DNA of 64,000 bases, taken from NCBI GenBank assembly GCA_934045905.1, contig OW203769.1:13237705-13301704 (forward strand), in the 5' to 3' direction. Of this stretch, positions 1 to 64,000 are shown in pieces (position 1 is the stretch's first letter; every line of letters begins with the position of its first letter). Under the pieces are notes generated by a model. It saw only the letters and a program-made list of their open reading frames with translations. It did not search any database and was not told the DNA's origin. Source of the DNA: Leuctra nigra (Eukaryota; Arthropoda; Insecta; Plecoptera; Leuctridae). A program made the translations under genes and the position numbers.

Positions 1-123
1 ACTCATACGTGACTGATTGAATCTTTTCTCAAATATAGAGAAAGAAGATGGTAAAGTCACACATCTGAATAAACCATCAACATCATCAGATAAATCAGAG
101 ATATTTGTTTAGAACTAATCGAG

Positions 124-702
124 GAACAAACCACCGACCACGATTCATGTGTATTTTGTAATATGAAATTGACTAAAAATGACACGATAGTTAAAATCAC
201 AAAAAGGGGACTGCTGTCTCTCATCAAAGCTTGTACGGTCCGGGATGATGATGTGGTCGCCTAACTTTTACCATACAGAAAGAGAAAACCAGAGGATTTT
301 CCATTTAAATTTCATGGAACATGTAAATTGTTATACTCAAACAAAAGACAACTCGAATACGCCACCAAAAGAAAGCTTGAAGAAAGTGCAGATAGAGAAA
401 CACCAACACCACCTCCCCTCAAACGATTGTCGAGGACAGACACAATCACCCTTTAAATGGAACATGCATTGTTTTATCTGCAATTAAATTCAGGACAAGC
501 AGAAGACTGGCAGCAAATTTTCACTTGTAAATATGAATCCAACTTCACTTAAACAACGCATTATAGACGCTGCACAACAACGATCAGATGATACAATGAA
601 AGTTCGGGTAACATCGGAGACCGACTTATTTTTAATGATGCAACTGTTTATTCTAAAAGCTGAATCGTTAAGTTTAGGGGAGACTGGGGTCAATTGTAAC
701 AA
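124..702 (+). pseudogene. Decayed fragment of a repetitive Cys-rich protein gene
   Basis: Conceptual translation gives protein-like segments in shifting frames. A CxxC segment (CVFCN) at about 145 leads into a basic helix-like stretch that ends in a stop near 262. A second segment (LPYRKRKPEDF, FHGTCKLLY, PPPLKRLSR) covers about 263-450, then FKWNMHCFIC at 453-483, then SLKQRIIDAAQQRSDD at 547-594. This spacing of Cys pairs, a basic LKR/SR stretch and an LKxRIxxAAxxRxDD segment is what I know from a large family of repetitive, probably transposon-linked proteins of arthropods and cnidarians. Stops and frame changes separate the pieces, so it is not a working gene. It runs directly into the transposon at 677. 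The family link is from memory; the broken frames are seen directly. Confidence 0.45.
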
Positions 703-1617
703 TTTTCACTCTACAATTTTTATTTCAGAGATTTTTAGTAGAAAGTAATTCAAACATTTATTGTATCATCATGCATGTTTCAGCTACGTATAGTAATTTT
801 TTCATACTCATACTATTTGTAGTATGTCACTTAAAAAATAAAGTGTGGAGAGCCGACCACTGTTACAATTGACCCCAAGCCAGGGTCAGTTGTAACAAAT
901 GTCGGGTCAGTTGTAACATCATTAATATATTGGTAATTATTATAGATTATGAACTTTCAAAGTATAATATTTAAAAAGAAATGGCATATCATTGAAAATA
1001 ATGATTAATACCAATGTTTGCATGAATGACCACAATTTGTATCCGTAGCTGAAGCACACGCTAAGAACGCGCAGCCTTGAATTCCTGGATGATCATTGTA
1101 GATCAATAATTAATTGATAACAACAGTTGAAAATTATATTTTCTACAATGTACTTAGGACCGTAACTTCAAATTATCAATGCAAAAAAACTTTGTTGAAA
1201 TTAGAAATAGTGTGTGTTACACAATTGCCCCTTTGTTACAATTGACCCCAATGGGTAATTTTTGACAATTGTGCTTTTAATGATATTTTTTAGTTAATTA
1301 ATCCATTTGAATGTTTGTTGAGCTTCTTCAGTATGAAATTCTCTATCTATATAATATATTATGTTTATTATGACACTTATTTTACTGCATTATAATCGAA
1401 AATGAAATTGGTTTTTGAAAGTTACTCACCTTGTAGAAAAACAAACAAACGGTGATAACTTTTGTTGCTAACTTCACACTGCAGTGAAAATTTAGTCAAA
1501 TGTGCTTCTCACAATTATACAGACTTTACATATATTGTCAAGGAATTTCAAACGTTGTTGTGATGTACAGGGCCTCTGTTACAACTGTCCCGTGTTACAA
1601 TTGACCCCAGTCTCCCC
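677..1617. mobile_element. TA-flanked TIR transposon relic, 941 bp, non-coding
   Basis: The ends are inverted copies of GGGGAGACTGGGGTCAATTG (left at 677, right ending at 1617) and are flanked by TA on both sides, as in Tc1/mariner-type target duplications. The same motif recurs inside (about 862-920 and 1228-1252) as 'gttacaattgacccca' and 'gggtcagttgtaac', including an internal palindrome. No transposase frame is visible, so it is non-autonomous. Confidence 0.7.
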
Positions 1618-3294
1618 TATTATGACAGACTATAAAATGACGTGTCGAGTGGTTATGGCTTCGAACCTTCCAAACCAAACGCATACGTACTACTAGCGCA
1701 GTGTGTTGCCAGGTCAGGCGCAGCGGGACAAGAAAAAACTTCCGCGAACTAAAAATACCATATCACTAATAAGATAGCGTCCAATAAATCTCAAAAAAAT
1801 CACAAAACTTTATGGATATATACTCTTCATTTTCCACCCAAATAAATAATAGGTCATCGCGAGAAATGTTTCTCAAACGATTAAAATACAAAATAAGTGC
1901 GGTCAAAAAAATTGCAGTTCAAAAATGTGTTCAAAAATGCATACAATCAAAACAAAAAGACTTTGGCTAATGAAATCTGCACCAATGTCTTCGCCAATAT
2001 GTTTTTGGTGTACTGTATTTTTTTCATAATTTTATTCCAATTACTTTCGAGGATAACGCATTGTATGTTTGAAATGGCCGGGTTCTCTGGCCGTCCATAA
2101 TTTTTTGTTTTTATTTTTTTGGGGTGGCTTCCGGTGTTTTTTTTTTGTTTTTTTTTGAATGGTGGATGTGTTAGGGTGCGAAGAACATTTGTGCAAATTT
2201 TCAGCTTATTATAAGACCGATGTGACAAACTTCTTTATTTGACGAGATAGAGGTTTGTTACTGCTCGGCTAAATGGCCGCCGCGGCTGAAAACATTGTCA
2301 CCCCATTGGCCACTCTCTTACATCTAGGCTCTCTATACCTACCTATTGATGTTTATGGAGTTAATTCAGACCTGTCAAACGTGCCAAAAGGAAAAATTAT
2401 TTTTTTGCATTGCTGATGTAAAACCAACTCTGAAATGTTGTAGTAAGATTTTCTTCCCCTTCTATCTCGTGGCTTATGCAATGATAACACAAAGTCTTCA
2501 AGGTCAGGCATTCAGCAGCAATTACGATGTTATATCAATGGGCAGAAGTCATTTGAGTTCATGCTCTTATCATTGAGAGTATTCCGAGCTTGATAATAGA
2601 TGCGAGTTTTATGAACTCCGTGGGTCAAGGGCTATGTTTGTTGACGGAAGTTCAGTTATCTGGTGTTTAAATAAAGAACGACGATAATCTTAATCTTAGT
2701 GATTAGTGGTTATTACACTGTGCTTTACGCTGCTCATTTCATCATCACTTTTAAACAGATTTTATTTTATAATTTTAATGAGCACTGAATTGTATGGGGT
2801 TGTTTTAACTACAACACGATATTGTAAAGACATCATAAATGCGATATGCAAAGTTTATATTTTAACCATTTGATTAACAATCAGTACACAAGATGTATCT
2901 ACACCAGGAAGGCGGTTGATTTGATATTCAAATATACAAAATGTCTGCCCAAAAAATATTACATTTGACAGAAAAGTACACAAACACAATAAATCGATCG
3001 AAATATTCAAGAGTGATTATTCAGGCAGGTCTAGCCCACATATTTTTAACATCACTTTTAATGTTAGTTTTTGAACAAAATGTAGTTAAGATTTTTTTTC
3101 GGGGCTTCCACCAGACGCCCAATTTCATTCATGCATATAATATTCTGCATTTATTATTTGTGTGCGGAAAAGTTAAACGTTGTTTGTATTTTTCTTTTTT
3201 CGTAATTGCTGTGCCTTCCCGAGTTTTGATTTGCCACCCTTGAGGAAAATGTCTTATCGCTCATTGTACAATAATATCGAGGAATCCGAACATA
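1618..3294. other. AT-rich intergenic DNA, no supported feature
   Basis: There are only short scattered open frames without codon structure, and poly-T stretches near 2105-2155. I see no gene, tRNA or recognisable repeat end. Confidence 0.5.
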
Positions 3295-3900
3295 ATACTA
3301 GGAAAACGCTCAGTGCAACGCGTTGATGAGCGAGCACGGGTAAGTGTACGTTCTCGACCCGGAAATGCGTACACAACGCACAGAAAACATATCCATATTG
3401 AATTGAAATATGCCACTCAATCAACATAAATGTACATATGCTTTTCATCGAAACTTGAAAATAGCATCTAAGCAAGATTCAATTCAATTGGCACTGGAAA
3501 ACATTCATTTCGATTCTTCATCTCTGACAGCAATTAAAAATGTCGATAAGTTATTAACTGATTAGGATGAAAAATTGTAAAATAAGAGACAATGTTGGTC
3601 TTACTCACCATGGAAAATATGAGTTTGATCAGATTTATCGAATACCATTTTTATTTTTCAGCCTATATAGGAGATGTAGGTACTTATTTAAATTTTAACC
3701 AATGAATGGATTTAAAAAAAAATGAGTCTGCAAACAGAAAAGGTTGTATTTTTTTGTCTACATGTGTGCAAAATTTCAGATTAATCGGTGAAACGGTGCG
3801 ACTTCTATTGCTCCAGTTAACAGCCAAAAGTAAAAAAAAATAAAAATACTGATGAAACTGTCTGTTAGCAATAATTCTCCATTTCATACGGTAAAATGTT
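3295..3900 (+). repeat. Dispersed repeat, 'GCGAG' family, copy 1
   Basis: It starts with 'taggaaaacgctcagtg', 'aacgcgttgatgagcgagcac' and continues through shared blocks ('cgcacagaaaacatat', 'gcactggaaaacattcat', 'gagtttgatcagatttatcg', 'ttaaattttaaccaatgaat'). The same blocks occur in inverse order at 7630-8421 and in the same order at 45934-46520. No intact coding frame. Confidence 0.75.
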
Positions 3901-4302
3901 GTTTGCCGGTTTGGATCAACAATAAATTACCTTGATAAATACCTCACGGTGCAGCAATACTGACTCAGGTATAACCCATAACCCGGCAGGCACCTTCGTA
4001 CGGTTTCCTCTTCCCTCGTCTATTATCTTAACACCTCACATTCGTATCATTCCGTTGAGGATATAATAAATAATAATATGCAATATGAATCAGATATTGT
4101 GTGCGTCTTGATTGTTGGGGCACCAATGACATGGCAAATGTATGTTAATTGCTTTCAATAAGCAATACAATGCACTTTCCTGCGAGTTATGACGGGCATC
4201 AGTGTACACATTCGTGACTCCTTGTAAGATTCACTGTAAACCCCCATAATTTGTTTAACAAACAAGTGTTTTGTGTCTGTTCATGCTCTTATTGGTACGA
4301 CG

Positions 4303-4393
4303 GTCGGGGACAGGCAAAGATGAACCCGCGCTATAGCATGGGCCGGCCTATACCTGGCAATGCTAAAGTGGGTTCATCTTTGGCTGTCACCGA
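4303..4393. repeat. Hairpin element (copy of 19149-19229)
   Basis: 'ggtcggggacaggcaaagat' at the left pairs with 'atctttggctgtcaccgact' at the right. A near-identical hairpin sits at 19149-19229, so this is a small dispersed foldback family. Confidence 0.75.
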
Positions 4394-4429
4394 CTCTAGT
4401 GGTGTTTTATTCAGAAAATTGGCGTTCAA

Positions 4430-4922
4430 ATCTTGAGTCCGTCCGTCCTGATTGAAGCTTTTCCTCAGTCAAGAGGCAAATGATGAGAAGGTTCCCAACA
4501 TAGACCACGACCGCATCCTTCCCACCAGGCGCGTAGGAAGTGGGGAATGGGGGAGCCCCCCCCCCCTCTCTGATTCAACTCCCCTCCCTATGTGTTCTTA
4601 TACATTGTCAAGATAAAAAATATGCTTAAAATGCATGCCTGAAATTCAAAAAATTTCCGGGGCTGTACGCCCAGGAGCCGCATTTTGCTGGGGCGCCCTG
4701 CCCCCAGACCCCCCATTGTCTTCGTTGACACTATAGTAACTCCAGCTCAAGTTCTTTTATAATAATATTATCCCTCCCCCCCCCCCCCCCCCCCCCTCCT
4801 TGCAAATTTTGTTCCTACGCGCCTGCTTCCCACTGTCCATCCTTTCTATAAATATAATCATCATAATCATTCATCCGACGCCATTAGCCTAGTTGCAGAA
4901 CAGTGCGACGTTAAACACCACT
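4430..4922 (+). mobile_element. tRNA-derived SINE, body fragment, split by a MITE
   Basis: It carries the SINE body blocks 'ccgtccttcctgact'-like, 'tcagtc.agaggcaaatg', 'ccacgaccgc.tccttccca', 'atcataatcattcatccg' and the tail 'cagtgcgacgttaaacacca'. The tRNA-like head is missing. The body is interrupted at 4526-4825 by a MITE with an 8-bp target duplication, so the SINE is the older insertion. Confidence 0.75.
4526..4825. mobile_element. hAT-like MITE, 300 bp, nested in a SINE
   Basis: Perfect 14-bp terminal inverted repeats CAGGCGCGTAGGAA / TTCCTACGCGCCTG are bordered by the 8-bp direct repeat CTTCCCAC (4518-4525 and 4826-4833). Eight-bp duplications and CAG-like ends are typical of hAT transposons. 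It contains long C tracts (about 4555-4567 and 4775-4797) and no coding frame. Confidence 0.85.
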
Positions 4923-5147
4923 AGATTATTTCGTGAAATTGTACCTGGATTCGGAATGAAGTAGGTACAATTTCCAAGGATCCAATGACATCAAGTACCT
5001 ACGTCTGAATAATTATTGAATAAACATTGCAGTAAATGTTTGCTTCCCTGATTGTTAGTGCCAGTAGAATTAGATCCCAATATGTCCAGTCACACAAACA
5101 ACATTCTGCCTGGGTTCTGCTCATGCGGTCTCATCATTTGACAACGG

Positions 5148-5427
5148 ACAGGTATGGCTGAGTGGTAACGCTCTGAACTTGTATTCCGGAGGCCCGGGTT
5201 CGATTCCCACGGCCGTCCTTCCTGACTGGTTTTTTTTCGTGGTATTCCCTCAGTCGACAGGCAAATGCTGGGAAGGTACCCTACTATAGGCCACGACCGC
5301 CTCCTTCCCACCTTCCATCCTTACCTACTCTTCACCATAATCTCCCAATCATCATCATAATCATTCATCCGTCGCCATTATCCTATAGATGTAGATCAGT
5401 GCGACGTTAAGCCCCAGATAAAAAAAT
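5148..5427 (+). mobile_element. tRNA-derived SINE, near full length
   Basis: The head has a pol III A-box-like 'tggctgagtgg' (about 5155) and a B box 'gggttcgattccc' (about 5197). Then comes the shared body (5210-5380) and the A-rich tail 'cagataaaaaaa'. The same structure recurs at 19325-19599 (plus) and 6029-6310 (minus). The head resembles a Leu/Ser-type tRNA but lacks a proper acceptor stem, so this is not a functional tRNA gene. Confidence 0.85.
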
Positions 5428-6028
5428 CATTATTTGACGATGAAGTTATACATGTGCAGAAAACCAAGACGAACAATGTTTATAGTGTTGTAGGTTTGAT
5501 GTCAAGCATAGCAAGTCGTCAATGTCAACTATTCTGATCTTGTAATTGGCAATTGCATTGAGTTTTCCCAATTGCGATTGCTATCTGGAACCACACTTAT
5601 CGGTCAAGGTCGAATATTTGTCCGTCTGCAGGTATTAGCCACTTCGGAGATGTTATGTATCTTCATAACAATGACATTGGTGCGAAATTGTTCCTTTGTA
5701 TTCAGATTTGAAGCGAAGTTCTTTGGTTGGATGCATTCGCATATTCCAGTTTCACATGAACACTATACACTACCTTGAACTACGTAATTAAATAAGAGTG
5801 CTGAGCTGTACGATTATTAATAGGATTACGGGCAAGTTATGTTCTGTACCACAGAGATATAAGGGCAGAAGTCCAGTTTAATTATTCTTGAGGTGAGCTC
5901 AGGAAGCAGTAATTCTATCGTCTTTTTAATGGTGACAGTCACTGTAAGAGAATACTTAGATTTCCAATTGTGCGCAACGTAAAATCGAGAATTGGACTTC
6001 CGTCCATTGAACTCCCGATAACTCTCCT
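5428..6028. other. Intergenic; contains a small dispersed repeat
   Basis: No gene is visible. About 5845-5975 ('agtccagttta.ttattcttgaggtga', 'cagtcactgtaagagaatactt') reappears in the same orientation at about 12618-12733, so it is a low-copy repeat. Confidence 0.5.
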
Positions 6029-6310
6029 TTTTTTGTCTGGGGCTTAACGTCGCACTGTTCTGCAGCGAGGCTAATGGCGACGGATGAATGATTATGTTGA
6101 TGATTGGGAGATGATGGTGAAGAGTAGGTAAGGATGGAAGGTGGGAAGGAGGCGGTCGTGGCCTATTAGTAGGGTACCTTCCCAGCATTTGCCTGTCGAC
6201 TGAGGGAAAACCACGAAAAAACCCCAGTCAAGAAGGACGGCCGCGGGAATTGAACCCGGGCCTCCGTAATACAAGTTCAGAGCGTTAACCACTCACCCAA
6301 CCTGTTCCGT
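6029..6310 (-). mobile_element. tRNA-derived SINE, minus strand
   Basis: Reverse complement of the SINE at 5148 and 19325: tail at 6029-6060 ('tttttgtctggggcttaacg'), body with 'gtcgactgagggaa', and B box read on the minus strand near 6250-6262. The A-box region near 6290 is degraded. Confidence 0.85.
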
Positions 6311-7629
6311 ACTCTCCGTATTAATTTTAAAATTCAAGTTGAATAATTGATCTAATAAAAGGGGATAAGATCCCCCCCCCCCACCCAAAAAATTATGCGT
6401 TGGTGGTGATAGGACATAGTTTCACCAAGTTATGATGGTAATAGTCTTATTATTTTTCAAACACATTAAAATCGTTTCGTATAGAATATTAATATTTTAA
6501 AAAATAAACAATAATTTGAATGATTTTGAGCCCTTGAGTACCCTAGTGGTTAAGGTTAACTACTCCCGAGTCCCTTGTATTGGGAACCTTCCCATCATTT
6601 GGCTCTCGACTTGCTCCACCTTGCTCCATGGCACAGGTAGCCGCGTGAATCACTGCACAGGATTTCCCTGCACCTACGTCACAGATAGAGGGAGGGGAGG
6701 GGAGGGGGGAGTGGAGCACGATATAGCGTGCCTCTAGCATCCACTCGGCATTCAGTGAGTGCTCGCAGACAAACAGTGTTGTGTCGTCTCTCTACATACT
6801 AGCTCAGCTTACAAGGTAGATACTTCGCTTTTCATTACCGGCGTCCACGGTTGACAGAGAATAATCAGAGTTCATCTGTTAATAGCGAAAAAATCAATAT
6901 ACAAGATAAAAAGTTATTTAGTTTGCTATACTTTTTACAAAATTTCACGTGCAGTTCGACGATCATTTATGTTATTCAACAATGGGTAATAACATAAATA
7001 GATAGAAACTCAATCTAGCTGCATTTTCCTTTTTTGAAAAGGCAGAGCTAGAACTAGATAATTTTTATTGTGAACACTACACTGGGTAAATGCCGTATTT
7101 ACAATATCGAAATACGTTTTATGTTTACTATATTTCTGCATCTCAAGAGAAGGGGAATATTATGTACATAAATGGGCTCCATTTATTGGCTGTACGTTTG
7201 TTTATAACAGCTTTAAAGTTGCAAAATGTCAACTGTGAAAGCAGAAAAGCTGATAAAACGTTAAATTCCACTATTCTATCTCTATTTAGTTGTACATTGT
7301 TCTCTGTTTATACTGCAAAAATTTACATATTTTTAGTACAATTTTCACTGTTGGCTGAAAGACCATAAAATAATATTGATCTCAAGTTCAATGACACAAC
7401 ATTGTCATTTATACTCGGCGATTCTTAGAATGTTTAGTCCGAAATTGCATTTGTTCTTGATATCATAGTGCTCAAAAAGCTCATATCAAAATACGGTTGA
7501 TTTCGAAAAATAGTTTTCTTGCAGTTGAAGGCAAATGTCACGTCTTATAAACTAATTGCCATCTCTATCGACATCGTCTCGCCTCCATAAGAATACCATT
7601 GCGATGACAAGACCTCACGCGACATTTAG
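6311..7629. other. AT-rich intergenic DNA, no supported feature
   Basis: A C-run at 6373-6382 and short random open frames only. I see no splice-bounded coding sequence. Confidence 0.5.
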
Positions 7630-8421
7630 TTGAGCGAGCGAAGCGAGCGTCTCCTTTTGGCACGGACCTCTGTTTTTTTTTTGTTTTTTTTTCCGTTTAC
7701 TGACGCTATACAGGTCAGAGTTTTTCTTCGATCGAGCTGAAATTTTGCACACATGTGGAGACAACCTTTTCTGTTTGCTGACCCCTAATTTCTTTGAAAA
7801 AAATTGATTGGTTAAAATTTAAATAAACATCTCCTGATGGTAGGTTGAAAAATGAAACTGGTCTTCGATAAATCTGATCAAAGTCATATTTTGGCTATAC
7901 AGGTCAGAGTTTTTCTTTGATCGAGCTGAAATGTTGTACACATGAAAAACCAACCTTCTCTGTTTGCATACCATATTTTTTTTTGAAATCCATTTATTGG
8001 TTAAAATTTAAATAAATATCTCCTGATAGGCTGAAAAATGAAAACGGTCTTCGATAATTCTGATCAAACTCATATTTTGATGATCATTAAGGCCAATATT
8101 GTCTCTTATTTTACAAAATTTCATCCCAATCAGTTAAGAACGTATGAAGTTATTTACATTTTTAATATCTGTCAGTAATGAAGTATCGAAATGAATGTTT
8201 TCCAGTGCCAATTGAAAATTGATTTTGATTTGCTTTATGAACCAGGTGCTTAGATGCTATTTTAAAGTTTCGATGAAAAGCATACACTTTTAAGTTGATA
8301 TCATAATCAATTCAATATGGATGTTTATGTTTTCTGTGCGTTGTGTACGCATTTCCGATTCGAGAATTTGCACGTACCCGTGCTCGCTCATCAACGCGTT
8401 ACACTGAGCGTTTTCCTAGTT
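7630..8421 (-). repeat. Dispersed repeat, 'GCGAG' family, inverse copy
   Basis: It begins 'ttgagcgagcgaagcgagcg' followed by 'tctccttttggcac' and ends 'tgagcgttttcctagtta'. Between them lie the blocks of the 3295 copy in reverse order, with an internal duplication of the segment 'ctatacaggtcagagttttt' (7708 and 7897). It has no coding frame. Confidence 0.75.
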
Positions 8422-9611
8422 ACAGAATACTGTTCTTGGCGACGTGTACAGAGTCGATTAACAGGCCAATTAACACCTCTGCATCCTTCGCTTTCGATTC
8501 GGCATGAAAGTGAAGTGCCAGGCTGGACGTGTAGGCTGTAGAAATGAAGAAAGTTGCAGCGGTTTTCTAGAATCAAAACATAGCTGGTGTACAGACCTTT
8601 GTGGAAACATCGTCGGTTTGAAAGACGCCGCTGACAATATGTCCTGATGTCACTGATCATTCTTGCAGCACTCGAAAGTAAATCATGGACATAATATTTC
8701 ATAATACTCTTCATAACTTTGGACGGACTATTTTTTGGTCGACCTTACCAATATGCACCATCTTATAAGTGCTATATTATGCCTAAGCTCGTGGAAAATC
8801 TTACATTTCTCTGTTTTTCAGAATTTTTACGAGTTTGGGCACAAATGTTGTCTATAATTTGGTGTTTCCTGTTCTCTTTGAAAGATCGACTAGTTTATTA
8901 GGTCTGCATCGATGTAATTTGTAAAAATATTTGAACTCGCATTTTAACGAACGCTCTTTTTTAATATTTGGACATAATTATGTAATTTTTTAGATCGATT
9001 CCACTGTCTTCTGGTATAAAATCTTGTGTACTGACAGTTAATCTAATTTGGCCATACATCGGTTTTTACGTATTCTGGCGACAATATTTTCTTTGCATTT
9101 GCTAGACTTTGCATATATTGTCAGTATTCTCAAATCTGATCACAGAAATTATTTCGAAAATTAATATTGTTACTTTTGACCTCCCTACTAATCCAATGTA
9201 AATGACTGCGACAGAATTGTTGAACGTAAACACTCCCTTCACCCGTTGAATTATCTACATCCTAGTACCTAGATAATAATAGTCAGTAATTTGAAATGAG
9301 ACTTGCTCAGCATGTTTTCTGTTACGTTGTTATTAAATACCTCGGTAGCCCTGTAATTTTATTCCCGGTACTCTTCTATCAAAACAAGAGACATTTAATT
9401 GCCCCGCTGATAATGGCTACTTGGCAATGACATGTCGTGCTTCGTGTTCATTATTGCATTAGAGTGGGAGGTTCCAGGATGTTCGTTACATATACTTATT
9501 TTTAATTTCATTTAAGTTATGTCAGATTACGCTATGCATACCTACGTCAATAAATGTTTATGCCGTCAAAATACTAATTTTATGCATTGATTAACGTAGC
9601 AAAAGAGTGGG
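8422..9611. other. AT-rich intergenic DNA, no supported feature
   Basis: No gene found on either strand. A short segment near 9022-9045 ('ttgtgtactgacagtt.atct') also occurs near 17775, a minor dispersed repeat. Confidence 0.45.
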
Positions 9612-9992
9612 CAAGGGTGTATTCATGGGGGGGGCATGCCCCCCCTCCCCCCGAAATCAGGGTTTCATCTAAGAAAATAAGCACATTTAAAATGATATGT
9701 CAAAAAAACACTTATAATTAATATCATGTCAAAAACGTTCCTAAATGGTTAAAATTTACTTAAAATTCCTAAAAATTTCCAATTTTTGGATATTTTGTAA
9801 TTTATATTTCCCAAAATAGCTATTCACTGCGATTCAAAACTGCACCTAAATGAATGATCTTGATTCAAAATTTTCTCGGGGGCTGCGCTCCCGAACCCCT
9901 TGTTTTTCACTGTGATTTTTCAAAATATTAGTAACGTCGGCCGCCCCCCCCCCCCCCCCCCCCCCCCCAAATTAATCCTGGATACTCCCTTG
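9612..9992. mobile_element. C-tract MITE, diverged copy
   Basis: The ends 'caagggtgtattcatgg' and 'cctggatactcccttg' match the better preserved copies at 34355-34738 and 60766-61460. Like them it holds 'aatcagggttt.atctaa', 'aataagcacatttaaaat' and a long C run (9943-9968). The flanking 8-mers no longer match. Confidence 0.75.
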
Positions 9993-10249
9993 AGGGGAAT
10001 TGAGTGTACATAAAAATGATCCTGTGAATCGAATTCTACAAAGCGTGTTCTGATTTCAAGGAACAATACCGTTTTTACTTCTGTTGGCCATAGCCGGTAC
10101 ATAGCGGTTGCCATCTCGTATATATTTTCTCTCCCCATCTAAAGTATTGATGTCTCGAACGTAATTAATTTGTACTGTAGGTTCAGCACGAATATCTTCC
10201 GCACGTCTTCCAATTAGACAGGGATACGTGATCATGATGACGAGTGGGG

Positions 10250-10318
10250 AAGGAGGCGGTCGTGACCTACTAGGGAATCTGCCCTGCATTTGCCTGTCGA
10301 CTGAGGGAATCCACGAAC
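10250..10318 (-). mobile_element. SINE body fragment
   Basis: 'gaggcggtcgtg.cctact' and 'tttgcctgtcgactgaggga' match the central body of the SINE family on the minus strand. Head and tail are absent. Confidence 0.65.
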
Positions 10319-10369
10319 AATGTCGATGAAGCTGCAAGGGAATTAACAACTCCAGAAATCTAAGATGGG

Positions 10370-10720
10370 AAATTCCAAATATTAAATTTATAAAATCTTA
10401 CAAAATCTTCTGAGATCTTAAGAAATTTTGAATCCTCGGAAATTTTAGAAATCTTGGAAATTTTAGAGAACTATTGAAATCTTTGAAAAATCCGGGAATT
10501 TTGTGAAATCTCGAAAATCTTGTAAAATCTGCGGAAATCCCAGGAAATCTTTAGGAATCCTCAGAAATCATTGAAATATTAGGAAATATTTGAAAATATT
10601 TTTAACCTTGGAAATCTTATAATCTGGAAAATCTTTGGAAATCTAAGAAAATCTTTTAAAATCGATCGAAATCTCGAAAATCTTATGAAATCTTGGAATT
10701 GATGGGAAATCTTAAAGTCC
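10370..10720. repeat. Degenerate AAATCTT-type tandem repeat
   Basis: It consists of loosely tandem units of the form (g)gaaatctt with 9-12 bp spacing. A second array of the same kind lies at 15270-15600. Open frames here follow the repeat and are not genes. Confidence 0.75.
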
Positions 10721-11009
10721 GAAATCATGTGTACACCAAAACTATTAGGTGTTAACCCCTCGTGAAGCTGCAAGGAAGTGCTCAGTCATCTGCCTGCATC
10801 TCCTATAATATTCCGCACATTAGTTGCTCAGGGTCACGTTGGTTATGAACTGCGAAGGCTGAGTACACTTGAGTACACTGCGAGAAAACCCAGGCGCGTT
10901 TCATTAAGTGTTGTTTGTGCAAGTTACTGTCTCAGTACGTGGGTGTTAGGCGTGTACGTTGTCAAACGTAGCAAAACATGACGTATTCAAAGAAATAGAG
11001 CCCATAGAC

Positions 11010-11330
11010 CAGGGGTCTGCAACCTGCGGCTCCATGGTGGTTCTTGAATGGCTCTTTATATAAATTAAATAAAAATCTGGAATCGAAAAATTTGAAAATT
11101 CGAAATAAAACGCCCTGCGGGGCAACATTTGGAAGGTTATTTGATTCAATTTGATTCTTAAAAATACCAGAATCACTTTTAATTTGTTGAAATTCTTTTA
11201 AAAAAATGCCCTGCGGGGCAACAACTTTTAGGCTTTGTCAAAATATCAAAATAAACTAGTAATTCAGCTGATTATTTTCGGTGTATTTTGTTTGATTGCC
11301 TGCTGCGGCTCCCATTATAATTTATAATCC
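11010..11330 (+). mobile_element. hAT-like element fragment (CAGGGGTC end), copy 1
   Basis: It starts 'caggggtctgcaacctgcgg', a typical hAT-type terminus, followed by 'ttcttgaatggctctttata' and 'cgccctgcggggcaac' (twice), then 'ttgcctgctgcggctcccat'. The same order appears at 16985-17280 and 44195-44480. No transposase is visible. Confidence 0.7.
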
Positions 11331-11654
11331 AATTTATTAATTTTTGGGAAATACAGGCAAGAGGCAGCTAAGTGGGAAGATATTAGGCATAACATTTTAA
11401 TGTTGATTTCATAACTGAAAACAGCGTATCCCTTCTGGCATGTTGTCATCGATAAAACAGACGGCCGTGGAAGATCGTGTTGACACTAACTTGGATCTAA
11501 ACATGTCTAGCAAATACCGAAACTCCCGCGGCCGTGGTGGCTATTTGCAGGACAGTGGGACGTGCAACGACGTATAAGAACCATTATACGTCGTTGGGGA
11601 CGTGAAACCAAGGGTGAAACCTTAGACCAGACGTCGTTGCGTGAAACATCACTA

Positions 11655-12125
11655 TCTATAAGGAGTATGCACGTGATCGGTGATTTTGATTTTTGGCCGC
11701 CATGACGGGTATATCAAGCCTAGGCTCAAGCTTGTCGAAAGTTATTTTGTGCTATATCTTTAGGGCAACTGACAGTGATATTTGACAGCATTTATGTCAA
11801 ACATACATTCGGGCATTTATTTAATTGATAATCCTCATAAAATAGATATATAGTGGTCAGCATGGCTAGCGAAATTTAACACGTACCTTCTGGAAAATGT
11901 AATGTTGGAATCAATCAAAATCCATTATCATTGATTGAATAGTCTAACCATTAAATATTAACACTAATCATTTGAACAAGAAAGCAGACGTAAAAGAGTA
12001 GACAAATACTAAAATATACAATTTATAAACTGGCTGTCACGTTTGACTTTTGTTTTTTTGGGACTGTCATGGCGAAATTTAGGCGGTTAAGAAGGCCGTG
12101 AGCTTTCTCGTGCATACTCCTTATA
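11655..12125. mobile_element. TIR MITE, about 470 bp
   Basis: The left end 'tataaggagtatgcacg' is inverted at the right end 'cgtgcatactccttata'. The inner flanks ('gccgccatgac' / 'gtcatggcgaaat') also pair partly. Non-coding. Just upstream (11558-11600) is a short hairpin, 'cgacgtataagaaccattatacgtcgt' split by its loop. Confidence 0.75.
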
Positions 12126-12414
12126 TCATGTAATATGTGTAATGCACTCGGTGGAGGAATAACCTGACGCACAACGCCAACTATATGGAAGAATCATAAT
12201 ACTTACCAAGACATGTGCCGAGATCAGTGCCAAACGTGCCGAGTGTAAGCGACAGGGTTATGAAACAAACATTACTTCATTGTTGTATCATCTTCAATAA
12301 TATTCAAACACATGACTTGAGTTTTGTTCGGCTTTTTCACTGGTGTCAATAATGGCATCCTCCCTTCAAACAGCTGTAACCATTGGTTAAGGATCTCACT
12401 CGAAGAAATCGTAT

Positions 12415-12560
12415 ACAAAAATGTGTTGATTTATGACAACACAAAAGAGATGTGTTGATTACTACACAAAATTTGTGTTGATTTTTGCAAAATCAACACA
12501 CTATTTGTGTCGTCAGAAATCAAGACATTTTTGTGTTGAAATTAACACATTTTGTAGACG
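12415..12560. repeat. TGTGTTGAT degenerate repeat/foldback
   Basis: Repeated 'tgtgttgatt' and its complement 'aatcaacaca' within 140 bp, followed by the dispersed repeat shared with 5845-5975 at about 12618-12733. No gene is present. Confidence 0.55.
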
Positions 12561-13064
12561 ATTCCTTAGAGTGTATACTAAAGGATAATATCGTTTTACT
12601 CACAATCTATACCTCAGAGGTAGAAGGCCGGGAGTCCATTTCAATTACTCTTGAGGTGAAACCAGTTATTCTGTCTTCATAATCTCTTTTGTAACGGTGA
12701 CATGAGTCACTGTGTAAGAGAATACTTCAATATAACTGTATTTGTCGACATCAAATGGCATCTGAAAGTGTGCACCGAGAAAATGGACATCGGGCCTTGT
12801 ACCTCTGACAGTGACTAAGCTGTGGGTTGCGAAGAGACATCAGGTGGATGATACATGAGATTCCAGGAAGCGTTGGTTTGTTGACATTGTGATAGAGCAC
12901 GCGTACACGCCGGTATCTTCGTGTGATAACAGCTCATGAGTATTTGCTCTGGTGATGCATGCCAGATAAGCACAGCGTTATTGACCTGTAAATGTAGATG
13001 CATTCGATCCCTCATCTTAGGACCAAAACACAACACAAGTGTGGTTGTTCAGGTTGTAACTTGT

Positions 13065-13165
13065 CTGGGGTTCGATTCTCTGGGACTCGCATAGTCGAGA
13101 GGAAAATGATGGGGAGGTTCCCTACTAATATTCCGTGCCGCCTCATCCCCACCGCCCCACCGATT
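13065..13165 (+). mobile_element. Diverged SINE fragment
   Basis: B-box-like 'gggttcgattctc', then 'agtcgagaggaaaatgatgg' and 'aggttccctactaata' match the SINE head-body junction with many substitutions. Confidence 0.5.
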
Positions 13166-13240
13166 TTGCCGCTTGTTGCAGGCACTTTTTTGAATACGAT
13201 TGGAGACAAATAGGTTGGCGAAATGATTTGAAATTATAAT

Positions 13241-14790
13241 CATGATTAGATAAAAGACAAACTAAGGGCTATCACTTGGGACATTATTTATTTTTTGGTT
13301 TTTTTAATTAGGTAGTAATAATCCCCATAAAAAACACTCCGTGTAAAAATACCAGCCAAGTCTCTTGAACTAAAATAAATTGAAGAAATCTAAAAATTCA
13401 GCACTGAAAAGTAGTGATATCAAAAAATTGGCCAAGTCATAACTTTTCAAAAAATACTTGGCTCATCGTGCATATAAATAGTATAGAAGTAGGTCGGAAA
13501 TAAAATATACTCATCTATAGGTACATAATATGTTACATACATAATATATTATATTATAATATAACTATAATGCCCTAAAAAAACGATGCGCCAAGTTTTT
13601 TTTGAAAAGTTATGACTTGGCCAATTTTTTGATATCACTACTTTTCAGTGCTGAATTTTTAGTTTTCTTCAATTTATTTTAGTTCAAGAGACTTGGCTGG
13701 TATTTTTACACGGAGTGTTTTTTATGGGGATATCACTCCTTTTTTCAGTTTATTCTTACAACTTGTAACATTGTGGCACCAAAAACTTTGATTCCTTTAA
13801 AAAATACGCCTTTGTGATTTGGTTGCTAAGAAAAGTTGTGAAGTATGTATATGCTATAAATAATATGCTATGAAGTATAGCGATTGTTTCGTTCCAATCG
13901 GTCCAGCCGTTCTCGAGTTATGGCATTACTTCCGGTTTACAAAATGGCGGTTAACATCACTCCCATCTAAAATTTGAATCTATAAATTTTATGTAGCATA
14001 TTAATATGCTGAATATGCATATATTCTGAATATAGCTACTGAATATGTACTTATTGTTATTAGAGATGATTTTAGTCAGATTTGACATTTTTATGACGTC
14101 ATTTCCGGTTTCGGTAATAGTACATTTCTAATTCAACTATTGATATTTTATAAAGATGACCGTCCGAATCGTTTGGCGCTAGTTTCGTCCCGATCGGTTC
14201 ATCCGTTTTTTAGATATGACGTCATTTCCGTTTTCAAAATGGCGGTATAAAACCAGTTATAGCAAAAGGCACCTCAGACGCCAAAAGTGCACATGTGGTA
14301 AAAATTTCAGATCGATCGGTGAACCCGTTTAGGCTGTGGCCCTGTCAACAGGGTTTCAGCTGATATCATCATCTTCATCAGAATCAGAAAGCGGTGTAAT
14401 TTCACGGTTTTCACGGCCCTCTAGCTCGCAAACGGCATAAACTGTTGTTCCTAAATTTGGTATAGGGGGTGGGGTGGGCCATAGCTCGAAATTAAGATAT
14501 TTCGCAACAATGTGAGATTTTCGAATTTTAAGATCCAGTAGGCCGAAAATGCCATGCTGTTGCTTACAGTAAAATGTTTGGTCTGCTCCTCAGTTTATTA
14601 GGCAGTAACGGTATGTTGAGTGACTGTGAGTGTATAGTACGACTTGGCTGGGTGAAGCGACCGCTCCACTAGATTATTTGATTTTTGGAGAAAAATTGTC
14701 TCTTTCCTTGTCTCGCTAGGGGCCGTATGAAATTTAATTTTAAAAATGTGCCAAGTGATAACCTTAAGTTTGTCATTTATCTAATCATGA
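13241..14790. mobile_element. Large TIR element with an internal foldback
   Basis: The outer ends are inverted: 'gattagataaaagacaaact' followed by 'gctatcacttgg' at 13244-13280, against 'ccaagtgataacc' and 'gtcatttatctaatc' at 14751-14786. Inside, about 13328-13480 and 13580-13732 form long inverted arms ('acactccgtgtaaaaatacc', 'cagcactgaaaagtagtgat'). Then follows a region with 'acgtcatttccg' motifs (about 14095-14245) and a tail ending 'gaagcgaccgctccacta' (14655-14672). A larger copy in opposite orientation is at 57595-59956. No transposase is visible. Confidence 0.7.
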
Positions 14791-15265
14791 TTAAAATTTG
14801 TTTGGTGTCCAAATTTCAGAGTTTTGCGCGGTTTTGTTGAATCCTATTAACAAGGCATGAAGCAAAAATGAAAAAGTGGTACTAATATACAAGCAGACTG
14901 ATCATGTGAATATCCTGTCGTTGTTACACCCACTTATGAAACAGTATCTCCCTCATTTTGTATCAGCTTAAACGCTTCCATGTGCAACAAATGAAGTCTG
15001 CTCAATGAATATCTATCACTATCAACACATTGGCACCTGCGTATGGCGAGACAAGCGGTGACACAATTGTCTGAGTGATCGTCTGGACCACTGCGGAGAA
15101 GAGGTCAAGATGATCTACAGTCAGTCGCGCTGTGAGAACCATCCTCTCTCCATGTGCTGCCGGCAGCGGCCCAATGGGGCATGACAAAGACAGGACGATA
15201 TTGCGTCCGCAGTAAGAGTCATGCGAGGGGTTAAAATAACTCTGGGAATCTGATGTACGCTAGCC
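14791..15265. other. Intergenic; weak coding-like stretch on minus strand
   Basis: About 15002-15230 on the minus strand stays open for over 60 codons, with residues such as CPIGPLPAAHGERM and LTVDHLDLFSAVVQ and a stop at about 15002. Codon use looks more gene-like than the surroundings, but there is no ATG and I do not recognise a domain. It could be a remnant or isolated exon. Confidence 0.25.
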
Positions 15266-15269
15266 TGGA

Positions 15270-15600
15270 AATATTTGGGAATCGTTAGAAATCTTAAGAA
15301 ATCTTTCTAAATCTTAGATAATCTGTGGAAACCTTGAAGTTTCGGAAATCTTTAAAATCTTTAGAAAATTTTAAAAATCTATTGAACTCTTTAAAATATG
15401 TAGGAAATCATGGGAATCTCGTGAAATCTTGGGATCTTGTGAAATCTTGTAAAATCATCGGAAATCACAGGAAATCTTCACTTAAAAATCATTCGAAATC
15501 TTTAAAAATCCTCGAAAATCATTGAAATCTTTGAAAATCTTTTTAATCTGCAAAATCTTTGAAATCTGGAAAATCTTTGGAAATCTTGGAAATCCGAAAC
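15270..15600. repeat. Degenerate AAATCTT-type tandem repeat, second array
   Basis: Same unit structure as 10370-10720: repeated 'gaaatctt' spaced by a few variable bases. Confidence 0.75.
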
Positions 15601-15780
15601 CAGTTATTGGTTTGTTATTACTTATAGTTAAGTTTGTCAGCATGCATCGCCGACGAATCCCATCCGTCGAATCGTGGTGTCAATGATACTGCTCGGATGA
15701 TGCTCGGCGTGGCAGCGACCGTTGATTCGCGCGGCTATGAAAGCTGATACAATCGGGTCATCGCTTTCACTGCCACTTAG

Positions 15781-16551
15781 ACGCACGGCACGGCACGGCA
15801 CGGAGATGGCCGTGTGTGTGTGACGCGCTCAAGACACGACACGCTCGAGACACTACGCACGGTACGGCACGGAGATGGCCGTGTGTCGTGTCGTGACTCG
15901 TGTGACACGCTCGAGACACGACGCGCTCGAGACACGACGCGCTCGAGACACACGGCACGGCACGGAGATGGCCGTGTGTCGTGTGACGCGCTCGAGACAC
16001 GACGCGCTCAAGACACCTCGCGCTCGAGACACGACGCGCTCGAGACACGACGCGCTCGAGACACGACGCGCTCGAGACACGACGCGCTCGAGACACACGG
16101 CACGGCACGGAGATGGCCGTGTGTCGTGTGACGCGCTCGAGACACGACGCGCTCAAGACACCTCGCGCTCGAGACACTACGCGCTCGAGACACGACGCGC
16201 TCGAGACACTACGCGCTCGAGACACTACGCGCTCGAGACACGACACGCTCGAGACACGACACGCGGCACGGCACAGAGATGGCCGTGTGTCGTGTCGTGA
16301 CTCGTTTCACACGCTCGAGACACGACGCGCTCGAGACACGACACGCTCAAGACACGACACGCTCAAGTCACGACACGCGGCACGGCACAGAGATGGCCGT
16401 GTGTCGTGTCGTGACTCGTTTCACACGCTCGAGACACGACGCGCTCGAGACACGACACGCTCAAGACACGACACGCTCAAGTCACGACACGCGGCACGGC
16501 ACAGAGATGGCCGTGTGTCATGTGACACGCTCGAGACACGACACGCGGCGC
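15781..16551. repeat. GC-rich minisatellite with higher-order structure
   Basis: The basic 16-bp unit is 'gacacgacgcgctcga' with variants (cacgc, ctacgc, tcaaga). Blocks of it alternate with 'cacggcacggagatggccgt' followed by 'gtgtcgtgtgac', giving a higher-order repeat. The last two higher-order units (about 16261-16500) are almost identical. All three frames are open on both strands because the unit lacks stops, so the Arg/Asp/Thr-rich open frames are artefacts. Confidence 0.9.
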
Positions 16552-16984
16552 CATTGTAATCCACCGGTGGCGAATATTTTTCTGGCAGACTTCGTAAATG
16601 GGAGAAAAAATATTTTTATAAAATTCCAGTTTTAACATTTTCGAAGTGAAATAAATGGTTGATCCAACTAGATTATGTTTTCAAATGTCATTCACGTTAG
16701 TTCTGGGATAAAATTGGGGTCGTAAAAACCCTCTAGAGTAAAAATTTTCGATTTTTTAATTCAAAATAGAGCATTTCGTGTTAATATACACCCTTAATTT
16801 TACTGATGTAATAGCTGTCAGAACACAGTAAGTATCCTACACTTCTAAATCAGATTTCTATTTGTATAAATAAGTAAGTTGTTAGAGTTTTTGTCACAGT
16901 CAATTTACGTCCCATTTACGAAGTCTTTGCCAGAGAAATTCTTGCCTCCGGCGAGTGGTGCAATTAAACATGTCATGCACAGGG

Positions 16985-17280
16985 GTGCAATTAAACATGT
17001 CATGCACAGGGGTCGGCAACCCGCGGCTTCGGAACCGCATGCGGCTCGTGAATGGCTCTTTGTAATTTAATTAAATTAAGATCTGGAATGTAAAATTTCG
17101 TAAATTCGAAAAAACGACTTGCGGGGCAATAACTCGAGAAGCTTCGTCAAAAAATCAAAAAAAAAATAGTAATGCAATTTATTATTTTCAGTGTTTTATA
17201 TTTTATTGCCTCTATACAGCGGCTCCCATTATTATAATTTTTTTTTTTTTTGTAAATTGGCTTATTGATTGAAAACGGTT
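16985..17280 (+). mobile_element. hAT-like element fragment (CAGGGGTC end), copy 2
   Basis: 'caggggtcggcaacccgcgg' at 16979, 'cgtgaatggctctttgtaat' and 'gcggggcaataactcg' match the copies at 11010 and 44195. A 28-bp direct duplication, 'ggtgcaattaaacatgtcat' plus 'gcacaggg', lies immediately before it (about 16957-17012). A C run follows at 17318-17339. Confidence 0.65.
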
Positions 17281-17449
17281 GCCGACCTTAGGTCTAGCAG
17301 GTGTAACTTCAACGATTCCCCCCCCCCCCCCCCACCCCCCTCCCCGTCACTTAGTCTCTGATATCTATTGGAGAAACCACAACTTATTATTTCCTACGTG
17401 TGCAAATCTTCCTCGGTTATTAAAATCTCTTTATTTTTCACATTTTGTA

Positions 17450-17700
17450 ATAAGTGGAGCGGTCGCTCCACTCAGCCAAGTCGTACAGTGCCGCAGTGCT
17501 CACACTCTCCCACAACATACCGTTAAAATACCTAACTCAAACATAAAAAGGCTGACGAGCTTTTACTGTAAGCAACAACATGTCATTTTCGTGTAAAATC
17601 TCACATTGTTGCGAAATATCTTAATTTCGAGCTGTGGCCCACACCCCCACATTTATTAAATTCAGGAACAATAGGTTGTGCCGTTTTCGAACTATGATCA
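17450..17700. repeat. Fragment of the 57.6 kb TIR element family
   Basis: 'gtggagcggtcgctccact', 'cagccaagtcgtac', 'cttttactgtaagcaacaac' and 'cacattgttgcgaaatatct' match 57597-57790 in the same orientation and 14440-14672 in inverse orientation. Confidence 0.75.
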
Positions 17701-18292
17701 ATCATATTTTCCTTTCACAAACGCATTTTTAGAAGAAAAAAAAATAATGTCTAACCGCCTTCGCGGTGTAAATTTTGTGTACTGACAGTTCATCTAATAT
17801 TTATCACATCGATGTATACGAGACCTTATTGTATCATACTTTACTAACATCTCTGATTTTCTCCAACTCGCAAAGTTCACCGTTGTTTATAAGGACTTAG
17901 TTTTGAATGTGAAATGGAATGTTTCTGCCACTGCCTTCTTCGCGGTTTTCCCATGCAAGTCACCGCCTTCTGGTCGACAGTCAAGAGCAAGGGATAACCC
18001 AGGCGGCCGTGACTTGTTGTCAACAAGGCGCGAGATGATTTGGCGGAATCGTGGACCAGAGAAATAGCCGTGACATTATAATATTATGTATCTAGAGCGC
18101 CCCACGCCCTTACAGATGTGGGGGCATTGTTCTGGACCTTCGTTGTAGGCGAAATAGAATCTGAATTGACAGTATTTAGAGTCGGCAGTACTAAAAGGTT
18201 TGGGGTAATATTGCCTAAATATCGGTATAGCTTTCGAACGATTCAAGCTATGAAATAAGAGATAAATAATTAACTTCTAGCTAATCAACTTA
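17701..18292. other. Intergenic, no supported feature
   Basis: I see no gene. A GC-richer stretch at 17930-18120 has no open frame that looks coding. Confidence 0.4.
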
Positions 18293-18450
18293 TTGAGCGA
18301 GCGACTCCTTTTGGCTCGGACATCTGTTTTTTTTTTCTGTTACGGAGGCTACAGGTCGCAGTTTTTCTTCGATCGAGCTGAAATATTTCACACTTGTACA
18401 AACCATTTCTGGGCGTTGCAGAACATAATTGTTTTTGAAATCCGTTGATT
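18293..18450 (-). repeat. 'GCGAG' family end fragment
   Basis: 'ttgagcgagcgactcctttt', 'ggctcggacatctg' and 'tttttcttcgatcgagctga' match the end of the copy at 7630. The rest of the unit is missing. Confidence 0.65.
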
Positions 18451-18968
18451 GGCCATCTGATTCCAACTTTTCAAATCGTAATTCTGCAGTTCAATAGTTT
18501 TATTTTATCTCTGCGTGATATTCATATTCTCAATTGTAAATTGTGTGATTGTGCAGTAGTTAGTCCTGGCATAATGCATTCTTTTGCTATTTTTTTCAAT
18601 TGTGTTAATCGTTGCTTATCAATATGCCGCCGACACTTTCCCTTCATTCAATATTTCTAATCGACAGTTGCAAAAACTTGTGCGGAATCCATGCACCTTT
18701 GTTAAGAAGACCGCAACGCATTATCTTACTAAAAGAATTGACATGCCTTCAATCATGTGTGTCTTTCGTTACGTTTTGATAAAAATAGAAAAAACGAGTC
18801 AAACAATGTAATGACAATTATCGAAAATTCAAGCGGTCTTTATATCTACTGCACTCTTCATTCTTTACTTTCTCGATTTTTTTGTTGCACACTTTTGGAA
18901 TCGAGTAATCAAGCTCGTTGTCATTTGACTGAATGTCAACGCAAATACAGTTGCATTGAAGTATTCTC

Positions 18969-19010
18969 TTTGTTCATCCAATCATATTACAATATATGAT
19001 TGGATGAACA
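18969..19010. repeat. Perfect 18-bp palindromic hairpin
   Basis: 'tgttcatccaatcatatt' is followed within a few bases by 'atatgattggatgaaca'. The gap upstream (18451-18968) shows no gene. Confidence 0.7.
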
Positions 19011-19148
19011 CAGAATTATACTGGTCTTTAAGCTCAGTTCAAATGAATCATTAAAATGGATTTCCGTCCTTCTACCTCTGCGTACAGCATTGAGCATTTA
19101 ATGGAGCCTTTTCGTGTAGAGCCTTTCCCCATCGTTCGTAAAAGTACG

Positions 19149-19229
19149 GTCGGTGACAGGCAAAGATGAACCCGCGATAGCATTGGCCCAATGCTAAACA
19201 AAGTTCATCTTTGCCTGTCACCGACCATA
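19149..19229. repeat. Near-perfect hairpin element
   Basis: 'ggtcggtgacaggcaaagat' and 'atctttgcctgtcaccgacc' form a near-perfect stem of about 25 bp. It is the second copy of the family seen at 4303-4393. Confidence 0.8.
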
Positions 19230-19324
19230 CCTTTGGTCAGAATAATTGACAGTTAACTACTAATTAGTTGTGTGGAGCTCGAATTACCATCAATATTTGA
19301 ATAAGGAAATAATTTTTAGAACGG

Positions 19325-19599
19325 AACAGGTATGGCTGAGTGGTTAACGCTCTGAACTTGTATTCCGGAGGCCCGGGTTCGAGTCCCGCGGCCGTCCTTC
19401 CTGACTGGGTTTTTTTTCGTGGTATTCCCTCAGTCGACAGGCAAATGCTGGGAAGGTACCCTACTAATAGGCCACGACCGCCTCCTTCCACCTTCCATCC
19501 TTATCTTCACTATCATCTCCCAATCATCCTCATAATCATTCATCCGTCGCCATTAGCCTCGCTACAGAACAGTGCGACGTTAAACACCAGACAAAAAAA
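19325..19599 (+). mobile_element. tRNA-derived SINE, full-length copy
   Basis: A box 'tggctgagtggttaacgc' at about 19333, B box 'gggttcgagtccc' at about 19374, complete body and a tail 'ccagacaaaaaaat'. It is the best preserved of the SINE copies in the window. Confidence 0.85.
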
Positions 19600-20112
19600 T
19601 TAGGTCTTGTGAGGTGGTTGGTTCTCCTTATAATCAAACCCTCCAACCCCCTTAGAAATCTGCATTTAAAGTTCGTTCACGTTTAGAATATCAATGCCGT
19701 GTTGATACTATTGTAGTCAAATGAACAATTGTATTCCTACACATGTAAATAGCAATATAATAATCCAAAAATATGTATTTACGACTGTAGATAAAAATAA
19801 ATAAATTTTATTGAATTTTTCTAATATTTTCTACTATTAAAAATGGTGTATTTTACTTAATTTATGCCATTTCAATAATACAAAGAAGAAAGTGCAGTGT
19901 TCATGCGAACGACCAACGAACGACGTGATCGACTAAGGCCGGGTAGGACCAACTCTGGATTAAGTTAACTATCGATGGTTAACCAATGAAAAAAGTTGGC
20001 GCGAATTCCATAGCCAATAAGATTCACTAATTTCCACTAACCATCTTAAACGTCAGAAATATTCTTAACGTGAACGAACTTTTCGTCTGGTTTCATCTGG
20101 ATAATAAGTCTG

Positions 20113-20490
20113 TACAACCATCCCTGCAGTGGCCTCTAACAACAGCGACAAACCGACGAACCACCTGTTGTTTGGAACGTTCGATTGTTTTGAATGCGCC
20201 ACGGTTCCGCGCCACTTGGTGACCTCACGGATGCGGGCTCATCTCATTACCCGGCACGTAACCGTGATAATTACGTGTCTGCCGTCACGTCTATTGTGCT
20301 ACACTTTTACCACCAGGGTGTGTCAGGTGTTCAGGTTCTGTCATCGTGCACTGGGGTTTTACACGATCGCGCAATCGGGAGAAAGTCATCGATATACAGG
20401 ATGGATTCACTAACGAAAATGAGATTCTTGTTGAGAAGAATGGAATTATTGAAACCGGAGTCCAGTGCTGTAACACCTGAGCAAGGTCGT
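20113..20490 (+). pseudogene. Possible decayed exon(s), product unknown
   Basis: This 380-bp patch is more GC-rich than its surroundings and reads as protein-like pieces in different frames. SNNSDKPTNHLLFGTFDCFE covers about 20132-20191. YVSAVTSIVLHFYHQGVSG covers about 20272-20328. After a 'gatatacag' acceptor-like site comes DGFTNENEILVEKNGIIETG, followed by VQCCNT and a stop near 20481. The frame changes between pieces, so either there are unseen short introns or the gene is dead. I do not recognise the family. Confidence 0.25.
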
Positions 20491-20984
20491 GGCTGATTTT
20501 TCCAATGCCAATGCGAAATGTTTCAAACCATATTTAAAACTTCCAAATACAGTTTTAGAGACGTTACGAATTACTATTTTTTGTTAATATTTATAGATTG
20601 TTTATAAAATAGGTACATCATTCAGATTAATACTACAATAGGCACATACAATACACATACTATAGGCTTTAAAAGAACACACATTGTTTTGATTTTTAAT
20701 GTCTAAAGGCAACCTGTCGCTGTCATTAATTTTGCTACCAGTGTTGAATAATGTCTTTAAAAAATCAATCGAATCGAACGTCTTTCGAAACGTTCCAAAT
20801 ATCAAGAAAAAAAATCATTGGAATCGGCCTTTTTATAAATTAAAACCCGATAACCGAAAATAATAATAGTGTAGCATATTTTACATGTCTGTACGTACTT
20901 AACTTTCACACGTTTTACACCGAAGTATGTTCATACTTTAGTGTTTCATGTATTTTTGTTCTTGTGAATCAATCTATATGTCTT

Positions 20985-21152
20985 ATGGCCAGTCTTTCAA
21001 TACCTTGCTTACTTTTAAACAGTCGATTAGGATTATTTTGCCATCTGATGGCAACAACCAATGACAATCCTGGTTTAGCAGGCCATTGAAAAACCGGCCC
21101 TTCGTCGTATAAATTATCACCTTATTTTCAAATTTCATGAACCAATTGTCCT
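20985..21152. repeat. 'Fold' MITE family (cagtttttcaat) copy
   Basis: 'ggccagtctttcaatacctt', 'aaacagtcgattaggattat' and 'ggcaacaaccaatgacaatc' match copies at 22925-23365, 24365-24510, 45380-45600 and 49845-50215, a low-copy dispersed repeat. Confidence 0.6.
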
Positions 21153-21153
21153 T

Positions 21154-21541
21154 AAGAGGGCCGAGTAGTAAGCGTGGCCTTGAAGAGTTTTTTAATCGAT
21201 TTTTATCAATATCTTTTACCAATGTAATTGATAACAAATTAGGGCTTTGTACGAGTATTTAGAACAGTTCAATGAAAATGATTTCATAGTTTGGAATAAG
21301 TTATTAGTTTTATTTTGTCCAACAGATGTTTAGTGCCATAATTTTACTCATTTTCGGGCACTAAACGTCTGTAGGACAGAGTAAATCTAATAAACCATTA
21401 CAAACTATGGAATTATTTTCATTGAACAGTTCTGAAGACGCGTACAAAGCCTTATTTAGTTAACAATTACATCGGTAAAAGATATGATAAAAATCGATTA
21501 AAAAACTCTTGAAGGTCAAACTCACTACCCAGCCGTCTTAA
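21154..21541. mobile_element. Foldback element, copy 1
   Basis: The two halves are inverted copies about a centre near 21345: 'gaagagttttttaatcgatt', 'cagttcaatgaaaatgattt' on the left and their complements on the right ('attttcattgaacagttct', 'aatcgattaaaaaactcttg'). A second copy in inverse orientation is at 53604-53998. No coding capacity. Confidence 0.85.
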
Positions 21542-22924
21542 TTTCATTAAAATAGTTTTAGCAGCCCTCATGTGCAGACGTATTGTCGTTGATGATGCCT
21601 CTATTCTCTATCAAGCGCAGAATTTACGTAATCAATAGCGATCTCGCAAGCACGGGAGAAAGTGTAGGCCAATCGGAACGATGTGAGGCTGATCATTGGT
21701 GACATCGACACCGATTATTCGACGGTGTATTTATAGAAGCGCCGGCCGGAACACGAGATTGAGGTCACTAGTGACTCTCATTTGTTTTGTTTCACATTGT
21801 TGACTGTCATTTGTCTCGCATTGTTGATGATGATTGACAGTTTGCGTGCGCACAGATATGGCATTGTTTGTTTTGACGTTTTTGTTCATGAATTGTCTTC
21901 AATTTGGATGTGAAGTATGAAGGTTGCTCGAATTGTTTTTTACGAATTGTCTTACCTTGAGTGAAGGGAAGTTGTAATCTACAAATCTACATAAAAGGCT
22001 CCATACCATTCATTTTGTATAGTACCTTTGTACAGATTTTAAGTGAAAGCTCTATAATTCAGAAATACCATAATAAATGGAGCTCTTTGATGTGGATTTC
22101 ATGCTCTGACTGCTCAACACCGATGATATTTTAGACTCCGTAATGACTTTCTCTAATTAGCGACAAACAATTAATTGTATGCTTCTTTGTAAAATTATTG
22201 TTATATCAAAATAAAACTATTAAAAATAGAACATAATTAAGTATTTTTTAACGAATGCAGAATGATGATGATACTAAGTTCTAAATTATGTCAGTCACCA
22301 ACAACAATCATTCCAAATACACGCACTTTCAGCAGATTTTTGCGTGAAATGGATGTGATGGACCGGTCAAATAGTTTTATGGGGAAAAAATATATTCTAT
22401 AAATTAAAAAAAATTACATGATTTATGACATTCGCATAATTGACTGAATACCCCTTAAGGAAGAGTCCTTCTGTCTTAGCATAATCTAATTGAAACTGAT
22501 TTAGTCCATGAAATTAGTAACTTATTAAACAGTTTGGTGAAACATCTGGCATGAACTTGTAACTATTTGATTTTACAATGGAACTTCCCCCGCGGTCGCA
22601 GCCACCTGACAGAATACCTGACCTTCAGATATCATCGACTGTCAAAGTCGCTTGCCAATGAAGATAATCGGTGTCGTCAGATCGTCCGCACGACTTGCGA
22701 GTGAACAAACAATGGTCAGGACTCATAAACTCTATGATCTCGCGATAACCGTGCTCTTGAGTAATCGCTGCATCACCTGGGAATACTTGCTGTGATGCAA
22801 CATGTTCAAGGAGATGTCAGCTTGATCGGAATGTGTCTGGAGGGATGGGATAATCCGCAGTATATGATCGTTTTCACGTATTTTACTTCTGTCTTTGAAG
22901 AGAGATGGATATTATGGTTTATGG
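21542..22924. other. Intergenic, no supported feature
   Basis: AT-rich DNA with a few GC-richer patches (21600-21780, 22580-22720). None holds a splice-bounded open frame that I can defend. Confidence 0.45.
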
Positions 22925-23365
22925 CGCTCAACAGCGAGGTTACCATAAGTTAGCATTAACAATGGTCAGTAACTGACCTAACAATAGGCATTGACAACTG
23001 TTGTCAGTCATTTTTTTGCATCTGGCCCATATTTATATTTTATGTTAAACGTTAACCAACAACCAATGCCATTCATAGATTGAATGACATTAGAAATTAA
23101 CATACCATTTAACAATTTCTTAGTAGTATTCCAGAAATATTCTTATAGGGTCAGTTTTTCAATATTCTGCTAAATTTTGAACAGTTGATTAGGACAATAT
23201 TGCCATGACAAAAACCAATAAAATTCCTTAATCGACCGTTTAAACTTAATTGCTGGTTAACTTCATGGTATTGTCATGGCAACAACCAATGACATTCCTA
23301 GAATGACTGTTAACTTAGGTACTGGTTTTAGCAAATTATTGAAAAACTGACCCTTAGCCTCAAAG
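22925..23365. repeat. 'cagtttttcaat' MITE family, two copies
   Basis: A partial copy precedes a fuller one at about 23145-23355, whose ends are 'agggtcagtttttcaatat' and 'attgaaaaactgaccct' (inverted). The inner block is 'tggcaacaaccaatgacatt'. The remaining DNA to 24,000 shows no gene. Confidence 0.65.
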
Positions 23366-24018
23366 GGCCAGTTTTTCAATGCATTGCCATGTCAGTGGTT
23401 ATTGTCTATTGAATACAGTCCTATAATTAACTGTTCAGAATTGAGCAGAGTATGCATCTTCCAGGCTCATTGAGCCTATGGTACTTGGCCTATTTGCTAC
23501 AGCCGTGTGCTAGATCAGTACTACCATGTAATACCTGGGGGTTAGGCAGTTGTTGCTACATGCATGTAATGCGGGTGGTATAAGGATAGATGTGTTTGTA
23601 CGCACGTAGACACCGACCAATCACATCGTTTGAAAGAGAGATGAACTGATGATCCCATTTTGTAATCTGTTATTGAATACTAATAGCTTACAACAATAAA
23701 GGACATTATTTTAGGTTTAGGTTAGTCTTGGTTTAGGGTGGCAATAGCATACTTAAATAAATTTGATAATGTAAGGTGGTTTTCAGTTTACAAAGTAAAA
23801 CAAACTGAACGAAAATTAAATAAACTTGTCCCGATAATAGCTCCCTAGAAATCGTTGTCGAAATCAAAGAATTCACATATTTTACTGGAAGATTTGCTAA
23901 AAATATTATCGAATGCTATGTTATATTGAGTTTTTTTTGTACCTCACTGCAGTTGCATAATATAATGCTATACCCAGTGGTTGGTTCAATTATTTCAAAC
24001 CATTTTTCTCTCCCCAGG

Positions 24019-27000
24019 ATGATGCGCTCTACAGTGTTCCTCGTGGCGCTACTGCCGCTGCTGGCGCGCGCGCAGTGCCCGAGCCTGAACGCCACGACGT
24101 CGCCTGAGTCGCGCGACTCGCTGTACGCCGGGCAGCGCGCGTTCAGCTTCGACATGCTGTGCGCGGTGAACGAGGCCATGTCCGACCCGACCGCCAACGT
24201 GTTCTTCTCGCCGTACTCCACGTACAGCGCGCTGCTCATCGCGTACTTCGGCGCCGCAAACCACACGGAGGCGGCGCTCAAGCAGGCGCTGCACATTCCT
24301 CAGGACCACGTGAGTGCTCGCGTCATGTTGCTAGGGATCTTTGTTGTAGAGTTAGTTGGTGATAAATAGGGCCACTCCTTCAATGCTCTGCTACATTAAA
24401 ACAGTTGATTTGGACTACATTGCCATTGCAACAACCAATGACAATCTTAGATTGAACGCTAAATAACTGTTATATCTAACTTCTGAATACCTACATTGAA
24501 AACCCAATCCTTATGGTACTCAGTAGTAGTAGTAGAAGTAGTACGATATTGAAGAAGATACCGTCAATCGGGGTGGCTTTGGACGATTTAAGTTTATTTT
24601 GAAGTCCTGTGAACTCATGGTGGTCAAAACTTTTATTTTGGTTTGGCCAAAAGTGCTGCTGGGGTCTTAGGAAGGCATAAAGACTCACACATATTTTTTC
24701 TCTACATCATACACATGTTTTTTTTAAATTTTAAAGTGTCCAAACTCACCCCAGGCCGGGGGTGACTTTAGACACGCTCATAAAATCAATGGAAAATAAA
24801 ATCATATTAAACCAACAGCAGGTGTGACTTTGGACAGTATTTATGTTTTAAACAAGATTTTTGATCATATAAGCCTTTGCATGAAAAAAATAACATTATT
24901 AGCCAATTTATTATAAAATACTTGAATATTCATTACAATACCAAAAGGGCACTTCGATTACTAATTAAATAAGAGATAGTACTAGACTAGATAGTAACAT
25001 ATGATATCACAACATACTGATTAAAAAGCACTTTGATAATGCTTTTTGGTAATGCCAAGCTCCCTTTTGTATGTATGTAGCATTGTCCAACTTCACCCCT
25101 GTAAAGCACAAAAATCAGAAAACCGTGTAAACCACCCACTCAAACTCCATGAATTATTTTTTTTAAATCAAAACCTCAAAACAACACATCAAATTGTAAA
25201 CTGATTCAGGTCTGAACATATTTTAAAACATATGCTATTGTGGGACACAGGAAGTTTACAGCCTATGAAACAAGCACCTTTTTGGACATACATCTAAAAA
25301 TTATTTTAACAAGAATACTTTCAAATTCCCAGAAAGTGTATTCCCTCCACTCCTCAAAGACCTGAAGCAACCTGCGATTTTTTGTAGTGTTTTCAAAGTT
25401 TCAAACTTTTTTCAAAGTTTTGCCGCTTGGGCACAGCAGATCTCTGTTTATGCGGGAATTTCAAATTGGCCAAAGTCACCCCGGCGTCCAAAGTGACCCC
25501 GGTTTACGGCAACTAAAAATACAAATATTTAAAATATGTTCTTATAAGTCCAAATATCACTGATCCTCCTAATAGAAACTCTTTTTATTTATTCTTGTTT
25601 TTTTATTTAAATGATGTGAAAATATGTATGTATTACATTGCTGGAAAATGCTAAACTTTTTTAATAATAAATTTACTTTTTATGAATCTAGGTAGTCTAT
25701 AATTTTAATTTCTTTTACCTACATAAAAAATAAGTGCAATGAACAATGCATTGTCCCTGAAAATGTGGTAGGAAGGGTTAACTAAGGTCTCCATTGCATT
25801 CTGAGCTGAATTCTGTGGCTCCAAGGAAATTCCATTTTTTCCCTTCAATTAATTATTTCTTTAAATGGAGTATTTTGGTTTTTAAATCAATTTTATCTGC
25901 TGCAGCAATTAATCACACTCTTAAAATTGTCAAATTATCAGTGGCTGTTTCAATGGACTACTCCATCTCTAACCGACCACACATTGTTTCAGTCGAAGCT
26001 GTCGACGATGCAGGCCTACAGCTTCGAGCGTTTCGCTCGCCAGCTGGCCGAGACGGCCGGCCCCGTGAGCTACGAGCTGTCGTCGGCCAACCGGCTGTAC
26101 GTGGCGTCGCAGCTGGAGCTCACCGACTGCGTGACCGCCGTGTTCGACGAGGAGGTGCGCCGGCTGGACTTCACCGCCGCGCCAGAGGCGGCACGCAACG
26201 AGATCAACGAGTGGGTGTCCAACGAGACGAGGAGGCAGATCAACGACCTCATCCCCGGCGGAAAGATCTCGCAGACGACGCAGCTGGTCATGGTGAGCCT
26301 TGCGATATGTGAAGGATAGTTTTGTTAGTAGTGACGTGATTGAGCGAGCGTCACCACGGTATAGTCTTATGGCACTTTCTCTGTGTGTTTTTGCCAGCAT
26401 TGTCCAGGTCAAACTGTTCAGCCAATCCGTCTGAAATTGTGCACACATCACAGCGGTCTTATTTCTAGTTTTTGAACAGGATCCTAAATTTTTACTGAAC
26501 CATTTGACCGATCAACGTCCAATTTTAATCGGTACCAAAATTTTAGGTTCTTCTGATGATTGTCAGACTAATCTGTCGTTATCTTCAAAAGTGATTTACA
26601 TTTTATGTTCATTTTAAGTGGGTTTGTAAATATTTGTAAAACATCTTGAAGAAAATTTCAGATAAACTATCACTGCTTTTTTTACGCATTTTGTTTCGGC
26701 TCCTTCCAAGGTCTGTAGAGCAGAAACTTGCAAACGCATTTGAATTTGCATGCAATGCGATGGCTCGCTTATCAACGCGGTACACAGTGCGTTTTCCTAG
26801 TTGTATCAGAGTTAGTATTGGTCATTAGTGATTAGAGCTTCTTTGATGCCCTATAACCGCAGACACAATTCGCCTACGTAATGAATGTGTCATGGAGCGT
26901 GCATTAAGACTTTGTTGGTCACCAGGTGAACGCCGCGTACTTCAAGGGACTCTGGCAGTCGCGCTTCCAGCTGGAGAACACAAAGATGGCCGTGTTCTAC

Positions 27001-30000
27001 ATCTCCCCCTCTGAGCGGACCATCGTGCAGATGATGAAGCAGAAGGGCACATTCAACTACCGTGAGTTCAATCAATCCTTGTTAAGCGGTTGGTACTACA
27101 TCTTCTTGCAAAGAGAAAGAGCATGAAAAAGTATGGGAATGAAATTGAATACGTACATTCAAATTTAAAGAGTATGAAAAAAATAAGATTAGGTACACCC
27201 GCAGAAAACTTTTGTGTCACATTCCCATTTTTCATACAATTTTGTATTTATACGACGCAACTTTCTGTCACAGAACTTAAAACATGTTCTAATTTCCATT
27301 CAAGAAGTGTGACAGAAGTGTGGTACAGAATTTGTACATGAGATTGCACCGTTTAAATGGGGTTTAAGTGAGAATGTAGGTTTCTGTGGAAAGGATGTGC
27401 GTTGTGAAAAATATCCAACCGAACTGGGGCTCGTACCCGGGACCTCTCATTTGCCGGGCGAGAGCTCTACCAACTGAGTAGAACCAATCCTTTCTATCAT
27501 CCTGATTCCTGACTATGGAAGTTTTCCACAGAAACCTACATTCTCATCATTCGAGCTGAAAAGCAACTCGTTAAGTCGACTAAAAGAGGGTTGTGCACGC
27601 AAGTGCAAAGAGACTTGGTGACAGCATCGTCACCGGTGGAATGACAGTTCGTAGAAGCATTCTCTACCTTCATTTCATTCTCCTCGGAGATCTCTAACCC
27701 TCATCAGTGCGTTGTGTCTAATGTCCGTCCGTCCGATCGGGTAGCTCAGTTGGTAGAGCTTCCGCCCGGCAAGTGAGAGGTCCCTCATTCGATCCCCGGT
27801 TCGGTCGGATATTTTTCACAATGCACATCCCTTCCTATCATGTCAACGTGTTGCCTTGAAACTTGAAGTGTGTGTAATGTCCCGCGTGGTCTAACGCAAT
27901 GTGTGCTTGCAGTGATCTCTGAGACGCTTGGCGCGCACGTGCTGGAGCTTCCCTACAAGGGCGACGCCGTCTCGCTCTACATCCTCCTGCCGCCCGTGAA
28001 GCTGGGCGTGGACTCGGTCATCGCGCGCCTCAACGAGTCCACCTTCAACGAGCTGCTCAACGAGGACGAGGCCACGCCGAGGTCCGTCGAGATCCAGATC
28101 CCCAAGTTCTCGGTGGAGCAGACGCTCGAACTCACTCCGGTACGTCGCTTGGTCGGAATAAATAACTTGGGAGGGCGTGGGTACATGTTCTATATCTTTT
28201 TTTGATCTCGTCGTGACCGCCTTCATTTCACTGCCATTAAGATAGCATTACGCTAGGGGTGTGCGAATAGTGATTTTTGACTTCGAATACGAATATCGAA
28301 TAATTGACAAAAATATTTCGAATATCGAATCGAATATCGATTTGATTTGATTTGATTTGATTTATTTTCCATTCATCATACATTTACATGTTGACAGTGA
28401 CCCTCCTGGAGGACTCCAGTAATGAGGGTATAAGGAAAAGATTCCTTCCTATAAGGAAGGAATATTAATAAATATAATAGTTATATTAATAATAATAATA
28501 ATAGTACATAGTAATATTAATAATAGTTATATTAGATAAGTGTTACCTATTCAGATAATAGAGAAACTAGGTTATAATTATTTATCATCTAAATTAACAG
28601 TACAATAATAATAGTAAAAATGATAGTAAAACAAGGTTAGAATTATCTATCATCTAACTTAGCAGGTCATGCTCTTACATTTTTAAGACAGTCAAGCTGG
28701 TGTGCTTCATTAAATTGTATCTATAGGTGGGTACATTTAACAATAAATTACATTGATACAATAAATGCGTAGTTTACCTATTAGGTACTATTAGTAGGTA
28801 TATCTCACTTGTATGTCAAATATTCTTCAATGGAGTAGAATGCCTCCTTTGTTAGAAATAATTTTAACTTATGTTTAAAACAATCTATGTCAGATGTGTT
28901 TTTTATGATCTCAGGGAGGTTATTGTATAATTTAAGTTTTTCGTAATTTGAGTTTTTTTGAATTTTTTTTGTTCTATGGTTAGTTACATGTATATCTTCC
29001 TTCCTTCTTGTATCATGTGTGTGTACATCTTTATTCAAATTTTGATTGTGAATGTCCTTTTTTATGCTAATGCATGGTACAAGCTATATATTGTGAGGAT
29101 TTTATGTTTCTTGAAATGGGGTCTGCAGTGTGGTTTTATAAAAGTATCTTTAGTTTTGTTTTTTAGTCCGAGAATGATTCTAATTGCCCTTTTCTGAATT
29201 TTGAATATTTGTTCTATTCTAGTGCGAATAGTTGGAACCTAAATAAAAATACATAATATCAATAAAAATAAAAAAATGGACACCAAACTTTTTTCATATA
29301 CCAGAATGAAAGATGGCCATATAAATGAATATACTGATTATGATGTAATATGCCAGGATTATATTGTTGTCATTAATCATCACAAAAAATGAAATTAACA
29401 GGAACAAATGGAGTATGAGGAGGAACAATAACCTACAAATAATATTCCCTCGAAATTTAAATGGCGGCCACGACTATTTCCGGTTGGAGTTTTAGACTTT
29501 GCAGCAGTTGGCAGCATTGAAAAACACTCTTATTTGAGAAATGGCGGGATAATTTTGAATTAAAAGACATGAACTATTCAAAAATTTTCGAATTTTCGAA
29601 GTATTCGAAATTTTGAATACTTTATTTTCGAATACCGAATCGAATATTCGAACCAAATATTTTCGAAGTATTCGAAATTTTCGAAAATTCGCACACCCCT
29701 ATATTTTTTTGATCTTGTCGTGACCGCCTTCATTTTACTGCCATTAAGATAGCATTACGTCGAAATGAATTCGGTCGCGACGAGATCAAAATGAGATATA
29801 GAATAAGTACACTGAAGTAGCGGGACATGAGTAGTTTTTCTAACAAGTTTTTCTTCAAACTTACACATTTATTAAAAACGTGGATTAGTGCACATTTGAA
29901 GCTTACTAAACTACCTAAATAATGCCACACACTGGAGTACAGTTTGTTTTTCCTATGTTTGAACTCTCACCAGATGGAGCCACATTTAGTTGTTCTGCTA

Positions 30001-30852
30001 GGCCGAGAAAGACTTCATTGCGCGCTCACCTTGCAATGTTGTCTTTCTCGGCTTTACAGAACAACTGACGGTGGCTCCGCCTGTTGAGAGTTCAAACATA
30101 GGAAAAACGAACTGTACATTCAAACCTCTGGTGAAAGCTCAAATTTAAAAATTAAACTTTTTTTTAAATAAATTTCATATTAAACCATTGCCATTGTTTA
30201 ATGTATTCCTTCTGATCTTATATAACTAGCTACACTTGATTTACACCCCTGATTTCATTGATATTAATAAGCATCGATTGGCAATTAACGTGACCAGCAG
30301 CCAATCAGTTCCTGTCAAATACTGTTTTTACTTTTACCTACAGTTCAAACTTCAAAATGGAATAGTACAACTACCAATGGCAATAAGATATATTAATTGT
30401 TACTTCTGAAAAGTTAATTTTAATAAATGTAATTAAAGAATTGCAATAAAAGAGTCAGAATCTAGAAAAGTTTCAATGAATTGCATTATGAATCGTGAAA
30501 AATTAGAATCGTCTTTTACAAGTCTTCATGTGCTGATGAATGTTCTTGGCTTCAGATCCTGGAGAAGCTGGGTGTGGGCGACCTGTTCCAGCCGAGCTCC
30601 GACCTGTCTGGCTTCACCGGCTCGCCTGGACTGCACCTGGACGAGGCGACGCACAAGGCCAAGATCGAGGTGGACGAGCAGGGAACCACGGCCGCCGCCG
30701 CCACCGCGCTCTTCAGCTTCCGCATCTCGCGGCCGCTCACGCCGCAGAAGTTCATCGCGGACCATCCCTTCGTCTACCTGCTCTACGACAAGACCGCCAA
30801 GACGGTGCTGTTCCTCGGAGTCTTCAGATCACCGCCGCCGAGGAAGATGTAG
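24019..30852 (+). CDS. Secreted serine protease inhibitor (serpin), five coding exons
   Basis: Exons: 24019-24309, 25993-26292, 26926-27061, 27913-28139 and 30556-30852, all with GT-AG borders and consistent phase (0,0,1,0); 416 residues, normal for a serpin. An acceptor ('tctccccag') just before the ATG suggests an upstream 5'UTR exon. Residues 1-19 (MMRSTVFLVALLPLLARAQ) are a signal peptide, so it should be extracellular. Serpin landmarks are NVFFSPYSTYSALL in exon 1, VNAAYFKGLW in exon 3, VLELPYKGDAVSLYILLPP in exon 4 and FIADHPFVYLLYDK in exon 5. The reactive-loop hinge EQGTTAAAAT has small residues at P14-P9, which is what inhibitory serpins show. The scissile region is FRIS, so P1 is Arg or Ile depending on alignment. 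Exons are strongly GC-rich; introns are AT-rich and full of repeats. Target protease unknown. Family call is very secure. Confidence 0.95.
24560..25511. mobile_element. TIR element in serpin intron 1
   Basis: The left end 'accgtcaatcggggtggctt' followed by 'tggac' pairs with the right end 'gtccaaagtgaccccggttt' and 'acggcaa'. Motifs like 'ggtgacttt.gaca' recur inside (24770, 24830, 25085), including an internal palindrome near 24745-24775. Its size and its internally repeated end motif parallel the element at 677-1617. Non-coding. Confidence 0.65.
26338..26806 (-). repeat. 'GCGAG' family copy in serpin intron 2
   Basis: It starts 'ttgagcgagcgtcaccac' and ends 'caacgcggtacacagtgcg' followed by 'ttttcctagttg', the two ends seen at 7630 and 8421. 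The interior is diverged. Confidence 0.65.
27370..27545 (-). mobile_element. tRNA-Ala-like element bounded by a 21-bp inverted repeat (serpin intron 3)
   Basis: On the minus strand 27405-27490 reads as a tRNA-like unit: A-box-like 'ctcagttggtagagc', anticodon region 'tcgcccggcaaatga', B-box-like 'cccgggtacgagcccc'. Outside it 'gagaatgtaggtttctgtgg' (27370) is inverted as 'ccacagaaacctacattctc' (27526). The acceptor stem is not intact and the pol III boxes are imperfect, so I call it tRNA-derived. Confidence 0.55.
27729..27832 (+). mobile_element. tRNA-Ala-like element, opposite orientation
   Basis: 'gggtagctcagttggtagag' followed by 'cttccgcccggcaagtgaga' and 'gatccccggttcggtcgg' is the same unit as 27405-27490 on the opposite strand. 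The shared flank 'ggatatttttcacaa' / 'ttgtgaaaaatatcc' extends the match, giving inverted arms of roughly 100 bp about 230 bp apart. Together they could fold into a hairpin in the serpin pre-mRNA. Confidence 0.55.
28254..29700. mobile_element. TIR element (AGGGGTGTGCGAA ends) in serpin intron 4, flanked by a 58-60 bp direct repeat
   Basis: The left end 'aggggtgtgcgaatag' (28255) is inverted at the right end 'attcgcacacccct' (29687-29700). Next to each end lie many 'ttcgaatattcgaa'-like units. The flanks 28192-28253 and 29700-29759 are near-identical direct repeats (gatct/ctcgtcgtgaccgcctt..., three mismatches). Inside are a TTTGA microsatellite (28335-28366), AAT repeats (28468-28505) and a retrotransposon fragment. 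Confidence 0.65.
28805..29238 (-). pseudogene. C-terminal fragment of a non-LTR retrotransposon reverse transcriptase
   Basis: Read on the minus strand, 29235-29060 gives IRTRIEQIFKIQKRAIRII, then KPHCRPHFKKHKILTIYSLY. After a frame break, 29038-28805 gives HDTRRKEDIHV, KLYNNLPEIIK and FKHKLKLFL ending in YSIEEYL. The order 'IQKRAIRII ... LTI..LY ... HxTR ... LYNxLP..IK ... FK..LK.FL' is the C-terminal region after the RT domain in jockey/CR1/RTE-like elements. In-frame stops and a frame change show it is dead. Confidence 0.75.
29937..30117. mobile_element. Foldback element in serpin intron 4
   Basis: 'gtacagtttgtttttcctat', 'gtttgaactctca', 'tggagccac' and 'agttgttctg' on the left are matched in inverse order by 'cagaacaact', 'gtggctcc', 'tgagagttcaaac' and 'ataggaaaaacgaactgtac'. 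Arms are about 80 bp. Confidence 0.85.
30661..30759 (+). other. Serpin hinge and reactive-centre loop
   Basis: KIEVDEQGTTAAAAT is followed by ALFSFRISRPL. Counting back from the conserved Gly as P15 puts Arg at P2 and Ile at P1; a one-residue shift gives Arg at P1 and trypsin-like specificity. Unlike many insect serpin genes, I see no alternative copies of this exon in the window apart from the partial duplicate downstream. Confidence 0.8.
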
Positions 30853-31019
30853 ACGTTTATCTCACTTTCATCTTCACACTCTTTAGAAACAGTATCATCT
30901 GCTCTACGACAAGACCGCCAAGACGGTGCTGTTCCTCGGAGTCTTCAGATCACCGCCGCCGAGGAAGATGTAGACGTTTATCTCACTTTCATCTTCACAC
31001 TCTTTAGAAACAGTATCAT
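30778..31019 (+). repeat. Exact 121-bp tandem duplication of the serpin 3' end
   Basis: 30778-30898 (24 codons after YL, the stop and the first 3'UTR bases) is repeated as 30899-31019 with no difference that I can see. The second copy lies after the stop codon, so the protein is not changed. Such identity implies a very recent event or an assembly duplication. Confidence 0.9.
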
Positions 31020-33390
31020 AAACTGAATGACTCCTAAGTTTTAAATAGTTGAGAGAAGAAGAGTACTTTTGCATGAGGTAGCCGAACACATTGTTCTTTT
31101 AAGTGTTCATTTTTTAGTTTTATCTTCAAACTAACAGAATTTTTAATAATCAATGATTAACCCACATTTGTCTCGCATTATACTAAATAATGTGACGCAC
31201 TGAAGTACATAACGATCTCTGGTATGACCTGTAATTGTAGAAAAAAAGGATTATTTTACAATTAATTTCATACTTAATTCTTTGAGTTTGTATGTGAGGT
31301 CGTAATGTATTGTGTGTGGCATTATTTAGGACAGTTAGCTTGGAATGTGCATAGATTATTCTTAAATCATGTCAGTGAGAAGATAAAACCTAAAAGAGCA
31401 ACTTTGACGAACTGCTTGCAATACCATACCCAGGTTATAAGTTAGTTACCATCTTGTGAAGTTCCATATTGAAAAGAAAGAATTTTATAAACAAAAGTAC
31501 CAAAATTGAAATATTGGATTTGTGGCAAGTAATATCGAAGCGAATGAACCCATGCCGCAATGATAAGATGTGATCGTCATAATCGGGCCAGCACTTGTCT
31601 CCACTTGAGTTTCTGTGGCCGATCCCCCGAATGTCGCAAAGTATCTCATCGCATGCTCAGTGGAGACAGGCGGTCTTCCAGCCCCTGACTTTCCTAAGAC
31701 AATGATCAATTGATCTTGTTCCTCACCATCTTCTTAGAGTTCCACCTTTAGTTGCAGAGAAATTATAATTTGCTTTACCCACCTTCCATCCAATAACCTT
31801 ATCAATTTGCCTACCAAAAATTAAAAAGCTTCATTTCTCTATTTGAAGTGTCCACTTTGAAGGCTTGTGTATATGATTGGTTGACACTTGACATTCTTGC
31901 TTCTTGATAGTATATTCACAACTCGAAAGTATTAAAACGTACATAAATACCCCAAGAAGAGGAGCATTATTATGTAGATTCTTACCCCTTCTCTAAATGC
32001 TACCTATATGAAATTGCAAACATGTAACTTACTATTAGGCGAAAACAATATGTGAGAAATCTAACTATTTTTCAATTCAATTTTCCACAAGTTTGTATAT
32101 TGCAAGTAAATTAACGAACATTTCTTTCTGGTCAATTCTTTGTAATTTTATTTTTATTTTATAATTTTGGAAAACAAACTCTTCGATATGTTAATTTAAT
32201 TGTCCAACATCCAAATTAAAAATGTGCATGCCATTTTGTAAACTTCGGAATGCTTCGGTTAATTTGAGGAGGACACATTCTTTCCTGCATCCTTTCCTCT
32301 ATCATTCCATTTCCTTCCATCTCATCCTAAATCATTTTAATGTTCATAAATGTAGAATAAGGCACAAATTATGTACTTGTAAATTTTTTGAACCAAATGT
32401 TGCGATGCTGTATTGTTTTAGAATTACTATTTATAATAATGTCTGTAAATGAGCAATCACATGTGCCGAGTTATTTTGACGGAGCGTAAAGAGAGCTACG
32501 TACGTACGATGGAATAACTCCGAGAGTACAAATTCAATGAACAGATGTCCTATCTTTTATCGTAATCGTAGTCTAGTTGTAATGATTTTGAAGTATTTTT
32601 ATTTTTTATGTTAAATTGACGATTTAAAATATTGTAGTTTGATTGAGGCACTTAGATCTGAATTGTCAGTATTTATTGTAATTTGTTTCAATAAATATTA
32701 CCTACAAATTGAAATTGTTATTTAATTAGAATGCGTTTTTACTGTAACCTTTTCCCTCCCTAAACTTACCTTTAGGTATCTGAAGAGCAAGAAGTAGACT
32801 TTGTAATAATACAATTTCCTCGCAAAATGAGTAAAAAAAAGTAGTGAAGGCTACCTACCTATTTACATAAATTAAGTACTAGGTACTCATTTGATTCAGT
32901 TAGTTTATTAAAATGAAATAAAATGAGAATTGTTATTATCCTCGGCTTCATTGGTCTCCGAGTGGCTGAACATGGATCCAAAGTTAATGCCGTAAGACCA
33001 CGATTACGACTCCAGCTTAGACTCGAACATAGAATATGTTGAGATGTTTTCACGTGGGCTGGATCTCTCAACACTGCGTGAATGCTTTTTTTTTATTTAT
33101 TTATTTATCTGCAATTAGAGCACAAAACTAGAAGAGGTTGCAGGTATACAATGTTGTATGTATTTGAAATACACGCATATTGATTTTGAGATATGATTTC
33201 TCAGTAAAATTAAAAAGTAAAGGTATAAAATAGCATTGGATACGGACGGTCATGGATAATTATTTTGTGTCATAAATAAGATAACTCGTCGGCTTAGTGT
33301 ACTTTTTGTCCTATCCTCTTTTTGCGAAAAAAAATTGCTATTCATTCTTAAGGTGTTCTGGAATAATATCTAGTTGTATTTTTCTACCCT
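31020..33390. other. Serpin 3' flank and intergenic DNA
   Basis: No further gene is visible. AATAAA-type poly(A) signals occur (for example 'caataaatatt' at about 32690), but which one the serpin uses cannot be told. A minus-strand open frame at 31485-31709 has no recognisable features. Confidence 0.4.
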
Positions 33391-33519
33391 GGGGTTCGAT
33401 TACATAAAATGATAACTTACTTATCACGGTGACAAGACCCAAGAAGGCCGTGAATAACATTGAGATGAGACGCTTGTCACCGTGACAAGGTAGTTCTCAT
33501 TTTATGTGATCGCACCCCT
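33391..33519. mobile_element. Short TIR foldback
   Basis: 'ggggttcgattacataaaat' (33391) and 'attttatgtgatcgcacccc' (33500) are inverted, as are 'tatcacggtgacaag' and 'cttgtcaccgtgaca' inside. Non-coding. Confidence 0.75.
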
Positions 33520-34123
33520 GCACTGCTTACTTTATATGCCTGTACTCTTCTTACCCCAATAAATGGCACTCCCCGTTTGGATATAGGACAAAGAAAGTCA
33601 TGGGAACAAAATATTTTGTTACGCATTTTGTCCTATATCCAATATTTACGTCGTTTTTTTTGCACAAGGTAGGTACATTTCAATTATTTAAGCATTTTGT
33701 AATAATTGTGACACCCTTTCATTTGATTTTAAGAAAAAAAATCATGCACATTTTTATTTCAAATATAAAACTTTTGAACAATTTTTTTCATAAAATAAAA
33801 AAAAAATTAAGCAAAAGACTATGTTTTTTTGTTATCAACTTTGAATTAAGTTTGTTGGGGAATTAAATCTACTTCTAAGGTATTTTTATTTTTTATTTTG
33901 GCATGTTAACAAATTTTTCAAAATTCCTAGAAAACAAAAATTCCTTAATTCAGAAATTTAAGGGATACTGGAAACATTTTATTTTTATGTTATATATGTA
34001 TGTATTAAAGGAGTATCAATAAGTAATAGGTATCCTGCAATTCCGAACTCAAAAATTTCAAAAAAAAAGTGGATATAGGTAAGGTATAGGTATACCTAGG
34101 ACAAACAATATACTAGGCCGGCG

Positions 34124-34290
34124 AACTATAGGAAGCCGCTAGTGTAACGCATTGGGTTTATTTTCTTCGGACTGGGGAGTTGATGGTTCACCCCACTTTG
34201 GTGTAAGAAATGAAAGAAGGGGTTTAATTTTAAAACCATCGAGAGAAAAGCTGTGTAAATTCGCGCCCTGCTGGCCACTATTTCCGTCCT
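34124..34290. repeat. Diverged copy of the 45.4 kb hairpin family
   Basis: 'ctggggagttgatggttcac', 'cccactttggt' and 'gaaggggttta.ttttaaaac' match 45440-45515. The terminal stems are less well preserved. Confidence 0.55.
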
Positions 34291-34354
34291 GCACACTGCA
34301 CACTCTGATACTTGTATCATGGTATTAGATTTGTTAAAATGCTACATCTGTAAT

Positions 34355-34738
34355 CAAGGGCGTATTCAGGGGAAGGGGGGGGGCGAGGGGGCAATCCCCC
34401 CCCCCCCCCGAATTCAGGGGTTTATCTAAGAAAATAAGCACATTTAAAATTATATGTGAAAAAACACTTATAAATAGATAGACCATGTCAAAAACGTTCC
34501 AAAATCGTTAAAATTGAGTTAAAATTCCAAAAATTTCCCAATTTTTTGATATTTTGTAATTTATAATTTTCCAAAATAGCTATACACTGCGATTCTAAAT
34601 TTCACCTAAATGAATGACCTTGATCCAAAATTTTCTCCCTTGTTTTCCACTGGGAAACAAAATATGTCAAAATATTAGTAATGTCCACCCCCCCCCCCCC
34701 CCCCCCCCACACAAATTGTAATACTGGATACGCCCTTG
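34355..34738. mobile_element. hAT-like C-tract MITE with perfect 8-bp TSD
   Basis: The ends CAAGGGCGTATTCAGG / CTGGATACGCCCTTG are flanked by the direct repeat TCTGTAAT (34347-34354, 34739-34746). It contains G and C runs near both ends and the block 'aataagcacatttaaaat' shared with 9612 and 60766. Confidence 0.85.
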
Positions 34739-34938
34739 TCTGTAATGTTATAACAAATTTGGAAATAAAAACTACTACTACCTACTATAGAAGTATTTAC
34801 TCTTACATCAGCTCCTACTCGGTTTCTTTTCAAACGCACGCATAATCTTCTCAACTCGCTGTTAATTAATAATTATTCTAATCCGCCTATCACTTCACTT
34901 ATCAGTTTAGCTATAGACTGATACATTTACTGGCTACA

Positions 34939-35019
34939 ATGAGATTGTCAAGTGATACGTTAAAATATCCTGCAAAAGCACAGTTGATAAGAGTGATTTC
35001 AAGAGGACTGACAGCAGAG
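34939..35019 (+). other. Candidate upstream exon of the NLR-like gene
   Basis: An open stretch beginning ATG (MRLSSDTLKYPAKAQ) ends at a strong donor, 'gag|gtaagt'. A good acceptor 'atatttccag' at 35277 lies 11 bp before the ATG at 35289. If joined, it would be a 5'UTR exon, because its own frame continues into a different frame from the 2A peptide and stops at 35515-35517. This is inference from splice signals only. Confidence 0.3.
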
Positions 35020-35052
35020 GTAAGTTGACATTTTAGTTCACTTTCGTATGAA

Positions 35053-35123
35053 TGAAAGAAAGAAAGAAAGAAAGAAAGATAGAAAGAAAGAAAGGAAGAA
35101 AGGAAGAAAGGAAGAAAGAAAGA
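35053..35123. repeat. GAAA microsatellite
   Basis: A tandem (gaaa)n array with a few gaaag/gat variants. Confidence 0.9.
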
Positions 35124-35288
35124 TTCAATATTCAATATTTTCAACCCTTAGAGGATTAAAAAATTAATACAGCAAATCGTGAAATGAACCTCTAGGTTGC
35201 CAAATTTCAGCGTCATCAGAGAAGATATAATATTTTTTAAATATACGAAAAGTAGAGCGATCTGTTTATATTTCCAGCTGAAATATAG

Positions 35289-38200
35289 ATGGGCGTGGCC
35301 TTGGACCAGTGGCGTGCCGCCGTGGGTCGCTGGGCCGGAGGCGCAGGCCCCTTGTGTCACACGCCACTGGCAACATGGCGGCAACCGCTGCACTGGCTGG
35401 GCGTGGCCTTGGAGCCGTGGCGTGGCGCCGTGGGTCGCTGGGCCGGAGGCGCAGGCCCCTTGTGTCACACGCCACTGGCATCATGGCGGCAACCGCTGCA
35501 CTGGCTGGCCGTGCTGACAGCGCTCCTCGTCATCGGCGGCGTAGAGTCGAACCCGGGACCGAGGCAACAGGTAAATCACGTGACAAGTAGAGAGAGGTCG
35601 ATTAACTTCGTTCTTACTACTGAAGAATACAACAGTTATGAATGCAATATTTAAAAATCGCAATGTGTGCAAACAATCCCGAGTACGATAAACGCCATTC
35701 TATTATATTAAGCAAGAAATTAGATTCAATAGACTTTGTTTAACATGGGTAGGTATATTGTGATATTTACCAGTCTAGAGTCAACAAGTTGGGTAAACAA
35801 TTGCGGTCATGTGTTTGCACCACTAAGACACATTGTTCTCCACGTAAAATATTTGCTTATGCCTTTAATAAAATACACGCTATTTTAAAAGTAATTAAAT
35901 ATAATTATGAAGATTATTAAAATCTATAAGCTTTTAGTAAACGAAATGTTGTTTTATCAGATAAGAATTGAGATAGCACTATAATATCACACTTGGTAAC
36001 TTCAATCTATAATCATTGTCCTGTAATCTTAGATTCATTTGTGATGACTGATTGTAGTTGCCAAAGCATTTGTGAAGGAGAAAATACAATTTGTAAAACA
36101 AGGTTTTCGACATACAAAATAGCTTTTCAAGGTCGTCTGTATCTGGGTTTCAGCGCAGCTTATCGGAGCGGCTTGCTTGACTTGCTGGAAACAATAGCTG
36201 ATGTTCTTGGAAGTCCAGATTGTAATCTTTGACACTTGAACCTGTAATTTCAGCAAGAAGGAGGTCAGAAGGTCAAAGACGAGGTGAAGAAGTTGAAGGA
36301 TGAAATCCGCAGCTTGGAGAAACTGTTGAAGCTGGAGCGAATCCAGCGGGGAGAACTGGAAATGCAGCTCCAGCAAAAAGACCGAGATACGACATTGCGA
36401 GTACAGGAGCTGGAGAAGAAAATTCGTGAACTTTTAGGAATCGAAGAGAGACTGAAAATTCGTCTTTTGGCACAAGAAGAAACATTTCGAAAAGAATTGA
36501 AAGAGCAGACTTTTTCTGAAACAGTTTCGACACACGAGGTAATAATTGGCCGTGGAAATATTAGATAAAGGATAATCAGTTTTACGTTTTCCTTCAACCT
36601 AAAAGTAGGTACAGGGTCAACTCCAAGAGAAAGGTTCACCCTTGCAGTTAGATTACCATGCATGACTGGTTTAGCAGCATTGCCAGTAGGTAGAGACCTC
36701 CTGTATCTAGGCAACACAACTAGCGAGCTGTACTGCGGTGTAGATACAGGGTTTACATTTCACTTACAGGGGAATACCTCTGTGCCAAGAAGGTTTAAAT
36801 ACCATTTAAACCTTCTTGCTCTGTGCATACAGCATGTTTCATCGTACATAAACTAGGTATTACTTCCTATTTTATTGTACTTGGAAATGTTGTTATGTTT
36901 TTTTGTTTTAACTGTGTAATCCTCTTTTGTTTCTAGAATCCAAACGTTGCTGGAAGAGTTCCTTCATTCAACGCACAACCAACTCATTCAGGGATAATAA
37001 GGTATATAAATAATGAAACCCAATGGATGTGTTTAAGCAATGAACAAATCAATATGGGTAACGGAATTACAGAAAGTATTGACATTAACACTAAATATTC
37101 ATATATTGGAACACAGCCGCTGCAATATGAACTGCAATATTGTAGAGCATCGGACTGGATATCGGAAGGTCGTGGGTTCGAGTCCCACTCGAGGAAATTT
37201 TTTCATATTGCAGTTGGTATTTATTAACATTCACCTAACTGAGGGAATCACTAAAAACCATATTTCACACCTATGGACTGTAAACATTTAACTCTCGGAT
37301 ATTATGGGATTCAACAGCTTGTATGTTCTGCCCAGATCACCGTCTCCCCCGCGCTACACGAAGACGCCGAGCAGTGCCGACATGTCTGGAGAGTTGTTCG
37401 AGGTGAAACTCGCGACGGTGATCTTCCTGCGCGCCATCAACTGCGCACTGCACTTCTTCCTAGCGTCCAACCTCCAGGCAGCGGACAAGTTCGACGACCT
37501 GGTCTTCAGATACAAGACTGACGTCACTTCCGGATGGAAGACTACGCTCATTCAGCTCAAACACAAGCAAGACAACAGGGTGGGACGGAAACAACTTGTT
37601 AGCATGAGTCCGACGGCAAAGTTTAGTTTGATTAAATATTGTCATTCGTATTTGAACGTCAAAGATAACCATCAGTCTAATGATGATTTGAAGTTTCTTG
37701 GTGATTTCGATGACTTTGAGTTTGTTTTGTACACGAATGCTTCTGTCGAGGGTGTTGAATATGACCACCAGACTTCAGAGAGTTTAATTGCTACTGGAAA
37801 GCAAGGTCAAGGTTACACAATCAATGACAAGAAGGACTCAGATATCTTCCAAGTACTCAGGGAAATGGCGTCTCTCAAAGAACTGCTGATCGAGATTCAG
37901 AACTCAGGAACAGAATGTGGAGAGAATGACTGGAAAAGTAAGCTGGCTGCATTTAAAGTTTCAAAATCTCTAATAAATTCAGAAATTCATAGAAAATTAG
38001 ATTCGGTTAAAAAGATTGAAGATGTTACAGAAGTTTTAACCGCCCTTAAAGATTTCTCAATTGTTTCTGACTTTTCTTCATACGAAGAGTTTTTCAAAAG
38101 GTTTCAACTGTTTTCCAAGCAAGCTGACCAGAAAGAGCTAGATGGTGTAATTGAGAGAGAGATCCTGATTGCATTGGGTGTTTCTGACCAATCAGAGCTC

Positions 38201-41200
38201 AGCAGGATTGCCAGTGACGTAACAAAGGCGGTAGAAAGTTGGTGGTCCCAAGTAAATGACATCGAGTTCCTGACAGAGGAATCTGGTTTCTGGAAGGAGA
38301 TTGTCTTGTCCAGAATCAAACACTTTTCACATCCAAAAGCCGAGGAGTACGAAAAGTCTATGATCAGGTTTGAGCAGAGTTCGATATCTTCTCTTCAGCT
38401 GGTTCTTCCCAAGACAGGAATCCTGAATATCATCTCCAGCGGGAAGTCCACTGATCTCAGTTGTCTGAAGGTCCACCAGGCGTTGCTAGGTTACGATGAT
38501 AAACAAGCTATCTTCATCTCTCTCGGCTCCTTGTTTGACTGTCAAGAAGAAGTCCTGCATCTCTGGCAAAACAGATTCTGTAGAACTCTAGTTGTTGATT
38601 GTGGTTCTGACTTGGACAAGTCTGCAAAACTCTGCTACGAACTGATTGGAATTGTTAAGCAAACTTTGAACATCAGAGTAGTCCTTGTTTCTTGCAACAA
38701 CACTTCTTTATCTGACTTCTTCAAATCAGACAAGTTGAACTATGACGAGGTTCGTGATGATTGCCGCTGGAGCGAGCTGACTGAGGCCTCCCAGGACGAC
38801 TTACTGCGCAGGACAGTTAGGTTCCAAGGCGTACAGGTTCCATTCAACCTTCTCATAGATCAGGAAGAGAGGCTCTCGAAGCAACTGAGGGGAGACACGC
38901 TGTGCAGTTTGCTGTCCGATGAAATGGTGCTCGGTTTGGAATTACCTCCTCCCATCGAGTACTACATTCCTCGTAAGCTGGTTCGCTCTAGAGTCACCGT
39001 GGACGTGGAATCTGTAGATGACATCTCGGAGAGATTGGTGCTGATTGCGGCTGAGCCCGGCATGGGCAAGTCGACGCTGCTCACTCAGTTAGCGTACTCA
39101 GCCAAACAAGATGACCCGTCGACCTGGGTCATGAGAGTCAACTTAAATGACTGCTCGGAATATCTGGATTATGTTAAATCACATGCAGTAGAATCAATAC
39201 AACCCTTGGAATTCTTATCAAAATTTGGACTGAACGTGAATCAAAACTCCCGTCTTGAGGAAGCTCTTCTAGAACATTGTTTATACACGTCTGGAAATAT
39301 CACAATATTTCTGGATGGTGTTGATGAAATCGCTCCTTATTATGAATGCCAAATTTCTTTAATAATAAAATACTTAATGGTCATAAAATTTAAATCAATC
39401 TGGGTGACTTCGAGATTAGCTGTATGTGACTTCCTTGAAAATGTCATGAATGTCAAAGCATTTAATTTCCAAGCTTTCACTAAAAATGATCAAAACATCT
39501 TCCTCCAAAGGTTCTGGCAACAGAAATTTACTGGTATTCCTGAAGACCACCTCCAGAGTTTTACAAAACGAGTTCTTGATCTTGCTGCTAACGCATTCCG
39601 TGGAGAAAACCTTGTAATTAGTATTCCTCAGCAGACCCGAATGTTAGGGGAATACTTTGAAGATCAACTGATTGTTTTCAAAGATGCTGAGGAAATCAAA
39701 CTTTCAGAGAAACTCAATCTTTTGAATCTATACCAACACTTTGTAGACAAGAAGTTGGAGGTGTATGCAAGAGAGAAAAGGAAAGAAGATCCAACAAATG
39801 CTTTTACTTTGGGTGCCAATGAAACTCTTCACAAAAGTTTTATTCAGAATCACAAAATGGCTTCTCTGATTCTTCTACTTTCTTCAGAAGACCTGAAAGA
39901 GTTAAACATTTCGGCATCACAAAGTTCTGATTTTCTCAAAATAATCCAAGATGGGCGAGAGAAATCAGGCATCATTGACAAAATTATTGAGGGGAAACCC
40001 CATTTCATTCACAGAACGTTTGCAGAGTATTTTTTCCGCTATTTGGTTTTCAGAAAATTATTGCACCTCCCAACAATTCATAGATGAACATTTCTTCCTC
40101 CCAGAGTTTGAAGTAATCAAAGAGATGTTCGATCGTCTTTTGTCTGCAGATTTCCGCTTGCACAGTGCAGTGATAAGTCGGGAGGTTGAGACGGTGGAGA
40201 AGTTGTTGGCATCAGGAGCTTTGGTTGATGAACCAGACAAGGGAGGAAGGACAGCTTTGCATCTATCAGCTATTTACGGACACACTCATTCCGCTTACAA
40301 ACAAATCACACAAGTTCTTCTCGACCACGACGCTTCCATTGACACCCGAGACAAAGTGTTGAACTTCCGGCCACTGCAGTACGCAGACGCCACTGACTCG
40401 TGGACTGTAGCTGGTTTGTTGATGCAGAAGGGTGGCGATTCAGCTGACTTCAAACGAGCTGAAAGTAACTTGACGGGTGAGGTTTACACAGAGCTTCTTG
40501 ACTTTATAACAGATGGAGTTCAAGGCTATTGCGGACTCCTGCACAGTGCTGCTCGGTACGGTGAACTCCGAGTACTGAAGTTCTTGATGAATGAAGTTGG
40601 AGCTGACGTTAACCTTCCCCAGGAGGAGGGTCACGTGACTCCTCTGCATCGGTCTGCCGAGGGTGGTCACGTTGAGGTTCTCAGCTATCTGGTGGGGAAA
40701 GGGGCAAGTTTGACATCTTGCGATTCCAACAAAAGGATTCCGTTGCATTACGCGGCCCAACACGGTCAGTTGGAAGCGATCAAATACTTGGTGGAGCAAG
40801 GTTTAGATGTCAATTGTTCTGACAAGGACGGATGGTCGCCAGTCCTAATTGTGACACAACAAGGGTTTAAAGAGGTTATGGAATACTTCAAGTCAAAGAA
40901 TGTCACGGTCCAATCAACTACAAAGCAGTTGGGAGTAGGTCTTCTCTGGTCCGTTTTCAGGAACAATTTAGGTTCAGTTAAATCATTTCTAAATCAAAAA
41001 TCTCCACTGAACCATGTTGATGACAAAGGCACAAGTCCACTACATTGGGCCGTAAAGAATAATAACTTCGAAGTGGTTAAACTGCTGATTCGAAAGGGAT
41101 CAAGCATAAATGTTGAAAATTCCGAGGGATACACTCCGTTGAACATATCTTTATGTGGACAAAATATTGATCAGTATTCTTCAAGTTTGAAGTTCGAGAA

Positions 41201-42353
41201 CGAGAAATTGAAAATCGTTCAACACTTGATTCAGCACGGGGCTGATGTCGGTTCTTTGGTGGATTGGAGTCCCACCCAGGCAGGAAAATTTGCGTTGAAG
41301 CAGGGTTGTCGTCCGGAGGAAAAAGTTGTTGCTTACTTTTCTAAACACCTTTCTGGTTTATCCCAACAGCTAGTAACAGCCTTTGAGAGTGGATCACTTG
41401 TCGATGTGAAGAAATATATTGACCAAGGTGCCAATAAATTCATTGCTCTGAATGATATGACAAATATTTTCAAACCTAGAAACTACGAGTTGGTCCAGTA
41501 TATTGTTGACATTATTCCGGAATTCACAAATTTTGCGCACAGTGATGGTCGGATTCCATTGCATTTTGCCGCATTATTCGGGCATACAGAAGCTGTACAG
41601 CTACTCCTCGACAAAGGATCGGATATCAACAAACAAGATGCGCAAGGAAGCAGTGCCTTGATGATGGCTCTTCTACAAACAGAAGGAAAGAATTGTGACA
41701 TGTCAGGCACAATACAATGTTTGATAGACTCCGGAGCTGATGTGGAGTTGTTCGATAATGAAGGTAAGTGTCCACTTATACTGGCAGCTTTCTGTGGAGA
41801 CCTGAACACGGTCCACGCGTTAATTAGGGCAGGATGTAATGCAGATGTTCATGCCAAAAGTAAAACAACTCCACTTATGGTGGCGGCTCAAGAAGGACAC
41901 GAAGAGATTATAAGAGTCTTGATTCAGGCTGGAGCCGACGTTAATGCCACTTGTTCAAGGGGACAGGCTGCTTTTCATTATGGAGCTTTGAAAAATGCCG
42001 GACTTCCAGCTCTGGAAATGTTAAGCAGTAGTGAAGATTTCGATGTGGACCAGGTTAACTATTCGAATGTAACTATATTTGTGCAAGCTTGTCGCAACTC
42101 CTCTCTAGATGTAATCAGGTATCTAATAAGCAAGGGTTCTGATATTCACCGGCGAGCTCCTGATGGTTCTACGTGCTTGCATTTTGCCGCGTCTGATGGT
42201 AGGATTGAAATTATAGAGTTCTTGATTTCGCAAGGAGTCGATGTCCAATTAACAGCCGATAACAACGTAACAGTATTGGATGTCGCTCGTGATCTCAATC
42301 ATACTCACGTTGTCAAGTACCTCGAACAAATAAATAAATCTTATAATTCCTAA
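35289..42353 (+). CDS. NLR-like STAND protein: 2A peptide, coiled coil, nuclease-like module, NACHT, ankyrin repeats
   Basis: My model has exons 35289-35570, 36254-36538, 36937-37001 and 37318 (or 37336)-42353. All junctions are GT-AG and phases agree (0,0,2). An in-frame TAG directly precedes the ATG. If one T in the run 40030-40035 is skipped, the frame stays open for about 1888 codons. Order: residues 1-91 repeat-rich leader ending in a 2A-like NPGP; about 100-185 charged coiled coil; about 235-300 PD-(D/E)XK-like module (FDDLVF, QLKHK); about 790-1115 NACHT-type NTPase with GMGKST, FLDGVDE and HRTFAEYF; about 1150-1885 some 18-20 ankyrin repeats. Known NLR and STAND proteins of this layout sense a ligand through the repeats and switch on the N-terminal effector by nucleotide-driven oligomerisation. 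A role in innate immunity is inference. The poly-T indel could be a sequencing error, a dead allele or recoding. Family call secure; exact 5' end and intactness less so. Confidence 0.85.
35292..35507 (+). repeat. Two 108-bp in-frame repeats in exon 1
   Basis: A 36-residue unit (GVAL..WR.AVGRWAGG ... TPLA.WRQPLHWL) occurs twice in a row with only a few base differences. It is very GC-rich and rich in Trp, Gly and Ala. The second copy runs directly into the 2A-like segment. Other frames across the repeats are also open, which is a side effect of composition. Confidence 0.9.
35505..35561 (+). other. 2A-like ribosome-skipping peptide
   Basis: The hydrophobic segment AVLTALLVIGG is followed by VESNPGP, the 2A signature (D)xExNPG|P. 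The usual Asp is Gly here. In known 2A sequences the ribosome fails to join the final Gly and Pro, releasing the upstream peptide and continuing translation. Here the break would fall between G90 and P91, freeing a 90-residue leader and starting the NLR body at Pro. 2A-like leaders have been described at the N-termini of sea urchin NLR proteins, where they can also act as signal sequences; that parallel supports the call. Activity of this variant is untested. Confidence 0.75.
36254..36538 (+). other. Coiled-coil exon of the NLR-like gene
   Basis: Ninety-five codons, phase 0 at both ends, acceptor 'gtaatttcag' and donor 'gag|gtaata'. The sequence is a charged heptad helix (VKKLKDEIRSLEKLLKL, ELEMQLQQK, VQELEKKIRELL). 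It lies directly after the 2A cut site, so it would be near the N-terminus of the released NLR body, where NLRs often carry a signalling coiled coil. Confidence 0.8.
37110..37225 (+). mobile_element. tRNA-like fragment in NLR intron 3
   Basis: 'tagagcatcggactgg' and 'cgtgggttcgagtcccac' resemble a tRNA D-arm/anticodon and T-arm with a clear B box. The flanks 'gcaatatgaactgcaatatt' and 'catattgcagt' are inverted. No acceptor stem pairs, so it is a tRNA-derived insertion rather than a tRNA gene. It lies about 100 bp before the exon 4 acceptor. Confidence 0.5.
37396..37600 (+). other. PD-(D/E)XK nuclease-like module before NACHT
   Basis: The segment has an early acidic residue in GELFEVKL, then KFDDLVFRY, then after 19 residues IQLKHK. 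This E ... [D]D-x-V ... QxK pattern matches the core of restriction-like nucleases such as the DUF4297/Cap4 type that head bacterial Avs and CBASS effectors. Candidate catalytic residues: Glu at 37400, Asp at 37493/37496, Gln at 37553, Lys at 37559. The fold assignment is from motif spacing only. Confidence 0.55.
39050..40035 (+). other. NACHT-type NTPase core
   Basis: Walker A AEPGMGKSTLL at 39050-39082. Walker B ITIFLDGVDEIA at about 39299-39334, with the DGxDE form typical of NACHT domains. WVTSR sensor-like segment at 39401-39415. The winged-helix/end-of-NACHT motif HFIHRTFAEYF is at about 40001-40033. All catalytic motifs are intact, so ATP or GTP binding is expected. Confidence 0.9.
40030..40035 (+). 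other. Frameshift at a six-T run inside the NLR-like gene
   Basis: Upstream the frame reads HRTFAEYFFR and stops at 40085-40087. One base later the other frame reads FSAIWFSENY and continues through all the ankyrin repeats to 42351. Removing one T gives HRTFAEYFSAIWFSENY, which fits what I know of related NACHT-ankyrin proteins at this position. Codon bias and domain order are continuous across the site. Confidence 0.85.
40150..42345 (+). other. Ankyrin repeat region, about 18-20 repeats
   Basis: Many near-33-residue units with the ankyrin signature are visible, for example GRTALHLSAIYGH, VTPLHRSAEGGH, RIPLHYAAQHGQ, TSPLHWAVKNNN, RIPLHFAALFGH, TTPLMVAAQEGH and STCLHFAASDGR, each followed by a helix and a 'GADVN'-like turn. 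A few units (around 40420 and 41300-41500) are irregular. It would form the ligand-sensing or partner-binding part. Confidence 0.92.
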
Positions 42354-42478
42354 AATAATTATTTGTAACTAAAAGAGTAATACAGATCTCGTATCAAAAT
42401 ACAATTTTCCCGTACAATCATTTCTGTATTTTCTCGACTTTCAGTTTTACACAATTGGAATCATGTACTCGAACAAAT

Positions 42479-42484
42479 AATAAA
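42479..42484 (+). terminator. Candidate poly(A) signal for the NLR-like gene
   Basis: AATAAA lies about 126 bp after the stop codon in plain AT-rich 3'UTR sequence. It is the first canonical hexamer downstream. Confidence 0.5.
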
Positions 42485-42677
42485 CGGTATTGAAAGAAAA
42501 TGATTGGCCGATAAAGGTTTTATGGCATTATCCCATGAAGTCTGTGCTAACGGATCATCTAACTCTAGTATATGAGCTCTGATTTCATTGATAATAACAA
42601 CGAATGATTGTCAAGGAACCGGACCAGTAGCCAATCCGTTTTGTTCAAATATACCGTTTTTAATTGGTTTGAGTATA

Positions 42678-42828
42678 GGGTCGTGGAAAAATGTCAATGT
42701 GTCGATCATCCCTACGCTTATACCATCCCGCCATACAACGGAGCTCTGGTATACCACTGTACGATCTCCGTTGTATGGCGGGAGGGTATAAGCGTAAGGA
42801 TGATCGAGATATTATTCCAAAGCTGTAC
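42678..42828. mobile_element. Hairpin element, copy 1
   Basis: 'cgatcatccctacgcttata' and 'ccatcccgccatacaacgga' are inverted about 65 bp later, forming a 41-bp stem. The element with its flanks ('gggtcgtggaaaaatg' to 'attccaaagctgtac') is repeated at 56851-56995. Confidence 0.9.
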
Positions 42829-43951
42829 CTACTGAAGACCAAGGAGGAAACATTTTCCTGAAAGCCACTAAACTACAATAAATTCAATTCAATTCAAGAC
42901 CAAGGAAATGCGCATCAATTTCAGATATATTTAATGTTCACCCTACTAGCGTATATGTATATCTATAATTTTTACATTTTTAATTCGTTGTTTTTAAGTT
43001 ATAAATGAATGTTCTGGATGTTTAATGCTCCCTTGAAAACGCCAAACGGCATTTTGGCTCACACTGTTCTGTGACGTCACTAAACTGGAATGGAACACTG
43101 GGCGCAGCCATGCTGTTACAACCTGGTCTGTGTTTACGGTTTCAACTGAGATTGGCATGATTAAAAAATAAGCAAATTTTATTAAAGTGCCATTATTTTA
43201 ATTTGCGCAATTAAATTTATATTAAATTAAACTGTGAACTGAAATAGCTATGCTGAGATAAAAGTGATTAAGGATAAAACTAGTTTTATAAATAAACTGA
43301 AAATGTATTTTTTATAAAATTGCTTTAATAAAGTGAATGACTTTATACTATGATTATTAAGTGGACCCAGGGCTCCAGCCATGGTGCTTAGAATCTGCTG
43401 TAATTCATACACATTTCTGATGAAATACACCTCAAACAATAGCATAAAATAAAACAATTTAATTATTCACTATACCGAATTAAATATATACCGGGTGGCG
43501 CATAAAAACGCACATTGGGCGAGATATTGCTGCGACGAAACAACTGCATACACCGTGCTGAAAACTGCTCTTCATATAAACAACATCGTAAGGTTTAATG
43601 TGTGAAAGTTTCAAAAACATTACTTTTGTATGAAAAATGTTACATCTTCATTATCGTAGCCCAATCATCATCATAATCATTCATCCGTCGCCATTAGCCT
43701 CGCTGCAGAACAGTGCAACGATGTATGTATATCATCGGCAGCTGCTGTTTAGTCTCTACTACAGCCTCTAGATGGTGTGACATCTCATAAAAATAAATTA
43801 CAGATAAGTAGGTATTTAACTGGAAAATTCAGTGATTAATATTTATTTTTATTATCAGCATCTTGTACTTATTTAAACATATTTCTTGCACAACTATAAC
43901 CACTCTTTCTGTCACATATTGTACCGACATAATTTCTGGATTTATCTACTC
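42829..43951. other. Intergenic; small dispersed fragments only
   Basis: No gene. 43365-43396 ('agggctccagccatggtgct') recurs near 49290. 43668-43720 is a SINE tail fragment ('atcatcataatcattcatcc'). Confidence 0.45.
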
Positions 43952-44192
43952 CAGGGCAGGGACCCGAACCGGAACCGGAACCGGAACCTAGAACCGGTAT
44001 GAACCTTTATAATTTCGGAACCAGAACCGGAACCGTTATACTTTTTTTCCCAAAGAACCGGAACCGGAACCGAACCTTTAAGATCATTTGTTTCAGAACC
44101 GGAACCGGAACCCGAACCTTTATAAAATAAAATAGTGGAACCGGAACCGGAACCCGAACCTTTATTCTTAAAGGTTCGGGTCCCTGCTCCAG
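43952..44192. repeat. (GGAACC)n array with inverted ends
   Basis: Runs of 'ggaaccggaacc' alternate with 'gaacctttat'-like spacers, bounded by 'gcagggacccgaacc' and 'ggttcgggtccctgc'. The minus-strand Gly-Ser-rich open frame comes from the repeat. Confidence 0.85.
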
Positions 44193-44194
44193 GG

Positions 44195-44480
44195 GCCGGC
44201 AACCTGCGGCTCCTTGATGGTTCTTGAATGGCTCTTTATATTTTAAATAATGACATGGAATCGAAATTTTTTAATATTCGTATAAAAAAAGCCCTGCAGG
44301 GCAACAATTGGAAGGTTATTTTGTTTCACTTTGTTCATTTTAGTGTCCCAGAATCACTTTTAAATTGTTGACATCCTAAAAAAAAACGCCCTTCGGGGCA
44401 ACAACTGGGCTTCGTAAAAATATCAAAATATACTAGTAATTCAAATTTTTATTTTCGGTGTATTATAGTTGATTGCCTCT
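44195..44480 (+). mobile_element. hAT-like element fragment (CAGGGGCC end), copy 3
   Basis: 'caggggccggcaacctgcgg', 'tcttgaatggctctttata' and 'gccctgcagggcaac' match 11010-11330. A diverged SINE fragment follows at about 44490-44640 ('tttcctgactgatgttttat', 'gagaggcaaatgatgggtag'). Confidence 0.65.
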
Positions 44481-44702
44481 ACTGCCGTCTTTCCTGACTG
44501 ATGTTTTATCCTCAGTCGAGAGGCAAATGATGGGTAGGTGTCCTATACTAATAGACCACATCCTTCCCACCGGATATCCAATTGCCTATTCTTCGTAATT
44601 TTGATCATCATTCTGCGTCGTTAACCTGCAGGACAGTGCGATATTACAAACTACTAATTTTGTCCATTTGTGATATTTGATACTCGACGATGTCTTTAAG
44701 GG

Positions 44703-45205
44703 GGCTCAACGGTTAAGTCACATCTTCCAAATCAGCTTATTTTTGGCAGAGATATCAATACTTACTGTTTACACGATACTGTGAAATATGAACAACTTCT
44801 CGTGTCTAGATTTTGAGATATTTCAGTTATACATTCCTATTTTTAATATGAAGTCTTATCTAGGCCATTAAAATCATGACGATTTCCATGCTATTTTTAA
44901 ATTTTGAATTTTACTGAGGTTTAACGTTTTTTCAAAAAACTGATTTCTAGATAGATAGTTGAACATTCTATTAGGAAAAAAATTTTAAACAATACCAACG
45001 TGTGCTATTTTAAAAGTTATCAACCAAAAACTAAATGATTTCCCTATACCTCCTGTGTTAACAGTTTTGTTCATTCTCAAGCAATAAATTGAAACCTCGC
45101 TATAAGACAGGAGTTGCAAGTTAAATGACATTTTATGATTCTTTTATATTTAAATATAGTTGAAATGTAGGAAAACGTTTTTTGAACTTGTAATTTCAAG
45201 AAATG
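44703..45205 (+). repeat. 500-bp dispersed repeat, inverse partner of 55519-56018
   Basis: Blocks 'cttctcgtgtctagattttg', 'attaaaatcatgacgatttc', 'ccaacgtgtgctattttaaa' and 'gaaacctcgctataagacag' occur in inverse complement at 55519-56018. No coding content. Confidence 0.8.
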
Positions 45206-45412
45206 CTCACGTGAATGCTGGGATAGTTCCAAAAAAGAAATTCGATGTCGATTGTATGGGGAGGGGGGAGGCGATATATTATCTGACCAGAAAACATAAT
45301 CTAGTTTTCTCGTAATAAAATGTGAGTTCGGTGAATAACTACAATTTTACAAAATTCTAAAGCTTCAATTGTGTTTGATGCTTTTTTATACTCTGCTAAA
45401 TTTTAAACACTA

Positions 45413-45542
45413 TAGGGTACGGATTCACAAAGCTTTTCTCGTGGGGAATTGATAGTTAACCCCACTTTGGTTAATAAAGCAGTGAATGAAGGGGTTTTAT
45501 TTTAAAACTCCCCGGGGGAAACGCTTTGTGAATCCGGGCCCT
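45413..45542. mobile_element. Hairpin MITE, 130 bp
   Basis: 'acggattcacaaagcttttc' is inverted as 'gctttgtgaatccgggcc' at the right end. 'aaccccactttggt' lies inside. A diverged copy is at 34124-34290. Confidence 0.75.
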
Positions 45543-45933
45543 TGGATTAGGAATATTGCCTTGGCAACAACTATAATGGCATTCTTGAGTGTGAAAAACT
45601 TGTACATAACTCCTACCTCCTGCTTTCCCAGTAAAAACCCCCTCTAGTGTAAATATATTAGTGTTATACTTGTGAATGCTGACATTGCCCATATCTGGAT
45701 CATGTACAGATCTACGGGAAAATCAATAAAAATACAAAAAAGATGTGTCTGCATAATTCCTGATTCGCAAAGCAGTTTAGTGATTATCGTAACAAATAAC
45801 AATGCACACGATCAGCGGAGAAGACTAAATTATGCTATGCATGCTCTTTACACCAGCTGATACCAGCAGAGCACTTCGAACAATAATTGTTCAATAACAG
45901 CAATACCTAATATAGCAATAATTATTATAGCTA

Positions 45934-46520
45934 CTAGGAAAACGCTCAGATGAGCGAGCACGGGTATACGTGCAAATTCTCGAACCGGAAATGCGTACAC
46001 AACGCACAGAAAACATATACATCCATATTGAAATGAAATATGATCCACTCAATCAACATAAAAGTTTATGCTTTTCATCGAAACGTGAAAATAGCATCTA
46101 AGCACCCTGGTATACATACAGCAATCAGATTCAATTCAATTGGCACTGGAAAACATTCATTACGATACTTCATTAATGACAGATATAAAAAATGTCAATA
46201 AGTGCATACGTTCTTAACTGATTGGGATGAACATTTGTAAAATAAGGGGCAATATTGGTCTTACTGACCACGCAAAATATGAGTTTGATCAGATTTATCG
46301 AAGACCATTTTCATTTTTCAACCTATCAGGAGATGTTTATTTAAATTTTAACCAATGAATGAATTTCAAAAAAATTAGTGTCTACAAACAGAAAAGGTTG
46401 TCTCTACATGTGTGCAAAATTTCAGCTCGATCGAAGAAAAACTCTGACCTGTATACCCACAGGTAAAAGAAAAGACACAAAAAAAACAGAGGTCCGTGCC
46501 AAAAGAGCCAAAACAAGGAA
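45934..46520 (+). repeat. 'GCGAG' family copy
   Basis: Same block order as 3295-3900, from 'taggaaaacgctcagatgag' to 'ggtccgtgccaaaagagcca'. Confidence 0.75.
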
Positions 46521-46651
46521 CAAGGAACACGACTGCTCCCTGGTGATAACATGTGGTACTAGTTAAAGGGCCGGATGTAAGGGGCACATTCTGTATACAA
46601 ATCTGCTTTAGTTGTTTGTTATGGCTAAAATTGTAAACTTATTACTAAATA

Positions 46652-47538
46652 CTAGGAAAACGCTCTGAGTAACGCGTTGATGAGCGAGCACGGATACGCA
46701 GAACACCTCGAACCGAAATTATGTCTATCGAAAATATCATTAAAAGCCAATAATTCTTGAATTTCGTCAGAGTTGAATAAAAATCTCTAAATATTCCTAA
46801 AATGTTAGTATCAACCTTTATGATTGAACTGTTCCTTGTTAATATTCAAAAATCACAGGATCTCTTTAAAAAAAATATACCTGGGACCACTCAAATCATA
46901 TGATATTAGTGTGTTGTGTACACAATATCAGATCAATCTGTTGAACGGTCATTATTGAGCGAGCGAAGCGAGCGTCTCCTTTTGGCTCTTTTGGCACGGA
47001 CCTCTGTTTTTTTTTGTTTTTTTTTTCTGTTACTGACGATATACAGGTCAGAGTTTTTCTTCGATCGATCTGAAATTTTGCAAACAAGTACGTAACATTT
47101 CTGATTGTTGCAGACCCTAATTTTTTTGAAATCCATTGATTGGTTCAAATTTAATGATAATGATAATGACCGTTCATGATAATGATAATGATAATGATGA
47201 TAATGACTGATAATGACCGTTCAACAGTCGATCTAATATTGTGTAGACACACTTATATCATATGAGTGGTCTCAGGTATATTTTTTGAAGTAGATCCTGT
47301 GCTTTTTGAAAATTAACACGGAACTGTTCAATCATAAAGGTTCAATCGATCAACTTAAAGCTTTGCATGGTTATTTGGACCAATATTTTAGGAATTTATG
47401 AGATTTTTATACAAATCTGTGTCGAAATTTTAGAATTATTGGCTTTTAATGACATTTTCGATAGACAGAATTTCGGTTCGAGGTGTTGCGTGTATCCGTG
47501 CTCGCTCATCAACGCGTTACACAGAGCGTTTTCCTAGT
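46652..47538. mobile_element. Long foldback of the 'GCGAG' family
   Basis: Arms of nearly 300 bp are inverted copies. Left: 'actaggaaaacgctctgagt', 'acacctcgaaccgaaatt', 'atcattaaaagccaataatt'. Right: 'aattattggcttttaatgac', 'aatttcggttcgaggtgtt', 'agcgttttcctagt'. The centre (46955-47155) holds the other end type, 'ttgagcgagcgaagcgagcg', and a short 'aatgataatg' array (47152-47220). Confidence 0.85.
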
Positions 47539-47894
47539 TAGTTTCATTTTGTTTGAAACTTTCCGCTCTAACTACCTTGCCTTGAACTGAAGATTCGAAG
47601 TAGCCGTGAATTTGACAGCCAACACGCAAAATGTCCCTAAAATTACAAAAACTTTTGAAAATAACGTCAGATTTAACTGAAAATTGGCAAAAATACCTTA
47701 AATGATGGTACCAATGACCATGCAAAGTTTTTAGTTGGTCGGTCAATCGGTTCTAGTTTAAATTTCAAAAATCACAGGAAAAATGGTTTCAAATTTGAAC
47801 CAATGGGAGGATTTGGCTGAAATTTATTATGATTGGGTACAATGTTGGTTGCAATGACTTTGCTAAATTTCAAATTGATCAAACCAACCAATCG

Positions 47895-48108
47895 AAAGAT
47901 AATTTTTTTTAAATTTGAACTAATCAGGGGATTTCAAAAAAATTAGGGTCTGCAACGCCCGGAAATGGTCAGTACATGTGTGCAAATTTTCAGCTTGATC
48001 GAAGAAAAACTGTGACTTGTATATCGTCAGTAACAGAAAAAAAACACAAAAAAAACAGATGTCCGTGTCAAAAGAGCCAAAAGGAGACGCTCGCTTCGCT
48101 CGCTCAAT
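47895..48108 (+). repeat. 'GCGAG' family end fragment
   Basis: It runs from 'aatttgaactaatcagggga' to 'ggagacgctcgcttcgctcg' followed by 'ctcaa', the terminus seen at 7630, here in the opposite orientation. Confidence 0.7.
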
Positions 48109-49079
48109 AAATTTCTTTTGTTTCTCCATTTTCACTGCACTTAGAAATGAACTGTCAAAACCAAAAAGTGCATCTAAAGTTTCTAACAGCCATCTCGCCA
48201 GAAGTGGCTCCATCATGTAGAAATTTGCTACGAATCTATAAATAGATTTGAAACTCCAAGATGCACAGGCGCGTAGGAAGGGGGGAGGGGGAGTATGGGT
48301 CAATGACCACCCCACTTTTCGTCTTGACACTCCCAACAAAAATGTTGCAAGAAAAGATGCAAAAATGCATAGATTTGTTCCGTATGAGATTGAATTCTCA
48401 AATTTTTCAAACATGTGCAAATCTGTATGAATGGAGTAGGTAGATATTAATCCAATGAGTCAATGACTCATTTGCCCAACACTATTTGATCATCCATATT
48501 ATAACAATTTAATATTTACACATTCAACTATTTGACAAATTAACACATACTATGAACTGTATTTCGTCTAATTTCTCTTGAGAATATTGTTTGTCATACG
48601 TTTTATTTTTCTCACAAGATTTTCAAATCGTTAAATCGATTTTCTTATACTAAAAATTTAAAAAAATCTCTTCGGGGCCATTGGGGAATTCTAAAAAAAT
48701 ACGAACAGTGACATATTATATTGCATTTGGCTACTCTCCACAAGAACATTATAATTATACAATATATTACATTTCTTGGAAACTGATACCAAAATTGATG
48801 GCCAGACACGCATTTATCTATTGATCGTTTATTTTTAATTTCTTCGCTTGTCCAAATTGTGTTGAAATCGTTGTCACATGCGGTCAAATCAAATATCGCT
48901 TGCGTGACAAGATAGCGATCGCCTACCTCTCACATTGTTTACATCCCAGTCACGACCTAGTGAAATAGTTGCAAGTTTGTTGATATAATTATGTCGACTA
49001 ATCAACAAGTGCAAGTGCAACGTCAACGAAATGCACCAGGTGGTTTTGTTTAAAGACACGCTTCGGGAATGGTCAAGAG

Positions 49080-49086
49080 TATATAA
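49080..49086 (+). promoter_or_regulatory. TATA box of the acidic secreted protein gene
   Basis: TATATAA lies 60 bp before the ATG at 49146, a spacing that fits a TATA promoter with a short leader. No other element is certain. Confidence 0.6.
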
Positions 49087-49145
49087 CAGCGTGCTCGGTT
49101 TGATTTATTTATCTTGTATCTTGTATCTCGAGTCAAGAAGATAGA

Positions 49146-52106
49146 ATGGAGAAATCAACTATCCTACTGCTGGTCGTGTGTGGTAAGATATTTTACAACA
49201 TTCTTTCGTATTCATTCGAAACTTATATTGTCTTTCTGCTCTTTGATTGTTCTGTGTTCTTTTCTTTGTACAGGTTAAAGTATAGCTAGGGCTCTAACCA
49301 TGGTGCTTAGAATTATTTGTTAACTAAAACTTATAACGTGGTGCAGTCGCGAGCGATTTTGGCGCTTGTTGCAGGCACTTTCTTGGAAACGATTGACAAA
49401 ATGGGTTGACGAAATGATTTGAAATTTTATTCATGATTAGATCAAAGACAAACTCCGGATTATCACTTGGTACAGTTTTAATTTTGTGCTTTGTTAATTA
49501 GTTATTATTAGATGATTTTTTAATAAAAAATTGAATATTTTCTTGTGACATGGCTTCATTAATAATTGATTTATGAGGTAATATGAGGTAAAATGTCCAT
49601 TTGCTTTTACAACATCACATTTGTGATTTTTTTTTTCAGTGAGTGTAGCGAGCGCCCATACTCTTCGCAAAGCCGAAATATCAAAGGTAAGATAATCTTC
49701 TACTTTGCCCTTCATTCTAACCATTCTATCACCCTCTATAAGCTCAGAGGCCCCCCCCCCTACACTGCCGTTGTACTGGAATAAGAATACATTTAAATAA
49801 AAATCACAGTGTACAACATCCGAATATTAATTCGTAATTCACTTTCAGTCTTTCAATACTCTGCTAACTTTTAATCGGTTGATTTGGACTGTGTTGTCAT
49901 GGTAACAAGCAATGACTTCCTTTGAATGCCTGTTTAAGGTGATATATTACTGATTTTAGCAGAATATTGAAATCTAGACATTAAATTTTAAACAGTTGAT
50001 TAGGACTATTTTTATTTATTGATTGATTTTAAATTGTTTTGGGCGCTTTAGCTCGGTCACAAAGTTATCACAATTACATCCACAAACAACAATCAGTTTA
50101 ACAGCTTGAATCAACAAGTTGGCTTGCCATGGCAACAACCAATTATATTGTTTGAATATCCGTTTAAACTTAACTACTGTTATAAACAGAGTAATGAAAA
50201 ACCGGCCCTAAAACGCGAAAGGACAATTTTAATGCATTAATTTCACAGGCACGCTTAAAACGCACTCAGTATTTTAACAACAATATTGAAGAAAAAAATT
50301 ATATTTTTTTTCATGTTGTCCCATTGTTGTAAATGTAAAATTACATCCGGAAAATTGTTCAAATCTATTAAACCCTCTTACTTGATCTTCTTGATTAAGG
50401 GCGGTCATAATTTTTCCCCCGTTAATGGTTGTTTTGGAGCGGTTTTAGAGGGAAATACGAAATATAAATTGCCATATTTGGCAAACGGTTATGAATATCG
50501 AAAAAGCAAGAAAGACATGACATGTATTGAACCTTTATCTACATTTTCATCGCTTACTGTCATAACTTTGCTCCTACTATGTAGTCAGCATTAGTCGGGC
50601 ACGAAAACGCTCCGTTTCTCGTCCGTCGCTCGTCCGTCTCTCACACTAAGCGTGAGAGCGTAGTTTTGACACTTAGCGATGAAAATGTAGATAAAGGATC
50701 AATACATGTCATTTCTTTCTTGCTTTTTTGATATTCATAACCGTTTGCCAAATATGGCAAGTTATATTTTTGTATTTCGCTCTAAAACCGCTCCAAAACG
50801 ACCGTTAACGGGGAAAAATTTGTGACCGCCCTTAATCAAGACTCCTCTGCAGTGACTAAGCCTGTTTAGTGTTTAGCTACTGAGAGGCCCATGAAAGTCA
50901 CGTGACTGTTGTTTCCAGTCCGATGCTCGTTTGGCTCGTGATGTCGGCGACGACGACGTACCCCCAGTGGAGTATTTGAGAGGCGTTCACAAGAAACTCG
51001 ATGACTCCGTCGACGACCTCCTAGTGGGGATCAACCAAGTGGAGGCCAAAAACAGAAACGACTCTGCCGAGAGGGTGGCGGCGACCGAAAACCTCAAGCT
51101 GACGTTGAAGAGGCTCGTTGAGGAGAAGATTGAAGCGATGAAGAGTAAACTCGTAGAGCATATTATCAAACATGATCCGAACAACGTTGCCGCATCATCA
51201 CCTGAGTCTGAAGAATCTACGTCAAACGAAGTGACACCTGCTATTAATGAAGAAGCTCAAAGTCTTAGCGAAGAGGACTCAGAGGATAACACAGCGGAAG
51301 ACACGATAACGGAATCAGGAGTGGAGGCGGCAGAAGAAGGCGATGACGCTGACAGCAACGAAGAGGATTCCAGTGGGGATCTAAGTGAGGGTGACATCAC
51401 AGAAGAGAGTGGGGACTTTAGTGAGGGTGACAACGCTGACATCACAGAAGAGGCTTCCAGTGGCGACTTAAGCGAGGGTGACAGCGCTGGCATCACTGAA
51501 GAGGCACCCAGTGGGGACTTAAGTGAGGATGACAGCGCTAACATCACAGAAGAGGCTACCAGTGACAACATCAGTAACGGTGCACGCATGTACATCGGAG
51601 AAGAGCCTTCAAGTGAGGACTTGAGTGAGGGTGACAGCGGTAACATTACAGAGGCTCCCACTGTCGACAACAGTCCCGATGACAGCGCTAACATTACAGA
51701 AGAGGCTCCCACTGCCGACATCAGTACCGCTAACATTACAGAAGAGGCTCCCATTGCCGACAACAGTCCCGCTAACATTACAGAAGAGGCTCCCATTGCC
51801 GACAACAGTCCCGCTGACAGCGGTAACATTACAGAAGAGGCTCCCACTGTCGACAACAGTCCCGATGACAGCGCTAAAAGCACACAAGAGGCTCCCATTG
51901 CCGACAACAGTCCCTCTGACAGCGGTAAAAGCGCAGAAGAGGCTTCCAGTGCCGGTGACAATGTCAGCAAGGACGAGGATTCTATAAGCACACAGGAACT
52001 GATCTCTCAAATACTCAACGCGATCTCCAAGGCTGACATTGGGCAGAGGAAGTTAAGCGAGGCCATAGCCGATAGCGGGGTCGCGCCAACGTGCGGCGGC
52101 AAATAG
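49146..52106 (+). CDS. Secreted, highly acidic repeat protein, three exons
   Basis: Exons 49146-49182, 49640-49686 and 50919-52106, with donors 'ggtaag' and 'aggtaag', acceptors 'tttttttcag' and 'tgtttccag', and agreeing phases (1,0); 423 residues. Residues 1-18 (MEKSTILLLVVCVSVASA) are a signal peptide split across exons 1 and 2. Residues about 40-110 are a charged helical segment (YLRGVHKKLDDSVDDLLVG ... LVEEKIEAMKSKLVEH). About 120-375 is a low-complexity acidic region of Ser, Asp, Glu, Thr and Gly. The C-terminus (about 385-423, ELISQILNAISKADIGQ) is again helical and ends CGGK. At least six N-I-T sequons suggest heavy glycosylation. I do not recognise the family; a secreted matrix, salivary or other extracellular role is possible. 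A TATA box and a poly(A) signal bracket the gene. Confidence 0.85.
49845..50215. repeat. 'cagtttttcaat' MITE family copies in intron 2 of the acidic gene
   Basis: 'ctttcaatactctgctaact', 'tggtaacaagcaatgac' and 'gccatggcaacaaccaatta' match the copies near 20985 and 23145. The end 'taatgaaaaaccggccct' (about 50194) matches the family terminus. Confidence 0.6.
50390..50840. mobile_element. Foldback element in intron 2 of the acidic gene
   Basis: 'cttgattaagggcggtca' at the left and 'tgaccgcccttaatcaag' at the right are inverted, followed inward by 'ggagcggttttagagggaaa' / 'cgctctaaaaccgctcc' and 'tttggcaaacggttatgaat' / 'attcataaccgtttgcc'. Arms reach the centre near 50640. A related copy is at 53115-53612. 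Confidence 0.85.
51371..51960 (+). repeat. In-frame imperfect repeats of the acidic protein
   Basis: First block: units like SSGDLSEGDSA.ITEEA (about 51371-51560). Second block: units like NITEEAPTVDNSP and NITEEAPIADNSP (about 51640-51960), 39-57 bp long. Substitutions keep the acidic character and the N-I-T sequon. The complementary open frames on the minus strand are artefacts of the repeat. Confidence 0.85.
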
Positions 52107-52445
52107 TTGGAACTTATCCAGATTATACTTCTGTATCTCTGAGATAAAAAGCAAGTCAATTGAGGCAAGTCAATTGAGTCGATTTTGCGTTGTAATGTAG
52201 CCCTCTATTGCAGACTTTCACTGACGTAAAAAAGTAGTAAGATTTCTCTTAAAAATAACTAGTGTCTCTGATTGTGGAAGGCAGAATTAATGGTCTTTGA
52301 GCTTACCTCAAGAATCTTGAAATTGTTTTCGGCTCTTGGAATTCGGAGGTACAGAATTGTGTTCCGATGACATGTTAATTTTTTGGTTGCATTTTATTCT
52401 TATACCTTAGCTTCATTACTATGTAGAGCATTAATGTTTGAAACG

Positions 52446-52451
52446 AATAAA
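52446..52451 (+). terminator. Candidate poly(A) signal of the acidic protein gene
   Basis: AATAAA lies about 340 bp after the stop; another follows at about 52525. Confidence 0.4.
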
Positions 52452-52921
52452 ATTGAATTGCATGCGATTTCAACAATATAACTAAACTGTTGGGTTATTT
52501 TACTTAGTTATTTTATATTTAATTCAATAAAGACAGTTCACACAGTTTCTAGATGACTGAAATTGAGTTAAACCCGGACGATGGTGTTCTATTACGCGAA
52601 AGTATTGCAATATAGGAAAACACCTAGTGTAACGCGTTAAGGGGATAGCACCGATACGTGCAACATTCGCTTGCTATTGTCATCTTGATAGACTAAACGT
52701 TTTCGTTCATTCAATACATTCAATATTATTTAATGAATATATGTATCGACAGTTTTATAGGTATTGAAATTGTTGGTACGGATTAAACATAAATCCCAAA
52801 AATGTCGGCCAGGGAAAGGTCTCGTTAGAACCCATGTAACAATCTCAAACTTCGAATACGTTTCCATAAACATTAATTCCGTAAGTTATCATTAATTTGG
52901 ACTTATGTAAGTAATACAATA

Positions 52922-53116
52922 AAGCCCAGTTTACCCGTTTCAATATTTCATTCAGTTCATTGAGTTGAATCATTTGGTTCAACAAATCTAACCGTGTAGA
53001 CAAAAATTGAAAGAAAAGTACGATTCATTTAGAACCGGTTCTATTTTTCCTTCAATTAATTAGTTAATGAATTCAATGAATTGAATGAAACATTGGATCG
53101 TGTAAACTGGGCTTTG
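52922..53116. mobile_element. TIR MITE (AAAGCCCAGTTTAC ends)
   Basis: 'aaagcccagtttac' and 'gtaaactgggcttt' are exact inverted ends. Inside, 'attcagttcattgagttgaa' and 'aattcaatgaattgaatgaa' pair as well. Confidence 0.8.
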
Positions 53117-53612
53117 GGCGGTCATATTCTTCCCCCCGTTAACGGTCGTTTTGGAGCGGTTTTAGAGCGAAATACAAAAATATAACTTGCCATATTTGGC
53201 AAACGGTTATACATATCAAGCAAGAGAGACATGACATGTATTGAACCTTTATTTAAATTTGCATCGCTTACTGTCATAACTTTGCTCCAACTATGTGGTC
53301 AGCATTTGTCGGGAACAAAAACGCTCCGTGTGAGAGACGGACGAGTGACGGACGAGAAACGCTCCGTGTGAGAGACGGACGAGCGACGGACGAGAAACGG
53401 AGCGTTTTCGTGCCCGACTAATGCTGACCACATAGTAGGAGCAAAGTTATGACAGTAAGCGACGCAAATGTAGATAAAGGTTCAATACATGTCTTGTCTT
53501 TCTTGCTTTTTCGATATTCATAACCGTTTGCCAAATATGGCAATTTATATTTCGTATTTCCCTCTAAAACCGCTCCAAAACGGGAAAAAATATGACCAGT
53601 CTTAAGACGGCT
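53115..53612. mobile_element. Foldback element, second copy of the 50.4 kb family
   Basis: 'gttttggagcggttttagag' and 'ctctaaaaccgctccaaaac' flank inverted arms with 'tttggcaaacggttatacat'. The centre holds a tandem of 'acgctccgtgtgagagacgg' followed by 'acga' (53320-53400). Confidence 0.8.
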
Positions 53613-53998
53613 GGGTCTAGTTAGAAAGGTATAGTCAGTTTGACCATCGAAGAGTTTTTTAATCGATTTTTTTTACCAATGTAATTGTTAACAAAATAAG
53701 ACTTTGTACGAGTATTCAGAACAGTTCAATGAAAATAATTCCATAGCTTGTAATGGTTTATTAGATTTACTTTTTCCTACAGACGTTTAGTGCCCGAAAA
53801 TTAGTAAAATTGTGGCACTAAACATCTGTTGGACAAAATAAAACTAATAACTTATTCCAAACTATGAAATTATTTTCATTGAACTGTTCTGAATACTCGT
53901 ACAAAGCCCTATTTTGTTAACTATTACATTGGTAAAATATATTGATAAAATCGATTAAAAAACTCTTCAAGACCACGCTCACTACTCAGCCCTCTTAT
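53604..53998. mobile_element. Foldback element, copy 2 (inverse of 21154-21541)
   Basis: 'gaagagttttttaatcgatt', 'cagttcaatgaaaataattc', 'cctacagacgtttagtgccc' and their inverted partners repeat the structure at 21154-21541 with modest divergence. Confidence 0.85.
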
Positions 53999-54077
53999 GG
54001 AAACGAAATACTCCAGGTTTCAATGAAGGTAGACAATTGATTCTATGTGAGTCTGAGTTTTATTGCACCGATTACTG

Positions 54078-56208
54078 TCAATGACGTAATTCCGGCTGCT
54101 GCTGCCTCGTAGCATGGAAAGGGAACAGAGCTCTGTGCCCTGCGCACCCTATCACCATGTATCCGTACAGGACCAGCCTGTATTGCACCTCATTGTTGTA
54201 CGCGCCAGCGCTCAGGTGCTGATTCTTTGCCTGATCGAGTCGTCGCTCTATCCCCCTGTATTTGTCTCGGAGCAAGCCCAGCTCGACCTGGTACAGAAAC
54301 AGGCGCGAAGAATTAGTAATAAGCTTCGCTAGATAGAACACGGAACGTTTAGTTTCAGACAAGCGCTGACCACATATGGTACAGCAAACACAGGAGCTCC
54401 CCGGGAGCTCCCAATCAAGCGAGCGGAACGTGCGACTTCATTTGAAACTTATGGCTCGAATCTCTTTTTTTATCTGCTTTTTGTGTTAAATTTCAACTGT
54501 TAAATGTCTGTGTTCGGTGTCGGTGTCCCACCAGTGAAAAAAGGCTTCACTTATATTGGTGGAGTGGAGTGAGCCTACCTCTGTCATAAGTGTAAGTGTA
54601 CCTAATCTTATATCGCTCTGTCGTGTATTAAATATAGCATCTTGAAAAAGCATTCATCCTCCCTCCCTCCATCCCTAGGATGTACCTGGGACCCATTAAG
54701 GATCCCCATTAGGAAGCTGCCCGATGACGGCAACAAGATACTTTCTTTTAAAAGCGTTACAAAGAGCGTCTTCCTGGTGTACAGTGAACGTCAATAGAAG
54801 CCAGCCAGTGGTCCCCATGAGCCCGCTTGGCACGCTTCCCGCAATACACAGATGACAGTTGTGTTGACTACCCTCCTGCATTAAATGATAACATTCGATA
54901 ACAACTCTTTGTCGGAGGTTAGACTACACACAGGGTTGCCAACCGTCCGGATTTAATCCGGACACTCCGGAATTCTACAACATTGTCAGGACGACGGAAT
55001 TACCTCATTCCGGACAGCATTATGTCCGGAATTGTTGAAAATATGAAACTTACACTGTATAATGCAATATTCATTGAAAAAATGAAATTTTCAGATAAAA
55101 TTGAAGTCGTTGTTCTAGATTTTTGAAGAGATTTTCAACATTACTATGGTCAAATCGCCGAAGATTGTAGTCCAGAATGCATGAAAATGACCCAAATGCA
55201 CGTTCTAAATCCAAAATTTCCCCGCACAGTACCTACTGGGGGGCCCTCCTCCCAGACCCCCTATTGATTTCGTTTGATACCGTCTTTTCGTACGCATACA
55301 TGGATTCCCCAAAAATACCGTTTCTGTAATCCATTTTCCCTCATAGATTTCGCTGAATTCGATTAATCTAAAGTTGACAACCCTAGCAACACAACTGCCC
55401 TCTATGCAATGCGGGTTGCGTCGAGCCTGGGCTGCGAAGTTATGAACGTGGCTGTACAACTCACATCGGCCTGAAGTTGGTAGTACCTTCATTATACATA
55501 TACAAAAAAAATAAAATCTTGAAATTACAACTTCAGAAAACGTTTTCCTACATTTCAACTATATTTAAGTATAAATGAATCATAAAATGTCATTTAACTT
55601 GCAACCCCTGTCGTATAGCGAGGTTTCAATTTATTGCTTTCCGAGAATGAACAAAACTGTAACACAGGAGGTATAGGGAAATCATTTAGTTTTTGGTTGA
55701 TAACTTTTAAAATAGCACACGTTGGTATTGTTTTCAATTTTTTTCCTAAAAGAATGTCCAACTATCTATCTAGAAATCAGTTTTTTTTAAAAACGTTGAA
55801 CCTCAGTAAAATTAAAAACTCAAAAATAGCATGGAAAATCGTCATGATTTTAATGGCCCCCATAAGACTACATGTTAAAAATAGGAATTTATAACTACAA
55901 TATCTCAAAATCTAGACACGAGAAGTTCTTCATATTTCACAATATCGTGTAAATAGTGATTATTGATACCTCTGCCAAAAAAAGGCTTATTTGGAAGATA
56001 TGAGATATCAGTTGTGCTACCTTAACGTGGCTGTACAACTCACATCGGCTCTGTGGATCGCCCTGTCCAAATCGCGAGCTGCCAGCCATTTGCCTTCCAC
56101 CTCTGCCTTAAGATCCGCCACCTCCTGCTCCAAGTCACGACACTTCTTCTTCGGGCTCGCGTTCGCGTCGTTAGTGCTGCTCTGCTCATTCCGCGCCTCC
56201 CATTGTTT
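54078..56208 (-). CDS. Coiled-coil protein, last two visible exons (partial)
   Basis: On the minus strand an exon at 56208-56044 (55 codons) follows a 'ctgtag' acceptor and ends at a donor, GAT|GTGAGT. The next exon, 54287-54078, starts after 'tttctgtaccag' and ends in a TGA. Phase is 0 at both ends. The joined sequence reads SPKKKCRDLEQEVADLKAEV, then LAARDLDRAIHRAD, then VELGLLRDKYRGIERRLDQA, a continuous charged heptad helix across the junction, which supports the model. The C-terminus (QYRLVLYGYMVIGCAGHRAL) has a mildly hydrophobic stretch and ends PELRH. Exons are GC-rich against AT-rich surroundings. The 5' part is not found: upstream is a minisatellite, then transposon DNA. Product and function unknown; it could also be a pseudogene. 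Confidence 0.6.
54931..55386. mobile_element. hAT-like element in the coiled-coil gene intron
   Basis: 'cagggttgccaaccgtccgg' at the left and 'gttgacaaccctag' at the right are inverted hAT-type ends. Inside is 'ccggatttaatccgga', and 'ggggggccctcctcccagac' resembles the C-tract MITE interior near 4690. Confidence 0.6.
55471..56023 (-). mobile_element. 553-bp insertion flanked by a 26-bp direct repeat
   Basis: 'aacgtggctgtacaactcac' plus 'atcggc' occurs at 55445-55470 and again at 56024-56049. The DNA between is the dispersed repeat also found at 44703-45205 in inverse orientation. The duplicated 26 bp contain the splice donor GAT|GTGAGT of the coiled-coil gene, so both sides of the insert carry a donor. 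Confidence 0.8.
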
Positions 56209-56850
56209 CTACAGTCGCAAGTACAGCATTATTTCTACAGTCAGAGTACAGCATTGTTTCTAGAGTCACAGGTACATCATTGTTTCTACAGTCACAAGTA
56301 CAGCATTGTTTCTACAGTCACAGTACATAATTGTTTCTACAGTCAGAGTACAACATAATTTCTACAGTCACAGTACAACATTGTTTCTACAGTCACAAGT
56401 ACAGCATTGTTTCTACAGTCAGAGTACAGCATTGTTTCTACAGTCACAGTACAACATTGTTTCTACAGTCACAAGTACAGCATTGTTTCTACAGTCGTAA
56501 GGACAGCATTGTTTCTACAGTCACAATGACAGCATTGTTTATACAGTCACAGTACAGCATTGTTTCTATAGTCACAGGTACTTCATTGTTTCTACAGTCA
56601 CAAGTACAATCTAACTCGCAATTTGTTTCTACAGTCACAGTACAGCATTGTTTCTACAGTCACAAGGACAGCATTGTTTCTACAGTCACAGGTACTTCAT
56701 TGTTTCTACAGTCACAAGTACAGCATTGTTTCTACAGTCACAGGTACATCATTGTTTCTACAGTCACAAGTACAGCATTGTTTCTACAGTCACAAGTACA
56801 TCATTGTTTCTAGAGTCACATGTACATCATTGTTTCTACAGTCACATGTA
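56200..56850. repeat. Minisatellite, about 25-bp unit
   Basis: Tandem units 'cattgtttctacagtcac' plus 'aagtacag' with variants (agag, aggtact). It starts at the exon edge at 56200-56214 and ends in the hairpin element at 56851. The plus-strand frames rich in FLQSQ/CFYSH and ST V/T are artefacts of the repeat. Confidence 0.92.
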
Positions 56851-56995
56851 GGGTCGTAGAAAAATGTGTCGATCATCCCTACGCTTATACCATCCCGCCA
56901 TACAACGGAGCGCTGGTATGCCACTGTACGATCTCCGTTGTATGGCGGGAGGTTATAAGCGTAGGGATGATCGAGATATTATTCCAAAGCTGTAC
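56851..56995. mobile_element. Hairpin element, copy 2
   Basis: Same 41-bp stem and flanks as 42678-42828 with very few differences. The stem runs from 56870 to about 56973. Further minisatellite-like units follow to about 57065, so the hairpin inserted into the array. Confidence 0.9.
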
Positions 56996-57594
56996 AGTAT
57001 TATATCTAACTCGCAATTACCTGCAGCATTGTTTCTACAATCACAGGTAGGTATAGCATTGTTCTAAGCATACGGCATACCTAAACATTAATTCACATCA
57101 TATGGTAAAATATGAAAACGCCAAGTGACGTTGCAATAAACTGAAGTACATCACTGGCCGAGTCTATGAAATCTGTTATAAAGACAATCGCGGATGAGTT
57201 GTGGAAGTACATGGAGATCAGTGGTTGGAAGGAATCAAGTAGGATTTACCGTCAACGCCTGCACTCCCATCGGTGTGTCCGGAGAAGACATTATATAATT
57301 TAACTCCCAGCAGGTTTCGAAAAGAGCTGTGGGTTTCTTTGCCAATGTTTCACTGAATTGTATGTTTACTTCTGCACTTTATAATTTTGTCCGACGTGAT
57401 TCCTAAATTTTAATAAGTTTCTGGTTGTTGCTTAACAACGGTCAATGGATGTTTACAAATTGTCGGAGCTCTTTCTTGCTTATAGATTCATTGTTTGACC
57501 ATTCCCAAAGTACCAATTGTTCAATTACCACCTACTTTATCTTCAACTTTTCTCCTTCTCACTAGGGATATTTTGTGTAGAAATGATTCACATC

Positions 57595-59956
57595 TAGTGG
57601 AGCGGTCGCTCCACCCAGCCAAGTCGTACTATACACTCACAGTCACTCAACATACCGTAAATGCCTAATAAACTGAGGAGCAGACCAAACACTTTTACTG
57701 TAAGCAACAACATGGCATTTTCGGCCTACTGGATCTCAAAATTGGTAAATCTCACATTGTTGCGAAATATCTTAATTTCGAGCTATGGCCCACCCCACTA
57801 CATATACCAAATTTGGGAACAATAGGTTATGCCATTTGCGCGCTAGAGGACCGAGAAAACAGTGAAATTACACCACTTTCTGATTCTGAAGATGATGATG
57901 ATTCTGATGATATCACGAAACGTCGCTATCACCGCCACAGCCTAAACGGCTGAACCGATCGACCTGAAATTTTTACCACATGTGCACTTTTGGCGTCTGA
58001 GGTGCCTTTTTATAAAACCAACCGGAAGCCGCCATTTTGAAACCGGAAGTGACGTCATAACTCAAAAACGTCTGGACCGATTAGAACGAAATTAGCGCCA
58101 TTCGATTTAGATGGTCATCTATATGAAGTATCAATAAAAAAAATATTATTTTCTTATTTTCTAAACCGGAAGTGACGTCATAAATACGCAATATTTAACT
58201 TATTTCAACAAATTATACTTAAAATACGTACATAATTAACTTACATTGTAACATAGACAATACAATTTATATATTCAAGGTAGCAGTGTTCTCGGCCGCC
58301 ATTCCTGAAACCGGAAGTGACGTCATATATCTAAAACGCCTGTACCGATTGCAACTGAACTAGCTCCTGCGTATTCATTCTGCTATTTATTTGAAAAATC
58401 AATTGTGAAAAATGAATAAATAAATTAATGGTACCGGAAATGGCGGCAGGAACCACTAAATGAAACCGGAAGTGACGTCATATATTACAAACGGCATTAC
58501 CGATTTTACGGAAATATAGGGATTAGGAATTCAGATGGTCGTTCATGAAGGTATCAACTAGATAAAACTAGATTGTTTTCTTATTACCTATACCGGAATT
58601 CGGCCGCTATTTCAAAACCGGAAGTGACGTCATGTATCGAAAACGGCTGGATCGATTATAACGAAACTTAAGCTATTCTTCTTGGATAATCATTTTCATC
58701 TTATACCAAACGCAACTTTTCATAGTAACCAAATCGGTTGAGGCGTATTTTTTTAAAGAAATTAGTCCCTGCTCGGACATGTGCTACAAGCTGTATGAAT
58801 AAACTAACAAAAGAAGTGATATCCCAGAAAAAACACTCCGTGTAAAAATACCAGCCAAGTCTCTTTAACTATAAAAAAAAATAGAAGAAATCTAAAAATT
58901 CAGCACTGAAAAGGAGTGATATCAAAAAAGGAGCCAAGTCAACGAATTTTCCAAATTTTAATCGTACCATTGAAATAAAAATATCAACCCCCGAGAAATA
59001 CTTAAAAAAAGGACTTGGCGCATCGTTTTTTTAAAGACATTTTTCTATTCTTAAGCTTATGCCACTCACATACTACGTAGTTCAGAAATGCCTAGAAAAA
59101 TTGGGACAAAACTTTCAAATTAAATATTGAACATTCTGTAAAATATTTTAAATTTAAATATAAGTACGCAAAGAAACATAGCATTGTCTTACAAGCAATA
59201 AATACAGAACAGTTGTGTTTGTGATTGGTAGGTACCTATAGTTTTGTGGGTACATCAACATACCTACTACAGCATTATACTTTGAACCTTCTCGCCGTGT
59301 AATTAATTGCTATTAATTAACATTTTATACCAAAAAAATTCATAAATTACATAACGTATTACTTTAGATAAAAATCTAGTCAGTAATTATTTGAGCAGCA
59401 TGGCTCAGTGCACTAGTCACTTATACAAATCTCATTGACGGCCTTCTTGTAATGAGCGCTTTCGCTATTTCCCTCAGTCACGATATTGAGAAGTATGATT
59501 GATTAATATGACCCTAGAAATAGTGGCAATAACGAATAGACTAGGCCGCTTCCGTTTATTCGTTATTCGTTTATCCGTTTATTTCCTCTGAATATTGACA
59601 AAATACCAAAACTGCCAGTAGGTAAGAGTACTAGTTTTATTAAAACGTAGTATGATTCGTCGATAATGAATGTGATATACTCAGGAAAATATACTTGTAG
59701 AGTTCTTCCTATACTTTTAGGATAGAAAAGTGTCTTTAAAAAAACGATGCGCCAAGTCCTTTTTTTAAGTATTTCTCGGGGGTTGATATTTTTATTTCAA
59801 TGGTACGATTAAAATTTGGAAAATTCGTTGACTTGGCTCCTTTTTTGATATCACTCCTTTTCAGTGCTGAATTTTTAGATTTCTTCTATTTTTTTTTTAT
59901 AGTTAAAGAGACTTGGCTGGTATTTTTACACGGAGTGTTTTTTCTGGGATTCTTAC
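57595..59956. mobile_element. Large TIR/foldback element, inverse copy of 13241-14790
   Basis: It starts 'gtggagcggtcgctccaccc', runs through 'cattgttgcgaaatatctta' and 'gattctgatgatatcac', then a zone with five spaced ACCGGAAGTGACGTCAT motifs. It ends with inverted arms of about 220 bp (58820-59045 and 59725-59950: 'acactccgtgtaaaaatacc', 'aaaaacgatgcgccaagtcc') around a spacer of about 680 bp. No transposase found. Confidence 0.75.
58041..58634. repeat. Five spaced ACCGGAAGTGACGTCAT motifs
   Basis: The 17-mer occurs at about 58041, 58164, 58309, 58464 and 58617, each followed by a related 'aaacg.ctg.accgatt..aacgaa' stretch, so the region is a degenerate tandem repeat of 125-155 bp. The motif joins an ETS-type core (CCGGAAGT) to a CRE (TGACGTCA). 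Confidence 0.85.
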
Positions 59957-60121
59957 TTCTCTATCAAAGATAACGATTAGTAGTGGAACAATTGATGTAG
60001 GTAAGTAATGAAGTTCAATATTTGGTTGAATGTTCGATAAAAGATTTTCTATTCATTGTTGGCATTCTTTTGAAATTTGCAAGTATTGCTTTTGTAGCAA
60101 TAGTTGGTGGAGCTAAAGTGA

Positions 60122-60297
60122 CCCGCAGTCGATCTGTGGATTGGGATTTTCTTGAAAAAGAGGTATTTTACGAACCCCTTAGCGAGCTCAACCCAAGAGA
60201 AGGCTCGGCATGAACAATGGGGCATGGTGCGCACGCAGGTAAAGTAGGGGACGGAAAAGTAAAAAGACCTTTTTCCAATCCACAGATCGACTGCGGA
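60122..60297. repeat. 23-bp inverted repeat
   Basis: 'ccgcagtcgatctgtggatt' followed by 'ggga' and 'tccaatccacagatcgactg' followed by 'cgg' are inverted about 130 bp apart. The short open frames here span the repeat and do not look like genes. Confidence 0.8.
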
Positions 60298-60510
60298 TGA
60301 CTTTAGACAATTCACTTCGAACGACAGTAGATCTAAGGGAATCCATTATAATAGTGCACGAAGAAGATGGTAAAGAACATACCTAATAATAAGTGAAATA
60401 TAACATTGTTGTACAGCAATCTCCAAGGATTTGCTCACAAAAACAAACTCAGGAAGTAAAAACCTAAATTGTCAGTGATTGGTTATGTCAAGACCAACGT
60501 GAAGAACAAA

Positions 60511-63500
60511 ATGAGCGCCAAAGTCAGGTATGTGAATCAATCGAAGTTGACATAAAGATACCAAACTGTTCGATTTCTTTATAAGATTAATAAATGTTTA
60601 CAAGGATGTGTTTACTTGACACTAACTTCAAATTTGATATCTCCCAGCATGTCAAAAACGTCCCGCGTCTATAAATCTCGTCTCTAGATTTCGCAATAAC
60701 CGCTCTATCGTATAAATCGTGTTTTCTGTTTCGCTAATCTCTCGCACTCGTGTGTCACTTAGCGACAAGGGCGTATTCAGGGGGGGGGGGGGGGGCAGGG
60801 GGTTAAGGCCGCCCCCCCCCCCCCCCACGAAATCAGGGTTTAATCTAAAAATAATAAGCACATTTAAAATAATATGTGAAAAAAACACGAAAAAATAGAT
60901 GGATCATGTCAAAAACCTTCCAAAATGGTTAGAATTTAGTTAAAATTCCAAAAAAATTCCGGGGCTATTCACCCCGGACATGCATCCGTAACAGTTCAAT
61001 AAATTTACCTATTCTTAAATCTCTTAGACCAATTTTTGGATATTTTTAAAATTATAAATCCCCAAAATAGCTACGTACGCAACAAGGAATTTCACAAGGA
61101 ATGTTCAACAGCGAAAATTCTATTATCTTTTGAGAATTCCTATTTTCCACATTAATTTTGGCTAGTTTTCTGGCACTACCTTTTCCTCACCTCATAACAA
61201 TAGAGGACCAAAGAAAATCCACATTTCTGAGGAATATACAACGTTTTATTGGCGTTTGCATTTTGGCATTTGCCCTCAGGCGCTGAAAGGTCCTTGTAGA
61301 GCGTTGTATACACTGCGATTCAAAATTGCACCTAAAAGAATGACCTTGATCAAAAAGTTTATCGGGGGCTGTGTTTCCACTGTGCCTTCAAAAATATTAC
61401 TTTTGTCCGCCCCCCCCCCCCCCCCCCCCCCCCTCGAAATTTCATCCTGATACGCCCTTGCTTAGCGACATCTGTGTCGTGGATAGGAACTACGCCCTGG
61501 TATCGTATGAAAACAAATCCATGTTCAATATGAATTGCCATGGTAACGTCTGTAACGTCCATGAAGTCCAATAAGTAACCTAGGGTACACGAAAAAAACA
61601 ATGCAAAGGCAATTTTTTACAATTCGTTGAGATAAACGCTTATGAAAAGCGAGAGTACAATAATGACAACCCGTGTTTAATTGTTTAATTTAAAGGAATT
61701 GAGTTAATAGTTCCTACACCCTGAATTAGACCTGAATTATCACGTGTTGCTTTTATTTATTGATTTTTCCAAAGCATTCGATACGTTACACCTGGGTAAA
61801 TTAGTGAGTGCTTTGGAATTTATTGGAATAGGGAAGTCTCATGAAATTTTATTCTAATAAATTTGTATAAATAAACACAAATAATAATGACAAATACACT
61901 AATTACCTATGAAATCTTAAATTTTCATTCATAAAAATCGAGTTCAAATATCATAGGATTTTTGGCGGGAAAAACGGCCTGTAACAAGAATCAGAACTGT
62001 GATGTCATTTCCAAGTCATTAACATTGTGTTGACATGGGGATTCCCTTGTTGCCATGGCAATATAGCAAACTGTGATGTCATTGCCAATTTTCCTGTTTT
62101 TAAATGAGAGGAGATCTATCAAACTTTGTAAATTAATTACATGAGAACTATTCGTCCAACAACAAAAATAATACCACATCTGTGTTCAGCAACATCTCAA
62201 CTTTCATAAAATAAATATTATTCTGAATTCAAATCTTCACGAGACTTCCCTATTAGAGGCCCCTTATTATTTTGGTTTATAAATTATTTTGAAAATAGGA
62301 AAATTATTGTGAAAGTTGGTGAGTTTTTCAGTTTTCCCAAATTAATTACCTCTGGTGTGCCTCAGGGCAGTATTTTAGGACCTATTTTATATTTAATCTA
62401 TGTCAATTTTTTATTCACTAACTTATCTAACTGTGAAACTTATCTCTATGCTGATGATACGGTAATTGTCTCCTCTCATAAAAATTTGAATGCGGCAGTT
62501 TTTCATTTACAATCTGCTTTTACTAATGTTTTGAAATGTACCCATGATAAAAATCTTGTTATTAACGCCAATAAAACTAAAATTGTACATGTATGTTCAC
62601 CCCACATTAGAGAAAGGATCTTGATGTTAGAATTTTATTTCATTCATACGATTGTCTTCATGGCCTCTGTCAAGGCAATGCATGTATTGGTTGTTCGCAA
62701 CAAATTGAATCTGTATCGAGTTGTGTGTATTTGGGTGTTACCGTTGATAGCAGCTTTTCTTGGAGACCGCACATAAATGTTATTTGTAATAAGTAAAGAT
62801 TATGTGCTTAAAGGCTGTACATTTAAAAAAAATATCTTTCGTTCAATATGTTACGGTCGGTGTATTTAGCCTTGGGTGAATAAATTGTAAATTACGGCAT
62901 CTTGGCGTGGGGTAATGCTTCTTACACTCATATTCATCAAATAACCATTATTCAGAACAAAATTATAAAATCCATATTACCACCTAATATCAAGTACAGC
63001 TTTAGCTCCGATTATGATAAAATGTATAAATATTGTAATGTTTTACAGGTTACTGATTTGTTTTTTTTTAAATTTATTGTTAAATATTATTTTTCTGAAA
63101 CTTTCAAGCATGTAAATTCTCACGATTTTAATACTCGACACTGTTTGCTTGGTAATTATTTGATTCCACATTGTACGAATAAGTATGGCAGACGTTCTAT
63201 TAAATTTCAAACACCTTACATTTTCAATACTATCCCTTCCAATCTAAGACAATTAAATAAGTACAAAGAAGTTAAAGATCTCATCAAGAATTGGCTCATT
63301 GATGAGAGGTTTAATTAATAATTAACTTTGTAGCTTCAACAAATCCAACTAGATTCAACTAGATTCTAGATTCAATTAGATTGATTCTAGTAGTTATTTG
63401 GTATAAGAAACTTTGATCTTGTATTTCCTTTACTTAGGTCCAATATCTTCATTTTATGTCATGCCTATAGCTTATTGCTGTTTTCCTGTGTTTTGAAAGA

Positions 63501-63971
63501 TTTGTGTACAATTTTTTGCTATGATTGATTTAGTGTGTAAATTATTATTGATTTAATCCACAGATAAGTCCCTGTTAGGGATTTAGTGGAAGAGTGTAAC
63601 TTTGTATTATTTTCGTGTGCTAATAAAAAGTAAGTTCAATGAAACCACTTATACAAACCACTACCAGGATGTTTTTTCTACATTTCCTTGTCGTCTCTTA
63701 TCAGTTGCTACGGCGTCACTACTATTTAAATTGTGCAGTGATACCGTATCAAGTGAAACGAGACGACAAGCTAATTCAGAAAAGACCTCCAGATGAATAC
63801 TTATCTCATTTTCTCCAAAAACTGACTTGTAACGTTCTGCCCGTGTATCCTCTAACACCAGTAATCGTGGCGAAGAACAGAAGGGGAAAGAAGGTCACAG
63901 CTGCCGCTGCTCTCATCCAGAAGCGCCACCTGCAAAGTCAACTAGCCCACCACCTGGACCACCTGGACTGA
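60511..63971 (+). CDS. Possible small two-exon gene, product unknown
   Basis: An ATG in a good context (aacaaaATGA) begins a 17-bp exon (MSAKV) ending at the donor 'ag|gtatgt' (60528). An acceptor 'ccactaccag' at 63667 gives phase-compatible joining to a frame open from 63668 to the TGA at 63969. Exon 2 reads MFFLHFLVVSYQLL (hydrophobic, possible membrane or targeting segment), then basic segments VKRDDKLIQKRPPDEYLSHF, LPVYPLTPVIVAKNRRGKK and ending LAHHLDHLD. Total about 106 residues. Codon use in 63740-63970 looks genuine. The intron would hold the MITE and the retrotransposon below. The exon pairing is inference; the second exon alone is more secure. I do not recognise the family. Confidence 0.35.
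60766..61460. mobile_element. hAT-like C-tract MITE, 695 bp, perfect 8-bp TSD
   Basis: CAAGGGCGTATTCAGG at the left and 'tcctgatacgcccttg' at the right, flanked by CTTAGCGA (60758-60765 and 61461-61468). It has the G and C tracts and 'aataagcacatttaaaat' of the 34355 copy plus about 300 bp of extra internal sequence. Confidence 0.85.
61744..63318 (+). pseudogene. Decayed non-LTR retrotransposon reverse transcriptase
   Basis: RT motifs are present in order: LLLFIDFSKAFDTLH at 61747-61791 (motif A), SGVPQGSILGPILY at about 62351-62392 (motif B) and YADDT at 62447-62461 (catalytic motif C), then NANKTKIVHV. After frame breaks, YGILAWGN at about 62897 and a C-terminal region to 63318 with IIQNKIIKSIL, DFNTRHC, IFNTIPSNLR and VKDLIKNWL follow. 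The order fits jockey/CR1-like elements. A MITE at 61831-62250 splits motif A from B, and several frameshifts break the rest, so it is inactive. The 5' part (endonuclease) is missing, as is usual for truncated copies. Confidence 0.85.
61831..62250. mobile_element. TA-flanked MITE nested in the retrotransposon
   Basis: 'atagggaagtctc' at 61828 is inverted as 'gagacttccctat' ending at 62253. The next bases ('atgaaattttattct' / 'ataatattctgaattc') also pair partly. The TA target and 420-bp length fit a Tc1/mariner-type MITE. Confidence 0.8.
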
Positions 63972-64000
63972 AAGCACAAGCACCTGGCTCTCCACTTCGA

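Follow-up and report, generated by a model that had tools for sequence, protein, structure and literature searches.

A candidate 2A-type ribosome-skipping leader on an expanded family of STAND-ankyrin receptor-like genes in the plecopteran Leuctra nigra

Introduction

Recoding by 2A peptides is described as very rare in cellular genes, with the NLR leaders of sea urchins as the named cellular example (PMC12846837, PMC4981915, PMC11512398). In sea urchins, 26-residue leaders with the core D(V/I)ExNPGP precede receptors built from DEATH, NACHT and LRR domains, about 35% of the expanded family carries 2A, and one such leader is reported to skip at ~80%, the product of its non-skipping mutant going to the Golgi (PMC4981915). 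For viral sequences, the core has been widened to (D/G/C/N)(V/I)ExNPGP, and among RNA-virus octapeptides those with Gly (1,207 cases) are found to equal the exact D(V/I)ExNPGP (908 cases) in prevalence. Functional D-to-G variants are known, and motif 5, which has A, G or S and then G at p12 and prefers P at p15, is described as standing outside the motifs assayed in that work (PMC12846837).

Here we describe a locus in a window of 64,000 nucleotides (the whole stretch of DNA analysed; positions 13,237,705 to 13,301,704 of contig OW203769.1) of the plecopteran insect Leuctra nigra, in which an earlier note had placed a 2A-like peptide at the head of an NLR-type gene. Our literature search, which covered titles and the starts of abstracts, found no report of 2A leaders on arthropod NLRs; an earlier report is possible, and a paper by Rao from 2025 (Cell Rep 44:115822) is said, by its title, to cover eukaryotic 2As. 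The closest known system is that of the sea urchin NLR leaders, which likewise combine an N-terminal 2A and a hydrophobic run on NACHT-type receptors, and in both cases a good part of the family is involved (PMC4981915). The present leaders differ in being ~55 residues long up to NPGP (91 if the unit is duplicated) and in having Gly at p12, and they stand before a coiled coil, a nuclease-like domain, an NTPase and ankyrin repeats, all known here from sequence alone. The viral 2A/StopGo class with Gly at p12 is alike in its GVE(S/W)NPGP core and in the Gly or Ala before p12, whereas here the gene is cellular and p15 is S or W, where motif 5 prefers P (PMC12846837).

Results

The leader exon and the gene model of the window

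The 2A-like segment that had been reported in an ATG-started frame was confirmed: the leader exon ends in LAVLTALLVIGGVESNPGP followed by RQQ and a phase-0 donor, and a TAG stop (35286-35288) stands directly 5' of its ATG at 35289 (Table 1). By translation the core GVESNPGP occupies 35538-35561, with NPGP from 35550, and the predicted skip point lies between Gly 35556-35558 and Pro 35559-35561. The core conforms to the widened StopGo/2A pattern, and the context before VE is a hydrophobic run ending in GG or AG that resembles motif 5 as described in PMC12846837; in IGGVE and IAGVE of the leaders, the p12 Gly and the Gly or Ala in front of it fit that description. The suggestion that Gly in place of Asp marks weak or partial skipping did not hold, given how common Gly is in the RNA-virus octapeptides and the functional D-to-G variants described in PMC12846837; the ratio of skipped to unskipped product is not predictable from Gly alone. 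The rest of the window leader is made of a 108-bp tandem duplication, the second unit of which has its start altered to LGVALEPWRG, and because of this duplication we take the last 55 residues up to NPGP as the basic leader unit.

Both the leader donor and the acceptor TTTCAG/CAA at 36254 have phase 0. Joining them gives a frame that stays open across the coiled-coil exon, a small linker exon and, from 37336 onward, exon 4, with exon limits inferred from the sequence. At the level of this gene model, as opposed to a transcript, the NLR-type protein carries its 2A at or close to the N terminus. Pfam scores of the NTPase (AAA_16 9.7e-05, nSTAND3 8.7e-04, NACHT 0.029) all fall short of the curated cut-offs, and the C-terminal repeats are present as ankyrin (Ank_2 9.3e-91), off-frame in the window copy. 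There the reading frame changes between the NTPase ORF (37292-40087) and that of the ankyrin repeats, across 39945-40087, through an extra base (+1 frameshift) relative to paralogues at a T run near 40031, which may be a true lesion or a sequencing error. Of the proposed in-phase splicing into a coiled coil and NACHT-ankyrin body, the matching phases stand, on these exon limits, and the intact body does not in the window copy. A full-chain protein search (7,988 candidates scored) yielded two distant relatives of the body, P0001 and P0002, which carry the precomputed NACHT assignment PF05729 and whose N termini fall inside the nuclease-like domain. The PDB sequence search gave no match at E <= 0.1, and Rfam gave none. 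Elsewhere, the window holds a predicted tRNA-Thr(TGT) gene (5146-5219), a degenerate tandem repeat spanned by an open frame of 403 codons (50895-52106) and a 26-bp tandem array (56201-56846).

Table 1 Features of the window gene and body frames of two paralogues
Feature	Position	Strand	Basis
Alternative first exon MRLSSDTLKYPAKAQLIRVISRGLTAE, donor GAG/GTAAGT, phase 0	34939..35019	+	
Leader exon, 94 codons, ATG 35289 to phase-0 donor CAG/GTAAAT at 35571	35289..35570	+	translation, splice phase, four genomic copies
108-bp tandem duplication in leader, 2.1 copies, 95% match	35290..35513	+	
2A-like segment LAVLTALLVIGGVESNPGP	35505..35561	+	translation; core fits (D/G/C/N)(V/I)ExNPGP as given in PMC12846837
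Coiled-coil exon (judged by eye) QEGGQKVKDEVKKLK...	36254..36538	+	phase 0 at either end
Linker exon of 65 bases	36937..37001	+	splice sites and reading frame alone
Exon 4, with a STAND/NACHT-type NTPase (AEPGMGKST) after a nuclease-like N-terminal domain	37336..40087	+	
Ankyrin-repeat ORF, frame differing from exon 4 after T run near 40031	39945..42353	+	
L029, distant paralogue, open body frame	C4:24926836-24929538	-	
L016, close paralogue, open over 1671 codons	C8:13057110-13059830		

Copies of the leader at related genes

Across the genome (536 Mb, 144 contigs), a DNA search placed the leader at no fewer than four positions on three contigs, a lower bound: in the window and, at 89%, 82% and 79% in the DNA search, at C8:10988267, C5:37499696 and C4:6835747. 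All four copies have an ATG, start with MGVxxxQWRA, end with ALLVIGGVE(S/W)NPGP and are followed downstream by a matching coiled-coil exon and an NTPase-ankyrin body (~30 kb read for each other copy). The order of leader, coiled coil, NTPase and ankyrin repeats was likewise found in the three other close copies read, and the acceptor TTTCAG/CAAG is common to these and the window. The tandem duplication occurs in the window and C8:10988267 leaders and is absent from the C5 and C4 copies. In-frame stops are present in all three other leader-bearing close copies (at L017 one counted stop may sit in the intron before its exon and another is in the ankyrin part), and the C5 copy (L009) bears a 127-bp inverted-repeat insert right after the NPGP codons, at C5:37499860. 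Protein searches with the leader gave no match at E <= 10 among 159 candidates, and none among 9 candidates in another search.

The arrangement is more compact in L029, in which the ATG lies in GCCATCATGG, followed by MGVSVEQWRAVIGSWCGARGPVSRRSDETGAEWFQPPTLILLAALLMIAGVEWNPGP and then directly by the coiled coil, so that leader, NPGP and coiled coil form one uninterrupted exon of 163 codons up to the donor-like AAG/GTAATT. In this paralogue no stop stands immediately 5' of the leader ATG; the frame continues open upstream of it and holds another ATG. By homology, this single exon lowers the main doubt about the joining of exons in the window gene. L016 showed no leader over the ~13 kb that precede it; an indel changes the phase of its coiled-coil exon, inside which there is a separate ATG. 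The frame, the motif, their recurrence at paralogues and the fusion of leader and coiled coil in one exon can be read directly in the genomic DNA. In a tree of 29 of the 48 family loci, which leaves out the 2A-associated locus C11:18966631, a 2A site is carried by 4 of 5 and 7 of 11 members of two deep groups and the strict motif by none of the 13 members of two other branches, and four changes are needed for the label of 2A presence.

Genome-wide distribution of the 2A motif

A genome-wide search with the pattern (G/D/E)(V/I/M)ExNPGP returned 101 sites in 536 Mb, compared with 0 for the reversed pattern used as control. The body protein has at least 72 genome matches, which merge into the 48 family loci, and 12 of the 100 motif sites listed lie within 20 kb of these loci, where 0.09 would be expected; the statistic is a guide only, as paralogues are not independent. 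All 12 are upstream on the same strand at 0.9-8.5 kb; the 100 sites listed include none that is downstream of a family locus, or on the opposite strand, within that distance of 20 kb. This count misses leaders with other motif variants or more than 20 kb away. Besides the four leader copies, eight further family loci have motif sites upstream, and together with the order kept in the three other copies and the single exon of L029 they support the claim that a 2A-like leader heads this type of gene. Sequence reading covered five of the 12 sites (window, C8, C5, C4 and L029) and, at C4:24639603, the 23-base match only; the reading stops short of C6:945248, C9:2297349, C9:3078646, C9:21816088, C9:25654738 and C11:18971609. 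The pattern EWNPGP gave 22 sites, versus 1 in its reversed control: four at family leaders (C4:6835893, C4:24639609, C4:24930453 and C5:37499842) and 18 away from the listed family genes, as compared by eye. Since just four are at family leaders, W at position x is excluded for the six other distant family sites.

The other 88 of the 100 listed sites are distant from family loci. In a subset of 36 sites compared letter by letter, two 23-base strings occurred 8 and 7 times on different contigs, and some off-family sites are paired, 117 to 144 bases apart. These off-family sites probably belong to mobile elements that carry a single 2A site or two of them. Work by Odon from 2013 reportedly found 2A in APE-type non-LTR retrotransposons, which are alike in that the motif is encoded in an animal genome; here, in contrast, it forms a leader on receptor-like genes. 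One repeated 2A string searched in viral contigs had 0 matches, and the body search there yielded 8 pattern-matching stretches, none of which encodes a relative.

Conservation of the leader and its 2A end

The core GVExNPGP of the five leaders that were read differs in protein solely at x (S or W), and the changes at the V, G and both P positions of the octapeptide are synonymous. Variable sites fall at third positions in 12 of 20 cases over the last 19 leader codons (P 0.013) and in 6 of 16 over the first 15 codons (P 0.45). Because the octapeptide varies only at x and third positions are in excess over the last 19 codons, the 2A end seems to be under constraint, which for the remainder of the leader is suggested by shared residues only. 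Pairwise neutral simulations of the 55-codon unit among the four close copies were not significant for any of the six pairs (P 0.06-0.47). A hydrophobic run precedes NPGP in all five leaders, with a best 12-residue mean Kyte-Doolittle value of 2.0-2.9.

A nuclease-like domain in the receptor body

The nuclease-like domain (37337-37936 in the window) was aligned with 27 paralogues, and E22, D53, Q73 and K75 (E, D, QxK) are invariant in the 28 members. Profile matches to LmuA were obtained for 4 of the 28 (best 4.1e-06) and to the SAVED-PDDEXK model for one (0.0076), and neither Pfam nor PADLOC matched the window's own domain at E <= 1. Its structure model is of low confidence (pLDDT 54); with it Foldseek gave nothing at E <= 0.001, and the best fold match, MspJI at E 0.031, is a hint only because of that pLDDT. 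This N-terminal domain is likely a PD-(D/E)XK nuclease effector. It resembles the bacterial defence PD-(D/E)XK effectors LmuA and Cap4 in its profile matches and conserved E, D and QxK, and differs in that it belongs to an animal gene with an NTPase and ankyrin repeats. A nuclease-like domain with some LmuA/Cap4 likeness opens the proteins of a large STAND-ankyrin family of ~48 loci.

Alternative explanations

Chance is hardly credible as the source of the motif in an open stretch. Short as the motif is, it lies beyond chance because of the 101 sites against none in the control, the four leaders that code for the peptide and the 12 of 100 listed sites upstream on the same strand, and its conservation and association with the family speak against chance as well; we rejected this candidate on the peptide-coding copies, the empty control and the association. 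Since several related genes of this genome share the arrangement, we take the leader to be, very probably, a genuine and conserved element of control, as opposed to a match by chance. We also regard as very unlikely that it is a fragment of a mobile element that landed near family genes, a possibility suggested by the 88 listed sites off the family with their repeat-like 23-base strings and some pairs. Set against it are the leader DNA found at only four places (a lower bound), each of the four at this gene type, the uniform upstream, same-strand position of the 12 nearby listed sites, and the one-exon union of leader and coiled coil in L029. The leader may nevertheless be an ancient capture from a mobile element.

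Two further alternatives concern how the leader is used. The window gene might take its first exon from further upstream (MRLSSDT...; Table 1), with the leader skipped or alternative, which would be compatible with a functional 2A leader elsewhere in the family and which we judge rather unlikely. That exon is open, ATG-started and phase 0, and its donor matches 8 of 9 consensus positions, as does the leader donor, but the leader recurs, and this exon had no match at E <= 1 in the three leader-bearing paralogue regions, a search of little power with 27 residues, and near L016 only a 7-residue match (E 4.1) was seen. Quite unlikely, in our view, is a leader that is truly coding yet serves chiefly as a conventional signal or membrane-anchor peptide with an inefficient NPGP end, the fused protein being the main product. 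The hydrophobic run of all five leaders would suit such a role, whereas the preservation of the octapeptide other than x in each of them, and skipping at ~80% by the comparable sea urchin NLR leader as reported in PMC4981915, argue against it.

Discussion

We consider it probable that the segment belongs to a genuine leader exon of an expanded gene family and that skipping at Gly-Pro yields a free leader and a cytosolic receptor. Points that count against this reading are the frameshift of the window copy, the stops in the three close copies that share its leader, the leaderless L016, the tree branches in which the strict motif was not found, the neutral simulations without significance, the upstream ATG of L029 and the reading of five of the 12 sites. 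The segment would form the C-terminal end of an N-terminal leader exon in genes that comprise leader, coiled coil, nuclease-like domain, STAND/NACHT-type NTPase and ankyrin repeats. Translation would start at the leader ATG, and the hydrophobic run together with GVExNPG would stall the ribosome, so that the Gly-Pro bond is skipped. One predicted product would be a short free leader, of 90 residues in the window gene (54 to 88 in the remaining copies that were read); the second would be a receptor that starts with Pro and stays cytosolic. Any residual unskipped form would retain the leader with its hydrophobic run and could enter the secretory or membrane pathway. We infer splicing in the window gene, skipping, the two products and their different location, and we propose a freed cytosolic receptor with a minor tethered form because of the analogy with the sea urchin NLR leader as described in PMC4981915. 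More tentatively, and as a possibility that we hold to be short of probable, the leader could set a built-in ratio of free leader and cytosolic sensor versus tethered sensor, could have a function of its own, and its loss, as in L016, could fix one form.

If true, this would mean that 2A leaders on NLR-type genes arose a second time outside echinoderms, or that their use there is deeply ancestral. A 2A leader on another receptor architecture would suggest that ribosome skipping is recurrently used to set the dose of immune-type sensors or to sort them, an idea for whose test this genome holds both leader-bearing and leaderless paralogues.
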